Shown in pieces: positions 1-64,000 of a stretch of DNA of 64,000 nucleotides. Made by a program: the position numbers and the translations under genes. Each line of letters starts with the position of its first letter. Within the stretch, counting starts at the first letter, position 1. Location: positions 1-64,000 of the forward strand of contig JAAEZM010000012.1 in the NCBI GenBank assembly GCA_018222865.1, written 5' to 3'. The notes below the pieces were generated by a model. It saw only the letters and a program-made list of their open reading frames with translations. It was not told where the DNA came from and made no database searches. The DNA comes from Alphaproteobacteria bacterium. GTDB lineage: Bacteria; Pseudomonadota; Alphaproteobacteria; Caulobacterales; Maricaulaceae.

Positions 1-195
1 AATATCGCAGTGCATATCAGCGCGCGCGAACTCCGTGGCAAAGAGATCCCGAATGGCCGCGCGCCCCTCAACGGGCTGATAGGCGACCTGGTGATTGACC
101 GCGTCTTGCGCATACAGTGCCGTGATCGCCTCCAGATCCGCGCGGTTGAAGGCCTCGACCCAATCGCGAACCACCATTTTGGGGGATCGCGCCAT
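1..195 (-). CDS. SnoaL/NTF2-like protein (3' part outside window)
   Basis: Only the first 65 codons lie in the window; the gene runs off the left edge. The N-terminus reads MARSPKMVVRDWVEAFNRAD followed by an aspartate-rich turn and a GRAAIRDLF segment. This pattern (W-x-EAFN-x-xD, then G-x-x-AIR-x-F) is typical of small SnoaL-like/NTF2-fold proteins of about 120-140 residues, a fold used by polyketide cyclases, isomerases and many proteins of unknown role. The ATG overlaps the TGA of the upstream DUF1801 gene by one base (TGATG), so the two are probably translationally coupled. No function can be assigned from the fragment. Confidence 0.7.
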   Translation of the reverse strand, partial: MARSPKMVVRDWVEAFNRADLEAITALYAQDAVNHQVAYQPVEGRAAIRDLFATEFARADMHCDI

Positions 196-632
196 CAGGC
201 GGTCTCCGGGTATTTCTTCTTCATATCGGCGAGGCCGGCACGGATCAGCTCTTCGAGCACGGCGAGGTCTACATCTGCCAATTTATTGATGTAGAGGCAT
301 GATTTCCCCATTTTATGCTTGCCGAGACGGCTGAGGATTTCGCCATAATCTGTGTAGCCGGGCATAATATAGACGACCAGATTGGCCTTTCTGGGGGAGA
401 AACCGGTTCGCATGAAGTCGCCCTCATGCCCGCTCTCATATTTATAGTGATAGGAGCCGAACCCAATCATGGACGGGCCCCACATCTGAGCCTCCCATCC
501 GGTGATCCGTTTCATCATCTCCAGCAGGGTTTCGGCGTCAGCACGGCGCGTCTTGTGCTCTACCGTGGCTATGAAGTCCTCCGGCGAAACAGTCGTCGGC
601 CGGGTTTTCGTCTCCGCCATGCGGGCCTCCAT
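195..632 (-). CDS. DUF1801 domain protein
   Basis: A 145-residue protein of the DUF1801 (YdhG-like) family, with the family pattern W-G-PSMIGFGSYHYKY in the middle, a basic PRKANLVVYIMPG strand and a GKSCLYINKL motif followed by a C-terminal helix. The family has a compact alpha/beta fold and no established enzymatic role. I chose the ATG at 632 because it overlaps the ispH stop codon by one base (TGATG); another ATG at 620 (MAETK) is possible. It is the second gene of an ispH-DUF1801-NTF2 minus-strand string, but nothing in the sequence ties its job to isoprenoid synthesis. Confidence 0.8.
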   Translation of the reverse strand: MEARMAETKTRPTTVSPEDFIATVEHKTRRADAETLLEMMKRITGWEAQMWGPSMIGFGSYHYKYESGHEGDFMRTGFSPRKANLVVYIMPGYTDYGEILSRLGKHKMGKSCLYINKLADVDLAVLEELIRAGLADMKKKYPETA

Positions 633-1579
633 CAAGCTATGATGCGAGGCAGTTTAAAGACGACATCCTCATCGGTCACGCGCACATCGTTTTGCTTAAT
701 GTCGAAGCGTTTGGCCAACCCGTTGATCAGGCCTTGAACAAGGTCTTCCGGCGCAGAAGCTCCGGCTGTAATGCCAACGGTCGACACCCCGTCCAGCTCC
801 TCCCATTCTACATCCGCGGCGCTGGACACAAGGCGTGCGCGGGGGGCGCCCGCCTTCAGGGCGACCTCGACCAGTCGGACGGAATTGGAGGAGTTCGGCG
901 CGCCGATGACAAAGACCACATCGCATTTCGCCGCCATCTCCTTTACCGCGGCCTGCCGATTGGTCGTCGCATAGCAAATATCTTCTTTGTGCGGCGCCTG
1001 GATTTGCGGAAAGCGAGCCTGAAGCGCGGCTACAATATCTGCCGTATCGTCGACGGAAAGCGTAGTCTGGGTGACAAAGGAGAGCCGATCAGGGTCGCGA
1101 GGGGTAAAGCGCTCAGCATCCTCAACGGTTTCGATCAGCTGGATGGCGCCTTGTGGCAATTGGCCCATTGTCCCGATGACTTCGGGATGTCCCTCATGAC
1201 CGATCAGAACAACCTCGAAACCTCGCTGATGAAGTCGCTCCGCCTCAACATGGACTTTGGAAACCAGCGGGCAGGTCGCATCCACATAAATCATCTCGCG
1301 ACGTTCAGCCTCTGCGGGCACGGATTTGGGCACGCCATGAGCGGAAAAGACCACCGGGCGATCGGCCGGGCACTGGTCCAGTTCTTCAACGAAGATGGCG
1401 CCAAGCGCTTCCAGACGTTCAACAACATGGCGATTATGGACGATCTCATGGCGCACATAGACCGGCGCACCGAAGCGTTCGATCGCCCGCTCGACAATCT
1501 GGATGGCCCGATCAACCCCGGCGCAAAACCCGCGCGGAGCTGCCAGTAGAACTGAGAGTTCTGGTCGAGATTTTTCCAT
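632..1579 (-). CDS. ispH: 4-hydroxy-3-methylbut-2-enyl diphosphate reductase IspH
   Basis: IspH (LytB) performs the last step of the DOXP/MEP pathway, reducing HMBPP to IPP and DMAPP with a [4Fe-4S] cluster in the cytosol. The N-terminal [11 protein letters not shown] motif, the [12 protein letters not shown] segment and the [10 protein letters not shown] segment supply the three cluster cysteines; EIVHN, SAHGVP and the C-terminal GASAPEDLV motif are also family hallmarks. The frame is open to 1648, but the ATG at 1579 has an AAGGAG Shine-Dalgarno about 11 bases upstream and gives 315 residues, the normal length. The pathway partner ispE and a polyprenyl synthase lie elsewhere in the window (about 35-38 kb). 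Confidence 0.97.
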
Positions 1580-1702
1580 TACGCTTCGATCTCCTTCAGC
1601 GATGGCGTTGCGGTCTTGCGCTGCGCATCGTATGACCGTGATTAACAAAGTGGCCGCGCGCTATCCAGTCGGCAAATCGGTTTCTAATTCAGGTGTTGCA
1701 CC

Positions 1703-2275
1703 ATGCGTATCATTGCCTCATTCGCCGTTCTCGGATTGGCCCTCTCGGGCTGCTCGACCTTGTCCACCGTTGGCGACGCCCTGGGTAGTCCCGAGCCGAA
1801 TGTCGGACCCTGCCCAACGGCCTTTGCCCTGTATGACGCCCATCGTCAGGTCGAATTCGTCACTGGCGAGGAAGCTTATGGGAATGTGGGTTTTACCGCC
1901 GAGATTCTCAATGTCCGCTCTCAGTGCAGCTATTATGGTGACAATCCGATCCTCGCGAATCTCGAGATCGATATGGGTTTCGGTCGCGGGCCGGCTGCGC
2001 GCGGTGACCGCCATACCTATGAGTATTTTGTAGCGATTACGCGCGTGAATGTCGGTGTCATCGATAAACAGGTTTTCCCCATCGAAGTGCGTTTTGATCG
2101 GGATGAAGACCGTATTTTTCTGACAGAGACGATTGATGCGATCTCGATCCCGCGCGCTGCGCCGGACACGTCTGGAATCAATTTTGAAATCCTGGTCGGC
2201 TATGAGCTCACCGATGAGCAGCTGGCCTATAACCGTTCCGGTCGCCGCTTCCGCGTGATCGCCGGACAGGAATAA
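1703..2275 (+). CDS. Putative outer-membrane lipoprotein of unknown function
   Basis: A 190-residue protein whose first 17 residues form a lipoprotein signal: charged start (MRII), hydrophobic core, and lipobox L14-S15-G16-C17. The mature part has no motif I recognise; it looks like a beta-rich globular domain with two cysteines (GPCPTAF and RSQCSYY) that could form a disulphide. It diverges from ispH across about 120 bp and ends six bases before argS on the same strand, so it probably shares an mRNA with argS. Function unknown. Confidence 0.75.
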   Translation: MRIIASFAVLGLALSGCSTLSTVGDALGSPEPNVGPCPTAFALYDAHRQVEFVTGEEAYGNVGFTAEILNVRSQCSYYGDNPILANLEIDMGFGRGPAARGDRHTYEYFVAITRVNVGVIDKQVFPIEVRFDRDEDRIFLTETIDAISIPRAAPDTSGINFEILVGYELTDEQLAYNRSGRRFRVIAGQE

Positions 2276-2281
2276 CGCCTC

Positions 2282-4045
2282 ATGCCTTCAATTGCCGATC
2301 AGCTCAGCGCCGTGCTGGGCGACGCGTTCGCTTCTCTTGAGCTGCCGCGGGAGCTGGGCCGTGTCAGCCCCTCGACCCGTCCAGAACTGGGCCCTTTCCA
2401 GTGCAATGGCGCAATGCCCGCCGCTAAACAGGCCAAAAGAAACCCGCGTGAACTGGCGCAGGCGGTTCTTGAGCAGATCTCCGGTCATGCCCTGATTGAA
2501 AAAGCAGATATTGCGGGTCCGGGCTTCATCAATCTGACGCCGGTCAAAACCAGTTATGAGCGCCGTGCGGCTGAGATTGCTGCGGATGAACGCGCCGGCG
2601 CGCCGCTCTCGCCCGCACCGAAAAAGATGATGATCGATTTTGGCGGACCGAATGTCGCCAAGCCGATGCATGTCGGCCATCTGCGCTCCTCCGTACTCGG
2701 CGACAGCCTGCAGCGTCTTTTCCGCTTCCGCGGCGATGAGGTCGTGTCCGATATCCATCTGGGCGATTGGGGGCTGCAGATGGGCCACCTGATCACCGAG
2801 CTGGCAGAGGAACAGCCGGACCTCGTTTATTTCGATGCCGACTATGCAGGAGATTACCCTTCTGAGCCGCCGGTTGATATCGAGGATCTCGCGCGCCTTT
2901 ATCCGCAAGCATCGACCAAAGCCAAGTCTGACCCGGAACGTCTTGAGGTCTCGCGCGCGGCGACGGCGGAATTGCAGGCTGGACGTTTGGGTTATCGGGC
3001 GCTTTTGCAGCACTTTATCGACGTGTCTGTTGCCGCCTTGAAGAAGGATTTCGGGGCGCTGGGCGTTCATTTCGACCTCTGGAAAGGCGAAAGCGATGTC
3101 GATCCGCTCATCCCTGACATGGTGCAGGACTTCAAGGATCGCGGTGTTGCGGAAGAAAGCGACGGGGCCTGGGTCGTCCGTGTTGCCCGAGAAGGCGATA
3201 AGAAAGAGCTGGCGCCGCTTATCCTGGTAACCTCGGGAGGCGCCTCGCTTTACGGCACGACTGATCTCGCAACCATCCTTGATCGCAAGCAAACCCAAGC
3301 GCCTGAGCTTACTCTCTATGTCGTTGATCTGGCTCAGTCAGATCATTTCGAACAGGTCTTCCGAGCTGCCGACAAGGCTGGGCTGGCACCTGAAGGCACG
3401 CTGGAACACGTCAAATTCGGTACAGTGAACGGCAAGGATGGCAAGCGCCTTCGCACCCGGGATGGCGGAACATTCCGCCTCGCCGATCTGATCACATCCG
3501 CGATCGAGCGTGCCGATGAGCGTCTCAAGGAAGCCGGGCTGGCGGCCGATGTCGGCGCCGAGGAGCATGATCGTGTCGCGCGCATGGTGGGGCTGGCCGC
3601 AATCAAATTCGCGGATCTGCAGAATTACCGCACGACGAATTATGTCTTCGACCTCGATCGTTTCACCAGTTTTGAGGGCAAGACCGGACCTTATCTTCTT
3701 TATGCTGCTGTGCGCGTTAAGTCGCTCATGCGCAAGGCAGAAGCCGAAGGCGTCGCCCCTGGCGCGATCCGAGTTGAAGCACCGGAGGAAACCGATCTCG
3801 TGCTGGCGCTGGATGCGTTCGGCGCCGCGCTGGATCAGGCTTGCGAGAACCGTGCGCCCAATGCCATCTGCGATCACGCTTTCACCCTGGCCCAGGCCTT
3901 CTCAAAATTCTATGCGGCGTGTCCGGTACTGATCGCCGAGACGGATGCCACCAAGGCCTCACGTCTGGCCCTCGCTGCGGCGACGCTGAAGCAGCTTGAG
4001 CTTTGCCTGCACTTGCTCGGCCTGGAAGCTCCAGAGCGGATGTAG
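2282..4045 (+). CDS. argS: Arginyl-tRNA synthetase
   Basis: ArgRS charges tRNA-Arg with arginine in the cytosol. The 587-residue protein has the N-terminal Add1 domain, the class I HIGH signature as H130-V-G-H133 in PNVAKPMHVGHLRSS, the LGDWGLQMG motif, the HVKFGTVNGKDGKRLRTR region that replaces a classical KMSKS loop in this family, and the typical C-terminus LGLEAPERM. The length matches bacterial ArgRS. It starts six bases after the lipoprotein gene. Confidence 0.97.
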   Translation: MPSIADQLSAVLGDAFASLELPRELGRVSPSTRPELGPFQCNGAMPAAKQAKRNPRELAQAVLEQISGHALIEKADIAGPGFINLTPVKTSYERRAAEIAADERAGAPLSPAPKKMMIDFGGPNVAKPMHVGHLRSSVLGDSLQRLFRFRGDEVVSDIHLGDWGLQMGHLITELAEEQPDLVYFDADYAGDYPSEPPVDIEDLARLYPQASTKAKSDPERLEVSRAATAELQAGRLGYRALLQHFIDVSVAALKKDFGALGVHFDLWKGESDVDPLIPDMVQDFKDRGVAEESDGAWVVRVAREGDKKELAPLILVTSGGASLYGTTDLATILDRKQTQAPELTLYVVDLAQSDHFEQVFRAADKAGLAPEGTLEHVKFGTVNGKDGKRLRTRDGGTFRLADLITSAIERADERLKEAGLAADVGAEEHDRVARMVGLAAIKFADLQNYRTTNYVFDLDRFTSFEGKTGPYLLYAAVRVKSLMRKAEAEGVAPGAIRVEAPEETDLVLALDAFGAALDQACENRAPNAICDHAFTLAQAFSKFYAACPVLIAETDATKASRLALAAATLKQLELCLHLLGLEAPERM

Positions 4046-4076
4046 GTGGTTATCCGCTGAGCCGGTCCATCAGGGT

Positions 4077-4679
4077 CTACCAATAGGCCTCGTAATAGGC
4101 TCGGACCGTTTCCGGTATGGCCAGCGCATAAAGCGTGCCGGAAAAAGCCAGGAGAATGGCTGCTGTCACGCTGGCTGAGACCGCCCAGAGGGCCAGGTTC
4201 AACCGCCACGGCATGCCGGGCCAGGCCAGCGCTGCGACAGCGATCATATGGGCAAAAAGGCTGAACACACCTAGCCCATAGAATGCCATGGCGTAATTCC
4301 GCAGTATATCCACAGTGAAGGCGCCGGCGACCCAGTAGAAGTCCGTCGGGACCTGATCGACATGGCGGGCATGAAACACGCTGCCGACATGGGTGAGCAT
4401 GAATACCGCCAGATAAAGGCCACTCAGATTCCGGACCAGCCGCCAGCCCGGTTTGACGGTGAGGCGTAGTTCGGCCCAGCCCGACACGATCTGGATGAGC
4501 AGTGAGGCGATCAGCACCGCTTCTATCCGCCAGTCAGAATAGTATCGCCGCATCCAAGCTAGTCCCAGCGCATGAGCCTCCGGAGAGTGGACGGCCAAGA
4601 GATGGACGCCGAGATGCGCCGCGATGAAAACTCCGAGAAGAGCCGAATTGACTCGGTGTAGAACTTCCCAGTTAAACAT
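4077..4679 (-). CDS. Five-helix membrane protein resembling a b-type cytochrome anchor
   Basis: A 200-residue integral membrane protein with about five hydrophobic helices (near residues 8-30, 48-72, 84-104, 127-152 and 162-185). Histidines sit inside helices (HLGVH near residue 22, HVGSVFHARH near 100), and the opening LHRVNSALLGVFIAAH resembles the start of succinate dehydrogenase/fumarate reductase cytochrome b subunits. I infer a haem-b membrane protein but cannot name the partner enzyme. The ATG at 4679 has an AGGGGGG element about 10 bases upstream; the longer open frame toward 4913 runs into the riboswitch region on the other strand and is rejected. Convergent with argS, divergent from the gcv operon. 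Confidence 0.7.
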   Translation of the reverse strand: MFNWEVLHRVNSALLGVFIAAHLGVHLLAVHSPEAHALGLAWMRRYYSDWRIEAVLIASLLIQIVSGWAELRLTVKPGWRLVRNLSGLYLAVFMLTHVGSVFHARHVDQVPTDFYWVAGAFTVDILRNYAMAFYGLGVFSLFAHMIAVAALAWPGMPWRLNLALWAVSASVTAAILLAFSGTLYALAIPETVRAYYEAYW

Positions 4680-4870
4680 CTTTCGCAGCCCCCTATTGCG
4701 CTGCCGGAGCGTGTTCAGATTGCGGCACTTGCCCGGCAAACGAGCATAACCATAATTTATTGTCAGCCATGCGAAGAAAACCGCCGACGTGACAGAGGTG
4801 TGACGTTGACTTTGGGCGGCGCAAACATAGAGTCCGCCTCGTTCGCAGGCGGAGTCTGATGAACACACTT
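4680..4870. promoter_or_regulatory. Divergent intergenic region upstream of the glycine riboswitch
   Basis: About 190 bases separate the start of the membrane-protein gene from the first aptamer. It must hold the promoters for both directions. It contains a GAGTCCGCCTCGTTCGCAGGCGGAGTC dyad-like stretch (around 4831-4857) just before the first aptamer; I see no confident -35/-10 pair and no gene. Confidence 0.35.
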
Positions 4871-5066
4871 CTCGCGGGAGAGACCGGCGAATAAGCCGGC
4901 GCCGAAGGCGCAACCGCCCCGGAAACGCTCAGGCCAAGGGACCGCGAGAAAGATAGAACGCTGGAAAGTGGGTGCGTGCGTTGTGCGAGACACCCCACCG
5001 ACGGAGCAAGCGGGCCGGGTCCAAACCGGTGGTGCGGAATCTCTCAGGTTATCGGGACAGCGGGGG
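4871..5066 (+). promoter_or_regulatory. Tandem glycine riboswitch upstream of gcvT
   Basis: Two glycine aptamers in tandem. Aptamer 1 runs from about 4871 to 4948: CTCGCGG at 4871-4877 pairs with CCGCGAG at 4942-4948 (P1), and inside lie the family's GGGAGAGACCGGC, GCCGAAGG-GCAA and CTCAGGCCAAGGGACCG elements. A linker of about 25-30 bases follows. Aptamer 2 (about 4977-5066) repeats the pattern with CGACGGAGCAAGC and CTCTCAGGTTATCGGGACAG. Glycine binding normally switches on expression of the glycine cleavage genes, which follow immediately. A short hairpin AGGCG-ATA-CGCCT (5078-5090) lies between the aptamers and the AGGGGAC ribosome site and may belong to the expression platform. Confidence 0.93.
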
Positions 5067-5130
5067 CAGGAAAGGCAAGGCGATACGCCTGGCCATTGAT
5101 ATGCCTGCCAGCCCTTGAAGGGGACCCGAT

Positions 5131-6234
5131 ATGACTGAAACGCTTCTCAAAACCCCGCTTCATGCCTTGCATGTTGAGCTCGGCGGCAAACTGGTGCCCT
5201 TCGCCGGTTATGACATGCCGGTGCAATACCCGCTCGGCATTATGGGCGAGCACAAACACACCCGCACCAAGGCTGGCCTGTTCGACGTCTCCCATATGGG
5301 ACAGGCGCGGTATCGCGGCGAAGAGGCGGCACTCGAGGCCTTGATCACGGCGGACCTTGGTTTGCTCGGTGCCGGGGAACAGAAATACACCCTGTTGCTC
5401 AATGAGCGTGCAGGTATTCGTGATGACCTGATGATTTCGCGTCCGTTCGAGGACGCCTCAACCCTGTTTCTTGTCGTCAATGCGGCGACCAAGGCCGATG
5501 ATTTCGCTCATATCGCCGCGAATACGGCGGGGCGCGGGACGCTGGAGATTATCGCAGATCGCGCGCTTCTCGCGCTGCAAGGCCCCGCTGCCAAGGACGT
5601 AATGGCGCGCCTTTGTGCACCGGCCTGCGAGCTGGTCTTCATGCAGTGCGGCCGGTTCGAGATCGGTGAAACGGAAGTCTGGATCTCCCGGTCTGGCTAT
5701 ACGGGCGAGGACGGTTTCGAGATCTCCATTCCGGAAGCGGAAGCAGAGCGTATCGCTCGCCTGATTCTGGCTGATGATGCTGTTGAACCGATCGGTTTGG
5801 GCGCGCGCGACAGTCTGCGCCTGGAGGCAGGGCTTTGCCTTTACGGTCATGATATGGACGAAAACCGCACCCCGGTTGAGGCATCACTCATCTGGGCGGT
5901 CGCGAAAACCCGTCGTGAACGCGGTGATTTCCCCGGTGCCGAGGTCGTCGCCAGCCAGCTGGCCGAAAAATCGTGTCAGAAGCGGATTGGCCTGCGCCTC
6001 GACGGCGCTCCGGCGCGTGAAGGCGCTGAGATTGCCGATAAGGACGGCAATGTGATCGGCCTTGTGACATCGGGCGGATTTGGTCCGACGATCGATGGTC
6101 CTGTTGCAATGGGCTATGTCGATCGGGCGTTTTTTGCTGAAGGCACGGAGCTGGACATTCTGGTGCGCGGCCGAGCGCGCCCGGCTGTCGTCACCAAGCT
6201 GCCGTTCGTACCCAATAACTTCTATCGCGGTTAA
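5131..6234 (+). CDS. gcvT: Glycine cleavage system T protein (aminomethyltransferase)
   Basis: GcvT transfers the methylene carbon from aminomethylated lipoyl-GcvH to tetrahydrofolate and releases ammonia. The 367-residue protein has the family's [20 protein letters not shown] start, the VSHMGQ motif, [11 protein letters not shown] and [20 protein letters not shown], plus a C-terminal barrel domain. The ATG at 5131 follows an AAGGGGAC ribosome site by about six bases, directly downstream of the riboswitch. First gene of gcvT-gcvH-gcvPA-gcvPB. Confidence 0.97.
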
Positions 6235-6260
6235 TTCCCTCAAGGGGCAGGAGAGAACCC

Positions 6261-6626
6261 TTGACTACACGTTTTACCGAAGACCATGAATGGATCACCG
6301 TTGACGGCGATATCGCCACGGTGGGCATCACCGCTTACGCCGCGGAACAACTCGGCGATGTCGTTTTCGTCGAGCTGCCGGACGTCGGCAAGCAGGTGAA
6401 AAAGGGCGATGAGTTCGCGGTTGTTGAATCCGTTAAAGCCGCGTCTGAAGTCTATGCCCCGGTTGATGGCGAGATCGTTGAAATCAATGACGGCCTGGAC
6501 GGCGAGCCGGCGAAGGTCAATGAAGCGCCGCTCGGTGATGGCTGGTTCGTGAAATTCAAGCTCGCTGATGCCTCCCAGCTCGAAGGCCTGATGGACGAAG
6601 CCGCGTACAACGCGCACATCGCGTAA
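6261..6626 (+). CDS. gcvH: Glycine cleavage system H protein (lipoyl carrier)
   Basis: GcvH carries the aminomethyl group on a lipoyl arm between the P, T and L proteins. The 121-residue protein has the [10 protein letters not shown] start, [17 protein letters not shown], and the lipoylation motif ESVKAASE with K59 as the modified lysine. There is no ATG before the conserved N-terminus, so translation must start at the TTG at 6261, preceded by GGCAGGAGAGAACCC, a good ribosome site. The gap from gcvT is 26 bases. Confidence 0.97.
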
Positions 6627-6635
6627 GGAAAATAA

Positions 6636-7979
6636 ATGCGTTACCTCCCCCACACAGAGACTGACCGGAAGGCGATGCTCGACGCGATCGGCGTCGCCTC
6701 CATTGATGATCTGTTCACCGATGTGCCCGAGGCGGCGCGTCAGGATGGGCTGATCGATCTCCCGCGCAAGCAGACCGAGCTGTCCGTTGAGCGCGCCATG
6801 TTTGCCATGGCGTCAAAGAATATCTCGGCCTCTTCCGCACCATTCTTTGTGGGGGCAGGGGCTTATAAGCACCATATTCCCTCGACTGTGGATCATCTGA
6901 TCCAGCGTTCGGAATTCCTCACCGCCTACACGCCTTACCAGCCGGAAATCTCTCAGGGCACGCTTCAAACCCTGTTCGAATTCCAGACCCAGGTCGCACA
7001 ATTGACCGGCATGGATGTGGCCAATGCCTCCATGTATGACGGCTCCACCGCCTGCGCCGAGGCGGTGATGATGGCCGCGCGGGTGACCAAGCGTAACAAG
7101 GCGGTCATGGCAGGCAGTGTGCATCCCCACTATGTCGAGGCGACAAAAACCTTGGCCAAGTATTCCGAGGTGGACGTTGTGCGCACCGAGCCGGGCCTGG
7201 GCGGGCTCGACGCGGTGGCGGAGCTGATCGCCGATGATGTCGCTTGCATCGTGGTTCAGACGCCGGACGTATTTGGTCAGCTGCATGATCTGCGCTCCAT
7301 TTCCGAGGCTGCTCATGCGAAGGGCGTTCTTGTCATCGCCGTGTTTACCGAAGCGGTTGCGCTTGGCCTGGTTGAAGCGCCCGGTGCCATGGGCGCAGAT
7401 ATTGCGGTTGGCGAAGGTCAGTCCATTGGGGTCGGCCTTAATTTCGGCGGTCCTTATGTTGGCCTGTTCGCCTGTAAGGATGATCGCCGCTTTATCCGCC
7501 AAATGCCGGGACGTCTGGCGGGTGAGACAGTGGATGCCGATGGCCGCCGTGGTTTCGTGCTGACCCTGTCGACCCGTGAGCAGCACATCCGTCGCGACAA
7601 GGCGACATCGAATATCTGCACCAATTCAGGTCTTTGTGCTCTGGCGTGGACGATTCACATGACGCTTCTGGGCGAAAAAGGCTTAAAGCAGCTCGCCCAA
7701 ATCAATCATGAAACGGCGTGTGATCTCGCCGATGCGTTGGATGAGATCGACGGTGTTGAAGTGCTCAATGATGCCTTCTTCAACGAGTTCGCTTTGCGCT
7801 TGCCGAAGAATGCAGCTGAGGTTGTCGACGACCTTGCCAAGGTCGGTGTTCTGGGCGGTGTACCGGCCAGCCGTCTCTTCCCGGGCCAGTTTGACGATGT
7901 CCTCCTGGTCGCGGCAACAGAAACCAATACGGAAGAAGACATTGCGATCTTCGCTAAAGCGCTGAAAGGAGTGCTCTAA
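6636..7979 (+). CDS. gcvPA: Glycine dehydrogenase (decarboxylating) subunit 1
   Basis: The N-terminal half of the PLP-dependent glycine decarboxylase (P protein), encoded as a separate 447-residue subunit. The markers are the [15 protein letters not shown] start, the [18 protein letters not shown] stretch, [14 protein letters not shown], and [11 protein letters not shown]. It begins nine bases after gcvH with a GGAAAATAA leader. The stop codon overlaps the start of gcvPB (TAATG), so the two subunits are translationally coupled, which fits their obligate complex. Confidence 0.96.
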
Positions 7980-9553
7980 TGGGTATGAATACTCAAGGGC
8001 GTCCGACCCGTATGGCAGAGAATATCTCCACCGGCGGCTATGCCGAAACCACATCCGGCTCCAAAGGCCTCGATCAGGCTGAAGCGCTGATCTATGAGCG
8101 CGGCTCTGTTGAGCAGACCGGTGTGGACCTGCCAGACGTCAAAGGCAGAAAGACCCGTCTCGGCGGTCTGGAACGCCAGTCCAAACTGGGCATGCCGGGC
8201 CTGTCCGAGCCGGAGACCATGCGCCATTATGTGCGCCTGAGCCGCAAGAATTATGCAATTGATCTGGGCCTTTATCCGCTTGGATCGTGCACGATGAAGC
8301 ATAATCCGCGCCTCAATGAGAAAATGGCGCGCCTGCCGGGCTTTGCCGATGTCCACCCAATGCAGCCGGCCTCGACGGTTCAGGGCGCTTACCAGGTTAT
8401 CGGTGAGCTGGCCCATTGGCTGATGACGCTTTGCGGCATGCCGGGCGTTGCGATGTCTCCCAAGGCGGGTGCCCATGGCGAGTTTTGCGGCATGATGGCG
8501 ATCCGCGCCAAGCTGGATGCGGATGGCCAAACCCATCGCCGCCGCGTTCTGGTTCCGGAAAGTGCCCATGGCACAAACCCGGCCACAGCTGTGCAGTGCG
8601 GCTTCACGGTGGATGAAATCCCGGCCGACGAGACCGGCCGTGTCGATATGGAGGCCTTCAAGGCCAAGCTTGGCGATGATGTTGCCGGCATCATGCTGAC
8701 CAATCCGAATACGTGTGGCCTGTTTGAGCGCGATATCCGCGAGATCGCGGATCTCATCCACGAGGCGGGCGGGTATTTCTACTGCGATGGCGCGAACTTC
8801 AACGCCATTGTCGGCCGGGTGCGCCCGGGCGATCTCGGTGTCGACGCCATGCACATCAACCTGCACAAGACCTTCTCCACCCCGCATGGCGGAGGTGGTC
8901 CTGGTTCCGGCCCGACCGTGCTTTCTGAAGCTCTGGCGGCTCATGCGCCTGTGCCGTTTGTGGTCCAGAAGGGTGAAAGCTGGGAGCTGGTCGAGCATGA
9001 AGCCGATGCGGAAGGCGAACCCTTCGGCCGCATGGCAGCTTTCCATGGTCAGATGGGCATGTTTACACGCGCTCTCACCTATATGATGAGCCATGGTTCC
9101 GATGGCCTCAAACAGGTCGCTGAAGATGCTGTCCTGAATGCCAATTACATCCAGGCACGTCTGAGCCATGTGATGACGGTGGCGTTTGAAGGCACCTGCA
9201 TGCATGAAGCCCTGTTTGATGATCGCTTCCTCGCGGATACGGGCGTCACCACGCTCGATTTCGCCAAGGCGATGATTGATGAGGGCTATCACCCGATGAC
9301 CATGTATTTCCCGCTGGTCGTTCACGGGGCCATGTTGATCGAGCCGACGGAGACGGAATCTCGTTCTGGTCTCGACCGGTTCATCGAAACGCTCGAAGCT
9401 CTGGCACTGGCTGCGAAAGCTGGCGAGACCGAGCGCTTCCAAGCGGCTCCGGTGCATGCGCCTACAAAGCGCCTGGATGAAACCAAGGCCGCGCGTCAGC
9501 CGATCCTGCGCTGGACTCCTTCAAATGAACCTGAAATGGAAGCGGCTGAGTAA
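7979..9553 (+). CDS. gcvPB: Glycine dehydrogenase (decarboxylating) subunit 2
   Basis: The C-terminal, PLP-binding half of glycine decarboxylase, 524 residues. The PLP Schiff-base lysine is K297 in INLHKTFSTPHGGGGPGSGP. Other family motifs are PLGSCTMKHNPR, ESAHGTNPATA and TNPNTCGLFE. It has an acidic C-terminal tail. Start overlaps the gcvPA stop by one base. It is the last gene of the gcv operon and is followed by a strong stem-loop. Glycine plus THF and NAD is converted to CO2, ammonia and methylene-THF by the whole system; the L protein (lipoamide dehydrogenase) is not in this window. Confidence 0.96.
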   Translation: MGMNTQGRPTRMAENISTGGYAETTSGSKGLDQAEALIYERGSVEQTGVDLPDVKGRKTRLGGLERQSKLGMPGLSEPETMRHYVRLSRKNYAIDLGLYPLGSCTMKHNPRLNEKMARLPGFADVHPMQPASTVQGAYQVIGELAHWLMTLCGMPGVAMSPKAGAHGEFCGMMAIRAKLDADGQTHRRRVLVPESAHGTNPATAVQCGFTVDEIPADETGRVDMEAFKAKLGDDVAGIMLTNPNTCGLFERDIREIADLIHEAGGYFYCDGANFNAIVGRVRPGDLGVDAMHINLHKTFSTPHGGGGPGSGPTVLSEALAAHAPVPFVVQKGESWELVEHEADAEGEPFGRMAAFHGQMGMFTRALTYMMSHGSDGLKQVAEDAVLNANYIQARLSHVMTVAFEGTCMHEALFDDRFLADTGVTTLDFAKAMIDEGYHPMTMYFPLVVHGAMLIEPTETESRSGLDRFIETLEALALAAKAGETERFQAAPVHAPTKRLDETKAARQPILRWTPSNEPEMEAAE

Positions 9554-9587
9554 GGCCTGCTTTTACCAGAAGTCTGACGAAGAATTG

Positions 9588-9617
9588 CGGGGGTATGCCG
9601 AGCCGGTATACCCCCGT
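9588..9617 (+). terminator. Stem-loop after the gcv operon
   Basis: CGGGGGTAT (9588-9596) pairs perfectly with ATACCCCCG (9608-9616) around an 11-base loop, followed by TTCT. The U-tract is short, so this may be a weak or processed terminator, but its place 34 bases after gcvPB fits an operon end. Confidence 0.6.
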
Positions 9618-9676
9618 TCTCATATCCGCCTTCAGCTTGCCCTATCCCGGTCAAACTGAGCCGTTATGGGGGAGGC

Positions 9677-10600
9677 ATGTTGTCTTCGTCGCAAAACCCG
9701 CGCTCGATCTTCCGGCGTACCGGCTGGTGGGGACATGTGCGCGCGATCGGAGCCTTGCTGATTGCGATTTATGTCTTGCTCGGCGCTGCGCTCTGGTGGG
9801 TTGAGCCTGATCTTATCTATTACCCTTCGCAGCAAACCGTTCCGCCAGAGCAGAGCTGGATCAGCCCGGTCCGGCTCAACACGGCGGATGGCGAGACGCT
9901 GACGGCCTGGTACTCTGCGGCAGAGCCGGGCTGTCCCACCATCCTGTTCTTTGACGGCAATGCCGGGCGACCGGAAGTCCAGCATGGACGCTGGGCACGC
10001 ATGCATGAGCAGGGCGTTGGCTTTCTGGCCGTCTATTATCGCGGCTATTCCGGTTCGACTGGTTCGCCATCAGAGGACGGTCTGCATATAGACGCGCAAT
10101 CAGGCCTGTCCTGGCTGATGCGCCGCGGCGTTCTGCCCAATGATGTCATCGTCCACGGCTTCTCTCTGGGCTCTGGACCTGCAACACGCCTGGCCGCGAC
10201 CCATGCTGTGGGCGGCTTGATCCTGGAAGCGCCGTTCAGCTCCATGAGTGAGCTGATCACCGAAAAATTGCCGCTCTATCCCTTCGGTCTGTTTATGCGT
10301 AATGCCTATTCATCGGATCGTTGGATCAGCGCTCTGGACGAGCCTGTGCTGATGGTCCATGGCACAGCAGACAGGCTTGTCCCGTCGGCCCACTCGCGCC
10401 GGCTGATGGCGCTGGCGCCCGAACCAAGCGAGTTCATAGAATTGCCGGGCTCGACCCATTCCAGCCTGGTCAGCGATGGGCTCTATGAAACTGTCTGGCC
10501 GTTTCTTGAACGCTATTGGCAAGCCTCAGAACCGCCATCGCCGCGTTGCGGGATCGGGGGTGGGCAGTCTCAGCATCTCGCTTCGACTTCGGCGCGCTAA
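9677..10600 (+). CDS. Membrane-anchored alpha/beta hydrolase
   Basis: A 307-residue serine hydrolase of the BEM46/ABHD13 type. A single hydrophobic segment at about residues 23-43 anchors it, with the catalytic domain outside or inside depending on topology. The nucleophile elbow is G161-F-S163-L-G165; the likely triad partners are D232 in HGTADRLVP and H261 in GSTHSS. FFDGNAGRPE supplies the oxyanion-hole region where BEM46 proteins have a GNAG motif. Substrate unknown. The ATG at 9677 has GGGGAGG only one base away, which is too close, so a TTG at 9680 or a later start may be used. Confidence 0.82.
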   Translation: MLSSSQNPRSIFRRTGWWGHVRAIGALLIAIYVLLGAALWWVEPDLIYYPSQQTVPPEQSWISPVRLNTADGETLTAWYSAAEPGCPTILFFDGNAGRPEVQHGRWARMHEQGVGFLAVYYRGYSGSTGSPSEDGLHIDAQSGLSWLMRRGVLPNDVIVHGFSLGSGPATRLAATHAVGGLILEAPFSSMSELITEKLPLYPFGLFMRNAYSSDRWISALDEPVLMVHGTADRLVPSAHSRRLMALAPEPSEFIELPGSTHSSLVSDGLYETVWPFLERYWQASEPPSPRCGIGGGQSQHLASTSAR

Positions 10601-10882
10601 AAGCCGCCTCTCTGCTTAATTTATGAGCGCGGGATAAATATCCGCAGCTTTCCTCTTTTCCCGGAGGGCAAGAGCGTCCATATCTGCCTGACCAGCTTGG
10701 TGCTTGGGCCGTTCGGTCAAAATAGATGCCAAGTTGCAACATGATCACGCGGATCTACAGTCCGTGCCCGAATTTGGGCGCTTTTGTCTCGCATTCGGGT
10801 CACGTTTACGAATTAAGTGTTCCTTGTTCTGCTCGCGGGCGGTGCTCGCGCCCCCACAAAACAAAGCAGAACGGGTTGGGAG
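10601..10882. promoter_or_regulatory. Intergenic leader with a long-range stem before the small membrane protein
   Basis: No gene is visible in these 282 bases. GTTCTGCT at 10826-10833 pairs perfectly with AGCAGAAC at 10865-10872, enclosing a GGGCG...CGCCC inner stem. The structure ends about ten bases before the next start codon and could be a leader that controls access to the ribosome site. No confident promoter boxes. Confidence 0.35.
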
Positions 10883-11266
10883 ATGGTCGAAACGATGAAT
10901 GAGCACTTAGAAGGATTGGCACGCTCCAATGCTTTCGGAGCTGCGCTCGTGCTCGTCATTCGCGCGATCATTGTCGCATTGGGTCTTATCCTGATGGCGA
11001 TATCCGTTCCGATCGGCATCCTCACACCCATCCTGCCCATTGGTGCAATGATCGGCTTTGTCGGCTTGATCATGGTGGCTGCGGCGTCAAAGACCCTGCA
11101 CTCCTATATTACCAAGGCGCTGAAGCGTTTCCCTTGGCTCTGGAAGCGCGTGCGTTGGGCCTTTGGCGAGAAGGATGAAGAGGCGTCTTCATCGCATCCG
11201 CCTCAAGGACGGGGTAATAAGCGCCTGACCAATACGCCCACGGCAGAAGACCGGGCGGCAGAGTAA
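10883..11266 (+). CDS. Small two-helix membrane protein, unknown function
   Basis: A 127-residue protein with a short N-terminal amphipathic part, two adjacent transmembrane helices (about residues 20-42 and 46-70) joined by a PIGILTPILPIG turn, then a basic amphipathic segment (KALKRFPWLWKRVRWAF) and a polar tail. The proline/glycine-rich turn followed by a tryptophan-rich segment recalls small DUF454/PGPGW-type inner-membrane proteins, but I cannot assign it firmly. Start is uncertain between ATG 10883 and ATG 10895; the GGGAG element sits better for the second. Confidence 0.6.
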   Translation: MVETMNEHLEGLARSNAFGAALVLVIRAIIVALGLILMAISVPIGILTPILPIGAMIGFVGLIMVAAASKTLHSYITKALKRFPWLWKRVRWAFGEKDEEASSSHPPQGRGNKRLTNTPTAEDRAAE

Positions 11267-11506
11267 GACGAATTCTCGTCTTGCCTGAAAGACCATTCCC
11301 GCAGACGCGACGTCCCGAGACACTGGCCTTGTGATCTCTAAGCGCTGACCGGTTTGTGTGGCGTTTCCCCCATCGCTATTGCAGGCCCGTCAAAGCCCAG
11401 ACCGCCGGTGAAAGTGCGATGCTCTTGAGCGCACTGCTATGGACGCTGTGCAGGCAATCGACCCTATGGCCTGTGACCGCCGCAGGTTTGGAGAGCGGGC
11501 AAAGAA
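11267..11506. other. Intergenic stretch, nothing recognised
   Basis: About 240 bases between the small membrane protein and the ATP synthase terminator. Short open frames here have no ribosome site and no recognisable product. No RNA gene is evident. Confidence 0.5.
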
Positions 11507-11534
11507 AAAGCCCGGATCTTTCGATCCGGGCTTT
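11507..11534 (-). terminator. Intrinsic terminator of the F0 ATP synthase operon
   Basis: A perfect 12-bp stem, AAAGCCCGGATC (11507-11518) with GATCCGGGCTTT (11523-11534). Read on the minus strand, the loop is GAAA, a stable tetraloop, and the stem runs into a TTTTTCTTT tract, a classic intrinsic terminator 22 bases after the atpF stop. The plus-strand side has only GTTCTG, so the minus direction is the functional one, though some bidirectional action is possible. Confidence 0.9.
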
Positions 11535-11555
11535 GTTCTGTAGGATTGAGACGCC

Positions 11556-12095
11556 TTAGTTCAGGCGGTCACCGACAGTCTTGATATCGGCATCAACGAT
11601 CTTGTTGAGATCCGTCTTCTTCATCTTTGAGGAGAGGATCTGCTCAGCCGCTGCTGCAGCCAGCTCAGCAGCCGCAGCTTTGACTTCTGCAGCCGCCTGG
11701 GCTTCAGCCTGGGCGATACGCTGTTCCGCCATGGCGGTCCGGCGCTCCAGACGTTCCTTGAGCTCCTTGCGGGACTCTTCTTTCAGGATTTTCGCCTCGG
11801 ATTTGGCCTGGTCGATAATCGCTTCGGCTTCGGCTTCCGCTTCGCGCTGACGGCGCTGATAGGAGGCGAGCATCTCGGCCGCTTCCTCGCGCAGACGCTT
11901 GGCTTCATCCAGCTCACCGCGGATCGCATTGGCTCGATCATCGAGGGCTTTGCCGATGGACTTGAACACGCCCAGGAAGGCGAGCAGAACCAGAAAGGTC
12001 ACAAGCGCAAGGCTTGCCCAGAAGGAGGAGTCAGCGAGCAGATAGCTCACCAGATCGACATTCTCGCTTCCGTAGGAGTCTTCAGCGATACGCAT
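11556..12095 (-). CDS. atpF: F0F1 ATP synthase subunit b
   Basis: Subunit b is part of the peripheral stalk linking F0 to F1. The 179-residue protein has one N-terminal membrane helix (SFWASLALVTFLVLLAFLGVF) and then a long charged, alanine/glutamate/arginine-rich coiled coil. The ATG at 12095 lies two bases after the b' stop; a TTG at 12101 that overlaps that stop is the alternative. Last gene of the atpI-atpB-atpE-atpF'-atpF operon; the F1 genes are elsewhere, as is usual in alphaproteobacteria. Confidence 0.93.
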   Translation of the reverse strand: MRIAEDSYGSENVDLVSYLLADSSFWASLALVTFLVLLAFLGVFKSIGKALDDRANAIRGELDEAKRLREEAAEMLASYQRRQREAEAEAEAIIDQAKSEAKILKEESRKELKERLERRTAMAEQRIAQAEAQAAAEVKAAAAELAAAAAEQILSSKMKKTDLNKIVDADIKTVGDRLN

Positions 12096-12097
12096 GA

Positions 12098-12652
12098 TCA
12101 AGCACCCTTCATGGCCTTGTCGACAGCCTTACCGGCGTCGGCTTCAGCGACTTCGAGTCCAGCCAGGGCCTCAACTGCGGCGACGGTTGCGCTGGAGGCA
12201 ATCGTGCGAACCTCAGCGAAGGCCTTTTCCTTGGCTTCGCGAATGGAGACCTCGGCAGCAGCCTGTTTCTCAGCGAGTTCCGCTTCGACTTCAGCGCTTT
12301 CCTTGGCGAGTTCTTTATCGAGGGCAGCGCGCGTGTCAGCGGCAATGCCATGCGCCTTGGCGCGGGCATCGGCCAGCGATTGCTCATACGCCTGACCAGC
12401 AGCTTCCGCTTCAGCTTTCGCTTGGGCGGCGGCGTCCAGGTCGTCAGCGATACGATCGCGGCGATCCTCGATCGTCGTCTTGATCTTCGGCAGGATGAAA
12501 CGATCCAGAGCAATGTAGAGAACTACAAAGCTGATCGTCAGCCAAAAGAGGGACGACGCGTAATATGTCGGGTCGAATGGCGGGAAGACACCCGATGCAG
12601 CGTGAGCCGCATCGGCGCCGTATGCGCCTTCAGATTCCGGGGAGAGCGTCAT
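12098..12652 (-). CDS. atpF': F0F1 ATP synthase subunit b'
   Basis: The second, b-type stalk subunit found in photosynthetic and many other alphaproteobacteria, where b and b' form a heterodimer. The 184-residue protein has a short N-terminal lead (residues 1-30), a membrane helix (FWLTISFVVLYIALDRFILP) and a coiled coil rich in A, E and K. Its stop is two bases before the atpF ATG. The spacing to atpE is 112 bases. Confidence 0.93.
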   Translation of the reverse strand: MTLSPESEGAYGADAAHAASGVFPPFDPTYYASSLFWLTISFVVLYIALDRFILPKIKTTIEDRRDRIADDLDAAAQAKAEAEAAGQAYEQSLADARAKAHGIAADTRAALDKELAKESAEVEAELAEKQAAAEVSIREAKEKAFAEVRTIASSATVAAVEALAGLEVAEADAGKAVDKAMKGA

Positions 12653-12764
12653 GGAACGCCTGCTCCTATGTCAGAGTGCCCATAAGGACCCAGACGGATC
12701 ATTCCGGCTGGATCCTGTAAGCCAGGGCGCGCGACGACCAGATGACCGTCGCGCGAACCGTATA

Positions 12765-12989
12765 TTAGCCGAACAGAGCCAGCAGTGCGATGAGCAAGGA
12801 GAAGATGCCCAGCGCCTCGGTAACGGCGAAACCGAAGATCAGGTTGCCGAACTGAGATTGCGCAGCAGACGGGTTGCGCAGTGCGCCCGTCAGGAATGCG
12901 CTGAAGATGTTGCTCACGCCAAGTGCGGCACCGAGCATGCCGAGCGTTGCGAGGCCGGCACCAATGTAACGAGCTGCTTCCGCGTCCAT
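12765..12989 (-). CDS. atpE: F0F1 ATP synthase subunit c
   Basis: The proteolipid that forms the rotor ring. At 74 residues it has two hydrophobic helices joined by the polar loop ALRNPSAAQ, with the ion-carrying carboxylate E58 in FGFAVTEALG. I see no sodium-type Q/ET-S motif set, so proton coupling is the likely mode. A very good AAGGAG site lies eight bases before the ATG, which fits the high expression needed for a multi-copy subunit. Confidence 0.96.
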   Translation of the reverse strand: MDAEAARYIGAGLATLGMLGAALGVSNIFSAFLTGALRNPSAAQSQFGNLIFGFAVTEALGIFSLLIALLALFG

Positions 12990-13037
12990 TTTGAAACTCC
13001 TTTGGAAGATCTGTGTGCGGTTAAAAACGACGTCCTG

Positions 13038-13820
13038 TTAGTGTCCTGGGTGCAGGGCGTCGGAAAGATAGATGCAGGTCAAAATCGCAAAGACATACGC
13101 CTGCAGGAAAGCGACCAGGAATTCGAGAGCCGTCAGGCCAAGTGTCATGGCGAAGGGCAGAACACCGACCAGATAGCCGGCCGTGCCAAGGCCTGCGGCC
13201 AGCATGACGACGAAGCCCGCGAACACTTTAAGCAGAATGTGACCTGCGAGCAGGTTCGCGAAGAGACGGACCGAGTGAGAGACCGGACGGCTGGCGAAAG
13301 AGATGATCTCGATCGGCGTCACGATGAAATAAAGCGGCCACGGGATACCGGAAGGGAAGAAGATCTTCAGGAACTTCAAGCCGTGGGTAAACAGGCCGTA
13401 GAGAACGACCGTGAGCCAGACCAGCATGGCCAGTGCTGCCGTAACAATGATCTGGCTGGTGACGGTATAGGAATGCCAGCCCGGCGCCGGGAAGTACGGG
13501 AACATGCCCAGAAGGTTGGCGACCAGGATGAAGATGAAGAGCGAGAAGACCAGCGGGAAGAAACGCAGGCCGTCAGAGCCAGCAGTCGAACGGATCATGT
13601 CCGCGACAAACCCGTAGGCCAGCTCGGCGACAGACTGCGAGCGGTTCGGGATCATGGCGCGACCGGTCAGGGCAACCGTGAACAGCACGATCGTCAGAAA
13701 CGTGGTCAGGACCATGAAGAAGCTGGCATTGGTGAAAGCCAGATCCAGTCCGAAGGCCTCAAAAGCGATGACCTCGTGGACTTCAAACTGTTTGATCGGG
13801 TCTAGGTTATTCTCTGCCAC
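13038..13820 (-). CDS. atpB: F0F1 ATP synthase subunit a
   Basis: Subunit a forms the proton half-channels beside the c-ring. The 260-residue membrane protein has the conserved helix [15 protein letters not shown] with the essential arginine, preceded by the RPVSHSVR segment, and the final [14 protein letters not shown] helix. Translation starts at GTG 13820: the nearest upstream ATG is in another frame. The ribosome site is weak. Confidence 0.95.
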
Positions 13821-13858
13821 GCCCGTGCTCTTTCATGTCTCGCGGCTCAGCCGCTGTG

Positions 13859-14218
13859 TTACCCCGTGGAGTCATCGGATTGCTCCGACATCTCCGAATT
13901 TATTTCTTTCGCCGCCCGCACAACATTCAGCGTGCCAGAGGCAAAACCGAATAACGTGCCGATCATGAGACCCCAAGGCCCGATTCCGGCAACGAGATCC
14001 AGTAAGAATCCCAGCCCCGCTCCAACGAGTACCCCGGCAAAGAACTCCGATCCGTAGCGGGTCCCGAGGGCCCAGGCGGAGCGTGGCGTATCCTTCGTCT
14101 TGTCCTCGTAGGCCTCGCGCTTCGCATCAATGCGTTGCTGCAGGGCATCAAGGTCGGATTTAGATGGATCGCTCAGTGGCTTGTCTTTGCGAGACGGAAT
14201 GGAACGGCACGCTTGCAA
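13859..14218 (-). CDS. atpI: ATP synthase protein I
   Basis: AtpI is a small membrane protein that helps assemble the c-ring. The 119-residue protein has a charged N-terminus with a short coiled coil (LDALQQRIDAKREAYEDK) and two glycine-rich membrane helices (FFAGVLVGAGLGFLLDLV and WGLMIGTLFGFASG). There is no ATG in front of the conserved part; TTG at 14218 has a GGGGG ribosome site seven bases upstream and is the likely start. First gene of the F0 operon; its promoter must lie in the 100 bases before smc. Confidence 0.88.
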   Translation of the reverse strand: MQACRSIPSRKDKPLSDPSKSDLDALQQRIDAKREAYEDKTKDTPRSAWALGTRYGSEFFAGVLVGAGLGFLLDLVAGIGPWGLMIGTLFGFASGTLNVVRAAKEINSEMSEQSDDSTG

Positions 14219-14320
14219 AGAGAAACCCCCTCACAAGCGCGCGCACACTATCCACGCACATGCGGCAAGTCAAGCAAGGCCGCACCTGCGGTAAGTCCAT
14301 AAATTCAATGATGAAATTGT

Positions 14321-17300
14321 CTATTCGGCCGCAATCAACTGTTCCGCACCCGCAAGGTCGACCGAGACAAGCTGCGAAACACCCCGTTCTCCCATGGTTA
14401 CACCGAACAATCGGTCGACCCGCGACATGGTCAAAGGATTGTGGGTAATGACCAGAAAACGCGTCTTGGTGAGCCCGCGCATCTTGTCCAGCATGCGGCA
14501 ATAGCGATCGACATTGGCGTCATCAAGCGGTGCATCAACCTCGTCGAGAACGCAAACCGGGGCGGGGTTGGACAGAAAGACTGCGAAAATCAGCGCCGAG
14601 GCGGTCAGGGCCTGCTCACCGCCAGACATCAATGACATGCGTTCCAGCTTTTTGCCGGGCGGGCAGGCGAAAATCTCCAGACCGGCTTCCAGCGGGTCAT
14701 CGGCCTCAGTCAGGCGAAGTTCTGCATGTCCACCTTCAAACAAGGTGGCAAAAAGCTCACGGAAATGCCCGTCCACCAGTTCGAAGGCTTCGAGCAGTCG
14801 GATGCGGCCTTCGCTGGATAATTCTTCAATCCCCTTGCGGAGACGACTTATGGCGCCGAGCAGATCATCGCGCTCCGAGCTCATTTCCTCGACCGATTTG
14901 GCGAGGTCTTCAGCTTCCTCATCAGCGCGCAGGTTCACCGCGCCGAGACGGTCGCGGGATTGGCGCGCCTCGTTCAGGCGGCGCTCCAGCTCGTCGGGAC
15001 TCAGACCTTCCAGGTCTTCCTCCGCGACACGTTGGGAGAGGCTGCCTGGGGCAGCTCCGGTCGCATCCTGCAGGCGTTCAATGGTTTCGCGCAGGCGTTC
15101 TTTTTCGCCCGCCAAGCGCGCTTCGGCTGCTGCCCGGCTTTCGCGCGCCGCAGACGCGGCGGATTCCGCCTGGCGTGCTGCACTATCCGCCGCTTTCATC
15201 TGATCTTCTGTGGCGGACGCCGCCTCGCGCGCTTCGCGTGCGGTCTTTTCAGCCAGTTCCAGTCGATCGGTCAGCGCATGGAGCTTTTCTTCAAGAATGT
15301 CAGGGCGTTTGCGGGTGTCTTCAAGCTGTCCGGTCGCGGTTTCGCGCTGGCGCGCAATCTCATCAATCCGCTTGCGCGCGGTTTGGCAGCGTGTGGACCA
15401 GGCTTCCAGCTCCTGAGCCAGTTGATCGCGCCTGTCGGCCCTGGCCTGGGCTTCGCGGCGGACGCTTTCCAGTGCGGCCCGGGCATCGGCTTCGGACAGG
15501 CGCGCCTGTTCAGCATTCTTGCGGGCCTGGTCGAGCGCGTCCGTGACGTCCGTGGAAACAGCAAGTGTCTCGACCTGTTCGCGGGCAGATTTGAGCTGGG
15601 CCTGGCTTTCACCGGTTTCAGCATCAAGTCGCTCAATCCGCTCTTCTAGGGATTGCGCGCGCGCCGCATCAGTGGCTGCGCGTTCGCGCAATTCGCCAAT
15701 CCGTGCCAGGGCCTGACGGGCCGCCTTGTCCAATTGCGGCAGGCTCTGGCGCGCGCCGGACTGTTCTTCGCGCGCCGTCTGGCGGGTGCTGGCTGCCTCC
15801 TGCAAGGCACTGACGGCTTTATCCAGCGTGGGCTGGCGGGTTTCGATCTCGGCGCGAATCTCATCGAGCCGATTGCGTTGCTCGAGGCGGGCAACGGCGG
15901 GTGAGGGCGCGTCTGCCAGGGCGACATAGCCGTCCCAACGCCATAGATCGCCTTCACGCGTGACCAGTCGCTGGCCCGGCTTGAGGGCTTTTGCGGCGCG
16001 TGCCGCGTCTTCCGGCTTGATCACGCCAATGGAGCTAAGGCGGATCATCAGCTCCGGCGGCGCTTTGACATGATCGGATAAGGGGACGCAGCCGCCCGGC
16101 AAAGCGTCGGTCCGGCACTCACTCACTCGCCAGTGGCGCGGTGCATCGACATCGAGCGATGCATCCAGATCATCGCCCAAAGCGGCCGCCAGGGCCTGTT
16201 CATAGCCGACACGCGGGCGCATCGCATCAAGGGCAGGGTGCGGCGTATCCTGTGTGCTGACCGCCAATGTGCGTTCAAGAGCATTCGCCTCGCGGATCAA
16301 TCCGTCCAGCTCATCCGCGAGGGCGCGTTGTTCGGCCTCAGCGGTCTGAAAGGCATTCTCGGCCCGGCTCAGTGCCGCTTCCGCCTTCTCCAGTCGCTCA
16401 CGAGCGGTGGTCAGCTCTGATTCTGCTGATTGTGATTTTGCTTCGGCTTCAGCCAGATCCGCGAGTGCGGTCGAGGCCAGGGCGGTCTCTCGCTGCGCCT
16501 TGGCGCTTTCAACTTCTCGCTCAATCTGGCTGAGGCGGGTTTCAAGACGCTCCGCATCCCGGCAGGCAGCGTCATGGTCAGCCCGGCGAGTTGCCGCCTC
16601 ACGAGACTTCGCATCAAGCACGGAATCGCGCTCGCGCCGGCGTTTCTCCGCATCATTCGCGGCGGCCTGAGCAAAGGCGAGGGCTTCAGCTTCTTTGGAT
16701 ATTTCGCCCTCAAGCGCGTCCAGCTGGGATGCGATGGCGTCGCGGCTGGTTTCTGCGTCCTCGATGATCTGGCTTTCGCGTTCATCGGCGGAAGCGAGTT
16801 CGCGCAATCGCGCTTCCAGGCCGCGTATCCGGCTTTCGACTTCGCGGCGCTCGGTCTCCAGCTTGTCGCGCTCGCGCTCAAGCAGGCGAAGCGCTGCCGC
16901 CGCCTCTGCTTCGGCCTTGCGGGCGGGTTCGCGCGCTGCGGCTTCGATTTCGGATTTGAGCCGTGCTTCGGCCGCCAGGCGCGTTGCCGTTTCGGCTGCT
17001 TCTAAACGTTCTGCGAGCTCCGTTTCAGCGGCTTCAACCTGGCTGGCGGCAAGTCGCCAGCGATTGAGCCAAACCGCCGCTTCCAGGGCTCGAATGCTGG
17101 AAGACAGTTTGCGATACCGCCCGGCCTGACGGGCTTGCTTTTGCAGATTGGCGTGACGGTTCTCCGCCTCATCAATCACATCCTGCAAGCGTTCCAGATT
17201 CGTTTCCGCGCCTTTCAGCCTCAGCTCGGCTTCATGGCGACGGGCCCGGAGGCCTGAAACCCCAGCGGCTTCTTCAAGCACGCGGCGGCGGTTTTGTGGC

Positions 17301-17767
17301 TTCGCAGCGATAAGCTCGGAGATCTGTCCCTGGCGAACCAGAGCTGGCGAGTTGGCGCCCGTGCCGGCATCGGCGAAGAGCAGCTGGACATCCTTGGCGC
17401 GGACTTCCTCACCATTGATCTTGTAGGCGGAGCCCGCACCGCGAGTGATGCGGCGTGTCACTTCGAGCATGGCCGCTTCATTGAAACGGGCCGGCGCGAG
17501 CTTTTCTGCATTATCGACGGTCAGGACAACTTCAGCATGATTGCGCGGCGGGCGGGCATCGGTGCCGGCGAAGATCACATCCTCCATCCCCTCGCCACGC
17601 AGGGATTTCGCGGAGGTTGCGCCCATGACCCAGCGCAGGGCTTCGAGCAGGTTCGACTTGCCGCACCCGTTCGGCCCGATAATGCCTGTCAGTCCGGGAT
17701 CAATCCGCAAATCGGTGGGATCGACAAAGGACTTGAACCCGGCCAGCCTGAGCTGCGTGAACTTCAC
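14321..17767 (-). CDS. smc: Chromosome segregation protein SMC
   Basis: SMC is the ATPase of the bacterial condensin complex that organises and segregates the chromosome. The 1148-residue protein has Walker A G31-PNGCGKSN in the N-terminal head, two long coiled coils, a hinge around residues 510-630, and the C-terminal head with LSGGEQALTA (signature) and VCVLDEVDAPLDDANVDRY (Walker B and D-loop). The arms are rich in A, E and R, as expected in a GC-rich genome. It lies directly downstream of two DsbA-like genes on the same strand, with a 63-base gap. ScpA and ScpB are not in this window. Confidence 0.97.
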   Translation of the reverse strand: MKFTQLRLAGFKSFVDPTDLRIDPGLTGIIGPNGCGKSNLLEALRWVMGATSAKSLRGEGMEDVIFAGTDARPPRNHAEVVLTVDNAEKLAPARFNEAAMLEVTRRITRGAGSAYKINGEEVRAKDVQLLFADAGTGANSPALVRQGQISELIAAKPQNRRRVLEEAAGVSGLRARRHEAELRLKGAETNLERLQDVIDEAENRHANLQKQARQAGRYRKLSSSIRALEAAVWLNRWRLAASQVEAAETELAERLEAAETATRLAAEARLKSEIEAAAREPARKAEAEAAAALRLLERERDKLETERREVESRIRGLEARLRELASADERESQIIEDAETSRDAIASQLDALEGEISKEAEALAFAQAAANDAEKRRRERDSVLDAKSREAATRRADHDAACRDAERLETRLSQIEREVESAKAQRETALASTALADLAEAEAKSQSAESELTTARERLEKAEAALSRAENAFQTAEAEQRALADELDGLIREANALERTLAVSTQDTPHPALDAMRPRVGYEQALAAALGDDLDASLDVDAPRHWRVSECRTDALPGGCVPLSDHVKAPPELMIRLSSIGVIKPEDAARAAKALKPGQRLVTREGDLWRWDGYVALADAPSPAVARLEQRNRLDEIRAEIETRQPTLDKAVSALQEAASTRQTAREEQSGARQSLPQLDKAARQALARIGELRERAATDAARAQSLEERIERLDAETGESQAQLKSAREQVETLAVSTDVTDALDQARKNAEQARLSEADARAALESVRREAQARADRRDQLAQELEAWSTRCQTARKRIDEIARQRETATGQLEDTRKRPDILEEKLHALTDRLELAEKTAREAREAASATEDQMKAADSAARQAESAASAARESRAAAEARLAGEKERLRETIERLQDATGAAPGSLSQRVAEEDLEGLSPDELERRLNEARQSRDRLGAVNLRADEEAEDLAKSVEEMSSERDDLLGAISRLRKGIEELSSEGRIRLLEAFELVDGHFRELFATLFEGGHAELRLTEADDPLEAGLEIFACPPGKKLERMSLMSGGEQALTASALIFAVFLSNPAPVCVLDEVDAPLDDANVDRYCRMLDKMRGLTKTRFLVITHNPLTMSRVDRLFGVTMGERGVSQLVSVDLAGAEQLIAAE

Positions 17768-17830
17768 CTGACCTCCAAACCACGATGAGCCGCCAATTTA
17801 GCAGCTGGATGTGGCCATTTCCTGACGTTT

Positions 17831-18553
17831 CTAGTTGTCCGAATCGGACTCATTCAGGAAGTGAAGGACGATTCGGCGGAAATTGTCTGCATCCAAGTCG
17901 CCAGAAAGCCTTTCCCCATTGATGATTACGGGCATGCCATCAAGTGTTGGGGTGAGCGTTCCGTCGACCATTTCGACTTTCAACAAGCGCCCCTGGATGA
18001 GGAAGTTGGGCGTACCGGAAATCCCGTCCGCGTTTGCCATTTCAATCGTTTGGGTGACGCGGTCAGTGTATTCCGGGGTTTGCAGGCAAGTCTCAAAATC
18101 CTCTGGTGTCAGGCCCACCGCACCGGCGATGCGATTATAAATCGCCAGCACATCTCCCTGTTCGCGGATTGTGGAAAAGACATTGTCCTGCTCGAAAAAC
18201 AGCAGATCCACCGCATCGAAATAGCGCTCTTCTCCTGCGCAAGTCGCGAGAATGGCGCTGGCCGCCGCGATTTGAACCGGCTGGGTGACAATGGGCCGGA
18301 AAATAAAGCGGAGCTGGCCGGTCTCGACGAACTCGGTCTGGATAACGGGCCAGACCTGTTCGTGAAAATGGCCGCAATGCGGGCAGGAAAACGAGGCGTA
18401 CTCGATCAGTTCGATCGGGGCATCCTCCGCGCCCAGCGCATAATCGCGATAAGGCACTGAAACGTCCGCTTCAGGCGATTGGGCGCTGGCTGCGGCGGCT
18501 GGCATCAGCACAGCCGCGCACAGGATGAGAAGGGAACGCAGAAAACGGAGCAT
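17831..18553 (-). CDS. DsbA-family periplasmic thiol oxidoreductase (CPHC)
   Basis: A 240-residue secreted thioredoxin-fold protein. A Sec signal with an AxA-type site (AAAASAQ, about residue 25) is followed by a DsbA domain: the active-site motif is SCPHCGHFH, an inserted helical domain follows, and the cis-proline loop is ISGTPNFLI. This architecture is typical of the DsbA/ScsC-like 'thioredoxin domain-containing' proteins next to smc in alphaproteobacteria. It probably oxidises or isomerises disulphides in exported proteins. Second of two tandem paralogs; only six bases separate it from the upstream copy. Confidence 0.88.
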   Translation of the reverse strand: MLRFLRSLLILCAAVLMPAAAASAQSPEADVSVPYRDYALGAEDAPIELIEYASFSCPHCGHFHEQVWPVIQTEFVETGQLRFIFRPIVTQPVQIAAASAILATCAGEERYFDAVDLLFFEQDNVFSTIREQGDVLAIYNRIAGAVGLTPEDFETCLQTPEYTDRVTQTIEMANADGISGTPNFLIQGRLLKVEMVDGTLTPTLDGMPVIINGERLSGDLDADNFRRIVLHFLNESDSDN

Positions 18554-18559
18554 TGGCGG

Positions 18560-19282
18560 TTAGCCTGCTTGTGCGATCAGATGGTCGAGAATTGTGCGGA
18601 AGTTCTCTTCAGTGACCTGCGCAGGAACCGGCTCACCATCGACCAGGATGATCTCGCCGCCCAGCGTATAGACAAACCCTTCGCCATTTGGATTGCGTTC
18701 GGCATCCAGCATCCGTCCATTGAAGAGGAAGCGCGGTGTGCCGGTAATGCCCGCTGCGCCAGCGGCCTCGTGGTTGGCGAGGATTGCGGCGTTGATTTCC
18801 GGATCATTCAGGCAAGCATTGAACTCGGCTTCTGACAGGCCCATGGAACGGGCGATCGCGAGATACTGTCCACGCGGTCCGCCCGCACCGCCAGCCGCGC
18901 GGAAGATCGCCTCCTGCTGCTGGAAGAGCAATCCGATCATGTCGAAATAGCGATCTTCCGGGACACAATGCGCCAGGGTGAAGCCTGCGACGGCAAACTG
19001 GGTCGATCCCGTCAGCATTTCACGAAGCACGAACTGTACCTGACCGGTTTCGATGTAGTCGCGATCAATCATCGGATACACATCATTGTGGAAGCTCGCG
19101 CAGTGACCACAGGCCACAGAGGAGTATTCGATCATCGTGATCGGCGCGTCGGGCGATCCCTTTGTCCGGTCCGTCGACGATGCTTCGCTCAGCGAAGTGC
19201 CGGAGCCGCCGCAAGCGGCCAGAGCCAGGCTGGCAGACACGGCAAGGGCGGAAAAGATACGTCGTGACAGGCTCATCGCCAT
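18560..19282 (-). CDS. DsbA-family lipoprotein thiol oxidoreductase (CGHC)
   Basis: A 240-residue paralog of the next gene, but made as a lipoprotein: the signal ends in the lipobox L21-A-A-C24, followed by a GGSG linker. The active site reads VACGHCASF, the CGHC motif of protein disulphide isomerases, and the cis-proline loop is ITGTPRFLF. It has an extra glycine/alanine-rich insertion (AAGGAGGPRG) in the helical domain. Different active-site dipeptides (PH versus GH) imply different redox potentials, so the pair may split oxidase and isomerase duties. That split is inference. Confidence 0.86.
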   Translation of the reverse strand: MAMSLSRRIFSALAVSASLALAACGGSGTSLSEASSTDRTKGSPDAPITMIEYSSVACGHCASFHNDVYPMIDRDYIETGQVQFVLREMLTGSTQFAVAGFTLAHCVPEDRYFDMIGLLFQQQEAIFRAAGGAGGPRGQYLAIARSMGLSEAEFNACLNDPEINAAILANHEAAGAAGITGTPRFLFNGRMLDAERNPNGEGFVYTLGGEIILVDGEPVPAQVTEENFRTILDHLIAQAG

Positions 19283-19295
19283 TTCCTCTCTAAGA

Positions 19296-19826
19296 TCAAC
19301 TGGACCGCCGGGATTTTACACTGCGGTCGAACCGGTTCAGCGCAGACATTAACCGCGCCTCTGCGGTTTTCTCTACCCCTTCGCTCACTTGTGAAGAGGG
19401 TTGCAAATTGTTCAGCTTGGGATCGGTCGGTTTCATCGGCTGTCTCGCAGCCCCCTGGACGATGCGCAAACGCGTCGGTCCGCCCGAACCCGTATAGGTC
19501 CGGATGCGTTCCAGGATACGGCGGCTTTCAGCCTGCAAAATCGCAGCAGCAGGACCACGCGCACGGATCACCAGCGTGCGCGCCGAGCCGTGTCTTTGCA
19601 GGGTTTCCGGCTGGCAGAAATTAGCCAGTCTTGAGCCGACAATATCGCTCCAATTCGCCCGTAACTGTTCAAGCCCAACACCAAAGCGCTTGGCCAGAGG
19701 CCGCAGGACACGTTCGGCCGCGAGCCCGGCAGCAGGGGCTCCGGCGCGCACGCGTCGTCCACGGCGCTCCTCGAGATAGCGTCCGGCTGCGGTTTCCAGG
19801 CTTGACGGCGGCACAGGTCGTTTCAT
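19296..19826 (-). CDS. DUF721 protein, DciA-like
   Basis: A 176-residue basic protein with a DUF721 domain: GVGLEQLRANWSDIVG, then SRLANFCQPETLQ, a strand TLVIRARGPAAA and ILQAESRRILERI. DUF721 includes DciA, the replicative helicase loader of bacteria that lack DnaC/DnaI, so a replication role is likely but not proven for this member. The C-terminal 40 residues are polar and probably disordered. The ATG at 19826 lies 46 bases from the divergent mutY start. Followed by the two DsbA-like genes and smc. Confidence 0.8.
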   Translation of the reverse strand: MKRPVPPSSLETAAGRYLEERRGRRVRAGAPAAGLAAERVLRPLAKRFGVGLEQLRANWSDIVGSRLANFCQPETLQRHGSARTLVIRARGPAAAILQAESRRILERIRTYTGSGGPTRLRIVQGAARQPMKPTDPKLNNLQPSSQVSEGVEKTAEARLMSALNRFDRSVKSRRSS

Positions 19827-19872
19827 GTGCCAGACAATTGCCTCTGCGCGCGGGATCGGCAAGGTGAGAGAG

Positions 19873-20937
19873 ATGATGAAAGCGGAAAAAACGCATAGGC
19901 TCCGGGCGCAATTGCTCGATTGGTATGATGCGCAGGGGCGCAGCCTGCCGTGGCGTATCAGGCCGGAAGACCGTGCTGCAGGCCGCAAGGCTGATCCCTA
20001 TGCGGTCTGGCTGTCGGAAATCATGCTGCAGCAGACAACGGTGCCGCACGCCACACCCTATTGGTTCCGCTTTCTTGAGCTTTGGCCGACAGTCCATGAT
20101 CTGGCGAATGCCGACCGCGAAGCGGTGATGCGTGAATGGGCAGGGCTCGGTTATTACGCGCGAGCGCGCAATCTGCATGCCTGCGCGAAAGTGGTGAGCC
20201 ATGACCGGCAGGGGGTATTCCCTCACTCCCTGAGCGATTTGCAGGCTTTGCCCGGCATTGGCGAATACACAGCAAATGCGATCCGGGCCGCGGCCTTTGA
20301 TCTTCCGGCCAGCGTTGTGGACGGGAATGTCGAGCGGGTGATTACCCGGCTCAAGCGCGTGCAAGAGGCCTTGCCCAAAGCGAAGGCTGAGATCAAGGCG
20401 CTCGCGGGCCTGATCGCAGACCCGGATCGGTCATGCGATTACGCGCAGGCGATTATGGACCTTGGCGCGACAGTGTGTACGCCGAAAACGCCAAACTGCC
20501 TGCTTTGCCCCTGGGCAAGCGATTGCGAGGCCCGGCGAGAAGGAGACATTCTGCTCTATCCCAAGAAGGAAAAGAAAAAGCCCAAACCTGTGCGCAGGGG
20601 GACAGCATGGTTGGTCCGGCGCGATGGTCATGTATGGCTGCGCACTCGACCGGATCAGGGCCTGCTGGGCGGGATGCGGGAAGTGCCCTCCACACCCTGG
20701 CAGGAAGAAGTGCAGAGCGAAGTCTTGCCGCCGTTTGAAGCGCTTTGGAGGGGCCATGGTGAGATCAAGCATGTCTTCACGCATTTTGAGCTGCGCCTCG
20801 ATGTCCGCGAAGCTTACGCCATGATCGACTGGGAGCCTGAGGACGGCGATTGGGTCGCCGAAACAGCTCTCGCAGAGGAAGCGCTGCCAAGCGTGATGCG
20901 CAAAGTGCTCAAGCAGGCTTCGCTGAAGGCTAAATGA
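19873..20937 (+). CDS. mutY: A/G-specific adenine glycosylase MutY
   Basis: MutY removes adenine mispaired with 8-oxoguanine. The 354-residue protein has SEIMLQQTTVPHATPYW (catalytic glutamate), the helix-hairpin-helix LPGIGEYTANAI, the catalytic aspartate region VVDGNVERVITR, and a [4Fe-4S] loop with spacing C-x6-C-x2-C-x5-C (CTPKTPNC...). A C-terminal NUDIX-like domain recognises 8-oxoG (KHVFTHFELRLDV). The ATG at 19873 has AAGGTG six bases upstream; an earlier in-frame ATG (19825) overlaps the divergent dciA-like start. Its 3' end overlaps the convergent histidine kinase by eight bases. Confidence 0.95.
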   Translation: MMKAEKTHRLRAQLLDWYDAQGRSLPWRIRPEDRAAGRKADPYAVWLSEIMLQQTTVPHATPYWFRFLELWPTVHDLANADREAVMREWAGLGYYARARNLHACAKVVSHDRQGVFPHSLSDLQALPGIGEYTANAIRAAAFDLPASVVDGNVERVITRLKRVQEALPKAKAEIKALAGLIADPDRSCDYAQAIMDLGATVCTPKTPNCLLCPWASDCEARREGDILLYPKKEKKKPKPVRRGTAWLVRRDGHVWLRTRPDQGLLGGMREVPSTPWQEEVQSEVLPPFEALWRGHGEIKHVFTHFELRLDVREAYAMIDWEPEDGDWVAETALAEEALPSVMRKVLKQASLKAK

Positions 20938-23479
20938 TCAGCGCGTCGCGTTCGCCAGAACGAATTTCCACGGCCTGCTTCATGGCCTCGAATAAAGCCA
21001 GCGGGGTCAGTGGTTTGCTCGCGAAGGCATCCATGCCGATATCGAAACAGGCGCGCGCATCATCTTCACCGGCATTGGCCGTCAAAGCGACGATTGGCAA
21101 GGTCGCATAATTCGCCTCCGCCTCGCGTATCGCTGTTGTAGCCTCGAATCCGCCCATCACGGGCATGCGCACATCCATCAATACAAGATCAACGGGCTCG
21201 GTCTTGAGTTTATCGAGCGCGATCTGGCCGTTCTCAGCCTCAATCACCGTGTCGGTGAGTGGTTTCAGGAAGGCTTTAGCGACCTGACGATTGATTGCGT
21301 TATCCTCCACCAAGAGGATGTTGAGATTGCGCAGAAGGGCAAACTCCTCGCGCCCGGCCAGCTCGGCCGGTGTCGCTGTTGCATGGGTCGTGTCTTCGCG
21401 TTCCACAGAGGCCATATCGAATTCAAGTGTGAAGACCGAGCCGTCTCCCTCGCTTGATACAACCGCGATCTGACCTTTCATCAATTCTGCCAGGCTGCGA
21501 CTGATATAGAGGCCCAGTCCGGTACCGCCGAAGCGTGTTGCGGTATCGGAGTCCGCCTGGGTGAATGGTGTGAACAGGCGGGCCTGAACATCGTCGCTCA
21601 TTCCAATGCCTGTATCGCGCACATCAATGCGGACCCGGTGGCGCTTTCCTTCGGCCCGAGCGCTGGCGCTCAGATATACGCCACCTTCACTGGTGAATTT
21701 CAGCGCATTGGAGATGAGATTGGAGAGAATTTGGCGCAGACGCAGCGCGTCGATCAGCCCCCAGGTCGGCAGGCTGTCATCCATTCGCAGCGTGAACTCA
21801 ATTCCCGCGGCCCGTGCCTGTTCCTCAAAGAGCGCGTGTGTCTCTTCGAGGAGTTCACGAATATTGCCGGCCTTGAGGGCCAGTTCGAGGCGTCCGGCCT
21901 CGATCTTGGACATGTCGAGAATGTCGTTGAGCAGCAGGGTGAGGGTCTCGCCCGACGTCTTGATCATGCGCGCGAGAGATTTGGTTTTCTCGTCGGGAAG
22001 CTCGTTCTCCATCGCCTGCGCAAGCCCGTAAATACCATTTAGCGGGGTGCGCAATTCATGGCTCATATTTGACAGGAATTCGCTTTTGACCCGGTTCGCC
22101 TTTTCAAGGGCTTCTGTGCGCTCGGCGACCCGGCATTCCAGCTCTTCCAGATTGCGTTCATTGAGCGCTTGCTGGTGTTCCAGGGTGCGGGCGAGAGCGC
22201 CGATCTCGCCGTCCTCGTCGCGAAGGTCGGCAAGTTGGGCGGAGCCCGCTGAAGTCTCTCTATCCCCGCCAAAACCGCGAGCGAGACGCTGGATCGGTTT
22301 GATAACCTGACCAAAAATCAGAGCGTAAAGTACAAGTGCCTGCAAGGCGATGCCGATCGCTCCGAACCCCATGATGATCGCGGCATCACGCCACGCCTCA
22401 CGCGTCAGATTGCTTTGATCGACAAGGGTGGCGAAATGCCAGCCGGGCCCCTCCAGATAATCGAAGGCCACAACCCATTGATTGTCCGTGGATGTGACGA
22501 CACCGTCCTGACCAAGCCGACCAGAGGCGGTCATGCTTTCAAAGACGTTTTCGATACCCAGGGTTTGTGTGACTTCATCGACGCGGTCCTGGGTGACATC
22601 GCCGTCGAACATGGCGGAATGCGCCAAGAGATCGCCTGTTTCGCCCAGAAATACCCGGTGAACCCCGTCCTCGCGCGTCGCCAAAGCCTCAGCAAACCAA
22701 TTGCTGATCTGCAGCGTGGTGCCAAGCGCACCGACATGCTCACCATTCATGCGCACCGGCGTAAAACAGCCTGTTGTCAGCGCTTCGCGCGTCTGGACGG
22801 AGACGAGCTGGCTGAGCTCTGCGCAGATGAAGCGTCCCTGTGGATTATTCTCCGGCAGCACAAGCTGAGCGAAATCGGAGGCTGACAGATTGAATTCCGC
22901 CGGATCGGCCTCATAGCGATAGAACATCATCTGGTCTTCGCGTTGAGCTGCGGAGATGATCAACTCATTGTCCGGTGAGAAAAAATAGATGTTCTGGACT
23001 TCGCCGCCGAGCATTTCCCCGCCCCGGTCGACAACGCTATAGGCCGCGACCAGCAGTCGCCGGCGTTCAGCATCGGCGGGCGTAGCGGGGGCCATATAGG
23101 CTGCAACGCCGCGGTGATAATCGCCTTGCGGGTCAATGAAACCGTCGAACATTCTGTCCGTTGAACGTCGCGAGCCATCCCCACGCTGCGGGAATAGCGT
23201 TTCAAATTCGCGATCGGCATCGACTTGGGACAAGCGCTCAAGGCGCTCCTCCAGCCCGGTAAGCGCCATGGCGTGAGCGGTCGAGATCTCTTCGAATAGT
23301 CCGCGCACGCGCTCGGTGCGCTCCATCATGAAGCTTTCAAGCCCCTGGATCTGGCGCTCCCGCAAGGTCTGCAAGGAGGAGTAGGTCGCAGCCAGGGTCG
23401 CAACGAGCGAGATCGTCAATGCCGTCACCAACTGGGCGGTGAGGATGCGCCAGGTAATGGAACGGCGGAAGATCTTCAT
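20930..23479 (-). CDS. Hybrid sensor histidine kinase with periplasmic sensor
   Basis: An 849-residue membrane sensor kinase. Order: TM1 (about 11-33), a large periplasmic sensor of about 330 residues with a Cache-like look (ATREDGVHRVFLGETGDLLAHS; GPGWHFATLVDQSNL), TM2 (about 368-392), a HAMP-like linker, HisKA with phospho-acceptor H474 in MSHELRTPLNG, HATPase with NLISNALKFTSEGG, DTGIGM and GTGLGLYISR, and a receiver with VEDNAINR and phospho-acceptor D769 in LMDVRMP. No HPt or output gene is adjacent, so it may feed a distant phosphorelay. It lies directly downstream of ccrM, 45 bases away, on the same strand. Confidence 0.92.
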   Translation of the reverse strand: MKIFRRSITWRILTAQLVTALTISLVATLAATYSSLQTLRERQIQGLESFMMERTERVRGLFEEISTAHAMALTGLEERLERLSQVDADREFETLFPQRGDGSRRSTDRMFDGFIDPQGDYHRGVAAYMAPATPADAERRRLLVAAYSVVDRGGEMLGGEVQNIYFFSPDNELIISAAQREDQMMFYRYEADPAEFNLSASDFAQLVLPENNPQGRFICAELSQLVSVQTREALTTGCFTPVRMNGEHVGALGTTLQISNWFAEALATREDGVHRVFLGETGDLLAHSAMFDGDVTQDRVDEVTQTLGIENVFESMTASGRLGQDGVVTSTDNQWVVAFDYLEGPGWHFATLVDQSNLTREAWRDAAIIMGFGAIGIALQALVLYALIFGQVIKPIQRLARGFGGDRETSAGSAQLADLRDEDGEIGALARTLEHQQALNERNLEELECRVAERTEALEKANRVKSEFLSNMSHELRTPLNGIYGLAQAMENELPDEKTKSLARMIKTSGETLTLLLNDILDMSKIEAGRLELALKAGNIRELLEETHALFEEQARAAGIEFTLRMDDSLPTWGLIDALRLRQILSNLISNALKFTSEGGVYLSASARAEGKRHRVRIDVRDTGIGMSDDVQARLFTPFTQADSDTATRFGGTGLGLYISRSLAELMKGQIAVVSSEGDGSVFTLEFDMASVEREDTTHATATPAELAGREEFALLRNLNILLVEDNAINRQVAKAFLKPLTDTVIEAENGQIALDKLKTEPVDLVLMDVRMPVMGGFEATTAIREAEANYATLPIVALTANAGEDDARACFDIGMDAFASKPLTPLALFEAMKQAVEIRSGERDALII

Positions 23480-23524
23480 GACGTGTCGCTTGTCCGATCT
23501 CTGCTTGGCTGGACCGCTATGCGG

Positions 23525-24676
<1,152 letters not shown>

Positions 24677-24681
24677 TCAAG

Positions 24682-25293
24682 TTATCCACAATGATTCGCA
24701 TCTCCGCTGTGCCGCGATTCGGCCGCAAGGCGAACCGGGGCGTAGCTAAAACGATGAATGGGACAGGGGCCAAGGCGCTCCAGAGCCGCACGGTGGGCCG
24801 GGCTGGGATAGCCCTTATGTCCTGCAAACCCATAGCCGGGATAGCGCTGATCGGCCTCCTGCATCAATTGATCCCGAAGCGTTTTTGCGATGATGGAGGC
24901 CGCGGAGATTGCCGCGATCTTCTGGTCGCCCTTCACAATGGCTTCCGCCGGGGCCGGCAGATCCTCTGGCAGGCGATTGCCATCAATCAGGATCTGCTCT
25001 GGTCGTTGGGGCAGGTTGAGGACAGCCCGGCGCATGGCCGTCATCGTTGCATGGAGAATATTCAGCCGGTCGATCTCTGCGGGCTCGGCGATGCCGATGC
25101 CCACGAGTGCAACGCGCCGGATCTCCAGCGCGAGTGCGCAGCGGCGCTTTTCGCTGAGTGTTTTGGAGTCCGCCAGTCCAGGGAGTGGATCGCCGGACGG
25201 CAATATCACGGCGGCTGCGGTGACCGGGCCGGCAAGTGGGCCACGGCCGGCCTCATCGACACCCGCGATGCGGGCGGTAGCAAGAAAGTGCAT
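24682..25293 (-). CDS. rnhB: Ribonuclease HII
   Basis: RNase HII cuts at ribonucleotides in DNA and removes RNA from hybrids. The 203-residue protein starts with the canonical [14 protein letters not shown] (two of the four catalytic carboxylates in DEAGRG), continues with [16 protein letters not shown] (third aspartate) and [21 protein letters not shown] (fourth), and [14 protein letters not shown]. Length is normal. Just upstream of ccrM, separated by 77 bases that hold the ccrM promoter. Confidence 0.96.
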
Positions 25294-25363
25294 CGCGTTA
25301 AGCTAAAATCCGTTTTTTCGTGTCAGCTTGGTCTCCAAGTGGTGGATGGGCTGAGTCTAGGCC

Positions 25364-27775
25364 GTGTTGGAAGTACTGAGTAATCTGTTGGCGGCGCATA
25401 ACCCCTGGCTGGTTATGGTTGCCGGTGTCGTTGCGATCGTGTCGACTTTCTCCATGGTCGTCGCTGCGCGGCGGGCCATGGAGGTGCCCAAGGGCAAGAG
25501 CGGCTGGGTAGCAGCGTCTGCGCTGGTATCTGCCTCCGGCACATGGGTCGTCGGCGTCGTTCTGCTCTTGGCGTTTCAGCCTACGGTCGAAGTCAGCATC
25601 GACTTCGCGGCGGCCTTCCTCTCCTTGGGCATGTTGGGATTTGTTGCCTTCAGTGGCACGAATTATCTGGTGCGCAATGAAAGGCGGCCTGCCATCTTCC
25701 TGGCTGGCAGCCTGATCGCGCTGGGACTGTTTATCGCCAAAGTCTTGCTGCTGACCTCTCTGCGCGGCCCTGAAGGCGCAGAATGGGATGGTGATCGTCT
25801 GAGCCTGGCCCTGGCCTTCGGCGCGCCGTTCATTGTTCTGGCGATCTACGTCATGGCTACCGTCAAGCGCGAGTGGGGTGGTGTCCTGGCTGCTGTAAGC
25901 CATGTGACGGGCAATATGGTTTTCCATGTGATCGCCCTGACCAGCTTTATGCTGCCGGAGACATATGAGATGACGGCGAAAGCGTCAGGCTCGTCTCCGC
26001 TGATCGCTGTGAGCCTGATCCTGGGCCTGGTGCCGCTTCTCGCCCTGACTTTGGGCGCTGTTTATTTCGACCGATATATCGGCCAGCGCCGCAAGGCTGA
26101 AGAAGAACGCACGAAGGCCCTGGTGAATGCCACAACGGAAGGGCTTGTGCTGCTGCAGCAAGGCCAGATCCTTGAGTTGAATGACCGGTTCGTCGATCTG
26201 GTTGGCCTCAAGCGCAGCGATCTCATCTCAGCGCCTTTGTGCAAAATTGCCCAGGATACGGATTCTGTCGCCGCCATCCGTACAATTGAAGTCGGCGAGA
26301 CGCGTACTTGCCGCATTCGCTCGATGACGGGCCCCTTTATCACCGCACAGATAACCGCGAGTGAGGTGGATTATCTGGGCGAACCGGCGCGCCTGCTCGC
26401 CTTCCGCGATATCTCCTCTGAAGAACGTGCGCGCTCTCGCATCATGCATATGGCGCATCATGACGCGCTGACGGGATTGCCCAACAGGCTCTGCTTCCGT
26501 GAAAAACTGGATGAGGCGCTCGCTGAAGCCTGGCGTGAGCATACGCTTGTGGCGCTGATGTTCTTCGACCTCGACCGGTTCAAGGAAGTCAATGATGTGC
26601 ACGGGCATGCGACCGGCGATGATCTCCTGGTCGCTGTTGCCGAGCGCATGCTTGATGCACTACCAAAACACGCGATAGCCGCGCGCCTGAGTGGTGATGA
26701 GTTTGCGGTTATCCTGCCGGATATCGATAGCCGACTCGACGCAGTGACGGTCGCAGAGCGGGTTGTCGATAATGTCGGCTCGCCGCTTACCCTCGGCACG
26801 GTCCATCTCAACGTATCAGCATCCGGTGGTGTCACGGTTTTCCCGCTGGATGGCGAGGATAAGGACCGGTTGATGAACCAGGCAGACCTGGCGCTCTACA
26901 AGGCGAAAAACCAGGGCCGTAACTGTGTTTGCGATTTTGATCCGGAAATGGGTCGACAGATGCAGGAGCGCCGCGAGCTGGAAGATGATCTGGCTATGGC
27001 GATTGAAGATGATCTGCTGGATCTGCACTTCCAGCCCCAGGCCATGCTGGGCACTGGTGAGATTGTCGGTTTTGAAGCGCTTGTTCGCTGGAATGATGAA
27101 AAGCGCGGCTTTGTCTCGCCTGCTGAATTCGTCCAGCTTGCCGAAGAGACGGGCCAGATCCTCAAACTGGGTCGCTGGGTGATTGAAAAAGCCTGCCGGG
27201 AGGCCGTCAGCTGGCCGGAAAAAACACGCATATCGGTCAATGTATCGCCGGCGCAATTCCGCCAGGGCAATATTATCCTGACGATTGAGCGGGCCTTGAA
27301 AAGCACGGGGCTTGATCCGCGTCGGCTGGAAATCGAAATTACCGAGGGTGTGCTGATCGATGATGAATCGCGCGCGCTGACCTTGCTGCGGCGGCTGAAG
27401 GATATCGGCGTCGGGCTTGCGATCGATGATTTTGGTACTGGCTACGCCTCACTCAATTATTTGCGCGCCTTCCCCTTCGACAAGATCAAGATCGACCGCG
27501 CTTTCATGTCTGGCCTGCAAAACCAGCCGGAAGCCCAGATTATCGTCCATTCGACTATCGATCTGGCTCATCAGCTGGGTATGGGCGTGGTGGTCGAAGG
27601 CATTGAAGAGCTCGACGAGCTGCGCGCGCTCGGCGAACAGCCCGATGTGGTGTTGCAGGGTTATCTTCTGTCCAGGCCGATTACCCGCGGTCAGATACCA
27701 GGTTTCCTCTCTGATACACCTGAATTCTTTGACCAATTACGGGAGCTTTGCCCCAATCTGCGCAAGGCTGGCTAG
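25364..27775 (+). CDS. Membrane GGDEF-EAL protein with a degenerate MHYT-like sensor
   Basis: An 803-residue cyclic-di-GMP enzyme. The first 245 residues hold about seven membrane helices with MHYT-domain spacing; the usual motif histidines survive only in GNMVFHVIAL, while the other repeats read GTWVVGVVLL and GMLGFVAFSG. A PAS-like linker (about 250-355) follows. The GGDEF domain reads S443-GDEF with FFDLDRFKEVND, which keeps the metal site; no RxxD inhibitory site is visible. The EAL domain has E571-AL, NVSPAQFR, EITEG, DDFGTGYASL and VVEGIE, so the phosphodiesterase looks active. The start is probably GTG 25364 with a weak ribosome site. Confidence 0.9.
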   Translation: MLEVLSNLLAAHNPWLVMVAGVVAIVSTFSMVVAARRAMEVPKGKSGWVAASALVSASGTWVVGVVLLLAFQPTVEVSIDFAAAFLSLGMLGFVAFSGTNYLVRNERRPAIFLAGSLIALGLFIAKVLLLTSLRGPEGAEWDGDRLSLALAFGAPFIVLAIYVMATVKREWGGVLAAVSHVTGNMVFHVIALTSFMLPETYEMTAKASGSSPLIAVSLILGLVPLLALTLGAVYFDRYIGQRRKAEEERTKALVNATTEGLVLLQQGQILELNDRFVDLVGLKRSDLISAPLCKIAQDTDSVAAIRTIEVGETRTCRIRSMTGPFITAQITASEVDYLGEPARLLAFRDISSEERARSRIMHMAHHDALTGLPNRLCFREKLDEALAEAWREHTLVALMFFDLDRFKEVNDVHGHATGDDLLVAVAERMLDALPKHAIAARLSGDEFAVILPDIDSRLDAVTVAERVVDNVGSPLTLGTVHLNVSASGGVTVFPLDGEDKDRLMNQADLALYKAKNQGRNCVCDFDPEMGRQMQERRELEDDLAMAIEDDLLDLHFQPQAMLGTGEIVGFEALVRWNDEKRGFVSPAEFVQLAEETGQILKLGRWVIEKACREAVSWPEKTRISVNVSPAQFRQGNIILTIERALKSTGLDPRRLEIEITEGVLIDDESRALTLLRRLKDIGVGLAIDDFGTGYASLNYLRAFPFDKIKIDRAFMSGLQNQPEAQIIVHSTIDLAHQLGMGVVVEGIEELDELRALGEQPDVVLQGYLLSRPITRGQIPGFLSDTPEFFDQLRELCPNLRKAG

Positions 27776-28689
27776 TCCGCCGTCTCATCCGCATTGGCCG
27801 CCGGCAAGGCGAGTGGCGTCGTGCGCAACTCAATGCTCCCGCTCGCCAGCTTGATCAGGAACCATAGCGCGCCAAGCGGCAATCCAATGGTGATAATCCA
27901 GGGGGCGTAATCGCCGGACTTGGCAAGCTGGAGGCCGAAAGGCACCCACTGCACGAGGTCGAAATGCCAGACGCCGTCAATGCTCTCCAGCGTCGGGGCG
28001 AGGATGTTGAAGTCCCGAGATGCCCAGTTGAAGGCAAAGGTCGGGCTGGTGGCGAGGATGACGACCAGCCAGATCAGACGTCGGCGCAACTGGCGTGCGC
28101 GTGAAACCCAGACCGCCAGGGCGATCAATAATAGGAGCGGCGATGCGATTGCCAGCCCCCGGACAATCTGTCGTGTTGTGCCCAATTGTGATTGCGGCTG
28201 CCATTGCGCGGCATCGAGCAGGCTGGAGTTCAGATTGATGGCACGTAGAGACGCCGCCCCGTCAGCGACCCCAGTCATCGTCAGATAGACCGGGCCATAG
28301 CCCTCATAGTTGAAAACATATTCGACTTGCAGGGTGAGCCTGTCGGCGCGACCGGATTGTTGCTCGAGATTGGTCTGATAGCCGACAATATCGATGGTTT
28401 CCGGAGCGCGGCTCGGGAAGTTGCTGAAAAAGGTGTCGAAGTCTCGTTGTATCGTGGGGGATACAAGGCTGGGTGCGAGGAAGCGGATCAGGGTCTCGCG
28501 GTCCTGGGCACGTACGGAGCCGAGCACGCCCTGTACGAAATCGCGCTCGCGATGATGGTCTTCGAATCTCGCCTGCGCGCGAATTTCGATTTGCTCAGTC
28601 GTCAAGCCGCGTTCATAGGGATTCAGCTTGGCCGAACAGGCTGAAAGCAGCACTGCCAAGGATATGACGAAAAAGGCCTGAAATCGCAT
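27772..28689 (-). CDS. Putative lipoprotein with C-terminal membrane helices, unknown function
   Basis: A 305-residue protein. The N-terminal signal has the lipobox L-S-A-C (MRFQAFFVISLAVLLSACSAK). A soluble domain follows (about 25-165: helical, then beta-rich with DRLTLQVEYVFNYEGYGPVYLTM), then three hydrophobic segments (near 170-190, 200-222 and 255-280). I recognise no family. A lipoprotein signal plus later membrane helices is unusual. The ATG at 28689 has GGGGTGGG five bases upstream and is preferred to TTG 28704. Its 3' end overlaps the convergent GGDEF-EAL gene by four bases. Confidence 0.6.
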   Translation of the reverse strand: MRFQAFFVISLAVLLSACSAKLNPYERGLTTEQIEIRAQARFEDHHRERDFVQGVLGSVRAQDRETLIRFLAPSLVSPTIQRDFDTFFSNFPSRAPETIDIVGYQTNLEQQSGRADRLTLQVEYVFNYEGYGPVYLTMTGVADGAASLRAINLNSSLLDAAQWQPQSQLGTTRQIVRGLAIASPLLLLIALAVWVSRARQLRRRLIWLVVILATSPTFAFNWASRDFNILAPTLESIDGVWHFDLVQWVPFGLQLAKSGDYAPWIITIGLPLGALWFLIKLASGSIELRTTPLALPAANADETAD

Positions 28690-28783
28690 CTGTACCCACC
28701 CCAATCTGGCGATCTAGGCATGGGCTTATGCGGCTTGCAACCGGATTCGCTTTCAAGCGGTGTGATCGCGCGTGAGGGGTAAA

Positions 28784-29947
28784 CTAGTCGAACAGCCCGG
28801 GTTGATCCGGCGCGCCGAGCGGGCGTTGAAACTGGCTGAAGTCGAGTTGCATGCCTTGGTGGTCATACGCCAGCCGTTTCATCGCCTGGCGAAAGCGTTT
28901 GGCGATTAATTGAGCCATTGGGCCGTCCCCCCGCCCGCGCTTGCCCCAGCTCGGATCGTAATCCTTGCCGCCGCGCATTTCGCGCAGCAGCGACATGACC
29001 CGACCGGCCGCATCCGGCCGGTGTTCGGCCAGCCATTCGCGAAACAGGTCCTTGATCTCCAGCGGCAAGCGCAAAAGCACATAGCCAGCCCCGCGTGCGC
29101 CGGCATTATGGGCCGCGCTTAGAACGGGTTCGATCTCATGGTCATTAAGCCCCGGAATAATGGGAGCCATCATCACCGTGACGGGCAGGCCAGCCTTGCT
29201 CAACGCCTCCATCGTGGCCAGTCGGCGATGAGGCGCTGCAGCGCGCGGCTCCATATCCCGCGCCAGTTTTCGGTCGAGCGTGGTCAGCGATATGGCGCCC
29301 TTGGCCAGACCGGCCTCGGCCATTGGCCCCAAAATATCGAGGTCACGCATGACCAGGGCGGATTTGGTGATGAAACTTACCGGGTGTTTATAGCGGGCAA
29401 AGACTTTGAGGATTTCCCGCGTCAGCTCCAGGCGTCCCTCAACGGGTTGCCAGGCGTCTGTATTGGCCCCGATCATGATCGGCTTGGGCTTGTAGCTGGG
29501 GCGATTGAAATACTGTTCGAGCAGACCAGCGCCATCGGGTTTTGAAAAGATGATGCTCTCGAAGTCCAGCCCGGGGGAATAGCCCCAATAAGCGTGGCTG
29601 GGACGGGCATAGCAATAAATGCATCCATGCTCACAGCCTCGATAGGGATTGATTGACTGATCAAACGCGATATCGGGCGAGGCATTGGTCGCGACAATGG
29701 AGCGCGATGCGTCTTTCAGCACCGTCGTCGCCAGTTTCGGCAAGGCCTCTTCGTCCTCGCCGAGATCGGTCCAGCCATCATTGAAGGCTTCGCGCCTAAA
29801 CGCTTCAAACCGGCCGGATTGGTTTGACCGAGCACCCCGACCCCTCGTGCTTTTGCCCGGGGCGATGGGGTAGGCATCGGGGGTCATATTGGGGGCATTA
29901 AGGGCGTAGCCGCCGGGGCGCTCGGTCATGGGGAGATCATGACTCAA
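28784..29947 (-). CDS. PA0069-family radical SAM protein
   Basis: A 387-residue radical SAM enzyme related to spore photoproduct lyase-like proteins. The [4Fe-4S] motif is C105-EHG-C109-IY-C112 (CxxxCxxC). The preceding RGRGARSN...RFE segment and NPYRGCEHGCIYCYARPSH are diagnostic of the PA0069 group. Downstream, the segment around IMIGANTDAWQPVEG, VMMAPIIPGLND and RLPLEIKDLF fits. Substrate is not established for the family. The start may be ATG 29947 or ATG 29929; neither has a clear ribosome site. Confidence 0.88.
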   Translation of the reverse strand: MSHDLPMTERPGGYALNAPNMTPDAYPIAPGKSTRGRGARSNQSGRFEAFRREAFNDGWTDLGEDEEALPKLATTVLKDASRSIVATNASPDIAFDQSINPYRGCEHGCIYCYARPSHAYWGYSPGLDFESIIFSKPDGAGLLEQYFNRPSYKPKPIMIGANTDAWQPVEGRLELTREILKVFARYKHPVSFITKSALVMRDLDILGPMAEAGLAKGAISLTTLDRKLARDMEPRAAAPHRRLATMEALSKAGLPVTVMMAPIIPGLNDHEIEPVLSAAHNAGARGAGYVLLRLPLEIKDLFREWLAEHRPDAAGRVMSLLREMRGGKDYDPSWGKRGRGDGPMAQLIAKRFRQAMKRLAYDHQGMQLDFSQFQRPLGAPDQPGLFD

Positions 29948-30036
29948 AAAAGGAACAAAGCAAGAACAAAAATGAGTCGAGGTGTGGATTTCCGGGATCC
30001 GTTTTTCAGATCAGGCGCTTGGGCATTTCGACGAGA

Positions 30037-31593
30037 TCAGTCTGCGTGGATATGGCTGTGTGACTGGTCGAAATCACGCAGTCCGGTAAACAGGGCCTGC
30101 ATCATCTGAGGCTGGCTGGGGTCATCGCTTGGCGAGAGAATCTCGCCATCTGCGCCCAGCTTATGGGCTTGCGTTATCCCGGTTTCCAGAGAGTGGCGCC
30201 ATAACTCCCGGCCCAAGGCAGCGCTGCCGGATGAGATCGCCTGGTGCAGCGCCCGATAGGCTGGAGCGAGGTCTGCTGAGGCTGTCAGGTAAAGCTTGTC
30301 GAGATCCTTGAGCAATTTCGCGTCGCTCATTTGTCGGGGCAGGTATTTGCCGGAGTTTGTCTTGGTTTCGATCAAACAGGCTTGCCAGCCATGATCAACG
30401 CGTCGAAGAAAAATACCGTCAATGCCGTGCGGCCCGGAAACCTTGCCGTCAATCTGACGCCAGCCTTTAGCAGTCATGATCATGGCTGTGAGGAGTTCGC
30501 CGAAATTTCCCTGATCCGTGGAGCGGACGAATTGCTGATGCCGTAATGGCTTATAGGCGATGTCAAAGCCTTCATCTCTGGCGAGGTCCAGAACCGGCTC
30601 GTTTGCGGTCGGGCGGCGGGCAAGCAGGTGCCGCACTATTATCCCGGCCAGTGCGGCCAGCGCCCCTCCCACTAAGGCACGAATAATCAACTCGCTGATC
30701 ACGCTGCATCCCCCCGGCACCACGCAGGTGAAGGCATAGCGTGTCTCCAGCTTTTCTGCCAGTGAAAGCATGTCCATCCAAACCTGACGTTTGGAGGCCG
30801 GTTGGCGCAGCAGGAAAGACGGGTGGAAGATTGGCAGGCAGGGCAGGGTTTTTCCGCTCTCGCTCCCATCTGGGTTTTTGAGCGCATAGGTCTGCCATTG
30901 GCCGCGCAGTCGTGTGATCCCGGTCTGCGAACGCAGCAAGGATTGCGCGGAGACCCCGCCTGCAAGGATCAGGATGTCCGGTGCCTTGAGCGCGATATGG
31001 CGTTCGATCAAGGGCAGGCAGATCGTCACTTCTTCTTGCGTCGGATTGCGATTGCCGGGGGGGCGCCAATTAACAATATTGGAAATATAAAGCGTTTTCT
31101 CATCCAGACCGATGCTGGCGAAAATCTTGTCGAGCAATTGCCCGGAACGTCCAACAAAGGGCAGGCCTTGTTCATCCTCATCCCGTCCAGGCGCTTCACC
31201 CACCAGCATGATTTTCGCATCGCGGCTGCCGCGTGCGAACACGGTGTTGCGGGCCGTTCGTTTCAGCGGGCAGCCCTCAAATGCTTGTATTGCTGTTTCC
31301 AGAGCGTCCAGATCTTGGGCCTTGGCGGCAATTTCCGTTGCGCTGGGCCCGCTCTGTACTTGTTCGCCAAAACCCGCGGCAATGGCAGCGGCAGCTGTGG
31401 CGCGCCGAGCAGGGGCCTGTTCGCGTGGCGCGGCTGCGGGGCGTTGCGCGGCGGCGGGCGGACTGCCGGGCATTGGCGCCTTGGCACGCGTGACCGGCAT
31501 GTCCAGCTCAAGTCCGGCATCTTCCCACCAGGCGATCAGAGCCTTGAGAGCGCGCTCATCTTGAGCAGAAAGGGTGGCGGGTGAATCTGTCAT
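30037..31593 (-). CDS. Uracil-DNA glycosylase (family 4/5-like) fused in frame to a membrane-anchored nuclease-like domain
   Basis: A 518-residue continuous frame with two parts. Residues 1-285 are an alphaproteobacterial SPO1-type uracil-DNA glycosylase: a proline/alanine-rich N-terminus, then CPLKRTARNTVFA, GEAPGRDEDEQGLPFVG (active-site loop), NIVNWRPPGNR and the terminal IFHPSFLLRQPASKRQVW. Residues 298-518 begin with a membrane helix (about 300-322) and contain GIDGIFL (391-396), LIETKTNSGKY (407-416) and QMSD (421-424), a D...ExK pattern like PD-(D/E)xK nucleases. At residue 298 a GTG (30702) with a GGGGGGA site six bases upstream could start a separate protein, and the +1 frame has a TGA overlapping it (GTGA). 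So this may be a true fusion, or two overlapping genes joined by a frameshift. Confidence 0.75.
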   Translation of the reverse strand: MTDSPATLSAQDERALKALIAWWEDAGLELDMPVTRAKAPMPGSPPAAAQRPAAAPREQAPARRATAAAAIAAGFGEQVQSGPSATEIAAKAQDLDALETAIQAFEGCPLKRTARNTVFARGSRDAKIMLVGEAPGRDEDEQGLPFVGRSGQLLDKIFASIGLDEKTLYISNIVNWRPPGNRNPTQEEVTICLPLIERHIALKAPDILILAGGVSAQSLLRSQTGITRLRGQWQTYALKNPDGSESGKTLPCLPIFHPSFLLRQPASKRQVWMDMLSLAEKLETRYAFTCVVPGGCSVISELIIRALVGGALAALAGIIVRHLLARRPTANEPVLDLARDEGFDIAYKPLRHQQFVRSTDQGNFGELLTAMIMTAKGWRQIDGKVSGPHGIDGIFLRRVDHGWQACLIETKTNSGKYLPRQMSDAKLLKDLDKLYLTASADLAPAYRALHQAISSGSAALGRELWRHSLETGITQAHKLGADGEILSPSDDPSQPQMMQALFTGLRDFDQSHSHIHAD

Positions 31594-31596
31594 TCG

Positions 31597-31616
31597 TTAC
31601 GTGAACGTCAACGTAA
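31597..31616. promoter_or_regulatory. LiuR-like operator upstream of the ETF-QO gene
   Basis: TTACGT (31597-31602) and ACGTAA (31611-31616) form an inverted repeat, and ACGT occurs three times with a six-base period (31599, 31605, 31611). Repeated ACGT steps of this kind mark operators of MerR-family LiuR, which controls branched-chain amino-acid catabolism and associated ETF genes. The site lies in the divergent gap between the glycosylase gene and ETF-QO, 115 bases before the latter. Confidence 0.45.
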
Positions 31617-31730
31617 AATCTTTGATCTCGGGCAGAAGGCGCGCTAGATGGAGGATGAAGCTTAAGCTAAGACCGGATATGAACAAGCCGAGCTTGTGCT
31701 GATTCTTGAAGAAGAAGGGGTGGTCCATCG

Positions 31731-33404
31731 ATGACCGATGCTGCAATCGAACGCGAGTCCATGGAGTATGACGTCGTAATTGTGGGAGGCGGGCCGTCTG
31801 GTCTTTCTGCTGCGATCCGTCTGAAACAACTGGCGAATGAAGCCGGTCAGGATCTCTCTATCGCCCTGCTGGAGAAAGGCGCCGAGGTTGGCGCGCATAT
31901 TCTTTCCGGCGCTGTGATTGATCCCAAAGCAATCAATGAACTCTTCCCCGATTGGAAAGAGATGGGCGCGCCGCTCGATGATGAAGTGAAAACCGATATC
32001 TTCGAAGTCTTGGGCGAGGCCGGTTCAGCGAGCCTGCCAACCTTCCTTTTCCCGCCTTTGATGAGCAATCATGGCTGCTATATCGCGTCTTTGGGCAATG
32101 TCTGCCGCTGGCTCGGCGAGCAGGCTGAGGCTCTGGGCGTTGAAATCTATCCGGGGTTCCCGGCTGCCGATATTGTTGAGGAAGACGGGGTCATCAAAGG
32201 CGTCGTTACGGGCGATTTCGGCCTGGCGCGTGATGGCGGTCACAAGGACGGCTATCAGCCCGGTATGGAGTTGCGCGGCAAATACACGCTGATCGCGGAG
32301 GGTGTGCGTGGTTCCCTCGCGAAGAAACTCATCGACCGATACGACTTGGCTGCCGGCAAGGAGCCGCAGAAATATGGTATCGGCCTCAAGGAATTATGGC
32401 GTGTGAAGCCGGAAAACCATCGTCCGGGCATGGTCAAGCATACGATGGGCTGGCCTCTGGACAATTCCACCGGCGGCGGGTCCTTCATGTATCACTGGGG
32501 TGATAATCTGGTCTCGATCGGTTTTGTCGTTCACCTGAACTACAAAAACCCGTTCATCTCGCCCTTCGAAGAATTCCAGCGCATGAAAACGCACCCGGTC
32601 ATCGCACCGGTTTTCGAAGGCGCTGAGCGTTTGTCCTATGGCGCGCGCGCGATCTCAGAGGGTGGATTCCAGTCCGTACCCAAGCTCGCCTTCCCGGGCG
32701 GGGCGCTGATTGGCTGCTCTGCGGGTTTCGTCAATGTGCCGCGGATCAAAGGCTCTCACAACGCAATGAAGACCGGCATGCTGGCGGCGGAAAGCGTTTT
32801 TGAAGCGATCGCTGCAGGTCGTGACGGGGATGAGCTGGCAGAATACCAGAGCGCCTATGAGGGCTCCTGGGTCGCCAAGGATCTCAAGCGTGTGCGCAAT
32901 GTGAAACCGCTCTGGTCAAAGTTTGGAACCGTGCTGGGTATTGGTCTGGGCGGACTGGATATGTGGACCAACACGCTCCTGGCCAATTTCTCCTTCTTCG
33001 GCACGCTGGGGCACGGCAAGAGCGATGCGGAAAGCCTGCAGCCTGCCAGCAAGCACAAGCCGATTGAGTATCCCAAGCCGGATGGTGTTTTGACCTTTGA
33101 CCGCCTGTCATCGGTCTTTATCTCCAACACCAATCACGAGGAAGATCAGCCCATCCATCTCCAGCTGGATAATGAGGCTTTGCAAATGTCCTCTGAGCTG
33201 GGTGAGTTTGAGGGGCCGTCCACGCGGTATTGCCCGGCTGGGGTTTATGAGTGGATCAAGGATGAGGATAGCGGCGATATGCGCTTCCAGATCAATGCGC
33301 AAAATTGCGTTCACTGCAAAACCTGCGACATCAAGGATCCCAATCAGAACATTAACTGGACGACGCCGGAGGGCGGCGGCGGTCCCATGTATGCAAACAT
33401 GTAA
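31731..33404 (+). CDS. Electron transfer flavoprotein-ubiquinone oxidoreductase
   Basis: ETF-QO is a membrane-associated flavoprotein/iron-sulphur enzyme that passes electrons from ETF (fed by acyl-CoA dehydrogenases) to ubiquinone. The 557-residue protein has the FAD site DVVIVGGGPSGLSAAI, the family motif GAEVGAHILSGAVIDP, KYGIGLKELW, GGALIGCSAGFVNVPRIKG, and a C-terminal [4Fe-4S] region with cysteines in YCPAGVYEW and CVHCKTCDIKDP ending GGGGPMYANM. Length and motif order match known ETF-QO. A LiuR-like operator is upstream. ETF subunits are not in the window. Confidence 0.96.
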   Translation: MTDAAIERESMEYDVVIVGGGPSGLSAAIRLKQLANEAGQDLSIALLEKGAEVGAHILSGAVIDPKAINELFPDWKEMGAPLDDEVKTDIFEVLGEAGSASLPTFLFPPLMSNHGCYIASLGNVCRWLGEQAEALGVEIYPGFPAADIVEEDGVIKGVVTGDFGLARDGGHKDGYQPGMELRGKYTLIAEGVRGSLAKKLIDRYDLAAGKEPQKYGIGLKELWRVKPENHRPGMVKHTMGWPLDNSTGGGSFMYHWGDNLVSIGFVVHLNYKNPFISPFEEFQRMKTHPVIAPVFEGAERLSYGARAISEGGFQSVPKLAFPGGALIGCSAGFVNVPRIKGSHNAMKTGMLAAESVFEAIAAGRDGDELAEYQSAYEGSWVAKDLKRVRNVKPLWSKFGTVLGIGLGGLDMWTNTLLANFSFFGTLGHGKSDAESLQPASKHKPIEYPKPDGVLTFDRLSSVFISNTNHEEDQPIHLQLDNEALQMSSELGEFEGPSTRYCPAGVYEWIKDEDSGDMRFQINAQNCVHCKTCDIKDPNQNINWTTPEGGGGPMYANM

Positions 33405-33458
33405 GCAAGACGGGCCTTGGCGCTTGCGCTTCGGCCCGGCTCGCGCGAGCATGGGGGT

Positions 33459-35165
33459 ATGAAGCTTCTTGCTCGAATGATGTGTGTTGTGGCGGCTGGC
33501 CTGTCCTTGACCTCGTGTCAGACCGTGCCAGAGGAGCCGCAATCCGCCTATGGCGCTTTCTTGGCCGCGCGCTATGCCGGGGCTAATCGTGATGCGCAGG
33601 GGGCCGCGGATTATTACGCCGAGGCCCTCCAGCGCGCACCGGGTAATGCAATCCTTTCAGACCGGGCCTTTATCACGGCCTTGCTTGCTGGCGAGTTGGA
33701 CGCTGCGGTCGGATTTGCAGATGCGGCTATCGCTGTGGGGGATCCCTCCCGCTTGGCCGCGCTTTATCGTGCGAGTGATCTAATTGCGGAGCGGCGCTTC
33801 GCGCGTGCCCGGACAGTGCTGGAAAGTGCGCCAGACTTCGGGCCCTATAATGCCTTGATGGCCGACCTTCTGGTGCATTGGGCGCTGGCGGGTGAGGGGC
33901 AGATCGATGCGGCACGCGATGCGGCGCGGCGTCTTGCCTCTCCGGGCTATCTCGACTCATTCATTGCGCTGCACCGTGCCCTGTTGGCCGATGCCGCAGG
34001 AGATCGAGCGGCGGCTGAGGAAGCCTTCCAGGCTGCGATCTACTCATCGCCATTCCAGCGTATGGTGACAGCACTTTATGGCGGCTTTCTTGAGCGTCAG
34101 GGTGATCGTGAGCAGGCGCGGCTGCTTTATGAAACCTATTTGCGCAATGCTCCGGGTGATGAGGTCATTACAGCTGAGCTCGCCCGTCTCAGTGCTGGCG
34201 GGCGCGCACCACAACAGCCCGATATAGCTGAATCTGCGGCACTGGTCCTGTTCGGGCCCTCGGCCAGTCTCGCAGCGCAGGCGGATATGGACATGACGGT
34301 GCTCTATCTGCGGATGATCCAGCGGCTCTATCCGGAATACCATCCGAACCGCCTGCTGCTTGGAGAAACCCTGCAGCGCATCCGCCTGCCCGAAGTCGCG
34401 CTGGAGGAGTATGCAGCGGTTCCGCCTGGCCCGCACTGGATGGGCGCGCAGGTAGACTTGATTTGGCTTACGGCACGGCTTGACCGGATAGATGATGCGG
34501 TGGCCCAGGCAGAAGCGCTTGTTGAGGCGACCAGTGGCGATGAAGCCCGCCTGATCCTGGCAGACCTGTATCGTGTCCAGGCGCGTTGTGCGGATGCCAT
34601 TCCGCTCTATGGCGAGGTCATCGCCAACCGCCAGGCTCAGGACGCGCTGATTGACTGGCGTTACCCGTATTTTCGCGCCTCATGCCAGTTTGTGTTGGGC
34701 GATCTTCCAGCCGCGGAAGCTGACTATCTAATGGCTCTGGAGCTCGGTCCGGACGAGCCGCAAGTGCTCAATGATCTCGGTTATCTCTGGCTCGAGAAGG
34801 GTGTCCGCCTCGACGAGGCGTATGACATGGTATTGCGCGCGTCTCAGCTGGAACCGGATCAGGGCCATATCATCGATAGCCTTGGCTGGGCCTATTACAC
34901 GATGGGTGATTTCGAGAATGCGGTCATTCAGTTAGAGCGCGCTGTCTCGCTTTCACCGGGCAATGCGACAGCGAATTTCCATCTCGGCGATGCCTATTGG
35001 CAAGTCGGGCGTCAGCTGGAATCACGGTTTCAGTGGGAGCGCGCCTTGACCCTGGAGCCCAGTGAGAGCGAGCGAGCGGCGCTGGAAGATCGGCTTGCCA
35101 ACGGGCTGATGACGGAGGCAGAAACCGAGTTTGCCGAAAATGCTTCTGGATCTGCTAATCCGTGA
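33459..35165 (+). CDS. TPR-repeat lipoprotein
   Basis: A 568-residue protein with a lipoprotein-like signal (lipobox L17-T-S-C20) and tetratricopeptide repeats throughout: N-terminal repeats such as AARYAGANRDAQGAADYYAEAL and C-terminal ones such as NDLGYLWLEKG and SLGWAYYTMGDFENAVIQLE. Such proteins act as envelope scaffolds; the partner is unknown. The C-terminal repeats resemble those of the outer-membrane-associated TPR proteins next to ispE in many alphaproteobacteria. Its TGA overlaps the GTG of ispE (GTGA). Confidence 0.85.
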   Translation: MKLLARMMCVVAAGLSLTSCQTVPEEPQSAYGAFLAARYAGANRDAQGAADYYAEALQRAPGNAILSDRAFITALLAGELDAAVGFADAAIAVGDPSRLAALYRASDLIAERRFARARTVLESAPDFGPYNALMADLLVHWALAGEGQIDAARDAARRLASPGYLDSFIALHRALLADAAGDRAAAEEAFQAAIYSSPFQRMVTALYGGFLERQGDREQARLLYETYLRNAPGDEVITAELARLSAGGRAPQQPDIAESAALVLFGPSASLAAQADMDMTVLYLRMIQRLYPEYHPNRLLLGETLQRIRLPEVALEEYAAVPPGPHWMGAQVDLIWLTARLDRIDDAVAQAEALVEATSGDEARLILADLYRVQARCADAIPLYGEVIANRQAQDALIDWRYPYFRASCQFVLGDLPAAEADYLMALELGPDEPQVLNDLGYLWLEKGVRLDEAYDMVLRASQLEPDQGHIIDSLGWAYYTMGDFENAVIQLERAVSLSPGNATANFHLGDAYWQVGRQLESRFQWERALTLEPSESERAALEDRLANGLMTEAETEFAENASGSANP

Positions 35166-36031
35166 CTGACACGCTAATCGAATTTGCGCCTGCCAAGATT
35201 AATCTCTCCTTGCGTGTCGGACGCGCGCGGGAGGATGGCTACCACCCGCTCGACAGTCTCGTCACGTTTGCCGATTGGGGTGATACGATCACCGTGCGCG
35301 AGGAGGCAGCCCTGTTGATGTCCATGGGCGGCGAGGCGGCAGTCGATCTGGAAGAGGAGGAGAGCAATCTTGTCCTTCAGGCGGCTCGCGTACTTCAGGA
35401 AGCCGCGGGGATTGAGCGGGGCGCCGTCATCCATCTGCAAAAGGAGATCCCAGTTGCCGCGGGTCTGGGCGGCGGCTCTGCGGATGCTGCGGCGGCCCTG
35501 CGTGCCCTGAATGGGCTCTGGGATTTGAATTGGCCTCTGGAAAAATTGGCTGAACTGGCGGTCCAGCTGGGCGCGGATGTGCCCGCCTGCATTTATTCGC
35601 GCCCCTTGCGAATGCGCGGAATTGGCGAACAGATCGATCTTGTTGAACGCTTTCCCGCCTTTCCCGCGGTGATTATCAATCCCGGCGTCCCTGTCTCCAC
35701 CGGTGAGGTGTTCAAGGCCTTCGACGAGACCGATCCGCCAGAGCTGCGTGAAGCCAAGGGGCGGACCCCGCATATTATCGACTGGCTTAATCGAGAGCCC
35801 AATGACCTTGAACGTCCTGCCAAGCGGGTCGAGCCGAAGATCAAAAAGGCGCTGCATTGGCTAGATCAGCAAAAAGGTGTGGAGCTGGTACGCATGTCCG
35901 GCTCTGGCGCGAGTTGCTTCGGAATTTTCGACACGGACGAGAATGCGGAACTCGCGGCTGATAGCTATGACGGCTTTGCTGTTGAGGTCGGTCTGGGCGG
36001 GATTGAAGGCGGCGAGGTCGTCTGGTCGTGA
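35162..36031 (+). CDS. ispE: 4-diphosphocytidyl-2-C-methyl-D-erythritol kinase
   Basis: IspE phosphorylates CDP-ME in the MEP isoprenoid pathway. The 289-residue GHMP kinase has the N-terminal APAKINLSLRVG, the ATP loop PVAAGLGGGSADAAAAL, the region INPGVPVSTGEVF and the C-terminal RMSGSGASCFGIF motif. Translation starts at GTG 35162, which overlaps the upstream TPR gene's stop; its own TGA overlaps the next GTG. The overlap chain implies coupled translation. Confidence 0.95.
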   Translation: MTDTLIEFAPAKINLSLRVGRAREDGYHPLDSLVTFADWGDTITVREEAALLMSMGGEAAVDLEEEESNLVLQAARVLQEAAGIERGAVIHLQKEIPVAAGLGGGSADAAAALRALNGLWDLNWPLEKLAELAVQLGADVPACIYSRPLRMRGIGEQIDLVERFPAFPAVIINPGVPVSTGEVFKAFDETDPPELREAKGRTPHIIDWLNREPNDLERPAKRVEPKIKKALHWLDQQKGVELVRMSGSGASCFGIFDTDENAELAADSYDGFAVEVGLGGIEGGEVVWS

Positions 36032-37041
36032 CCGGTCTTGTGCTGGCCTTGCTCACGGCATTTGCCGCGGCCGCACTGATCAGCCTTTTTGTGCGCCAGG
36101 CAGGCCTGATCGATAAGCCCAATCATCGCTCCAGCCACACAGCACCGACACCGCGCGGCGGCGGTTTGGGTGTGCTGGCCGGATTGTTTGCGGGTCTGAT
36201 CTGTCTCGCACCCATGGCGGACACTCATCAAACGCCTTTGCTGGCGATCATGCTTGCCGGGGCGGGCGCGGGTACGCTGGGGCTTCTGGACGATATCTTC
36301 ATCCTGTCGGAGAAGCTCAAATTCGTGGTCTTGGTCGCGCTTTCATTTGCCGTGGCCATGCTCGCCGGACCTGTCACGCATATTGGTCTTGAACTGCCCT
36401 GGTGGCTTGGGCTCATCGGGTCTGCACTGTTCCTCTTCACCACGATTAATGCCGTCAATTTCATGGATGGGTCTGACGGGATTATGGCCGGTGGTATGGC
36501 TGTTGCTGCGATTGGGCTGGGCTTGATGGCAATGGATGGGCTGAGCGCGGCCTCCTTCCTTCTTGCTGCAGCCTGGTTGGGCTTCGCGCTTCTCAATGCG
36601 CCCGTGCTTGGCTCGCGGGGATCACTCTTCGCCGGTGATGTTGGCGCCTTGGGCGGTGCCATGGTGTTCGCAGGACTGGCACTTTACTGGGCTGCGCTGG
36701 AAGGCGATGGGGCTGCATGGCTCGCGGCCCTTTTGTTGCTGCCCTATCTGGGCGATGTGCTTTTGACCATGGCGTCGCGGGCACGCGCGCGCCGATGCCT
36801 CTTCACGCCTCATCGCGCTCATGCGTATCAGCTGCTTATCCGCCTGGGATGGAGCCATCGCGATGTGGCCTTGTTCTGGAGTGGTCTGTGCGCTCTTTGC
36901 GCCGCCTTGGCGATCTGGGGGCAGATGTTTTCATCTCCCGGTCGCATCGGGGTGTTCTGGCTCGGGGTTGCGGGCTTTACCGTCTTCCATCAAATCGTTC
37001 GCCGGTCTGCCAGAAAGGCGGGCCTTGATACGACTCAATAG
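36028..37041 (+). CDS. Undecaprenyl-phosphate glycosyl-1-phosphate transferase (MraY/WecA family)
   Basis: A 337-residue polytopic enzyme of glycosyltransferase family 4 that loads a sugar-1-phosphate onto undecaprenyl phosphate at the cytoplasmic membrane. Motifs: HTAPTPRGGGLG near the N-terminus, LLDDIFILSEKLKF, NAVNFMDGSDGIMAGG (catalytic aspartates) and the cytoplasmic HRAHAYQLL loop. The short loop and lack of MraY-specific signatures favour a WecA-like enzyme for O-antigen, capsule or holdfast-type glycans. Start GTG 36028 overlaps the ispE stop. Confidence 0.88.
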   Translation: MTGLVLALLTAFAAAALISLFVRQAGLIDKPNHRSSHTAPTPRGGGLGVLAGLFAGLICLAPMADTHQTPLLAIMLAGAGAGTLGLLDDIFILSEKLKFVVLVALSFAVAMLAGPVTHIGLELPWWLGLIGSALFLFTTINAVNFMDGSDGIMAGGMAVAAIGLGLMAMDGLSAASFLLAAAWLGFALLNAPVLGSRGSLFAGDVGALGGAMVFAGLALYWAALEGDGAAWLAALLLLPYLGDVLLTMASRARARRCLFTPHRAHAYQLLIRLGWSHRDVALFWSGLCALCAALAIWGQMFSSPGRIGVFWLGVAGFTVFHQIVRRSARKAGLDTTQ

Positions 37042-38033
37042 GCGCGCTCGACCACGAAATCGACGAGGTCCTCAAGCGCTGCGCGCCATTCATTGGCAGG
37101 GAAGCGCTGAAGCGCAATACGGGCGGATTTGGCGTGGTCACGCGCTGCATCCACTGTCGCCTTGATGGCACCGCGCGCCTGCATATAGCTGACAGCCTTG
37201 TCGAAATCGCCTTCACGCTGATCACTGTCGGCGATAACGCGTTTCCAGAACTCTGCTTCTTCGCCTGTGGCGGCTTGCAGGCAGAGCGCGACCGGCAGGG
37301 TGACCTTGCCTTCGCGGAAATCATCGCCAACCGATTTGCCGAGCTTTGAGGCCTGACCACCATAGTCGAGCGCATCATCGACCAGTTGAAACGCCAGGCC
37401 GAGCTCACGGCCATAGGTTTCCAAGGCCGTCTCGTCCTCTTGCGACCGCCCGGCGACAATGCCGGACACCTGAGCTGCAGCGGCAAACAGCGCTGCTGTC
37501 TTGGCGTCGATAATCTGCATATAGGTGTCGACCGAGACCGACATGTCTTTCACGGCAGACAATTGGCGGACTTCGCCTTCAGCAATCGTCGATGCCGCTG
37601 CGGACAGGACCCCAAGCGCCTTCATCGAGCCGGCCTCCACCATCAAGGAGAAGGAGCGGGCGAACAGAAAATCGCCGACCAGCACGCTGGAGGCATTCCC
37701 CCAGATGAGATTGGCGGCGGTCTTGCCGCGGCGCATGCCGCTCTCATCGACCACATCATCATGCAGCAGGGTCGCCGTATGAATAAACTCTACGGCTGCG
37801 GCGAGCTTCATCACCGAGTCTTCAGTGTAGCCAAGAAGATTGCCAGCGGCGACCGTGATCATCGGACGGACACGTTTGCCGCCCGCCTCAATCAAGTATT
37901 TTGCCAACTCGGGAATAAGCTCAACATGGCTGTCGAGTCTTTCCAGGATAAGGGCATCCACGCGGCGCATATCCGCATAGGCGAGGTCCGCGAGCTGTTG
38001 AGCCGCGTTCTTTTCCGGATGGGGGTCCGTCAT
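37035..38033 (-). CDS. ispB: Trans-polyprenyl diphosphate synthase (octaprenyl/decaprenyl type)
   Basis: Builds the long isoprenoid tail of ubiquinone from IPP and allylic diphosphate. The 332-residue protein has GGKRVRPM, the first aspartate-rich motif LLHDDVVDESGMRRG, KTAALFAAAAQVSG, and the second motif FQLVDDALDYGG. Small residues ahead of the first aspartate motif fit a long-chain enzyme, but the exact chain length cannot be read. The ATG at 38033 gives the normal N-terminus; longer in-frame starts overlap the divergent DUF2007 gene. The 3' end overlaps the convergent WecA-like gene by seven bases. Confidence 0.9.
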   Translation of the reverse strand: MTDPHPEKNAAQQLADLAYADMRRVDALILERLDSHVELIPELAKYLIEAGGKRVRPMITVAAGNLLGYTEDSVMKLAAAVEFIHTATLLHDDVVDESGMRRGKTAANLIWGNASSVLVGDFLFARSFSLMVEAGSMKALGVLSAAASTIAEGEVRQLSAVKDMSVSVDTYMQIIDAKTAALFAAAAQVSGIVAGRSQEDETALETYGRELGLAFQLVDDALDYGGQASKLGKSVGDDFREGKVTLPVALCLQAATGEEAEFWKRVIADSDQREGDFDKAVSYMQARGAIKATVDAARDHAKSARIALQRFPANEWRAALEDLVDFVVERAY

Positions 38034-38171
38034 CGTCGATTTAATGCTGACCACGCTGTCCACAGCGGCCCACCTCTTGCAGCCCCGATAGTCTCCGTGA
38101 CAATAGAAATCCATGGCTGTCGCGGCAAGCGGCGAGCGCGGTGTCATAACAGCGCAGGAGTTCAAAGACGC

Positions 38172-38399
38172 GTGAAGGACATATTGAAAACTCAAGATCC
38201 CGTGAAGCTTTCCTTCGCCGTGGATGTTCTTAACCAGGCTGGTATCCAGTCCGTCGTGCTCGATGACGCGACTGCCGGCCTTTATGGCGGAGGCTTGCCT
38301 TTCATCCAGCGTCGGCTCGCCGTGGCTGATGAGGACGCGCATCAAGCGCGCACTGCTCTGGATGCTGCCTTCAAGGATATCGAGCAACCGCCGGAATGA
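38172..38399 (+). CDS. DUF2007 domain protein
   Basis: A 75-residue protein starting at GTG 38172 with an AGGAG element 11 bases upstream: MKDILKTQDPVKLSFAVDVL, then an A-G-I-x-S-VVLD strand, a GLPFIQRRLAVADED segment and a final helix. This is the compact DUF2007 ('putative signal transducing protein') fold seen next to methyltransferase genes of the next gene's type. Molecular role unknown. Its stop overlaps the following ATG (ATGA), so the two are probably translated together. It diverges from ispB across about 140 bases. Confidence 0.85.
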   Translation: MKDILKTQDPVKLSFAVDVLNQAGIQSVVLDDATAGLYGGGLPFIQRRLAVADEDAHQARTALDAAFKDIEQPPE

Positions 38400-39136
38400 G
38401 CTCTGTACGCGAGACCGATCTTTCAACCCTTCTTTCGGGGAGGGTGAAACTGCATCAGCCCCTCAAGGGCTATCGTGCTGGTATGGATGCGGTCATGCTC
38501 GCCGCGAGCCTGTCTGCGGGGGCGGGCGAGCATCTCATTGAACTGGGCTGTGGCCCGGGTGCCGCCCTGATGAGCGCGGCCCTGCGCCTTCCCGATGCTC
38601 GCTTCACAGCCTTTGAGGTCGAGGGCTGGGCCGCTGATCTGGCGCGGAAAAATGCGCAGGACAATAATGTCAGTGATCGCGTCGAAATCATCGAAGGGGA
38701 TATCGCCAGGATTGAGCCGCGCCAGGATATCGACCAGGTCTTCTTCAATCCGCCGTTTTTTGATGATCCCGATGCGCTTCGTCCACCGAGCCCGGAAAAG
38801 GAGCGCGCCTGGATGTCGGGCGATGCGCCCCTGCCGGTCTGGATGAGAGCGGCGGGCTATCTGCTCAAGGGCAAGGGGTATCTGACGCTGATCCATCGCG
38901 CCGACGCCTTGGCGGATATTCTTGCCGCGGCGCAGCCGGTCTTTGGTTCCGCCGTGATCCTGCCCATTCATCCGCGCGCAGACCGGCCGGCGAAACGGGT
39001 GATCGTGAAATTCCGCAAGGGCGGAAAATCGCCTTTGAAACTTCTGCCACCGCTGGTTCTGCACGAGGGCGAGGCGCGGGAATACAGCGCGCGGGCGCAG
39101 GCCGTTTATGATGGGGCAGCGCTAGAGCTGGGCTGA
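38396..39136 (+). CDS. SAM-dependent methyltransferase, tRNA1(Val) m6A37 (TrmN6/YfiC)-like
   Basis: A 246-residue class I methyltransferase. The SAM-binding motif is IELGCGPGAALM, and the catalytic FNPPFFDD resembles the NPPF/Y motif of N6-adenine methyltransferases. Opening LSGRVKLHQPLKGYRAGMDAVMLAAS and the late HPRADRPAKRVIVKFRKG are typical of COG4123 proteins such as TrmN6, which modifies A37 of tRNA-Val. The exact substrate is inferred. It is the second gene of a DUF2007-methyltransferase pair and lies just upstream of glyQ. Confidence 0.88.
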   Translation: MSSVRETDLSTLLSGRVKLHQPLKGYRAGMDAVMLAASLSAGAGEHLIELGCGPGAALMSAALRLPDARFTAFEVEGWAADLARKNAQDNNVSDRVEIIEGDIARIEPRQDIDQVFFNPPFFDDPDALRPPSPEKERAWMSGDAPLPVWMRAAGYLLKGKGYLTLIHRADALADILAAAQPVFGSAVILPIHPRADRPAKRVIVKFRKGGKSPLKLLPPLVLHEGEAREYSARAQAVYDGAALELG

Positions 39137-39246
39137 GGTCTTCTGCGGTGCAGCATGAACAACCTGCCGCGCTTGATTAGGCAAGCGCACAGGCCTAGTG
39201 TCGGCGCGAATTTGCCGTCTTGCCTGCCCGCCGGGATACCCGCTTC

Positions 39247-40137
39247 ATGTCCAATCAATCCGCTCCGTCTTTTCAGGACCTTATCCTTCGTCTTCAGGCC
39301 TATTGGGCGAAGCAGGGCTGTGCAATTTTGCAGCCTTATGATGTCGAAGTGGGAGCGGGGACATTGCATCCGGCAACGACGCTGCGCTCCCTGGGGCCAC
39401 GTCCCTGGAAAGCGGCTTATGTTCAGCCTTCACGGCGTCCGGCCGATGGCCGCTATGGCGAGAACCCGAACCGCCTGCAGCATTACTACCAGTTCCAGGT
39501 CCTTCTAAAGCCATGCCCGGCTGATATTCAGGATCTCTATCTCGGCTCGCTCGACGCCATCGGCATTGACCGCCAATTGCATGATGTCCGCTTCGTTGAG
39601 GATGATTGGGAGAATCCGACGGTTGGCGCCTGGGGGCTGGGCTGGGAAGTCTGGTGTGACGGAATGGAAGTCAGCCAGTTCACTTATTTCCAACAGGTGG
39701 GCGGTCTGGATGTCGATCTCGTCTCCGGCGAGCTGACCTATGGCCTCGAACGTCTCGCCATGTATGTGCAGGGCGTCGAGAACGTCTATGATCTCGACTT
39801 TAATGGAGCGGGGATCAAATACGGTGATGTCTTCCTGGAGGCAGAACGCCAGTATTCCGAGTTCAATTTCGAGCATGCCGATGTCGACATGCTGATCGAG
39901 TGGTTCAAGGGCGCGGAAAGCCAGTGCAAGGCGTTGCTGGATCTGGAAAAGCCGCTGCCGCTTCCCGCTTATGACTTTTGCCTGAAAGCCTCGCACCTGT
40001 TCAACCTGGTCGATGCTCGCGGTGCGATTTCTGTCGCCGAACGCGCCAGCTGGATCGCCCGTGTTCGCGAACTGGCCAAGGGCTGCGCCGAGGCCTGGGT
40101 GGCGAGCGAACGCCAGGCGCTGGAGGCTGCAGAGTGA
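39247..40137 (+). CDS. glyQ: Glycyl-tRNA synthetase alpha subunit
   Basis: The catalytic subunit of the alpha2beta2 GlyRS. The 296-residue protein has [72 protein letters not shown] and [12 protein letters not shown], all family signatures of the class II aminoacylation core. ATG 39247 is used; the ribosome site is weak. It is separated from glyS by about 1 kb holding two GFA-type genes. Confidence 0.96.
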
Positions 40138-40201
40138 ACAACGCAGTCAGACATCTATCCATCCCCTCAAGAGGGAAGGTGTCCATTATGGAGCAATCCT
40201 C

Positions 40202-40663
40202 ATGAGACTTCCCCTGCGAGGCGGCTGCCAGTGCGGTGCGATCCGCTTTGAGATCACCAAGCGTCCGCTGACGCTGTTCTGCAATCACAGTGTGGACAGT
40301 CAGCAGGAGACGTCTTCGGCCTTCTCCATGTCCCTTCTCGTGCCGCGAGATGGTCTGAAATATCTCAAAGGCGCACCGAAAGCCTTTGAAACCCAGATCG
40401 CGAATGGCAAGGCCACCAAGTCGGCCCTGTTCTGTGAGAAATGCGGTACGCGGATCGCCAATGATACGGCGGGCAACCCATCGCTCTCGGTCAAGGCCTC
40501 CTGTCTGGATGATCGCGCCAAGCTGAAACCGGTCGGCCATATCTGGGTCAAGGAAGCCCAGGACTGGGTCGTTTTCCACGAAGATGCCCTGATTTACGAA
40601 GAAGCCCCGGATGATGGCTATTTCGCCCTCATGGAACGCTGGGCCGCACAAGAGTACGCTTGA
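40202..40663 (+). CDS. GFA/CENP-V family protein with altered metal-binding motif
   Basis: A 153-residue protein with the fold of glutathione-dependent formaldehyde-activating enzymes: GGCQCGAIRFE near the start, SSAFSMSLLVPRDGLKYLKG in the middle, and FCEKCGTRI and the VGHIWVKEAQDW segment later. The structural CxC...CxxC pair is kept, but the central CHCxxC of the family reads C-N-H-S-V-D, so two of three expected cysteines are His and Asp. It may bind metal differently or have lost catalysis. GGAG nine bases before ATG 40202. Its TGA overlaps the ATG of the paralog downstream. Confidence 0.85.
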   Translation: MRLPLRGGCQCGAIRFEITKRPLTLFCNHSVDSQQETSSAFSMSLLVPRDGLKYLKGAPKAFETQIANGKATKSALFCEKCGTRIANDTAGNPSLSVKASCLDDRAKLKPVGHIWVKEAQDWVVFHEDALIYEEAPDDGYFALMERWAAQEYA

Positions 40664-41154
40664 TGTCTGCGAGCGCGATCAAAGCCATGACATTCCCACG
40701 CGAGGGCGGTTGCCAGTGCGGCGCCGTGCGGTATGCGGTCACGGTCGAGCCGACCGCGCTTTACTGTTGCCATTGCACGAATTGCCAATCCCAAGGCGGT
40801 AGCGCCTTCGCTATGTCAATGCTGGTGCCGCGCAGCGGATTTGCCTTTATCAAGGGTGAGCCGAAAGCGTTTCATTTCGTCGCCGATAGCGGCAAGAGAA
40901 AGATCGGCTGGTACTGCCCGGAATGCGGTGGGCGCCTCATGCATGATACGGAAGGGCGCGACAGCGTAACCGTTCGTGCCGGGACGCTCGACGGGGCGCA
41001 GGACCTCGCGCCGGTCGGGCACATCTGGACGCGCAGTGCGCAGGCCTGGATGGCATTCGACGAGACCGATCTGGTTTATGAAAAAGCGCCGACAGACGGC
41101 TATGCGGCGCTGAAAGCAAAATGGGCGAGCCAACAATCGCTGGTGACCGAGTAA
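40663..41154 (+). CDS. GFA/CENP-V family protein, canonical zinc motifs
   Basis: A 163-residue paralog of the preceding gene. Here the zinc ligands are intact: GGCQCGAVRYAV, LYCCHCTNCQSQGGSAFAMSM and WYCPECGGRLMHD. The family is named for formaldehyde-glutathione chemistry, but most members have unknown substrates. The ATG at 40663 overlaps the upstream stop (TGATG), and its TAA is followed at once by the glyS ATG, so both GFA genes are embedded in the glyQ-glyS transcript. Confidence 0.9.
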   Translation: MSASAIKAMTFPREGGCQCGAVRYAVTVEPTALYCCHCTNCQSQGGSAFAMSMLVPRSGFAFIKGEPKAFHFVADSGKRKIGWYCPECGGRLMHDTEGRDSVTVRAGTLDGAQDLAPVGHIWTRSAQAWMAFDETDLVYEKAPTDGYAALKAKWASQQSLVTE

Positions 41155-43173
41155 ATGTCCGAACTTCTTTTTGAAATTTTCTGCGAGGAAATCCCCGCAG
41201 GCATGCAGGCCAAGGCGGCCAAGGATCTCGAAGCTGCGCTGGTGAAAGCGTTGGGCGAGGCCGGGCTGGCCGCGGAGACGAGCGCCTCCTATGTCGGCGC
41301 GCGCCGTTTGACGGTCGTGATGACCGGCCTGCCGGATAAGGCCGATGATGTGCGCGATGAGCGCAAGGGCCCGCGCGTCGGTGCGCCGGACAAGGCCGTT
41401 GAGGGCTTTTTGCGCGGCGCCGGTCTGAGCAGTCTTGATCAGTGCGAACAGCGCGAGGACAAGAAGGGCGCCTTCTGGGTTGCCATTATCGACAAGCCAG
41501 GTCGCACGACCACCGAGGTCGTCGCCGAGGCCATTCCGGCCATCCTGCAGAATTTCCACTGGCCCAAATCGATGAAGATCGGCGAGGGCGAGAAAGCCCA
41601 GCGCTGGGTGCGCCCGATCCAGCGCATTCTCTGTGTCTTCAATGGCGAGGTGGTCGATTTCGACGTGTTTGGCCTGAAAGCCGGCAACATTACCGAAGGC
41701 CACCGCGTTCATGGCCGCGGCCCTTATGAGGTCAAGGATTTCTCTGATTACACGGCCCAGCTGGAAGGGCCGGGGCATGTCATTCTCGATGCGGAAGAGC
41801 GCAAGCGCCTGATCATGGAAGGTGCCACCAAGGCCTGTGGTGATGCCGGTCTGGAACTGGTCGAGGATCAAGGCCTTCTCAATGAGGTTTGCGGTCTGGT
41901 GGAATGGCCCGTACCGGTGCTCGGCGAGATGGACCCGGACTTTCTGGACCTGCCGCCGGAAGTCATCACCCTGACCATGAAGACGCACCAGAAATACTTC
42001 GCGGTGCGTGATCCCAAGACGGGCAAGCTGTCCGCGCATTTCGTCACTGTTGCCAATCAGACCGCGCCGGATGGTGGCAAGGCCATCGCCGCAGGCAATT
42101 CCCGCGTGCTTTCAGCGCGTCTCGCCGATGCGCGCCATTTCTGGGATAATGACCGCAAGACGCCGCTTTCTGACATGGCGGATCAGCTCTCCAAGATCAC
42201 CTTCCACGAGAAGCTGGGCACGGTGGCCGACAAGGTCGACCGCGTTGCGGCGCTCGCGCGCGAGCTGGCGCCTGTTGTGGGTGCGGATGCGGATCTGGCG
42301 GAGAAAGCCGCGCGTCTGGCCAAGGCGGATCTGGTGTCCGAAATGGTCTATGAATTCCCCGAGCTTCAGGGCGCGATGGGGCGGTATTACGCTTTGGAAC
42401 AGGGCGAAGACGCCGCTGTCGCCGACGCCATCAAGGCGCATTACAAGCCGCAGGGCCCGTCTGACGAAGTGCCGGTGGAACCCGTTTCCGCCGCAGTCGC
42501 CCTGGCCGACAAGCTCGACACGCTGATCGGCTTCTGGGCCATCGACGAAAAACCGACGGGCTCCAAGGACCCGTTCGCCCTGCGCCGCGCCGCGCTTGGC
42601 GTAATCCGGATTCTGCTAGAGGGTGACTTCCGTCGCGGACTGACCGATGTTGAAGGTGTTTCAGAAAACCTCCTCGCTTTCTTCGCTGAGCGCTTGAAAG
42701 TCCACCTTCGCGATGAAGGCATTCGTCATGATGTGATCGATGCTGTGTTCGCGCTGGGGGATGATGACCTTGTTCGCGTCACGGCCCGGTCGCGGGCGCT
42801 GCAAGCCTTCCTCGATACTGAGGATGGCACGGCGCTTCTGGCTGGGTTTAAGCGGGCCTCCAACATCCTTGCCAAGACCGAGGATATGCCGGAGGGCGAA
42901 TATGACGCCGCGGCCGCTGTTGAGGCCGAGGAGAAAGCTCTGATCGAGGCCGTCGAGAAAGCACGGCCGGAGGCGGAAAAAGCGCTGGAGACCGAGGATT
43001 TCACCGGCGCGATGGCAGCACTGGCATTGCTCCGTGCACCAATTGATGCATTTTTCGATCAGGTGATCGTCAACAGTGATGATGAAATGTTGCGCCGCAA
43101 CAGACTTCTTTTATTGTCCGCCATCCGCGGGGCAATTTCCAGGGTTGCAGATTTCAGCCGAATTGAAGGCTGA
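41155..43173 (+). CDS. glyS: Glycyl-tRNA synthetase beta subunit
   Basis: The tRNA-binding subunit of bacterial alpha2beta2 GlyRS, 672 residues. Signatures: MSELLFEIFCEEIPAGMQAK, FHWPKSMKIG and RWVRPIQRILCVFNGEVV, the central EVITLTMKTHQKYFAVRD, NSRVLSARLADARHFWDND, and KDPFALRRAALGVIRI. The ATG directly follows the TAA of the GFA gene. With GlyRS and the glycine cleavage system both in this window, glycine use is a recurring theme, though they are 30 kb apart. Confidence 0.96.
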   Translation: MSELLFEIFCEEIPAGMQAKAAKDLEAALVKALGEAGLAAETSASYVGARRLTVVMTGLPDKADDVRDERKGPRVGAPDKAVEGFLRGAGLSSLDQCEQREDKKGAFWVAIIDKPGRTTTEVVAEAIPAILQNFHWPKSMKIGEGEKAQRWVRPIQRILCVFNGEVVDFDVFGLKAGNITEGHRVHGRGPYEVKDFSDYTAQLEGPGHVILDAEERKRLIMEGATKACGDAGLELVEDQGLLNEVCGLVEWPVPVLGEMDPDFLDLPPEVITLTMKTHQKYFAVRDPKTGKLSAHFVTVANQTAPDGGKAIAAGNSRVLSARLADARHFWDNDRKTPLSDMADQLSKITFHEKLGTVADKVDRVAALARELAPVVGADADLAEKAARLAKADLVSEMVYEFPELQGAMGRYYALEQGEDAAVADAIKAHYKPQGPSDEVPVEPVSAAVALADKLDTLIGFWAIDEKPTGSKDPFALRRAALGVIRILLEGDFRRGLTDVEGVSENLLAFFAERLKVHLRDEGIRHDVIDAVFALGDDDLVRVTARSRALQAFLDTEDGTALLAGFKRASNILAKTEDMPEGEYDAAAAVEAEEKALIEAVEKARPEAEKALETEDFTGAMAALALLRAPIDAFFDQVIVNSDDEMLRRNRLLLLSAIRGAISRVADFSRIEG

Positions 43174-43228
43174 GTATTGAGACGGACTGAGATGCTTATT
43201 CGGGCATCGGCTTAAGGGGCTTAAGACT

Positions 43229-45904
43229 ATGAGCGCAGACACGAAGTGGGTTTATGCGTTTGGCGGCGGTAATAGCGAAGGCGAAGCCGGCATGCGCACC
43301 CTCCTTGGAGGCAAGGGCGCAAATCTGGCCGAGATGGCCAAGCTGGGGCTGCCAGTACCGCCAGGCTTCACCATCACTACCGAGGTCTGTAACGCTTATT
43401 ACGACAATAACCGTCAGTATCCCGCCGAACTGGATGCCCAGGTTGAGGCCGCTCTCGCCGCGCTGGAAAAGACGGTTGAGAAGACATTTGGCGATCCGAC
43501 CAATCCGCTCCTTGTCTCCGTGCGGTCCGGGGCTCGCGCCTCCATGCCGGGCATGATGGATACGGTCCTCAATCTCGGCCTGAACGACGATACGGCTGAA
43601 GGCCTGGCTCAGCTCTCTGGTGATCGCCGCTTTGCCTATGACAGCTATCGCCGCTTCATCCAGATGTATTCCGATGTCGTACTCGGCGTGGATCACGGGA
43701 TTTTCGAGGACATTCTCGACAGTTTCAAAGACGAGAATGACTATTCCCTCGATACCGATCTGACTGCAGAAGACTGGGAAACCATCGTCCAGGAATACAA
43801 GGCTGCTGCCGCCAGCGAGCTTGGCCATGACTTCCCGTCGGATCCGCGTGAACAGCTCTGGGGCGCGATCGGGGCCGTGTTTGCCTCCTGGATGAATGAC
43901 CGCGCCAACACCTATCGCAAACTGCACGATATCCCGGCCAGCTGGGGCACGGCAGTGAATGTCCAGGCGATGGTGTTTGGCAATATGGGTGAGACCTCTG
44001 CCACGGGCGTCGCCTTCACCCGCGACCCGTCCACGGGCGAGAATAGCTATTACGGCGAATTCCTGGTCAATGCGCAGGGCGAGGATGTCGTCGCGGGTAT
44101 CCGCACGCCGCAATGCCTCACCGAGGAAATGCGCGAGAAGATGGGCGATCACGCCCCGTCCATGGAAGCGGCCCTGCCGGACAGCTATGCCGAGCTGGCG
44201 GACGTGTTCGACAAGCTCGAGCGCCATTATCGCGACATGCAGGACATTGAGTTCACGGTCGAGCGTGGCCGTCTCTGGATGCTGCAGACCCGCAATGGCA
44301 AGCGCACCGCCAAGGCGGCGCTGAAAATCGCTGTTGATATGGCCTCTGAAGGTCTGATCTCCGAGACCGACGCGGTAATGCGCGTCGATCCCGCTCAGCT
44401 TGACCAGCTGCTGCACCCGACACTCGATCCCGACGCAGAGCGTGATGTGCTCACAGCAGGCCTGCCGGCCTCTCCTGGCGCGGCTTGCGGTGCGGTTGTG
44501 TTTGACAGTGATGAGGCCGAGGCCCGTGCCAAGGATGGCGAGAAGGTGATCCTTGTCCGTATCGAGACCTCGCCGGAAGATATTCACGGCATGCATGCTG
44601 CTGAAGGCATTGTCACCGCACGCGGCGGCATGACCTCGCACGCCGCGGTCGTGGCGCGCGGCATGGGGCGTCCCTGTGTGTCTGGTGCGGGTCAGATCAA
44701 GATCGATTATGCCGCCAAGACCTTCACGGTTGGCCGCCGCGTGATCAAGGACGGCGATATCGTCACGATTGATGGTGCGTCCGGTCAGGTGCTGGTCGGC
44801 GAAGCGAAGATGATCAAGCCGGAACTCACCGGCGATTTTGCCAAGCTGATGACCTGGGCTGATGGTGCGCGTCGCATGCGGGTGCGAACCAATGCGGAAA
44901 CCCCGGCCGATTGCCAGACCGCTGTCGAGTTCGGCGCGGAAGGCATTGGTCTTTGCCGCACCGAGCACATGTTCTTCGATGCGGATCGTATCGCAGCGGT
45001 GCGCGAGATGATCTTGTCCGATGGTCAAGATGGCCGCGTGACGGCGCTGGATAAAATCCTGCCCATGCAGCGCAATGATTTCAAAGAAATCTTCCGCATC
45101 ATGGAAACGCGTCCGTGTACTATTCGCCTGCTTGATCCGCCGCTGCATGAATTCCTGCCGCACACGGAAGAGGATGTGGCCGATGTCGCCAAGGCGACCG
45201 GTCTGTCACCTGAGCTGCTCATGGGCCGGGCCCGTGATCTGGCGGAAAGCAATCCGATGCTGGGGCATCGCGGTTGCCGCCTCGGGATTACCTATCCGGA
45301 AATCTACGAGATGCAGGCGCGCGCGATTTTCGAGGCCCAGGTTGAGGTCGAAAAGGAAACCGGTGTGAAACCGGTCGCGGAAGTCATGATCCCGCTGGTG
45401 GCGACAGCGGCCGAGCTCTCGATCCTCAAAGCCCGGGTGGCCGGTGTTGCCGCTGCGGTGGCTGAGGAGACCGGTGGCGAGCCGAAATATCTCATCGGGA
45501 CCATGATTGAATTGCCGCGCGCAGCCTTGCGTGCCGGTGATATCGCCGAAGATGCAGAATTCTTCTCCTTCGGTACCAATGACCTGACACAAACGACCTT
45601 CGGTCTGTCGCGCGATGATGCCGGCAAATTCCTCGGCGATTATCTCGAGGCCGGGATTTTCGAGAAGGATCCTTTTGTTTCCCTCGACCGCGATGGTGTG
45701 GGCGATCTGGTCAGCATTGCCGCTGAGCGTGGACGCGCCACGCGCGGTGATCTCAAGCTGGGCATTTGCGGCGAGCATGGCGGCGATCCGGCTTCCATCC
45801 ATTTCTGCGAGGAAACCGGTTTGGATTACGTGTCCTGTTCGCCTTACCGCGTGCCGATCGCACGCCTTGCTGCGGCTCAGGCGCGGCTGAAACAATCCTC
45901 CTGA
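43229..45904 (+). CDS. ppdK: Pyruvate, phosphate dikinase
   Basis: PPDK interconverts pyruvate, ATP and phosphate with PEP, AMP and PPi. The 891-residue protein has the nucleotide-binding N-terminal domain (KWVYAFGGGNSEG, LLGGKGANLAEM), the swivelling phosphohistidine domain with H471 in GGMTSHAAVVARGMGRPC, and the PEP/pyruvate barrel with GIGLCRTEHMFF, GTNDLTQTTFGLSRDD and C847 in GICGEHGGDP. Full length. Probably cotranscribed with glyS (55-base gap) or from its own promoter. Confidence 0.97.
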   Translation: MSADTKWVYAFGGGNSEGEAGMRTLLGGKGANLAEMAKLGLPVPPGFTITTEVCNAYYDNNRQYPAELDAQVEAALAALEKTVEKTFGDPTNPLLVSVRSGARASMPGMMDTVLNLGLNDDTAEGLAQLSGDRRFAYDSYRRFIQMYSDVVLGVDHGIFEDILDSFKDENDYSLDTDLTAEDWETIVQEYKAAAASELGHDFPSDPREQLWGAIGAVFASWMNDRANTYRKLHDIPASWGTAVNVQAMVFGNMGETSATGVAFTRDPSTGENSYYGEFLVNAQGEDVVAGIRTPQCLTEEMREKMGDHAPSMEAALPDSYAELADVFDKLERHYRDMQDIEFTVERGRLWMLQTRNGKRTAKAALKIAVDMASEGLISETDAVMRVDPAQLDQLLHPTLDPDAERDVLTAGLPASPGAACGAVVFDSDEAEARAKDGEKVILVRIETSPEDIHGMHAAEGIVTARGGMTSHAAVVARGMGRPCVSGAGQIKIDYAAKTFTVGRRVIKDGDIVTIDGASGQVLVGEAKMIKPELTGDFAKLMTWADGARRMRVRTNAETPADCQTAVEFGAEGIGLCRTEHMFFDADRIAAVREMILSDGQDGRVTALDKILPMQRNDFKEIFRIMETRPCTIRLLDPPLHEFLPHTEEDVADVAKATGLSPELLMGRARDLAESNPMLGHRGCRLGITYPEIYEMQARAIFEAQVEVEKETGVKPVAEVMIPLVATAAELSILKARVAGVAAAVAEETGGEPKYLIGTMIELPRAALRAGDIAEDAEFFSFGTNDLTQTTFGLSRDDAGKFLGDYLEAGIFEKDPFVSLDRDGVGDLVSIAAERGRATRGDLKLGICGEHGGDPASIHFCEETGLDYVSCSPYRVPIARLAAAQARLKQSS

Positions 45905-45989
45905 GCGGTGTAAAGCACCTCTCTCGATAAGTGACTTAAGTGGCGTGACCCTCTAGGGTTGCGCTGCTTTTCATTTGGGGAGGGGGTTA

Positions 45990-46565
45990 ATGCGCTATCG
46001 CGAAACGCTTGCGCCTGTCTGCGCCTTTATTGAGGCGATTGGAGTGCGCTGTTCGCCGGGCTCTGTCCCGACCGATAGCTTTTTGCCTGGCGTTGCGATT
46101 ATCGAGGGCGGCCTCGTTTATGATGATAAGCAATTGGGCTCTCCCGGGGACTTGCTGCACGAGGCCGGGCATCTGGCTTTGACACCACAGCGCGTTCGTC
46201 CGCTCCTGGATGGAGATGTTGGCGCCGTCATTGATGATATTCTCGCGACCGGTCTTCCCGATAATCTCGCCCCACTCAATGAAGCAGAACGATCAATGAT
46301 CGAGCGGAGCGAGCCCCTGGCCATCGCCTGGTCTTATGCTGCGGCCTGTGCGGCTGGGGTCGATCCGGACTGTGTGTTCTGGGAAGGCGGATATGGCACC
46401 AAGGATGGTGGGTCTCCGATGATTCTCAGAATGCAGATTGAGCAGGGGATGTTCCCCGGTGTTCTCGGGCTTGCTCAATTGGGCTTTTGTGGCCCTCCGC
46501 TACTCTTTGCGACGCCCGGACAGGCGGCACCTTTCCCGGCGATGCGAGGCTGGATGGCCGGGTGA
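45990..46565 (+). CDS. HExxH-motif protein of unknown function
   Basis: A 191-residue protein with a single recognisable element, DLLHEAGHLAL, a gluzincin-like HExxH metal motif, in a region that reads 'GGLVYDDKQLGSPGDLLHEAGH', reminiscent of ImmA/IrrE-type metallopeptidases. The rest (helical middle with RSEPLAIAWSYAAA, C-terminal QLGFCGPPLLF) is not known to me. It may be a soluble zinc-dependent protease or a dead relative. ATG 45990 has a very strong GGGGAGGGGG site four bases upstream, so it is surely translated. Confidence 0.7.
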   Translation: MRYRETLAPVCAFIEAIGVRCSPGSVPTDSFLPGVAIIEGGLVYDDKQLGSPGDLLHEAGHLALTPQRVRPLLDGDVGAVIDDILATGLPDNLAPLNEAERSMIERSEPLAIAWSYAAACAAGVDPDCVFWEGGYGTKDGGSPMILRMQIEQGMFPGVLGLAQLGFCGPPLLFATPGQAAPFPAMRGWMAG

Positions 46566-46874
46566 GGCAAGGGATTTCGCGATCCGATTCGATTCCGTTT
46601 TCTGGCGGCTAGACGAATTTTCTGTGCCATAATTGCCGCATACGTATCATTTTAGATGCGGTGGGGTCCGTGGTCATGCAAGCTCAAGTGGTTGATAAAG
46701 AGTAAACAAATCGCATTGCCCTTGTTTGGGCGGATTCATTTCATATTTGTAACCGGCTTGCGCGCTTGACCGTTATGGTAGGCTCCAATAATCAGGCGCG
46801 CTCTTTTATGAAAGATTCAGTCAAATCTTTCATGCTGCGCGCGTCGTAGGGACCGCGCGGCTACGGTAGCTTTG
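46566..46874. promoter_or_regulatory. Intergenic region with a large inverted repeat upstream of the SleB-like gene
   Basis: About 310 bases with lower GC than the neighbours and no gene. ATGAAAGATT (46808-46817) and AATCTTTCAT (46824-46833) are a perfect 10-bp dyad around a six-base loop, nested inside GCGCGC (46796-46801) and GCGCGC (46837-46842). A GANTC site (46814-46818) overlaps the stem. No T-tract follows, so it is not a typical terminator; it may be an operator or a leader hairpin. Confidence 0.55.
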
Positions 46875-47657
46875 ATGAGTGACGTGAAACGCATGGATAT
46901 CGATACGGTTCGCAGCCAGCAAACGCAGGTGGCGGCAGTGCTTCAGGTGCTGGCGACCATTTTGCTGTGTCTGGCGACGTTACTGGTCGTCGATGGTGCG
47001 TCTGATCGAGCACGCGCGCAGGACGAGACATTTTCCAATCGCGTCATCGCATCGCGTTATCATGCCATGCTGCAGGAGAGCGAAACACAAGACGCAGCCC
47101 CGATCCGGCTGGCGTCGTTGATGCTCGCGCCATCAGAAGAAGAGGGCGCGATCCTTGTGTCGCGCTCGCTGGATGATCTGCGTACATATGATGCGTCGCA
47201 CTTTGAGTCCGCTGCGGATTTCTCTCGCGAGCTGCACTGTCTGGCCGAGGCGGTGTATTATGAAGCGCGCAGTGAACGCTATGTGGGTCAGCTGGCGGTT
47301 GCTCAGGTGGTTATGAATCGGGTGCGCCATTCTGCTTGGCCCGACACGATTTGCGGCGTTGTCTACGAAGGATCAGAGCGCCGTACCGGTTGCCAGTTTA
47401 CCTTCACCTGTGATGGGTCGATGTATCGTGAGCCCTACGGCCGTGCCTGGCTGCGCTCACAGGCCGTTGCAGAACACGCCTACCTGGGCTTCGGCCGCGA
47501 TGTCACGCGAACAGCAACGCATTATCACACGGTTGCCGTCGATCCGTATTGGAATGATAGCCTGGTCCACACCCGGACGATCGGGACGCATATCTTCTAT
47601 CGTTTCCCGACCCGTCGCGAGCGTGCGGCAGGTGTCGTCCGCATGCGTGACGCCTGA
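46875..47657 (+). CDS. SleB-like cell wall hydrolase
   Basis: A 260-residue membrane-anchored or exported enzyme. One hydrophobic helix (about residues 20-42, LATILLCLATLLVV) is followed by a linker and the Hydrolase_2/SleB domain: LHCLAEAVYYEARSE with the likely catalytic glutamate, GQLAVAQVVMNRVRH, GCQFTFTCDG, and the terminal ATHYHTVAVDPYW...THIFYRF. Homologues are germination-type lytic transglycosylases; in non-spore-formers they cut peptidoglycan during growth or division. The start could be ATG 46875 or ATG 46893. Confidence 0.88.
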   Translation: MSDVKRMDIDTVRSQQTQVAAVLQVLATILLCLATLLVVDGASDRARAQDETFSNRVIASRYHAMLQESETQDAAPIRLASLMLAPSEEEGAILVSRSLDDLRTYDASHFESAADFSRELHCLAEAVYYEARSERYVGQLAVAQVVMNRVRHSAWPDTICGVVYEGSERRTGCQFTFTCDGSMYREPYGRAWLRSQAVAEHAYLGFGRDVTRTATHYHTVAVDPYWNDSLVHTRTIGTHIFYRFPTRRERAAGVVRMRDA

Positions 47658-47807
47658 CGGCTTCAGCCTGACTTCGACCGGCATCTTTAACCCAATCGAC
47701 GAGCGGCCAGCCCCCTTGCTGTTTCTGCATTGAATTGGGATATTGAATATTAAGGTGTTAGCGTAAGCATTCGGATCTGAACAATCCCTCCTTCGCTTGG
47801 AGACCAC

Positions 47808-48698
47808 ATGTCCATCACCCCGATAGGCAAAACCCCGGACCGGCTCTGGCTGTGCATGGCCGATAGCAACCGGACGCGAATTCTTTCGCGTGCGTTGGCC
47901 AAAGGTCTGGATATGACGGTCTATTTGGGCCCAACCATGGACCAGGAAGGGCCTGTGGCGATTATTGTCGCCGACGATGCGCACGCAAAGCGCATTGCTG
48001 AAGCCAAGACCAATGCCGCGCCTGCCCAGCGCTCCATCCTTGTAACGGCCGGCGGCCGTGTCAGCCAGAAAGCAGATCTCTACATATCTGCCGATGTTGA
48101 TGCAGGCGGTCTGGTCAGCGCGATTTCGGGCTTGCGTGCCTTTCGAGAACAGGAACTTGTGTTCGCGAAAGCGGTTGATGCCAGTATCGGGGCGGTTACG
48201 AGCCTGTCGGATGCCGAGTTCCGTGTCCGTACGCTTGAAGATGCCCGGGATCTTGCGGTCTTCCTGGCGCGTATCGCACCCAAACCATGCGCTACTGCGG
48301 TGGGGATCTATGTTCTCCTGGCCTCGGCGATTGAGCATGGAAATCTCGAATTCACCGTCGAGGAAAAGGCGCAGGCCCTGGCGGAAGGCAAGTGGGACGC
48401 CAAACTCAACAAGCGTCTGTCCGATGCGCGATACGCGGATCGCAGCGTGAAGATCCGGTTCCAGCGCGGCCAACGCCTTATGAGCTTTCTGATACAGGAT
48501 GACGGGGAAGGCATTGATGCTGAGACAGCAGAAATGGCCAATCCCACGCGGACAGGGTTTCGCGGTCGCGCCATCAAGCTCGCAAAGTCGCTCGGTTTTG
48601 GAACTGTGAATTATCTTGGAGTCGGCAATACTGTCGAAGCGTCGATGACCGTGGGCGACGTCACGCCGCGACAATCTGTGGCTGTGGGCGGGCGCTAG
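47808..48698 (+). CDS. Regulator with degenerate receiver-like and RsbW/HATPase-type domains
   Basis: A 296-residue soluble protein. The N-terminal 120 residues resemble a receiver-like alpha/beta domain (LWLCMADSNRTRILSRAL; VAIIVADDAHAKRIAEA; RSILVTAGG) without a clear phospho-acceptor. The C-terminal domain is an anti-sigma/HATPase type: LLASAIEHGNLEFT with E176-HGN in the N-box, the conserved YADRSVKIRF, and DDGEGID as the G1 box. Such proteins usually act in partner-switch or stress-response signalling. Immediately upstream of a globin-coupled chemoreceptor, which may share its pathway. Confidence 0.72.
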   Translation: MSITPIGKTPDRLWLCMADSNRTRILSRALAKGLDMTVYLGPTMDQEGPVAIIVADDAHAKRIAEAKTNAAPAQRSILVTAGGRVSQKADLYISADVDAGGLVSAISGLRAFREQELVFAKAVDASIGAVTSLSDAEFRVRTLEDARDLAVFLARIAPKPCATAVGIYVLLASAIEHGNLEFTVEEKAQALAEGKWDAKLNKRLSDARYADRSVKIRFQRGQRLMSFLIQDDGEGIDAETAEMANPTRTGFRGRAIKLAKSLGFGTVNYLGVGNTVEASMTVGDVTPRQSVAVGGR

Positions 48699-48874
48699 CC
48701 ATACGGTTTTCACTAAAAACCAGGCGCTCAAAAATCTTATATAATAAAAGCAAGTTACTGATAAGATAAGAGAAAATGGTTTCATAAGGGAATTATTAAC
48801 CACAACCCAGTCGTGTGTGTCGCATGTTCATGGCGCCGCGCAGGATCACGCGGCGCTCAGCGACGGAGATGATC
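48699..48874. other. AT-rich gap before the globin chemoreceptor
   Basis: About 175 bases, clearly more AT-rich than the surroundings (for example the ATATAATAAAAGC stretch near 48739-48751), so it probably holds the promoter of the chemoreceptor gene. I cannot place the boxes with confidence. In-frame starts at 48815-48830 exist but lack a ribosome site. Confidence 0.4.
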
Positions 48875-50224
48875 ATGGCCGAATTGAGCGACGATTTAGA
48901 CTTTTTCGGATTGGACGCCGAACGCCGCGAAGCACTGCGCGATGTTGCACCAGCTGTTCGGGCAGAGCTCAATCCAGCCCTATCCAGTTTCTACGCCACG
49001 ATTTCACGCGCGCCATCGGTTGCCCCTTTCTTCCGGGATGATGATCAGCGTGGCCAGGCCAAATCCCGCCAGGCTGAGCATTGGGAGCGCATCCTGTCCG
49101 GCGATTTCGCGGACAGCTATTTCGATGGGGTAGAGCGCATCGGGCAGGTCCATAGCCGAATCGGCCTAGACCCTAAAATCTATATCGGTGGTTATGCGGC
49201 GATTGCTTCGGATCTGATGATCGCGGCGATGAAGGCCGGTGTGCGAACCAAAGGCTTCGGCAAGCCCGATACCGCGGATGCAGAGCGCTATATCGACGCC
49301 ATGGTCCGCGCGGTTCTTTTTGACATGCAGGGCGCGATCTCGATTTATCTCGAAGAAAGCGCACGACGGGCCGCAGCGGCCCGTGACGAGTTGGCGGATA
49401 ATTTCGAGCAAGCGGTCGGCGAAGTGATTTCCAGTCTCACAGCGACCTCATCTGAACTTGAAGCGGCCTCCGGGCTGATGTCGACCGCCGTGAAGAGTAC
49501 CGAGGAAGAAGCAGGCACAGCTGCCAGCGGTGCCCGTGAAGCGTCGTCCAATGTAAATTCCGTGGCGCATTCCGCCGAAGAAATGCAATCAGCTGCCAGC
49601 GAAATCGCAGCCCAGGTCAGTGCCACGACGGATACGGCCAATGCGGCTGTGGAACAGGTCGCGCGAACTGCGGAGACGATGCAAAGCTTGCGAGAGGCTG
49701 CGCGCGAAATCGGCAGTGTCGTAGGTCTGATCCAGGAAATCGCCGAGCAAACCAATCTCTTGGCCTTGAATGCGACCATCGAGTCCGCCCGCGCCGGGGA
49801 AGCTGGAAAAGGCTTCGCTGTCGTTGCAAGTGAGGTGAAGGCCCTCGCGGGTCAGACCGCGAAGGCTACCGAGCAAATTTCAACTCAGATCAATGAGGTT
49901 CAAAGCTCGACCGATAGCTCAGCGCAGTCGATTGATGCGATCCGCGCTACGATCGATACGGTCAGTGAGGCCGCGGTGAATATCAATGCTGCCGTGGAAG
50001 AACAGTCTGTGGTGATCTCCGAGATCGTCCGGAATACCACTCAGGCCGCGCGCGGAAATGAGGAGGGGGCCCGGGCAGCGGGGAATCTGGAGGACAGTGT
50101 CCGGCAAGCGGGAGAGGCAACGCGGCAGGTTGCGACATCTGCTAATGATGTGCGCGACCAGACACGTATTCTCAATGAGCGCATTCAGGTCTTCCTCAAG
50201 CAAGCCCGGTCATCCGCCGCCTAG
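48875..50224 (+). CDS. Globin-coupled methyl-accepting chemotaxis protein
   Basis: A 449-residue soluble (no membrane helix) chemoreceptor of the HemAT type. Residues 1-170 are a protoglobin domain: [18 protein letters not shown], then the proximal haem ligand H93 in [22 protein letters not shown]. Residues 180-449 are an MCP signalling coiled coil with the conserved hairpin [25 protein letters not shown] and [18 protein letters not shown]. It should sense oxygen and drive the chemotaxis kinase CheA. ATG 48875 has GGAG six bases upstream. No che genes in the window. Confidence 0.93.
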
Positions 50225-50310
50225 GCCGCGGCGCTCTGTCACGGGTTTTTTACCGCCGACTTTACTGCCCAGCGCTTGGCGAGCCGGGGGCAGAGCCCTA
50301 CCTTTAGGGC

Positions 50311-50949
50311 ATGACCGAGACCCGTATTCTTCCGATCGAAATCCCGCTCTTCCCGCTGGGCGGTGTTATTCTCTTGCCTGGCGAGAGCTTACCGCTGAAC
50401 GTTTTTGAGCCGCGATATCTCAATATGGTGGACGATGTGCGACGTCAGTATGATCACATCGGGATCATTCAGACCGTCGATGGTTCAAGTGTCGGCAGTC
50501 AGCCCACCCTGGCCAAAATCGGATGCGCAGGGCGGCTCGAGCATTTTGAGGAAACCGATGATGGTCGGTATCTGATTTCGCTGCGCGGCGTCAGCCGTTT
50601 CGAGCTTGAAGAAGAGCTTGATGCACGGGTTCCTTACAGGCTGGCCAAGGTCAGCTATCGCAATTTCCGACAGGACTTGGAGCCGCCGACAGATCCCGAG
50701 GCGGACCGCGAACGTTTCATTCGTCTGCTTCAGGCCTGGTTCGCGCAGGAGGGCATGGGGCTGAACTGGGATGAGATCGGCAACGTGCCTTTATATGCGA
50801 TCATCGATCAGCTGGCGATGAACGCACCTTTCTCAGCGGAGGAGAAAGCGCGCCTTCTAGTGTCACGCGACAGTTCTGCGCGCTTGCTGGATATGGAAGA
50901 AATTCTTGCCGCCCGCTTGGCCGGAGCGGCTGACGGCCCGCTGAACTAG
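50311..50949 (+). CDS. LON substrate-binding domain protein
   Basis: A 212-residue protein with the N-terminal domain of Lon protease alone (PUA-like beta fold plus helical tail): ILPIEIPLFPLGGVILLPGESLPLNVFEPRYLNMVDD, GRLEHFEETDDGRYLISLRGVSRF, and a helical C-terminus with PLYAIIDQLAMNAPFSAEEKARLL. There is no ATPase or protease domain, so it is the free-standing type common in bacteria, possibly an adaptor. The function is not known. Confidence 0.9.
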   Translation: MTETRILPIEIPLFPLGGVILLPGESLPLNVFEPRYLNMVDDVRRQYDHIGIIQTVDGSSVGSQPTLAKIGCAGRLEHFEETDDGRYLISLRGVSRFELEEELDARVPYRLAKVSYRNFRQDLEPPTDPEADRERFIRLLQAWFAQEGMGLNWDEIGNVPLYAIIDQLAMNAPFSAEEKARLLVSRDSSARLLDMEEILAARLAGAADGPLN

Positions 50950-50981
50950 CCAGCCGTCAAACCTGATGGGGCGTCCGATAT

Positions 50982-51848
50982 CTATTGGACGCGTTCAACC
51001 GTGAGACCGCGATCCTCGAGCATTTGCGGGACGCTATCCGGGCCGACCAAATGTCCGGCGCCGACGATGATCAATGTCGTGCCGTCGCCTTCTAGCTGGG
51101 TGACGATATCATTGGCCCAGTTGGTGTTGCGGTTGACGATCAAGGCATCATAGACCTCCTGACCCGCTTCCATCATGGATGCATGGAAGAGCGTATTGAG
51201 GCCCTCAGTATCCCCAACGGCCCAGTAGCCGACCAATTCATCGAGCATGTCCGGTTCATTCTCCAGCTGATCAAGGGTCAGGAGGAGGAATTCAGTCTGC
51301 ACCTCTTGGGACAGGTTAGAGAAAAAGCCGAATTGTTCATTGTAGGTTTCAAAGGCGTTTTCGCGCTCATCGGCTGTTTCCCGGCTTAATGTCGCCTCGA
51401 CGCCTGAGGCCGGGTTATACCCCTGAGCCTGCATGGCCAGTACAGAAAGCGTAATGCTGGCGAGCCAGGGCTGGAGGGGCTGAAGCTGTCGTGAGGACAG
51501 ACCAAGACTGGTTGCGACACGATCGAGCTGAACCCGTTCCGCTTCGTTCAGGAAGCCATCAAGCGTATTGCCATTGCGATTGAGCCCATATTGCGGGATC
51601 AAGGATTGGCTCGCGGTTTGGGCGTCCTCCGTCATCGGAATTTCGTAATAAAAGCTGTCCGCCGTCTCTATGAGCTGATCGAGCTGTTGCGTCCGCCAGA
51701 CCGTGTCGGGCGGCAGGATGTGGACCGAGCCAAACAGATAGATATCGCTATCAGCATCGCTTACCCGCCACATCGCCGGATCCGCAAGAGCGGCCGGGGT
51801 CAAGGCAGTTGTAAGAGCAAGCGCAAGGGCAGCGGACTTAAGAGACAT
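50982..51848 (-). CDS. TraB/GumN family protein
   Basis: A 288-residue secreted protein. A Sec signal (about 22 residues ending ALA) is followed by the TraB/GumN domain: DIYLFGSVHILPPDTVW with the GxxH motif, a helical insertion, and the second motif LIIVGAGHLVGPDSV. Family members are proposed metal-dependent proteases related to Tiki. The substrate is unknown. It is the last gene of a minus-strand ParA-RHH-TraB string, with about 100 bases after the RHH gene. Confidence 0.88.
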   Translation of the reverse strand: MSLKSAALALALTTALTPAALADPAMWRVSDADSDIYLFGSVHILPPDTVWRTQQLDQLIETADSFYYEIPMTEDAQTASQSLIPQYGLNRNGNTLDGFLNEAERVQLDRVATSLGLSSRQLQPLQPWLASITLSVLAMQAQGYNPASGVEATLSRETADERENAFETYNEQFGFFSNLSQEVQTEFLLLTLDQLENEPDMLDELVGYWAVGDTEGLNTLFHASMMEAGQEVYDALIVNRNTNWANDIVTQLEGDGTTLIIVGAGHLVGPDSVPQMLEDRGLTVERVQ

Positions 51849-51950
51849 GACGAAGACTCGTTTAGCTGAGAAATAAGGCCTGATTTTGCTGAACCGCTGG
51901 CCGGGGGCAAGTGGGAAAACGTGACGTTGTATCCACCTTTTCAGCGATGT

Positions 51951-52397
51951 TTAGCCGTCCCGCGAGTCCAGGCAGGCGCAGGCGGGAAACTGTCCATCGG
52001 ATATTTGATCGAGATAGGCTTCCAGCGCTGCCGTCATCACGCTTTGCTGCGACACGTCCAGTTGGGCTGCAGCGATGCGCAAGCGACGGTGCTGATCGAG
52101 GCTGAGCCGTACTGTGGTTTTGCGCCGGGCGGGTTTGGACTGCGGCGCTGTCCGGCGCAGTTTTGGCCCTGATGTCGTTTTAGGACCCGATGTGGTTTTG
52201 GGAGTGGTGCGTTTCGCGGGGGCGGCTCTGACGCTTTTGGAAGTGTCTACCGGGGGCGCTTCAGGGGGATCGGCGGCATCCTGACCTGGTTCGGGGGCAT
52301 AATAGGCCGCGGCGAGGCGGTTCGGGGCAGCGGGCAGAGCTTCACCTTTGCGGGCAAGCAATCCGGAATGAAGGCTGGCAAATCGCGACACGGGCAA
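51951..52397 (-). CDS. Ribbon-helix-helix DNA-binding protein, ParA partner
   Basis: A 148-residue protein. The N-terminal half is low-complexity and rich in P, A and K, with a TTSGPK-TTSGPK direct repeat (about residues 67-79). The C-terminal part RKTTVRLSLDQHRRLRIAAAQ and the following VSQQSVMTAALEAYLD helix form a ribbon-helix-helix. It lies 26 bases after a parA gene, the position occupied by centromere-binding RHH proteins in ParA-type partition modules. Start is TTG 52397 or GTG 52391; AAGGAG lies just upstream of both. Confidence 0.75.
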   Translation of the reverse strand: MPVSRFASLHSGLLARKGEALPAAPNRLAAAYYAPEPGQDAADPPEAPPVDTSKSVRAAPAKRTTPKTTSGPKTTSGPKLRRTAPQSKPARRKTTVRLSLDQHRRLRIAAAQLDVSQQSVMTAALEAYLDQISDGQFPACACLDSRDG

Positions 52398-52423
52398 AGC
52401 TCTCCTTGAGGGTAATATCCTGA

Positions 52424-53383
52424 CTAAGTGTTCGAAGCGCTGAAGCGGCGCCCAAAAGGCTGGCGCGCGGCGACGCGGCGCTCGGGCTTGCCAGGCGGAG
52501 GTCCGTGATCTGCCTTGCGTCGATCAACACCGTCCCATTCTGCGCTATTGGCGCTGTCTCCAAAACGTCGTGGCGATGCGCTTTCCTCATTTGTCGTTTC
52601 CGGCGTCTCCAGCGCAGCAGAGACAGCTTCGCGACCTGCACGTTCAAGATTGGCAAGGGCTTGGGGAACCGGACTTAAAATATCGCGCTCAAACGTGTTG
52701 ACCGGACCATCCAGCATGGCATCCGCATGACCGCGCAGACGTTTCAGGCGTTCATCCAGATAGGTCCAAAGCTGCGAGACTTCTGCAGCGGATCGGCCGG
52801 CAGGATTGGCTTCGCCGACTGTGCGGCCATCGATCATCGAGGCAGCGAAATCGACCCGATGGTGCAAGGTGGCCGGTGCGACGCAGCCGTGTTGGGACAA
52901 TGCGATCGCGGTCTCACCGGTGATCCGGGCGCGGGCAGTCGCTGAATTGACGACAAAAATCAGCGGCTTGCTCTGGACCTGTGCGATGTCCACCGTCGGG
53001 CCAACGGCGCGTAAATCATGCGGGCTGGGGCGTGTCGGAACAATCACCAGATCCGCATGGCCAACCACTTCGGAAATTGTTGAGGTGACGGCGGGTGGCG
53101 TGTCGATGATGATCAAGCGATAGCCCGCTTCCTCAAGCGCGGTGATATCCCTGACCAGATCGGGAACCGAGACGTGCGCGAAAGCGGGCGCCTCAGCCTT
53201 GCGCGCATTCCACCATTTGGCCATTGAGCCTTGTGGATCGGTATCGATGATCGCGACCGGGCCGGCACCGCGCCGTTCGGCCTCGACCGCGATGTGCGCC
53301 GAGACGGTGGTCTTGCCGGACCCGCCCTTCTGGGACGCAAAGACGACGATCTGAGCGCGATCCTGATTCTGCCCGTAAGCCAT
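52424..53383 (-). CDS. ParA-family ATPase
   Basis: A 319-residue ParA/MinD-type ATPase. The deviant Walker A is FASQKGGSGKTT with signature lysine K19 and K24. Walker A' is IIDTDPQG, Walker B LIIIDTPPA. The sequence FVVNSATARARITGETAIAL and VDFAASMIDGRTV identify the orphan chromosomal ParA subgroup rather than MipZ or Soj. The C-terminal 80 residues are polar and likely disordered. ATG 53383 has a perfect AAGGAGGT site. With the RHH protein downstream it may position a cargo or a DNA locus; the cargo is unknown. Confidence 0.85.
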   Translation of the reverse strand: MAYGQNQDRAQIVVFASQKGGSGKTTVSAHIAVEAERRGAGPVAIIDTDPQGSMAKWWNARKAEAPAFAHVSVPDLVRDITALEEAGYRLIIIDTPPAVTSTISEVVGHADLVIVPTRPSPHDLRAVGPTVDIAQVQSKPLIFVVNSATARARITGETAIALSQHGCVAPATLHHRVDFAASMIDGRTVGEANPAGRSAAEVSQLWTYLDERLKRLRGHADAMLDGPVNTFERDILSPVPQALANLERAGREAVSAALETPETTNEESASPRRFGDSANSAEWDGVDRRKADHGPPPGKPERRVAARQPFGRRFSASNT

Positions 53384-53490
53384 GCGCCTACCTCCTTGAA
53401 GCACCTCTCCCGGCACTGTCTTGGTGGAGATGAAACCAGTTCCGGCTTGCGCGTCTGCTAAGCGCGGTAGGGCAAATTGAAGAAAGTTAG

Positions 53491-54819
<1,329 letters not shown>

Positions 54820-54840
54820 CATTACTCGTTTCAATAGCTG

Positions 54841-54862
54841 ATCAAACAATTATCGATTTGAT
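54841..54862. promoter_or_regulatory. Short dyad upstream of dps
   Basis: ATCAAA (54841-54846) and TTTGAT (54857-54862) are an inverted repeat with a ten-base spacer, in an AT-rich patch 95 bases before the dps start. It could be an operator for a redox or iron regulator; no consensus match strong enough to name one. Confidence 0.3.
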
Positions 54863-54955
54863 TTATGCGTTGGTCGAGGGCATAAAAGCTTTCGATATCG
54901 CACACACACCATGACGGCTCACCGCCTTCAGGGTGAGCAAGCTGGGAGACGCATA

Positions 54956-55423
54956 ATGACCTTTAATCTTGGACTGACCGACGAGCAACGCAGCACGATG
55001 GCAGACGCGGTTACGCGCGTTCTCGCTGATACCTATGCTCTTTATTTCAAAACCCATGCCTATCACTGGAATGTAACGGGCCCGCGCTTTCACGATCTTC
55101 ATGCCCTGTTTGAGCTTCAGTATAACGAGCTGTGGACTGCAACCGATGAGATCGCTGAACGGGTTCGTGCGCTCGGTTTTCCAGCGCCCAATTCCTATGC
55201 GGCGATGAGTGAAGCGGCGAGCTTGCCCGCCAGCGCGGACGCAACCGACGCAGATGCGATGGTCGCAGACCTGCTCAAAGGGCATGAAGCTGTCGTAGCA
55301 ACGATCCGCAAGGGTCTGGATCTCGCTGCCGAGAATGGCGATGAGGCGACTGCGGATATCCTCACCCCGCGCCTCACGGTCCATGAAAAAACTGCCTGGA
55401 TGTTGCGCGCGACATTGGGCTAG
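54956..55423 (+). CDS. dps: Dps family DNA-binding ferritin-like protein
   Basis: Dps dodecamers store iron with hydrogen peroxide and protect DNA. The 155-residue protein has the four-helix bundle with the ferroxidase ligands in THAYHWNVTG and FHDLHALFELQYNELW, DEIAERVRALG, and the end HEKTAWMLRATLG. There is no lysine-rich N-terminal tail, so direct DNA binding may be weak. ATG 54956 has GGGAG seven bases upstream; an earlier in-frame ATG at 54911 lacks one. Followed by an intrinsic terminator. Confidence 0.94.
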   Translation: MTFNLGLTDEQRSTMADAVTRVLADTYALYFKTHAYHWNVTGPRFHDLHALFELQYNELWTATDEIAERVRALGFPAPNSYAAMSEAASLPASADATDADAMVADLLKGHEAVVATIRKGLDLAAENGDEATADILTPRLTVHEKTAWMLRATLG

Positions 55424-55457
55424 CCCCCGAGCGCTGTATCCGTTTGATCAAAAGAAA

Positions 55458-55486
55458 AGGCCCCGGCTCGTCCGGGGCTTTTTTTA
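55458..55486 (+). terminator. Intrinsic terminator of dps
   Basis: GCCCCGG (55460-55466) pairs with CCGGGGC (55472-55478) around CTCGT, extended by A-T/G-T pairs at the base and followed by a TTTTTTT tract. It lies 36 bases after the dps stop. Confidence 0.92.
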
Positions 55487-55504
55487 TTGCGTAGCGATCA
55501 ACGC

Positions 55505-55626
55505 AAAAAAAACGCCGGATCCAGGGGAGGAAGGATCCGGCGCCAATTCAGCATTCCCTCATAAAGGGGAGGAGAGAGAGAATGCGTAAACTCGAGGGTA
55601 CGTTGCGGCACCGCCGCGCTGTATGC
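55505..55626 (-). ncRNA. Candidate anti-Shine-Dalgarno small RNA (cuckoo-RNA-like)
   Basis: Read on the minus strand, two hairpins follow one another. Hairpin 1 (55585-55551) pairs GCAUUCUCUC with GAGGGAAUGC, one G-U pair included, and exposes the loop UCUCCUCCCCUUUAU. Hairpin 2 (55542-55513) is a perfect 10-bp stem, CGCCGGAUCC/GGAUCCGGCG, with loop UUCCUCCCCU and an eight-U tail (55512-55505): an intrinsic terminator. Both loops carry CCUCCCC, complementary to ribosome-binding sites, as in the 'cuckoo' RNAs of alphaproteobacteria. A GCGGC-GGU-GCCGC hairpin lies upstream, and TATAGT (55634-55629) is a candidate -10 box; the 5' end is a guess. Confidence 0.68.
55513..55542 (-). terminator. Intrinsic terminator with UUCCUCCCCU loop
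   Basis: Perfect 10-bp stem CGCCGGATCC/GGATCCGGCG with a ten-base loop, followed on the minus strand by eight T. It is the 3' end of the proposed small RNA. It could also end the lysR transcript, whose stop codon lies about 200 bases upstream, but that distance is long. Confidence 0.9.
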
Positions 55627-55746
55627 AGACTATATGCTGGATTATTGTGCGGTGCGGAAGAGCGATATGCGCAAACATGCTATGCAAAAATGATGGGTAT
55701 CATTTTGTCTCATATGCGCGAGCGGTGAACTGGCCCTAAAGCCCAG

Positions 55747-56640
55747 TCAGGTCTGCCAGATTCGGGCCTGGTCGATCAGGAAATCTCGGAAGGCCACGAT
55801 GCGTCGCGAACCGCGCAGCTCGGAGGGGTATACAAAATAGATGTCAAAATCTGGCCCTCTCAATTCTGGCAGAACCTGACGTAATTCCGGATTTTCACGA
55901 GCGACATAATCTGGCAGGCCGGCAATCCCCATTCCAGCCTGAACGGTCCGGGCGACGCCATAAATTGTGTTGATCTCGATGACCGCTGGGCGCGGGCCCT
56001 GCTCGTCTGTTCGGCCAACCTTCGCCGCCCAGTCGAGACCTGGAATCGGTGCCAGCTGTGGCGGGCCGTAGTGAATAATGGGGTGGTGATCGAGATCTTC
56101 AGCGCTTTGCGGCTCGCCATACTTATCGAGATAGGCGTGGCTGGCATAAAGGTGTTGCTGCACGCTCATCAGCTTGCGCTGTACCAGATCATTCTGCGTC
56201 GAGGCCCAGGGACGGATGCCGACTTCGGCCTCAAGACCGGCCAGATCCAGCTCGTGATCATCCAGCATTAGTCGAATACGTATGCCGGGATAGCTGCGAT
56301 TGAAGTCCGTCAGACGCGGGGCCAGCCACATGGCACCCATGGCTGTCGGGGCCGTAACTTTAAGATCGCCCGAAGGCTCGTCACGTGCGTCATGCACCTG
56401 CGCCTCGGCAAGTGCGGCCTTTGTCGCAATATCGCTCGAGGCCTCGTAAAGAATATTGCCTGGCTCGGTCGGGATCAGCCCGCGCGCATGGCGATGAAAC
56501 AGCGTGACGCCGAGATCATCCTCAAGAGCCGCTATCTGTCGGCTTACGGCTGACTGGGAAATCCCCAGCATTGTCGCCGCCTTCGTCAGAGACCCCGCCT
56601 GCGCGGCCGCGTGGAAGGTCTTCAGCTTGTCCCAATCCAT
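55747..56640 (-). CDS. LysR-family transcriptional regulator
   Basis: A 297-residue regulator. The N-terminal winged helix is WDKLKTFHAAAQAGSLTKAA followed by LGISQSAVSRQIAALEDDLG; a C-terminal type 2 periplasmic-binding-like effector domain starts near residue 90. The target is unknown; neighbours are dps and the small RNA candidate on one side and an aldo/keto reductase on the other, all transcribed leftward except dps. The start ATG 56640 matches the usual family N-terminus. Confidence 0.93.
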   Translation of the reverse strand: MDWDKLKTFHAAAQAGSLTKAATMLGISQSAVSRQIAALEDDLGVTLFHRHARGLIPTEPGNILYEASSDIATKAALAEAQVHDARDEPSGDLKVTAPTAMGAMWLAPRLTDFNRSYPGIRIRLMLDDHELDLAGLEAEVGIRPWASTQNDLVQRKLMSVQQHLYASHAYLDKYGEPQSAEDLDHHPIIHYGPPQLAPIPGLDWAAKVGRTDEQGPRPAVIEINTIYGVARTVQAGMGIAGLPDYVARENPELRQVLPELRGPDFDIYFVYPSELRGSRRIVAFRDFLIDQARIWQT

Positions 56641-56714
56641 GGAAGTGATCCCGTTGCCAGAGTATCAACGGCGCCAATCTACTCGAAAATGTCGGGAAGA
56701 CGAGGAGTTTCCAT

Positions 56715-56758
56715 GCATAAAAGAATAGAAGGGTCAGCATCATCGTGGATGCTGCCCC
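56715..56758 (-). terminator. Likely terminator of the aldo/keto reductase gene
   Basis: On the minus strand GGGGCAGCATC pairs with GATGCTGACCC (plus 56731-56758, one internal mismatch), followed by TTCTATTCTTTT. The place, 17 bases after the reductase stop, fits. The T-tract is interrupted, so strength is uncertain. Confidence 0.65.
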
Positions 56759-56774
56759 TTTCAGAGCTTCGGAG

Positions 56775-57761
56775 TTAGGCGTTGATAACTGCCATGCTTT
56801 CCTCATTATAGCGCGCGCCCTGGACTTTATCGGCGAGCGTATTGAGGGCAGTGATCTGCTCTGGGCTCAGCGTAAGATCATGCGCGCCAAGATTGGTTTT
56901 AAGGTTCGCGAGCTTGGTCGTGCCTGGGATGGTGAGCATGTTCTCACCCCGGCCCAGCACCCAGCTGAGCGCCACCTGCGCGGGCTCGGCTTCCAGGCTG
57001 GCCGCGATCGACTTGATCTCCTCAACAAGCGCCAGATTCGCTTCAAATGCACCATCGGCAAACCGCGGCTGATAGGCACCGGAACGGTAATCTTCCGGGC
57101 GGTTTCGCGCTGTGAAACGGCCTGTAAGCATGCCGCGTCCAAGCGGTGAGTAGGCCACGAGAGAGGCGCCGATTTCATCCAGCATCGGGAATTGTTCAGC
57201 CTCAATATCGCGTGAGAAGATGGAGTATTCCGACTGCAGGGCCGAGATCGGGTGAACGGCATTGCCGCGCTTGAGCGTCTCCGCTGAAGCTTCCGACAAG
57301 CCGATCGCGCGGACTTTGCCTTCTTCCACCAGTCTTGCCATTGCGCCGACGGTTTCTTCTACAGGGCGCATGGGGTCCATGCGGTGCATGTAGTAGAGGT
57401 CGATATAGTCGGTTTTGAGCAGTTTGAGGGATTGTTCCACGGCACGGCGGGCATTGGCTTCTGAGCCATCAATGCCGGCAAGCTGGCCAGTGGATTTGTC
57501 ACGTAAGGGGCCGAACTTGGTCGCGATGATGACCTCATCACGGCGGCCGGCGAAGGCCTCGCCGAGCAATTCCTCATTGGCGCCCATACCGTACATCTCG
57601 GCCGTGTCGAAGTGATTGACGCCCAGCGCCACCGCCTCGTGCAGGAGTTTGATGGCTTCAGATTTTTCTGTGGCCGGGCCGTAGAATTCAGACAGACCCA
57701 TACAGCCAAGGCCGATTGGGTTTACGAAGAGGCCGGAGCGGCCGATTTCACGTTTGATCAT
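56775..57761 (-). CDS. Aldo/keto reductase
   Basis: A 328-residue NADPH-dependent oxidoreductase of the AKR TIM-barrel family, close to the YajO/AKR13 type. The catalytic tetrad can be read in HFDTAEMYG (Asp, Tyr), IATKFG (Lys) and DLYYMHRMDP (His); GTTKLANLKTNLGA binds the cofactor phosphate. Substrate unknown. ATG 57761 has GGGA seven bases upstream. A TetR-type gene lies immediately upstream on the same strand, and its probable operators overlap this gene's promoter. Confidence 0.92.
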   Translation of the reverse strand: MIKREIGRSGLFVNPIGLGCMGLSEFYGPATEKSEAIKLLHEAVALGVNHFDTAEMYGMGANEELLGEAFAGRRDEVIIATKFGPLRDKSTGQLAGIDGSEANARRAVEQSLKLLKTDYIDLYYMHRMDPMRPVEETVGAMARLVEEGKVRAIGLSEASAETLKRGNAVHPISALQSEYSIFSRDIEAEQFPMLDEIGASLVAYSPLGRGMLTGRFTARNRPEDYRSGAYQPRFADGAFEANLALVEEIKSIAASLEAEPAQVALSWVLGRGENMLTIPGTTKLANLKTNLGAHDLTLSPEQITALNTLADKVQGARYNEESMAVINA

Positions 57762-57818
57762 GGTGCGATCCCCAGTTCTAAGGGTGGGATGGGATACTAA
57801 CGCGCTGCCGTGAGCGCT

Positions 57819-57865
57819 CACTCACATATTGTGAGTGCAGGCTCACATGTCAAGTTCGCTGTGAG
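57819..57865. promoter_or_regulatory. TetR-type operator cluster over the aldo/keto reductase promoter
   Basis: CACTCAC-ATATT-GTGAGTG (57819-57837) is a 7-bp dyad. A second CTCAC...GTGAG pair follows (57842-57846 and 57861-57865). On the minus strand a perfect -35 TTGACA (57853-57848) lies between these repeats, with an AATATG -10-like box 17 bases on. The same ACTCACATAT half-site recurs at 58446-58455, over the start of the TetR gene, as expected for a repressor that also controls itself. Confidence 0.65.
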
Positions 57866-57873
57866 ATTAAAGC

Positions 57874-58443
57874 TTAGATCCGCCAGGCCTGCCAAGCGCA
57901 ATCGATCGCAAACTCGACCTCATCCTGGTCCCAGTTACGGCCTGTACTGAGCTGTTTGAGCATGGCAGTCAGCGGCGGAAAGAAAAAGGCAATCAGCACT
58001 GTGGGATCACCAGCGCGTATCTCGCCACTAGCCTGACCATCCTGGATGATCTTGTGGACATGCCCCATTATCGCTTCATGGGCGGTGCCGCCCTCCAGCG
58101 AGGAATAGGCGCTTTCGGCGAAACGCTGTCCAAAGGTGAAAGCTGCCAGATCATTGGCATAGGTCTGCCACATGCCAAGCCACATGGCGCGCGCCCGAGC
58201 CTGGATCGAGCTTTCCAGGCCTGTTTCGGCTGTGACCCGCTCAAACACATCCGCTTTCAGCTGACGATAGGCGGCGATGAACAGCTCATCCTTGCTCTTG
58301 AAATGCCGGTAGAGCGTGCCTTCTGCCATGCCGATGCGCTCCGCGATGGCCGCTGTCGTGGCGGCGCTGAAACCGGCCTCAGCGACCAGGTCGACGGCGG
58401 CCCGCATCAGTTTCTCGCGCGTATTTGCCGATTGAGTGAGCAT
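57874..58443 (-). CDS. TetR-family transcriptional regulator
   Basis: A 189-residue repressor. The N-terminal HTH is REKLMRAAVDLVAEAGFSAA followed by TTAAIAERIGMAEGTLYRHFKSKDELF, the clearest TetR signature. The C-terminal ligand domain is divergent. ATG 58443 is chosen because it starts just before the HTH; the dyad GTGAG-N6-CTCAC (58436-58451) overlaps it, so the protein probably represses itself. It most likely controls the adjacent aldo/keto reductase. Confidence 0.9.
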   Translation of the reverse strand: MLTQSANTREKLMRAAVDLVAEAGFSAATTAAIAERIGMAEGTLYRHFKSKDELFIAAYRQLKADVFERVTAETGLESSIQARARAMWLGMWQTYANDLAAFTFGQRFAESAYSSLEGGTAHEAIMGHVHKIIQDGQASGEIRAGDPTVLIAFFFPPLTAMLKQLSTGRNWDQDEVEFAIDCAWQAWRI

Positions 58444-58498
58444 GGACTCACATATAGGCGATTTCCGCCCGTGGGCCAAAATCGCCTTTCAGATGTGT

Positions 58499-59446
58499 TT
58501 ATTCGAGGCCGGCCAGATAGCGTTCTGCGTCCAGGGCCGCCATGCAGCCCATTCCAGCCGCAGTGACCGCCTGGCGGTAGATATCATCCGTGACGTCACC
58601 AGCGGCATAAACGCCCGGGATGGAGGTTTTTGGCGTGCCAGGCTCGGTAACGAGATAGCCGCCATCCTTGGTTTCAAGCTGATCGACAAAGAGTTCTGTG
58701 GCCGGGGAGTGACCGATAGCGATGAATACGCCGTGGGTGGATCTTTCGGTAATCTCACCGGTCTTTACATTCTTCAGGCGCACGCCCGTAACTGCCGGGA
58801 AGGGCTCTTCCTCGCCGGTGATCTCTTCCAGGACGCTATCCCAGACGACTTCCACCTTGGGATTGTTGAAAAGACGGTCTTGCATGACCTTCTCCGCCCG
58901 CAAGCTGTCGCGGCGGTGGACCAGCGTCACTTTGGAGGCCAGATTTGCCAGGTAGAGCGCTTCTTCAACAGCAGTGTTACCGCCGCCGACCACAACCACT
59001 TCCTTTTCGCGATAGAAGAACCCGTCACAGGTGGCACAGGCAGAGACACCGCCCGTTGAGAACTTCTTTTCGCTTTCCAGGCCCAGCCATTTTGCCTGGG
59101 CGCCGGTCGCGATGATGACACTATCGGCGGTGAAAACTTTACCGCTATCCAGGGTGAGCTTGAAGGGCCGCTGGGAGAGGTCTGCTTTCACGACAAGATC
59201 ATTGATCATCTCCGTGCCGACTTTCTCGGCCTGGTCTTTCATCTGATCCATGAGCCAGGGGCCCTGGACCACATCGGAGAAGCCCGGATAATTCTCGACA
59301 TCCGTTGTGATGGTCAGCTGACCGCCCGGCTGCAAGCCAGAAATCAGAACCGGCTCAAGCATGGCCCGTGCGGCATAAATCGCAGCGGTATAACCGGCCG
59401 CACCAGAGCCGATGATGATCAGGCGCGAATGACGCGTCTCGGACAT
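58499..59446 (-). CDS. trxB: Thioredoxin-disulphide reductase
   Basis: TrxB reduces thioredoxin with NADPH via FAD in the cytosol. The 315-residue protein has the FAD motif LIIIGSGAAGYTAAIYAAR, the redox-active ACATCDGFFYR (CATC), the NADPH motif VVVVGGGNTAVEEALYLA, and the C-terminal GVYAAGDVTDDIYRQAVTAAG. Length is normal. ATG 59446 is preferred over GTG 59461. It provides reducing power that the periplasmic DsbA pair upstream in the window does not use directly. Confidence 0.96.
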   Translation of the reverse strand: MSETRHSRLIIIGSGAAGYTAAIYAARAMLEPVLISGLQPGGQLTITTDVENYPGFSDVVQGPWLMDQMKDQAEKVGTEMINDLVVKADLSQRPFKLTLDSGKVFTADSVIIATGAQAKWLGLESEKKFSTGGVSACATCDGFFYREKEVVVVGGGNTAVEEALYLANLASKVTLVHRRDSLRAEKVMQDRLFNNPKVEVVWDSVLEEITGEEEPFPAVTGVRLKNVKTGEITERSTHGVFIAIGHSPATELFVDQLETKDGGYLVTEPGTPKTSIPGVYAAGDVTDDIYRQAVTAAGMGCMAALDAERYLAGLE

Positions 59447-59589
59447 GATATTTCTCTTCACTCTGCGGCAGTCCGCAAAAACGCTGAGCGCCGCGAACCG
59501 TCAAATCTTCGGGTTTGAAACCAATATAGGAAGGGATTCGGCTTTCGCCTGCACCGGGCTGCAGCACGCTTTTGTGATCTTGCAGGTGT

Positions 59590-60042
59590 TCAGGGTTTGA
59601 GGGCCTGCACCAGCGACATGTCGCGACCGAGCGGCCAGCCAAATTCTCCAAACGGGTCAGTGAGTTCCGGGTTTTGATGTAGGAGGTAGGCCGCGTAAAG
59701 ATGGGCCGAGCGGGTCCCGCTGCGACAATGCATAACCGTTTTGCCGTCTGTCTCCTCGAGCAATTGCGCGAGCATGAGCGTGAATTGCGGGTTCGCTCCA
59801 TGCGCTCCGCCAATCGGCATCTCCACATAGCGCAGGCCCAGCGCTTCGCATGCCGCGACCGGATCGAAGCCGAGCCCCGCCATCTCCTCTGGTGTTCGCG
59901 AATTGACGATAAGTTTGACCCCGTCGTCCGCCCAGGCCTTCAATTCATCTGCGCTTGGCTGTCCGGCGAACCAGACCTCTCCATCAGACACCACAAGTGA
60001 CGACATATTTCCCCCCAGGAGTTTCTTGAGCCAGTTCAACAT
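59590..60042 (-). CDS. DUF442 (beta-lactamase hydrolase-like) phosphatase
   Basis: A 150-residue protein of the dual-specificity-phosphatase fold: an N-terminal amphipathic stretch (MLNWLKKLLGG), then FAGQPSADELKAWADDGVKLIVNSR, and the phosphatase P-loop HCRSGTRS (C-x5-R). DUF442 proteins include the Blh phosphatase domain linked to sulphide/persulphide handling. ATG 60042 overlaps the upstream gene's stop; ATG 60006 has a better GGGGGG ribosome site and would remove the amphipathic helix. Confidence 0.83.
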   Translation of the reverse strand: MLNWLKKLLGGNMSSLVVSDGEVWFAGQPSADELKAWADDGVKLIVNSRTPEEMAGLGFDPVAACEALGLRYVEMPIGGAHGANPQFTLMLAQLLEETDGKTVMHCRSGTRSAHLYAAYLLHQNPELTDPFGEFGWPLGRDMSLVQALKP

Positions 60043-60986
60043 GCTTCTTCTCTTGCGGCTTGCCAATTCTTGATCAAAAGCCGCGCCATGCGCTCGGTCT
60101 CAGCCAGGCGTGGATAGGTCCAGCGCTCCAAATGCCCCAGATAGGGTCTAAGAGCGCCATGCCCTTCGAGCGCGGCATGAAGATAGCCAAACTTGCCGGG
60201 CGTGCCCTGCATGGGAAGTGCATAGACAGGTTTTCCGACCGTGGCCGCTTCAACCAGCATATTCGTGCTTTCTTCGGTCACGAAGATCCAGTCTGCCGCC
60301 GCGAGAAAGGCGAAATAGGGATTTGCGCCCTCGCCATCATAAAACCAGACGCCGGGGCGGTCTTTGAATGTCTCGGCAAGGCGCTTTTGAACATCGGCGG
60401 ATGTGCGGCGCGAGACGGTGATCATCAGGCTTACGTCCTGTTTCACTAGTCCTTCGAGGCGCTCGATCAGGTAATCCGCAATCTCTGTGCTCAGTTTGAA
60501 ACGTTTGGAATCGCCGCCAATGAGAATTGCGGCACGAGGCTCAGAAAGGTGTTCGATCTGGTCGGCAAATTGGTCGCGCGCCGCATCAAGCTGCGATTGC
60601 CGGATCCGGTTGGGCGAGCCCAACATGGTGAGGGTATGGCCTTTGCGCACCCGGTCATGATCGGGGGCAATGATCAGATCGAAATCATCATAGCGCCCGC
60701 GTGGGTCCTGGACGTAAACGAAATAGGCGTCCGGGAATATCTGAGCATGCTTTCGCGCGAGCGGTATGGCGGCGCGGCCGCATCCGATCCAGAGGTCTGG
60801 CGCGGCACTGCTGGGGAGGGTCACATAGCGATCCTTGCGGACGATCACGCGGTGGATTGTTACGGGTCGATCGAGCTGTTCAGAAACCGCTTCTGCCAAG
60901 CCAAGGGCCTGGTTTTCAATGCCTCTACGTCCATCGGAGACGACCCAGATGGTATAGAGTGGCGGGCTGAATGCGCTGTCCGTCAT
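60036..60986 (-). CDS. ELM1/GtrOC1-like putative nucleoside-diphosphate-sugar epimerase
   Basis: A 316-residue protein of the mitochondrial-fission ELM1 family (PF06258-like). It has WVVSDGRRGIENQALGLAEA at the start, DLWIGCGRAAIPLARK, the VQDPRGRYDDFDLIIAPDHD motif, GGDSKRFKLS, and the late FVTEESTNMLVEAATVGKPVYALPM segment, which looks like a nucleotide-sugar-binding glycosyltransferase-B half. Bacterial members are often near cell-envelope genes; enzymatic activity is unproven. Overlaps the DUF442 start by seven bases. Confidence 0.85.
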   Translation of the reverse strand: MTDSAFSPPLYTIWVVSDGRRGIENQALGLAEAVSEQLDRPVTIHRVIVRKDRYVTLPSSAAPDLWIGCGRAAIPLARKHAQIFPDAYFVYVQDPRGRYDDFDLIIAPDHDRVRKGHTLTMLGSPNRIRQSQLDAARDQFADQIEHLSEPRAAILIGGDSKRFKLSTEIADYLIERLEGLVKQDVSLMITVSRRTSADVQKRLAETFKDRPGVWFYDGEGANPYFAFLAAADWIFVTEESTNMLVEAATVGKPVYALPMQGTPGKFGYLHAALEGHGALRPYLGHLERWTYPRLAETERMARLLIKNWQAAREEAC

Positions 60987-61334
60987 GACCCTGTTAGAGA
61001 ATGCACAGCGATGCGGGTCAAGCACTGCGCTGACTTACGAAACCTAGAGTGCACGGTGGGCATACACCGTTGGAGGATGAATACGTCTACCAGAGGGGAA
61101 AAGACGGAGTGAAAACCGACCGCAGGGGCGGGGGCTAGATCCACCCGACATCGCTCTCCGCCCCAGGCGGACTTATCGGATTGCTGCGGTGCAGCGGCAA
61201 TATCCATAAGTGTCAACGGCGTATCCATTCGTGCCAACCCCAGTCTTGCCGGCCGCGGCCTATCTAACATTTTCGTCACTTGTGACATCTGTAGCGCGGT
61301 GTTACGCCTGTCGCACACCTGTCGAGAGGTTCGC
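60987..61334. other. Intergenic region with hairpins, unassigned
   Basis: About 350 bases between the divergent ELM1-like and blaI-like genes. Two adjacent hairpins are readable: CCGCC-CCA-GGCGG (about 61159-61171) and GCTGC-GGT-GCAGC (about 61182-61194). I see no match to RNase P, SRP RNA, 6S or tmRNA. The start of the region may hold promoters for both genes. Confidence 0.4.
61275..61293. promoter_or_regulatory. Putative BlaI operator
   Basis: GACA-TC-TGTA (61284-61293) matches the BlaI/MecI half-site pattern TACA-N2-TGTA at eight of ten positions. The overlapping GTCAC-TT-GTGAC dyad (61275-61286) extends it. It lies 42 bases before the blaI-like ATG, a good place for autorepression. Confidence 0.5.
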
Positions 61335-61715
61335 ATGTCCAAGTCTAGCCCGGCTACGCCGTCACCTGCAGAGCTCGCCATTCTCAAACACTTATGGGAA
61401 GAGGGCCCGCAAAGCGCGCGTGAAGTGCAAAATGCCGTAAGTGAAGAGACGGGGTGGTCCTATTCGACGACCCGGACGCTGATCAGCCGGATGGCCGATA
61501 AGGGCCTGGTGTCAAAGCAGGACGTCAACGGGCTGGCTGTGTTCGAGGCGAAGGTCGAAAAAGTCTCGCTGATGAACCGAATGATCCGCGATTTTGCCGC
61601 CAATATTCTCGAAATTGACGGTCCGCTCCCTGCGACGGCCTTCGCCAAGAGTAGGTTTTTGAGCGAAGAAGAGGCCGCGCAATTGTCCAAACTGCTTGAG
61701 GAGGGCGACGAATGA
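61335..61715 (+). CDS. BlaI/MecI-family transcriptional repressor
   Basis: A 126-residue winged-helix repressor of the BlaI/MecI/CopY family: TPSPAELAILKHLWEEG, REVQNAVSEETGWSYSTTRTLISRMADKGLV (recognition helix), and a C-terminal dimerisation helix with SEEEAAQLSKLLEE. In BlaI/MecI the protease BlaR1/MecR1 triggers cleavage; here the gene overlaps (ATGA) with a BlaR1-like peptidase, so they act as a pair. GAGAGG lies five bases before ATG 61335. Confidence 0.93.
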   Translation: MSKSSPATPSPAELAILKHLWEEGPQSAREVQNAVSEETGWSYSTTRTLISRMADKGLVSKQDVNGLAVFEAKVEKVSLMNRMIRDFAANILEIDGPLPATAFAKSRFLSEEEAAQLSKLLEEGDE

Positions 61716-63316
61716 GCCTGGTCCTCAACGCCCTGATCTTGGCGGCCTTGGCCTCACTGATAATGGGGCTGATCGTTATGGCCGCGGCCCGATGTGCAGA
61801 AGCGCTAGGCGCGCCGCTGGGCGTTGCCACCTGGCGTGTGGCCAGGCTGGCGATCCTTTTGCCTTTCATCGCGGGGCCCGTTCTGTCGCAAGTTCCGCAG
61901 GAGCGCCTGATGGCGCGCCCGGCTGTAGACATTGTACCGTCTGCGGATCCGCATCCTGGCGAGCTCGCGCCTCTGCCGAGCGTGGACTCGGTCGCGCCCG
62001 GTCTGGACTGGGGGCTGATCGCCGCGGTGATGCTTTGGCTGATTTATGGCGCGGGTTTGTTGCTTGCATTGATGGGAGCCTTGCAGCGCCATTATCAGCG
62101 CAGAGCCGTCTTGCGTGACGCCCTTCCGGCCAGCGCGCGTCTTCAATCCATGCTCAGGCGTCTCGCGGCTCCACTGGAGATCAAGGACGCGGAGCTAAAG
62201 GTTTCAGATGCCGTTCAAAGTGCTGTCCTGACCGGCTGGCGGGGAGTGATCCTGGTGCCACCAGCCCTGGAAGCGGATCCGGAAGCGGCGCGCCATGTCT
62301 TGCTCCACGAGCTCACCCATCTCAAACGTGGCGATGAGCGCGAGCGACTTGTCGGGACGGCCTTGAAAACTCTTTTCTGGTTTCATTGGCCCTTGCGGCA
62401 GATTGAAAAACACCTCGAGGCCGCGCGCGAAATTGCGTGTGATGCCGGGGTCGTCAGCTTGCTGGGTCGTAATGCTGCCAAACCGTATGCGGCGACTTTG
62501 ATCAGCATGATGAAGGCAGAACCGCAACCGGCTTGCGCGTTTGGGACCGACAGCCGGCGGTTCTGCGAGATGCGTATCCAGGCCATTGTCAGTGGTCGGT
62601 CGAGCAGCCGCCGGACCTCTGTGGTGTTCTTGCTCTTGGGTGGTTTGGCTGTAAGCCCCATCGCCTTTGCGCAAAGTGTTCTGACCGACCGGGTTGAGCG
62701 TTTCGTGCCGGTCTATCTTCCCTCCCTCAGCGAGACCGCAACGGCGTCATCCGATCCGCGCCCAATACTTGCGGCGCTGCCGCCTACGGGTGAAGTCGAA
62801 GTTCAGCCCATATTGGTCGCCGGCGAGGCGGCATTGGCGGCACCTGCGCCGTTGGAAGCACCCGCCCCGACCCCGCAACCGGTCAGCACCGGCACGCCAT
62901 TGCGCACTTTCTCGCATCCGGTCAGCGGGGGGGGTATTTCGAGTGTGTACGGCCATCGGCCTTCGCGCCCGGGCGGCGCCCCGAAATTTCATCATGGCGT
63001 TGATGTCGCCGGTCCGACTGGCACGGATGTTAAGGCGGTAGAGGACGGCATCATTATCCACGCCGAAGCTGGCTATAATGGCCATGAGAGCTGGGGCAAT
63101 ACGATCGTGATCGATCACGGCGATGGCTGGCAGACGCTTTATGCTCACCTCCATGATTTCGAGGTGGAGGTTGGCGACCGTGTAAGTGCAGGCGAGCGGA
63201 TTGGTGGCATGGGCGCGACCGGCCGCGCGACCGGGCCCCATGTTCATGTCGAGGTGCATTATAACGGCGAGCGCATGAACCCTGCCGATCATATTCCGGG
63301 ACTTGAACACACTTAG
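61712..63316 (+). CDS. BlaR1-like M56 peptidase fused to an M23 endopeptidase
   Basis: A 534-residue membrane protein. Membrane helices at about 3-25, 41-62, 100-124 and 303-321 flank an M56 metalloprotease domain: H199-E-L-T-H203 with E240 (REIACDAGV) as the third zinc ligand, as in BlaR1/MecR1. After the fourth helix a proline/alanine-rich linker (about 345-395) leads to an M23 (LytM/lysostaphin-like) domain: H427-HGV-D431, LYAHL, and H510-V-H512 in GPHVHVEVHYNG. BlaR1 has a penicillin-binding domain there, so this protein replaces a drug sensor with a cell-wall hydrolase. Likely regulated by, and able to trigger, the BlaI-like repressor. Confidence 0.9.
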   Translation: MSLVLNALILAALASLIMGLIVMAAARCAEALGAPLGVATWRVARLAILLPFIAGPVLSQVPQERLMARPAVDIVPSADPHPGELAPLPSVDSVAPGLDWGLIAAVMLWLIYGAGLLLALMGALQRHYQRRAVLRDALPASARLQSMLRRLAAPLEIKDAELKVSDAVQSAVLTGWRGVILVPPALEADPEAARHVLLHELTHLKRGDERERLVGTALKTLFWFHWPLRQIEKHLEAAREIACDAGVVSLLGRNAAKPYAATLISMMKAEPQPACAFGTDSRRFCEMRIQAIVSGRSSSRRTSVVFLLLGGLAVSPIAFAQSVLTDRVERFVPVYLPSLSETATASSDPRPILAALPPTGEVEVQPILVAGEAALAAPAPLEAPAPTPQPVSTGTPLRTFSHPVSGGGISSVYGHRPSRPGGAPKFHHGVDVAGPTGTDVKAVEDGIIIHAEAGYNGHESWGNTIVIDHGDGWQTLYAHLHDFEVEVGDRVSAGERIGGMGATGRATGPHVHVEVHYNGERMNPADHIPGLEHT

Positions 63317-63404
63317 GACCACTGAACGTCAACGACCCCAACAGGTTTTCGTGGTCCGGGCGGATCAACTCTCACCCCGCGCCCCAACACCGGATCACGA
63401 GATA

Positions 63405-63435
63405 GAACGACCGGAGCCACATGCCCCGGTCGTTC
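63405..63435. terminator. Stem-loop after the M56-M23 gene
   Basis: GAACGACCGG (63405-63414) pairs perfectly with CCGGTCGTTC (63426-63435) around an 11-base loop. No T-tract follows on the plus strand, so it may be a weak terminator or an mRNA-stabilising 3' hairpin. Confidence 0.5.
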
Positions 63436-63479
63436 GGTCGTGTCTGGTGGGACTTATTGAGCGGATGACAGACGCGCAA

Positions 63480-63509
63480 TACAAAACCGGCACCTCAGGA
63501 GGTGCCGGC
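63480..63509 (-). terminator. Terminator of greA
   Basis: CCGGCACCTC (63487-63496) and GAGGTGCCGG (63499-63508) form a strong stem; read on the minus strand it is followed by TTTTGTATT. It lies about 30 bases beyond the greA stop, in the right direction. Confidence 0.8.
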
Positions 63510-63538
63510 TTGATTAAGTCGATCATGACAGAGGGGGA

Positions 63539-64000
63539 TTAGACCCACTCCACCGTCACAATCTCATAGGATTTGAGGCCACCCGGTGCGTTCACCTCGA
63601 CGACATCCCCGACCTCTTTATTGATCAGGGCGCGCGCGATGGGGGAGGAGATGGAGATCTTGCCTGATTTCACATCCGACTCATCATCCCCGACGACCTG
63701 ATAGGTCGACTCTTCTTCGGTATCTTCGTCAAAAACCGTCACGGTCGCGCCGAACTTTACCTGGTCACCACCAAGCTTGGCGACATCAATCACCTGGGCG
63801 CGGGCGAGCTTGTCTTCCAGCTCAGCCAGTCGGCCTTCGATATAGCCCTGACGTTCTTTGGCGGCGTGATACTCGGCATTCTCCGAAAGATCGCCGTGCT
63901 CACGCGCCTCCGCGATCGCCGCGATTACAGCCGGGCGCTCAACGGTCTTCAAATGCTTCATTTCTTCGTCGAGGGCTTTGTGGCCCGCGGCGGTCATAGG
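63539..64000 (-). CDS. greA: Transcription elongation factor GreA (5' end outside window)
   Basis: GreA rescues backtracked RNA polymerase by stimulating transcript cleavage. The visible 154 codons hold [18 protein letters not shown], the acidic coiled-coil tip [19 protein letters not shown] and the C-terminal FKBP-like domain with [18 protein letters not shown]. The normal N-terminus (usually M-x-x-x-PMT) lies beyond base 64000, because the codon before the first visible Met encodes proline, as in the family; so the Met at 63997 is not the true start. Confidence 0.94.

Follow-up and report, generated by a model that had tools for sequence, protein, structure and literature searches.

The window, i.e., the whole 64,000-nucleotide stretch of DNA that was analyzed, contains a predicted small RNA (sRNA) on the minus strand between two convergent genes (Table 1). 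One of them, lysR, encodes a LysR-type regulator; it lies on the same strand as the sRNA, which begins ~120 nt after it. The other, dps, encodes a Dps/ferritin-like protein that passes the Pfam Ferritin cut-off and scores below the cut-offs of the NCBIfam Dps models. The thioredoxin reductase gene trxB lies upstream of lysR, with two genes, for an aldo-keto reductase and a TetR protein, between them.

Table 1. Features of the sRNA locus, with positions in the window
Feature	Position	Strand	Basis
dps (Dps/ferritin-like), convergent neighbor	54956..55423	+	Pfam Ferritin over cut-off
dps terminator, hairpin 55460-55478, T run to 55486	55460..55486	+	Sequence; found in part by terminator scan
Predicted sRNA transcript, ~120 nt	55505..55624	-	Start placed 12 nt from first base of -10 hexamer
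HP3, intrinsic terminator, perfect 10-bp stem 55542-55533 / 55522-55513	55505..55542	-	
HP2, 10-bp stem 55585-55576 / 55560-55551, exposed loop UCUCCUCCCCUUUAU (55561-55575)	55551..55585	-	
HP1, small 5' hairpin GCGGC/GCCGC	55605..55617	-	Predicted fold
-10-like hexamer CATATA	55631..55636	-	Conserved in genus alignment; fixed spacing to box
Candidate LsrB/VtlR box GCATAGCATGTTT	55673..55685	-	GCAT starts 49 nt before -10 hexamer (~ -61)
lysR, LysR-type regulator, LsrB/VtlR homologue, no cysteine	55747..56640	-	Pfam LysR domains; PDB relative
trxB, thioredoxin reductase	58499..59443	-	NCBIfam TIGR01292, 410 bits vs cut-off 343

The sRNA is predicted to fold into three hairpins. HP1 has a GGU loop in the predicted fold of the window sequence, and a GC-rich stretch occupies the same place in the genus copies. 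The stem of HP2 includes one U-G pair. HP3 has the loop UUCCUCCCCU (55523-55532) and ends in eight U (55505-55512). An earlier note on this DNA had placed two minus-strand stem-loops downstream of lysR; both are present in the sequence, and its description of the second as a perfect 10-bp stem followed by eight U is exact. For the predicted 120-nt transcript, the folding energy is -48.7 kcal/mol (z -4.7), and none of 200 shuffled sequences was equally stable. Comparison of the two strands gives -40 kcal/mol for the minus strand (z -5.0; 1 of 200 shuffles equally stable) and -32 kcal/mol for the plus strand (z -3.2; 3 of 200). The U-G pair had also been read as a sign of selection on the minus-strand transcript. 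The pair does exist, but a single pair is weak evidence of strand; the upstream promoter elements described below and the U-run terminator are better evidence. The element had further been described as lying opposite the dps terminator. This is inexact: that terminator forms a hairpin of its own, and 18 nt separate its end from the 3' end of the sRNA. The sRNA overlaps neither dps nor the dps terminator.

A covariance model, R1, was built from an alignment of 13 genus sequences and matches the window at 55497-55632. As the earlier note would lead one to expect, the same element is found near dps or lysR in relatives: R1 detects the locus in 18 of the 19 genomes of the genus, 13 of which had gone into the model, the others being G001, G007, G011, G013, and G017. 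No locus was found by R1 in the remaining genome, G012, which is 65% complete. Outside the genus, seven of 18 genomes of the family (G021, G022, G025, G027, G030, G031, and G032) have a copy accompanied by lysR and/or dps, and named records with copies include Maricaulis, Hyphobacterium, and Woodsholea. Not every R1 match is of this kind. Five loci (L192 and L196-L199; E 1.2e-7 to 7.9e-4), from which dps and lysR are both missing, were dropped, and R1 scores in this range are therefore not specific. In the genome of the window (G000), the next-best R1 match reaches only 24.1 bits. A DNA similarity search returned two genus members, G006 and G008, at E ~1e-9; the remaining matches were short, with E >= 0.01.

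The stems covary around a nearly invariant CUCCUCCCC loop. For HP2, 94.7% of cells are paired and 22 are double-change cells (22 sequences; 0 of 500 shuffles), and for HP3, 99.4% of cells are paired and the 17 double-change cells fall in two of nine pairs (18 sequences; 0 of 500 shuffles); these controls are indicative only, because the structures were chosen from the same sequences and the sequences are related, and kinship inflates shuffle comparisons. The HP2 alignment consists of 22 of the 29 copies used for the box count below, with seven close relatives omitted, and the HP3 alignment of 18 rows. Of the loop motifs singled out by the earlier note, that of HP2 is kept in relatives, nearly fixed though the bases of its stem change. 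The anti-Shine-Dalgarno (aSD) loop within the terminator is found in Maricaulis, L189, and L095, and is absent from L190, L191, L193-L195, L200, L100, and L102. Conservation, the covarying stems, and the transcript fold all back the reading as an aSD sRNA on the minus strand. We consider a conserved minus-strand aSD sRNA to be well supported; a genuine sRNA gene is very probably present here, and its product is predicted to pair with ribosome-binding sites. Part of the genus (L171-L173, L175, L176, L182, L183, L185, L187, and L188) has an additional short hairpin ahead of HP2, whose arms resemble CUCAGA/UCUGAG and whose loop is C-rich.

The surroundings of the sRNA are also conserved. In all 18 genus copies lysR is upstream on the same strand, and in 13 it adjoins the sRNA; in G001, G002, G004, G006, and G008 the gap is ~1.6 kb. 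Of the 18 genus copies, 16 have dps in the fetched stretch, i.e., all except G001, where the contig ends, and G017. The order trxB - lysR - sRNA - dps - aminotransferase recurs in G009, G018, G025, and G027. In G031, trxB, lysR, and the sRNA are together, with no dps match in the fetched stretch; in G032, the sRNA, dps, and the aminotransferase gene are together, with neither lysR nor trxB in the fetched stretch. lysR lies away from both the sRNA and dps in G022, G032, and the genomes of L100 and L102, and no R1 match was found beside the displaced gene in any of them. The loci L283-L286 (G032, G346, G347, and G022) carry LsrB-like genes that have moved off the sRNA-dps locus, and R1 and trxB both gave no match there. 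In G037, from another family of the order (L229 / L235), a LysR gene, the box GCATAAGTGATCT, and C-rich hairpins are found with convergent dps and aminotransferase genes; R1 has no match at this locus.

Among LysR proteins of solved structure, LsrB of Agrobacterium tumefaciens is the closest to that of the window. Its structure, 9hh1, is the top PDB relative (E 1.9e-80; 273.9 bits, vs 100 for the next). Conversely, when the 9hh1 chain was compared with the genome of the window, the window LysR was the best match, with 273.8 bits and 44% identity (second, 105 bits), a comparison of one PDB chain with one genome rather than a genome-to-genome reciprocal test. The two proteins differ in their cysteines. 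The window LysR has none, like 12 of 14 Maricaulis proteins, and both redox cysteines of A. tumefaciens LsrB, C144 and C273, are Val in the window LysR. The counterpart of C273 is not Cys in any of 45 aligned proteins (14 Maricaulis, 7 other family members, and 24 of 29 from the class), and three family members (L189, L191, and L095) have Cys at the position corresponding to C144. Loss of LsrB C273 is reported to raise peroxide sensitivity (PMC11975290). Given the cysteine-free window LysR and the absence of a C273 counterpart from all 45 proteins, peroxide sensing of the kind proposed for LsrB appears unlikely for the Maricaulaceae regulator.

The region upstream of the sRNA has the elements of a promoter at a fixed distance from one another. 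Of 29 Maricaulaceae copies, 26 (all except L186, L191, and L194) have GCAT[AG] exactly 49 nt ahead of the -10-like hexamer, compared with a mean of 0.065 and a maximum of 1 in 200 shuffles. These 29 copies comprise 25 of the 30 R1 loci and 4 of the 11 named copies, the other named copies being duplicates, near duplicates, or truncated at a contig end. With the hexamer taken as -12 to -7, the start of the box falls at -61. For the abcR1 promoter of Sinorhizobium meliloti, the LsrB box is reported at -61 to -49, with the consensus GCAT-N3-TG-N3-T (PMC8844928). This consensus is matched exactly by eight of the 26 boxes and with at most one mismatch by 20; the window box lacks the TG. GCAT-N8-T alone is common in the window (147 observed vs 175 expected). 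A second GCAT is present 32 nt further upstream in 13 of the 29 copies, and at the class level the spacing from box to hexamer is looser. The 49-nt spacing is also preserved in L190, L193, L100, and L102, from genomes that have their lysR gene at another place, and this is consistent with a regulator acting in trans. Together, neighborhood and promoter suggest that the nearby LysR-type regulator may switch on the sRNA.

We therefore favor, and regard as likely, the explanation that the locus encodes an LsrB/VtlR-activated aSD sRNA that is a diverged positional counterpart of AbcR1. The sRNA would be an independent, trans-acting RNA of ~120 nt. The LsrB/VtlR-type protein encoded nearby would bind the box near -61 and activate transcription. 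The C-rich loops would then pair with several mRNAs at their G-rich Shine-Dalgarno sequences, and pairing would lower translation of those mRNAs, as reported for AbcR1 and NfeR1. Both of these sRNAs are reported to be LsrB-activated in S. meliloti (PMC8844928, PMC10746234); an earlier paper reports AbcR in this species as unaffected by LsrB (PMC7486931). In A. tumefaciens, the gene order is given as trxB-vtlR-abcR1-abcR2, and the trxB-vtlR order is called well conserved in the class (PMC7486931). The window sRNA holds the place of AbcR1 downstream of such a pair, with the two genes noted above between trxB and lysR. AbcR1/AbcR2 (ar15, RF02345) further share a GCAT near -61, in the window within a candidate box that lacks the consensus TG, an aSD loop in a hairpin, and a similar length (the ar15 model has 112 positions). 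The window sRNA differs from them in its hairpin sequences, with two CUCCUCCCC-type loops, one of them in the terminator, and the loci differ beyond the RNA, with dps in the window vs arsR at the AbcR1/AbcR2 locus. The sRNA probably acts like AbcR1/NfeR1. In one genome the sRNA occurs as a tandem pair (L094 2876-2998 and 3143-3263, i.e., G010 contig C187, 8521-8643 and 8256-8376), recalling tandem abcR1-abcR2.

The earlier note had instead likened the layout to the cuckoo-type sRNAs. On a rival reading of this kind, the sRNA would belong to the cuckoo/CcsR or ar14 aSD family and would be induced by a stress sigma factor, independently of LysR. Indeed, ar14 and CcsR1 are the two best Rfam matches at the locus over full models, and the three-hairpin aSD layout is like that of NfeR1. 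However, the covariance search does not bear out membership: the scores of 38.6 bits for ar14 (cut-off 58.8) and 30.1 bits for CcsR1 (cut-off 65.3) are far under the gathering cut-offs, none of 61 genomes reaches either cut-off, and other ar14 matches in the same genome score alike, at 38.8 and 35.9 bits. In addition, CcsR1/cuckoo (the CIN1 locus) is reported to be associated with a DUF1127 gene (PMC10253847), and DUF1127 (PF06568) had no match in G000, in a search that matched one of 14 control genomes (Escherichia coli). Searches of relatives with ar14 and CcsR1 gave many sub-cut-off matches and were not used for membership, because several resemble plain gene terminators. One sub-cut-off ar14 match in the genome of the window (G000:C24:70735-70845, L032; 38.8 bits) is a further C-rich hairpin candidate.

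NfeR1 (ar14, RF02344) is also ~120 nt long, with three hairpins and aSD loops, and its promoter is LsrB-activated in S. meliloti; however, each of its three hairpins is reported to carry CCUCCUCCC (PMC10746234), whereas HP1 of the window sRNA has a loop that is not aSD. The CcsR1-4/cuckoo RNAs (RF02791) share CCUCCUCCC-like loops with the window sRNA and differ from it in model score, in the DUF1127 association, and in the weakness of the next R1 match in its genome. SisA-D/MmgR (ar8; RF00519 suhB) are reported to have the aSD core UUUCCUCCCU in related Caulobacter, single-stranded rather than in a hairpin loop, with SisA adjoining an N-formyl glutamate amidohydrolase gene (PMC12559287); the window sRNA scores 20.9 bits against a cut-off of 41. 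The ar15 (AbcR) model had no match in the window up to E 10 and none in 190 class genomes, and control genomes were likewise unmatched. We have placed the sRNA in no family, since ar14 and CcsR1 are sub-cut-off, ar15 is unmatched here as in the controls, and DUF1127 is undetected. Its place and predicted promoter fit an LsrB/VtlR-AbcR locus better than cuckoo/CcsR or ar14, and we consider membership of the latter families improbable.

A survey of the class suggests that the association between regulator and sRNA may reach beyond the family. Of 289 class genomes, 116 encode a homologue of the window LysR at E <= 1e-80. This fits poorly with a published statement, made with a tree of a few representative species, that LsrB seems to be confined to Rhizobiales (PMC11975290). 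We surveyed 30 class loci, which are best matches and not a random draw. trxB is within the locus in 25 of the 29 besides the window. In 23 of the 29 loci with downstream sequence, window included (22 of the 28 others), LysR is followed by CUCCC motifs and then a terminator; none of the 29 has this arrangement on the reverse strand, and none has it in a mostly coding stretch upstream. CTCCCAGAC is present in 14 of the 28 other loci; the published AbcR M1 motif is CUCCCA (PMC5461406). When 17 of these loci were scanned with cmscan, the SorX model (RF02784) matched after LysR in nine, one of them above the cut-off (47.0 vs 46.6); the window locus had no SorX match up to E 10. The CUCCC/terminator and SorX matches suggest, short of proof, a class-wide unit of LsrB and an aSD sRNA.

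The SorX matches also bear on the possibility that the sRNA is derived from a 3' UTR, i.e., released from the lysR mRNA by an RNase, in the way that SorX is reported to derive from the ompR-1 3' UTR (PMC8625941, PMC9438474). The position of the sRNA, on the lysR strand just after the gene, would fit such an origin. Conservation of the box and of the -10 hexamer that precede the sRNA argues against it, as do the four family genomes in which lysR is elsewhere. So does the ~1.6-kb gap in G002, G004, G006, and G008, where the longest intervening ORF is on the opposite strand; shorter same-strand ORFs overlap that ORF in three of these genomes. We consider this origin quite unlikely.

A role in cis, in which the RNA would regulate dps as an antisense transcript or by terminator interference, is less likely still. 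dps is a conserved neighbor of the sRNA, also where lysR has moved away (G022 and G032), and G037 has lysR and dps on either side of the corresponding place. However, the sRNA overlaps neither dps nor its terminator, and in G031 it is flanked by lysR and trxB, with no dps match. The earlier note had suggested a stress-related function from the proximity to dps; the synteny stands, but nothing beyond synteny speaks for regulation or a stress response. Least probable of all is that the site serves only to terminate lysR and dps, its C-rich loops being due to chance and no regulatory RNA being made, since although it lies between convergent genes and R1 matches elsewhere at E 1e-7 to 1e-3 include apparent plain gene terminators, two hairpins covary around a nearly unchanged loop, dps has its own terminator, and the promoter elements are conserved.

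Activation of an AbcR1-like aSD sRNA by an LsrB/VtlR-type regulator would have a wider meaning. If true, LsrB/VtlR-sRNA control, which has been described in Rhizobiales, extends to free-living marine Alphaproteobacteria. Such a regulator outside Rhizobiales, without a counterpart of LsrB C273, would have a signal different from peroxide acting through that residue. We also raise the idea, which could prove right or wrong with equal ease, that an LsrB/VtlR-type regulator and an aSD sRNA under a GCAT box form an old alphaproteobacterial module. In such a module, the regulator, the box, and the aSD loops would persist while the RNA body was remodeled until the RNAs of different lineages (AbcR1, SorX-like RNAs, and the window sRNA) came to be assigned to unrelated families. 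The locus would then be a test case for aSD sRNAs that keep regulator and seed while their bodies turn over. Among the matches listed in the open-licence literature, no title or abstract concerns this sRNA or LsrB-linked sRNAs in Maricaulales.

Predicted targets were sought as GGGGAGGA-N2-9-ATG. This pattern occurs at 13 places in the genome of the window, one of which is the complement of the sRNA itself, vs five for the reversed control, and at 18 places in G009, vs none for the reversed control. No orthologue is common to the predicted target lists of these two genomes. Seven of the candidate target ORFs in the genome of the window are longer than 100 amino acids, and their N-terminal stretches are hydrophobic; several ORFs that follow a control pattern (9 places) are likewise hydrophobic at the start. 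Pfam assigns six of the seven ORFs to S10, ExbD, TonB_C, Lactamase_B, M28, and PhoD. Elsewhere in the window, a glycine riboswitch at 4865-4954 on the plus strand (74.8 bits) is the sole Rfam match over its gathering score.
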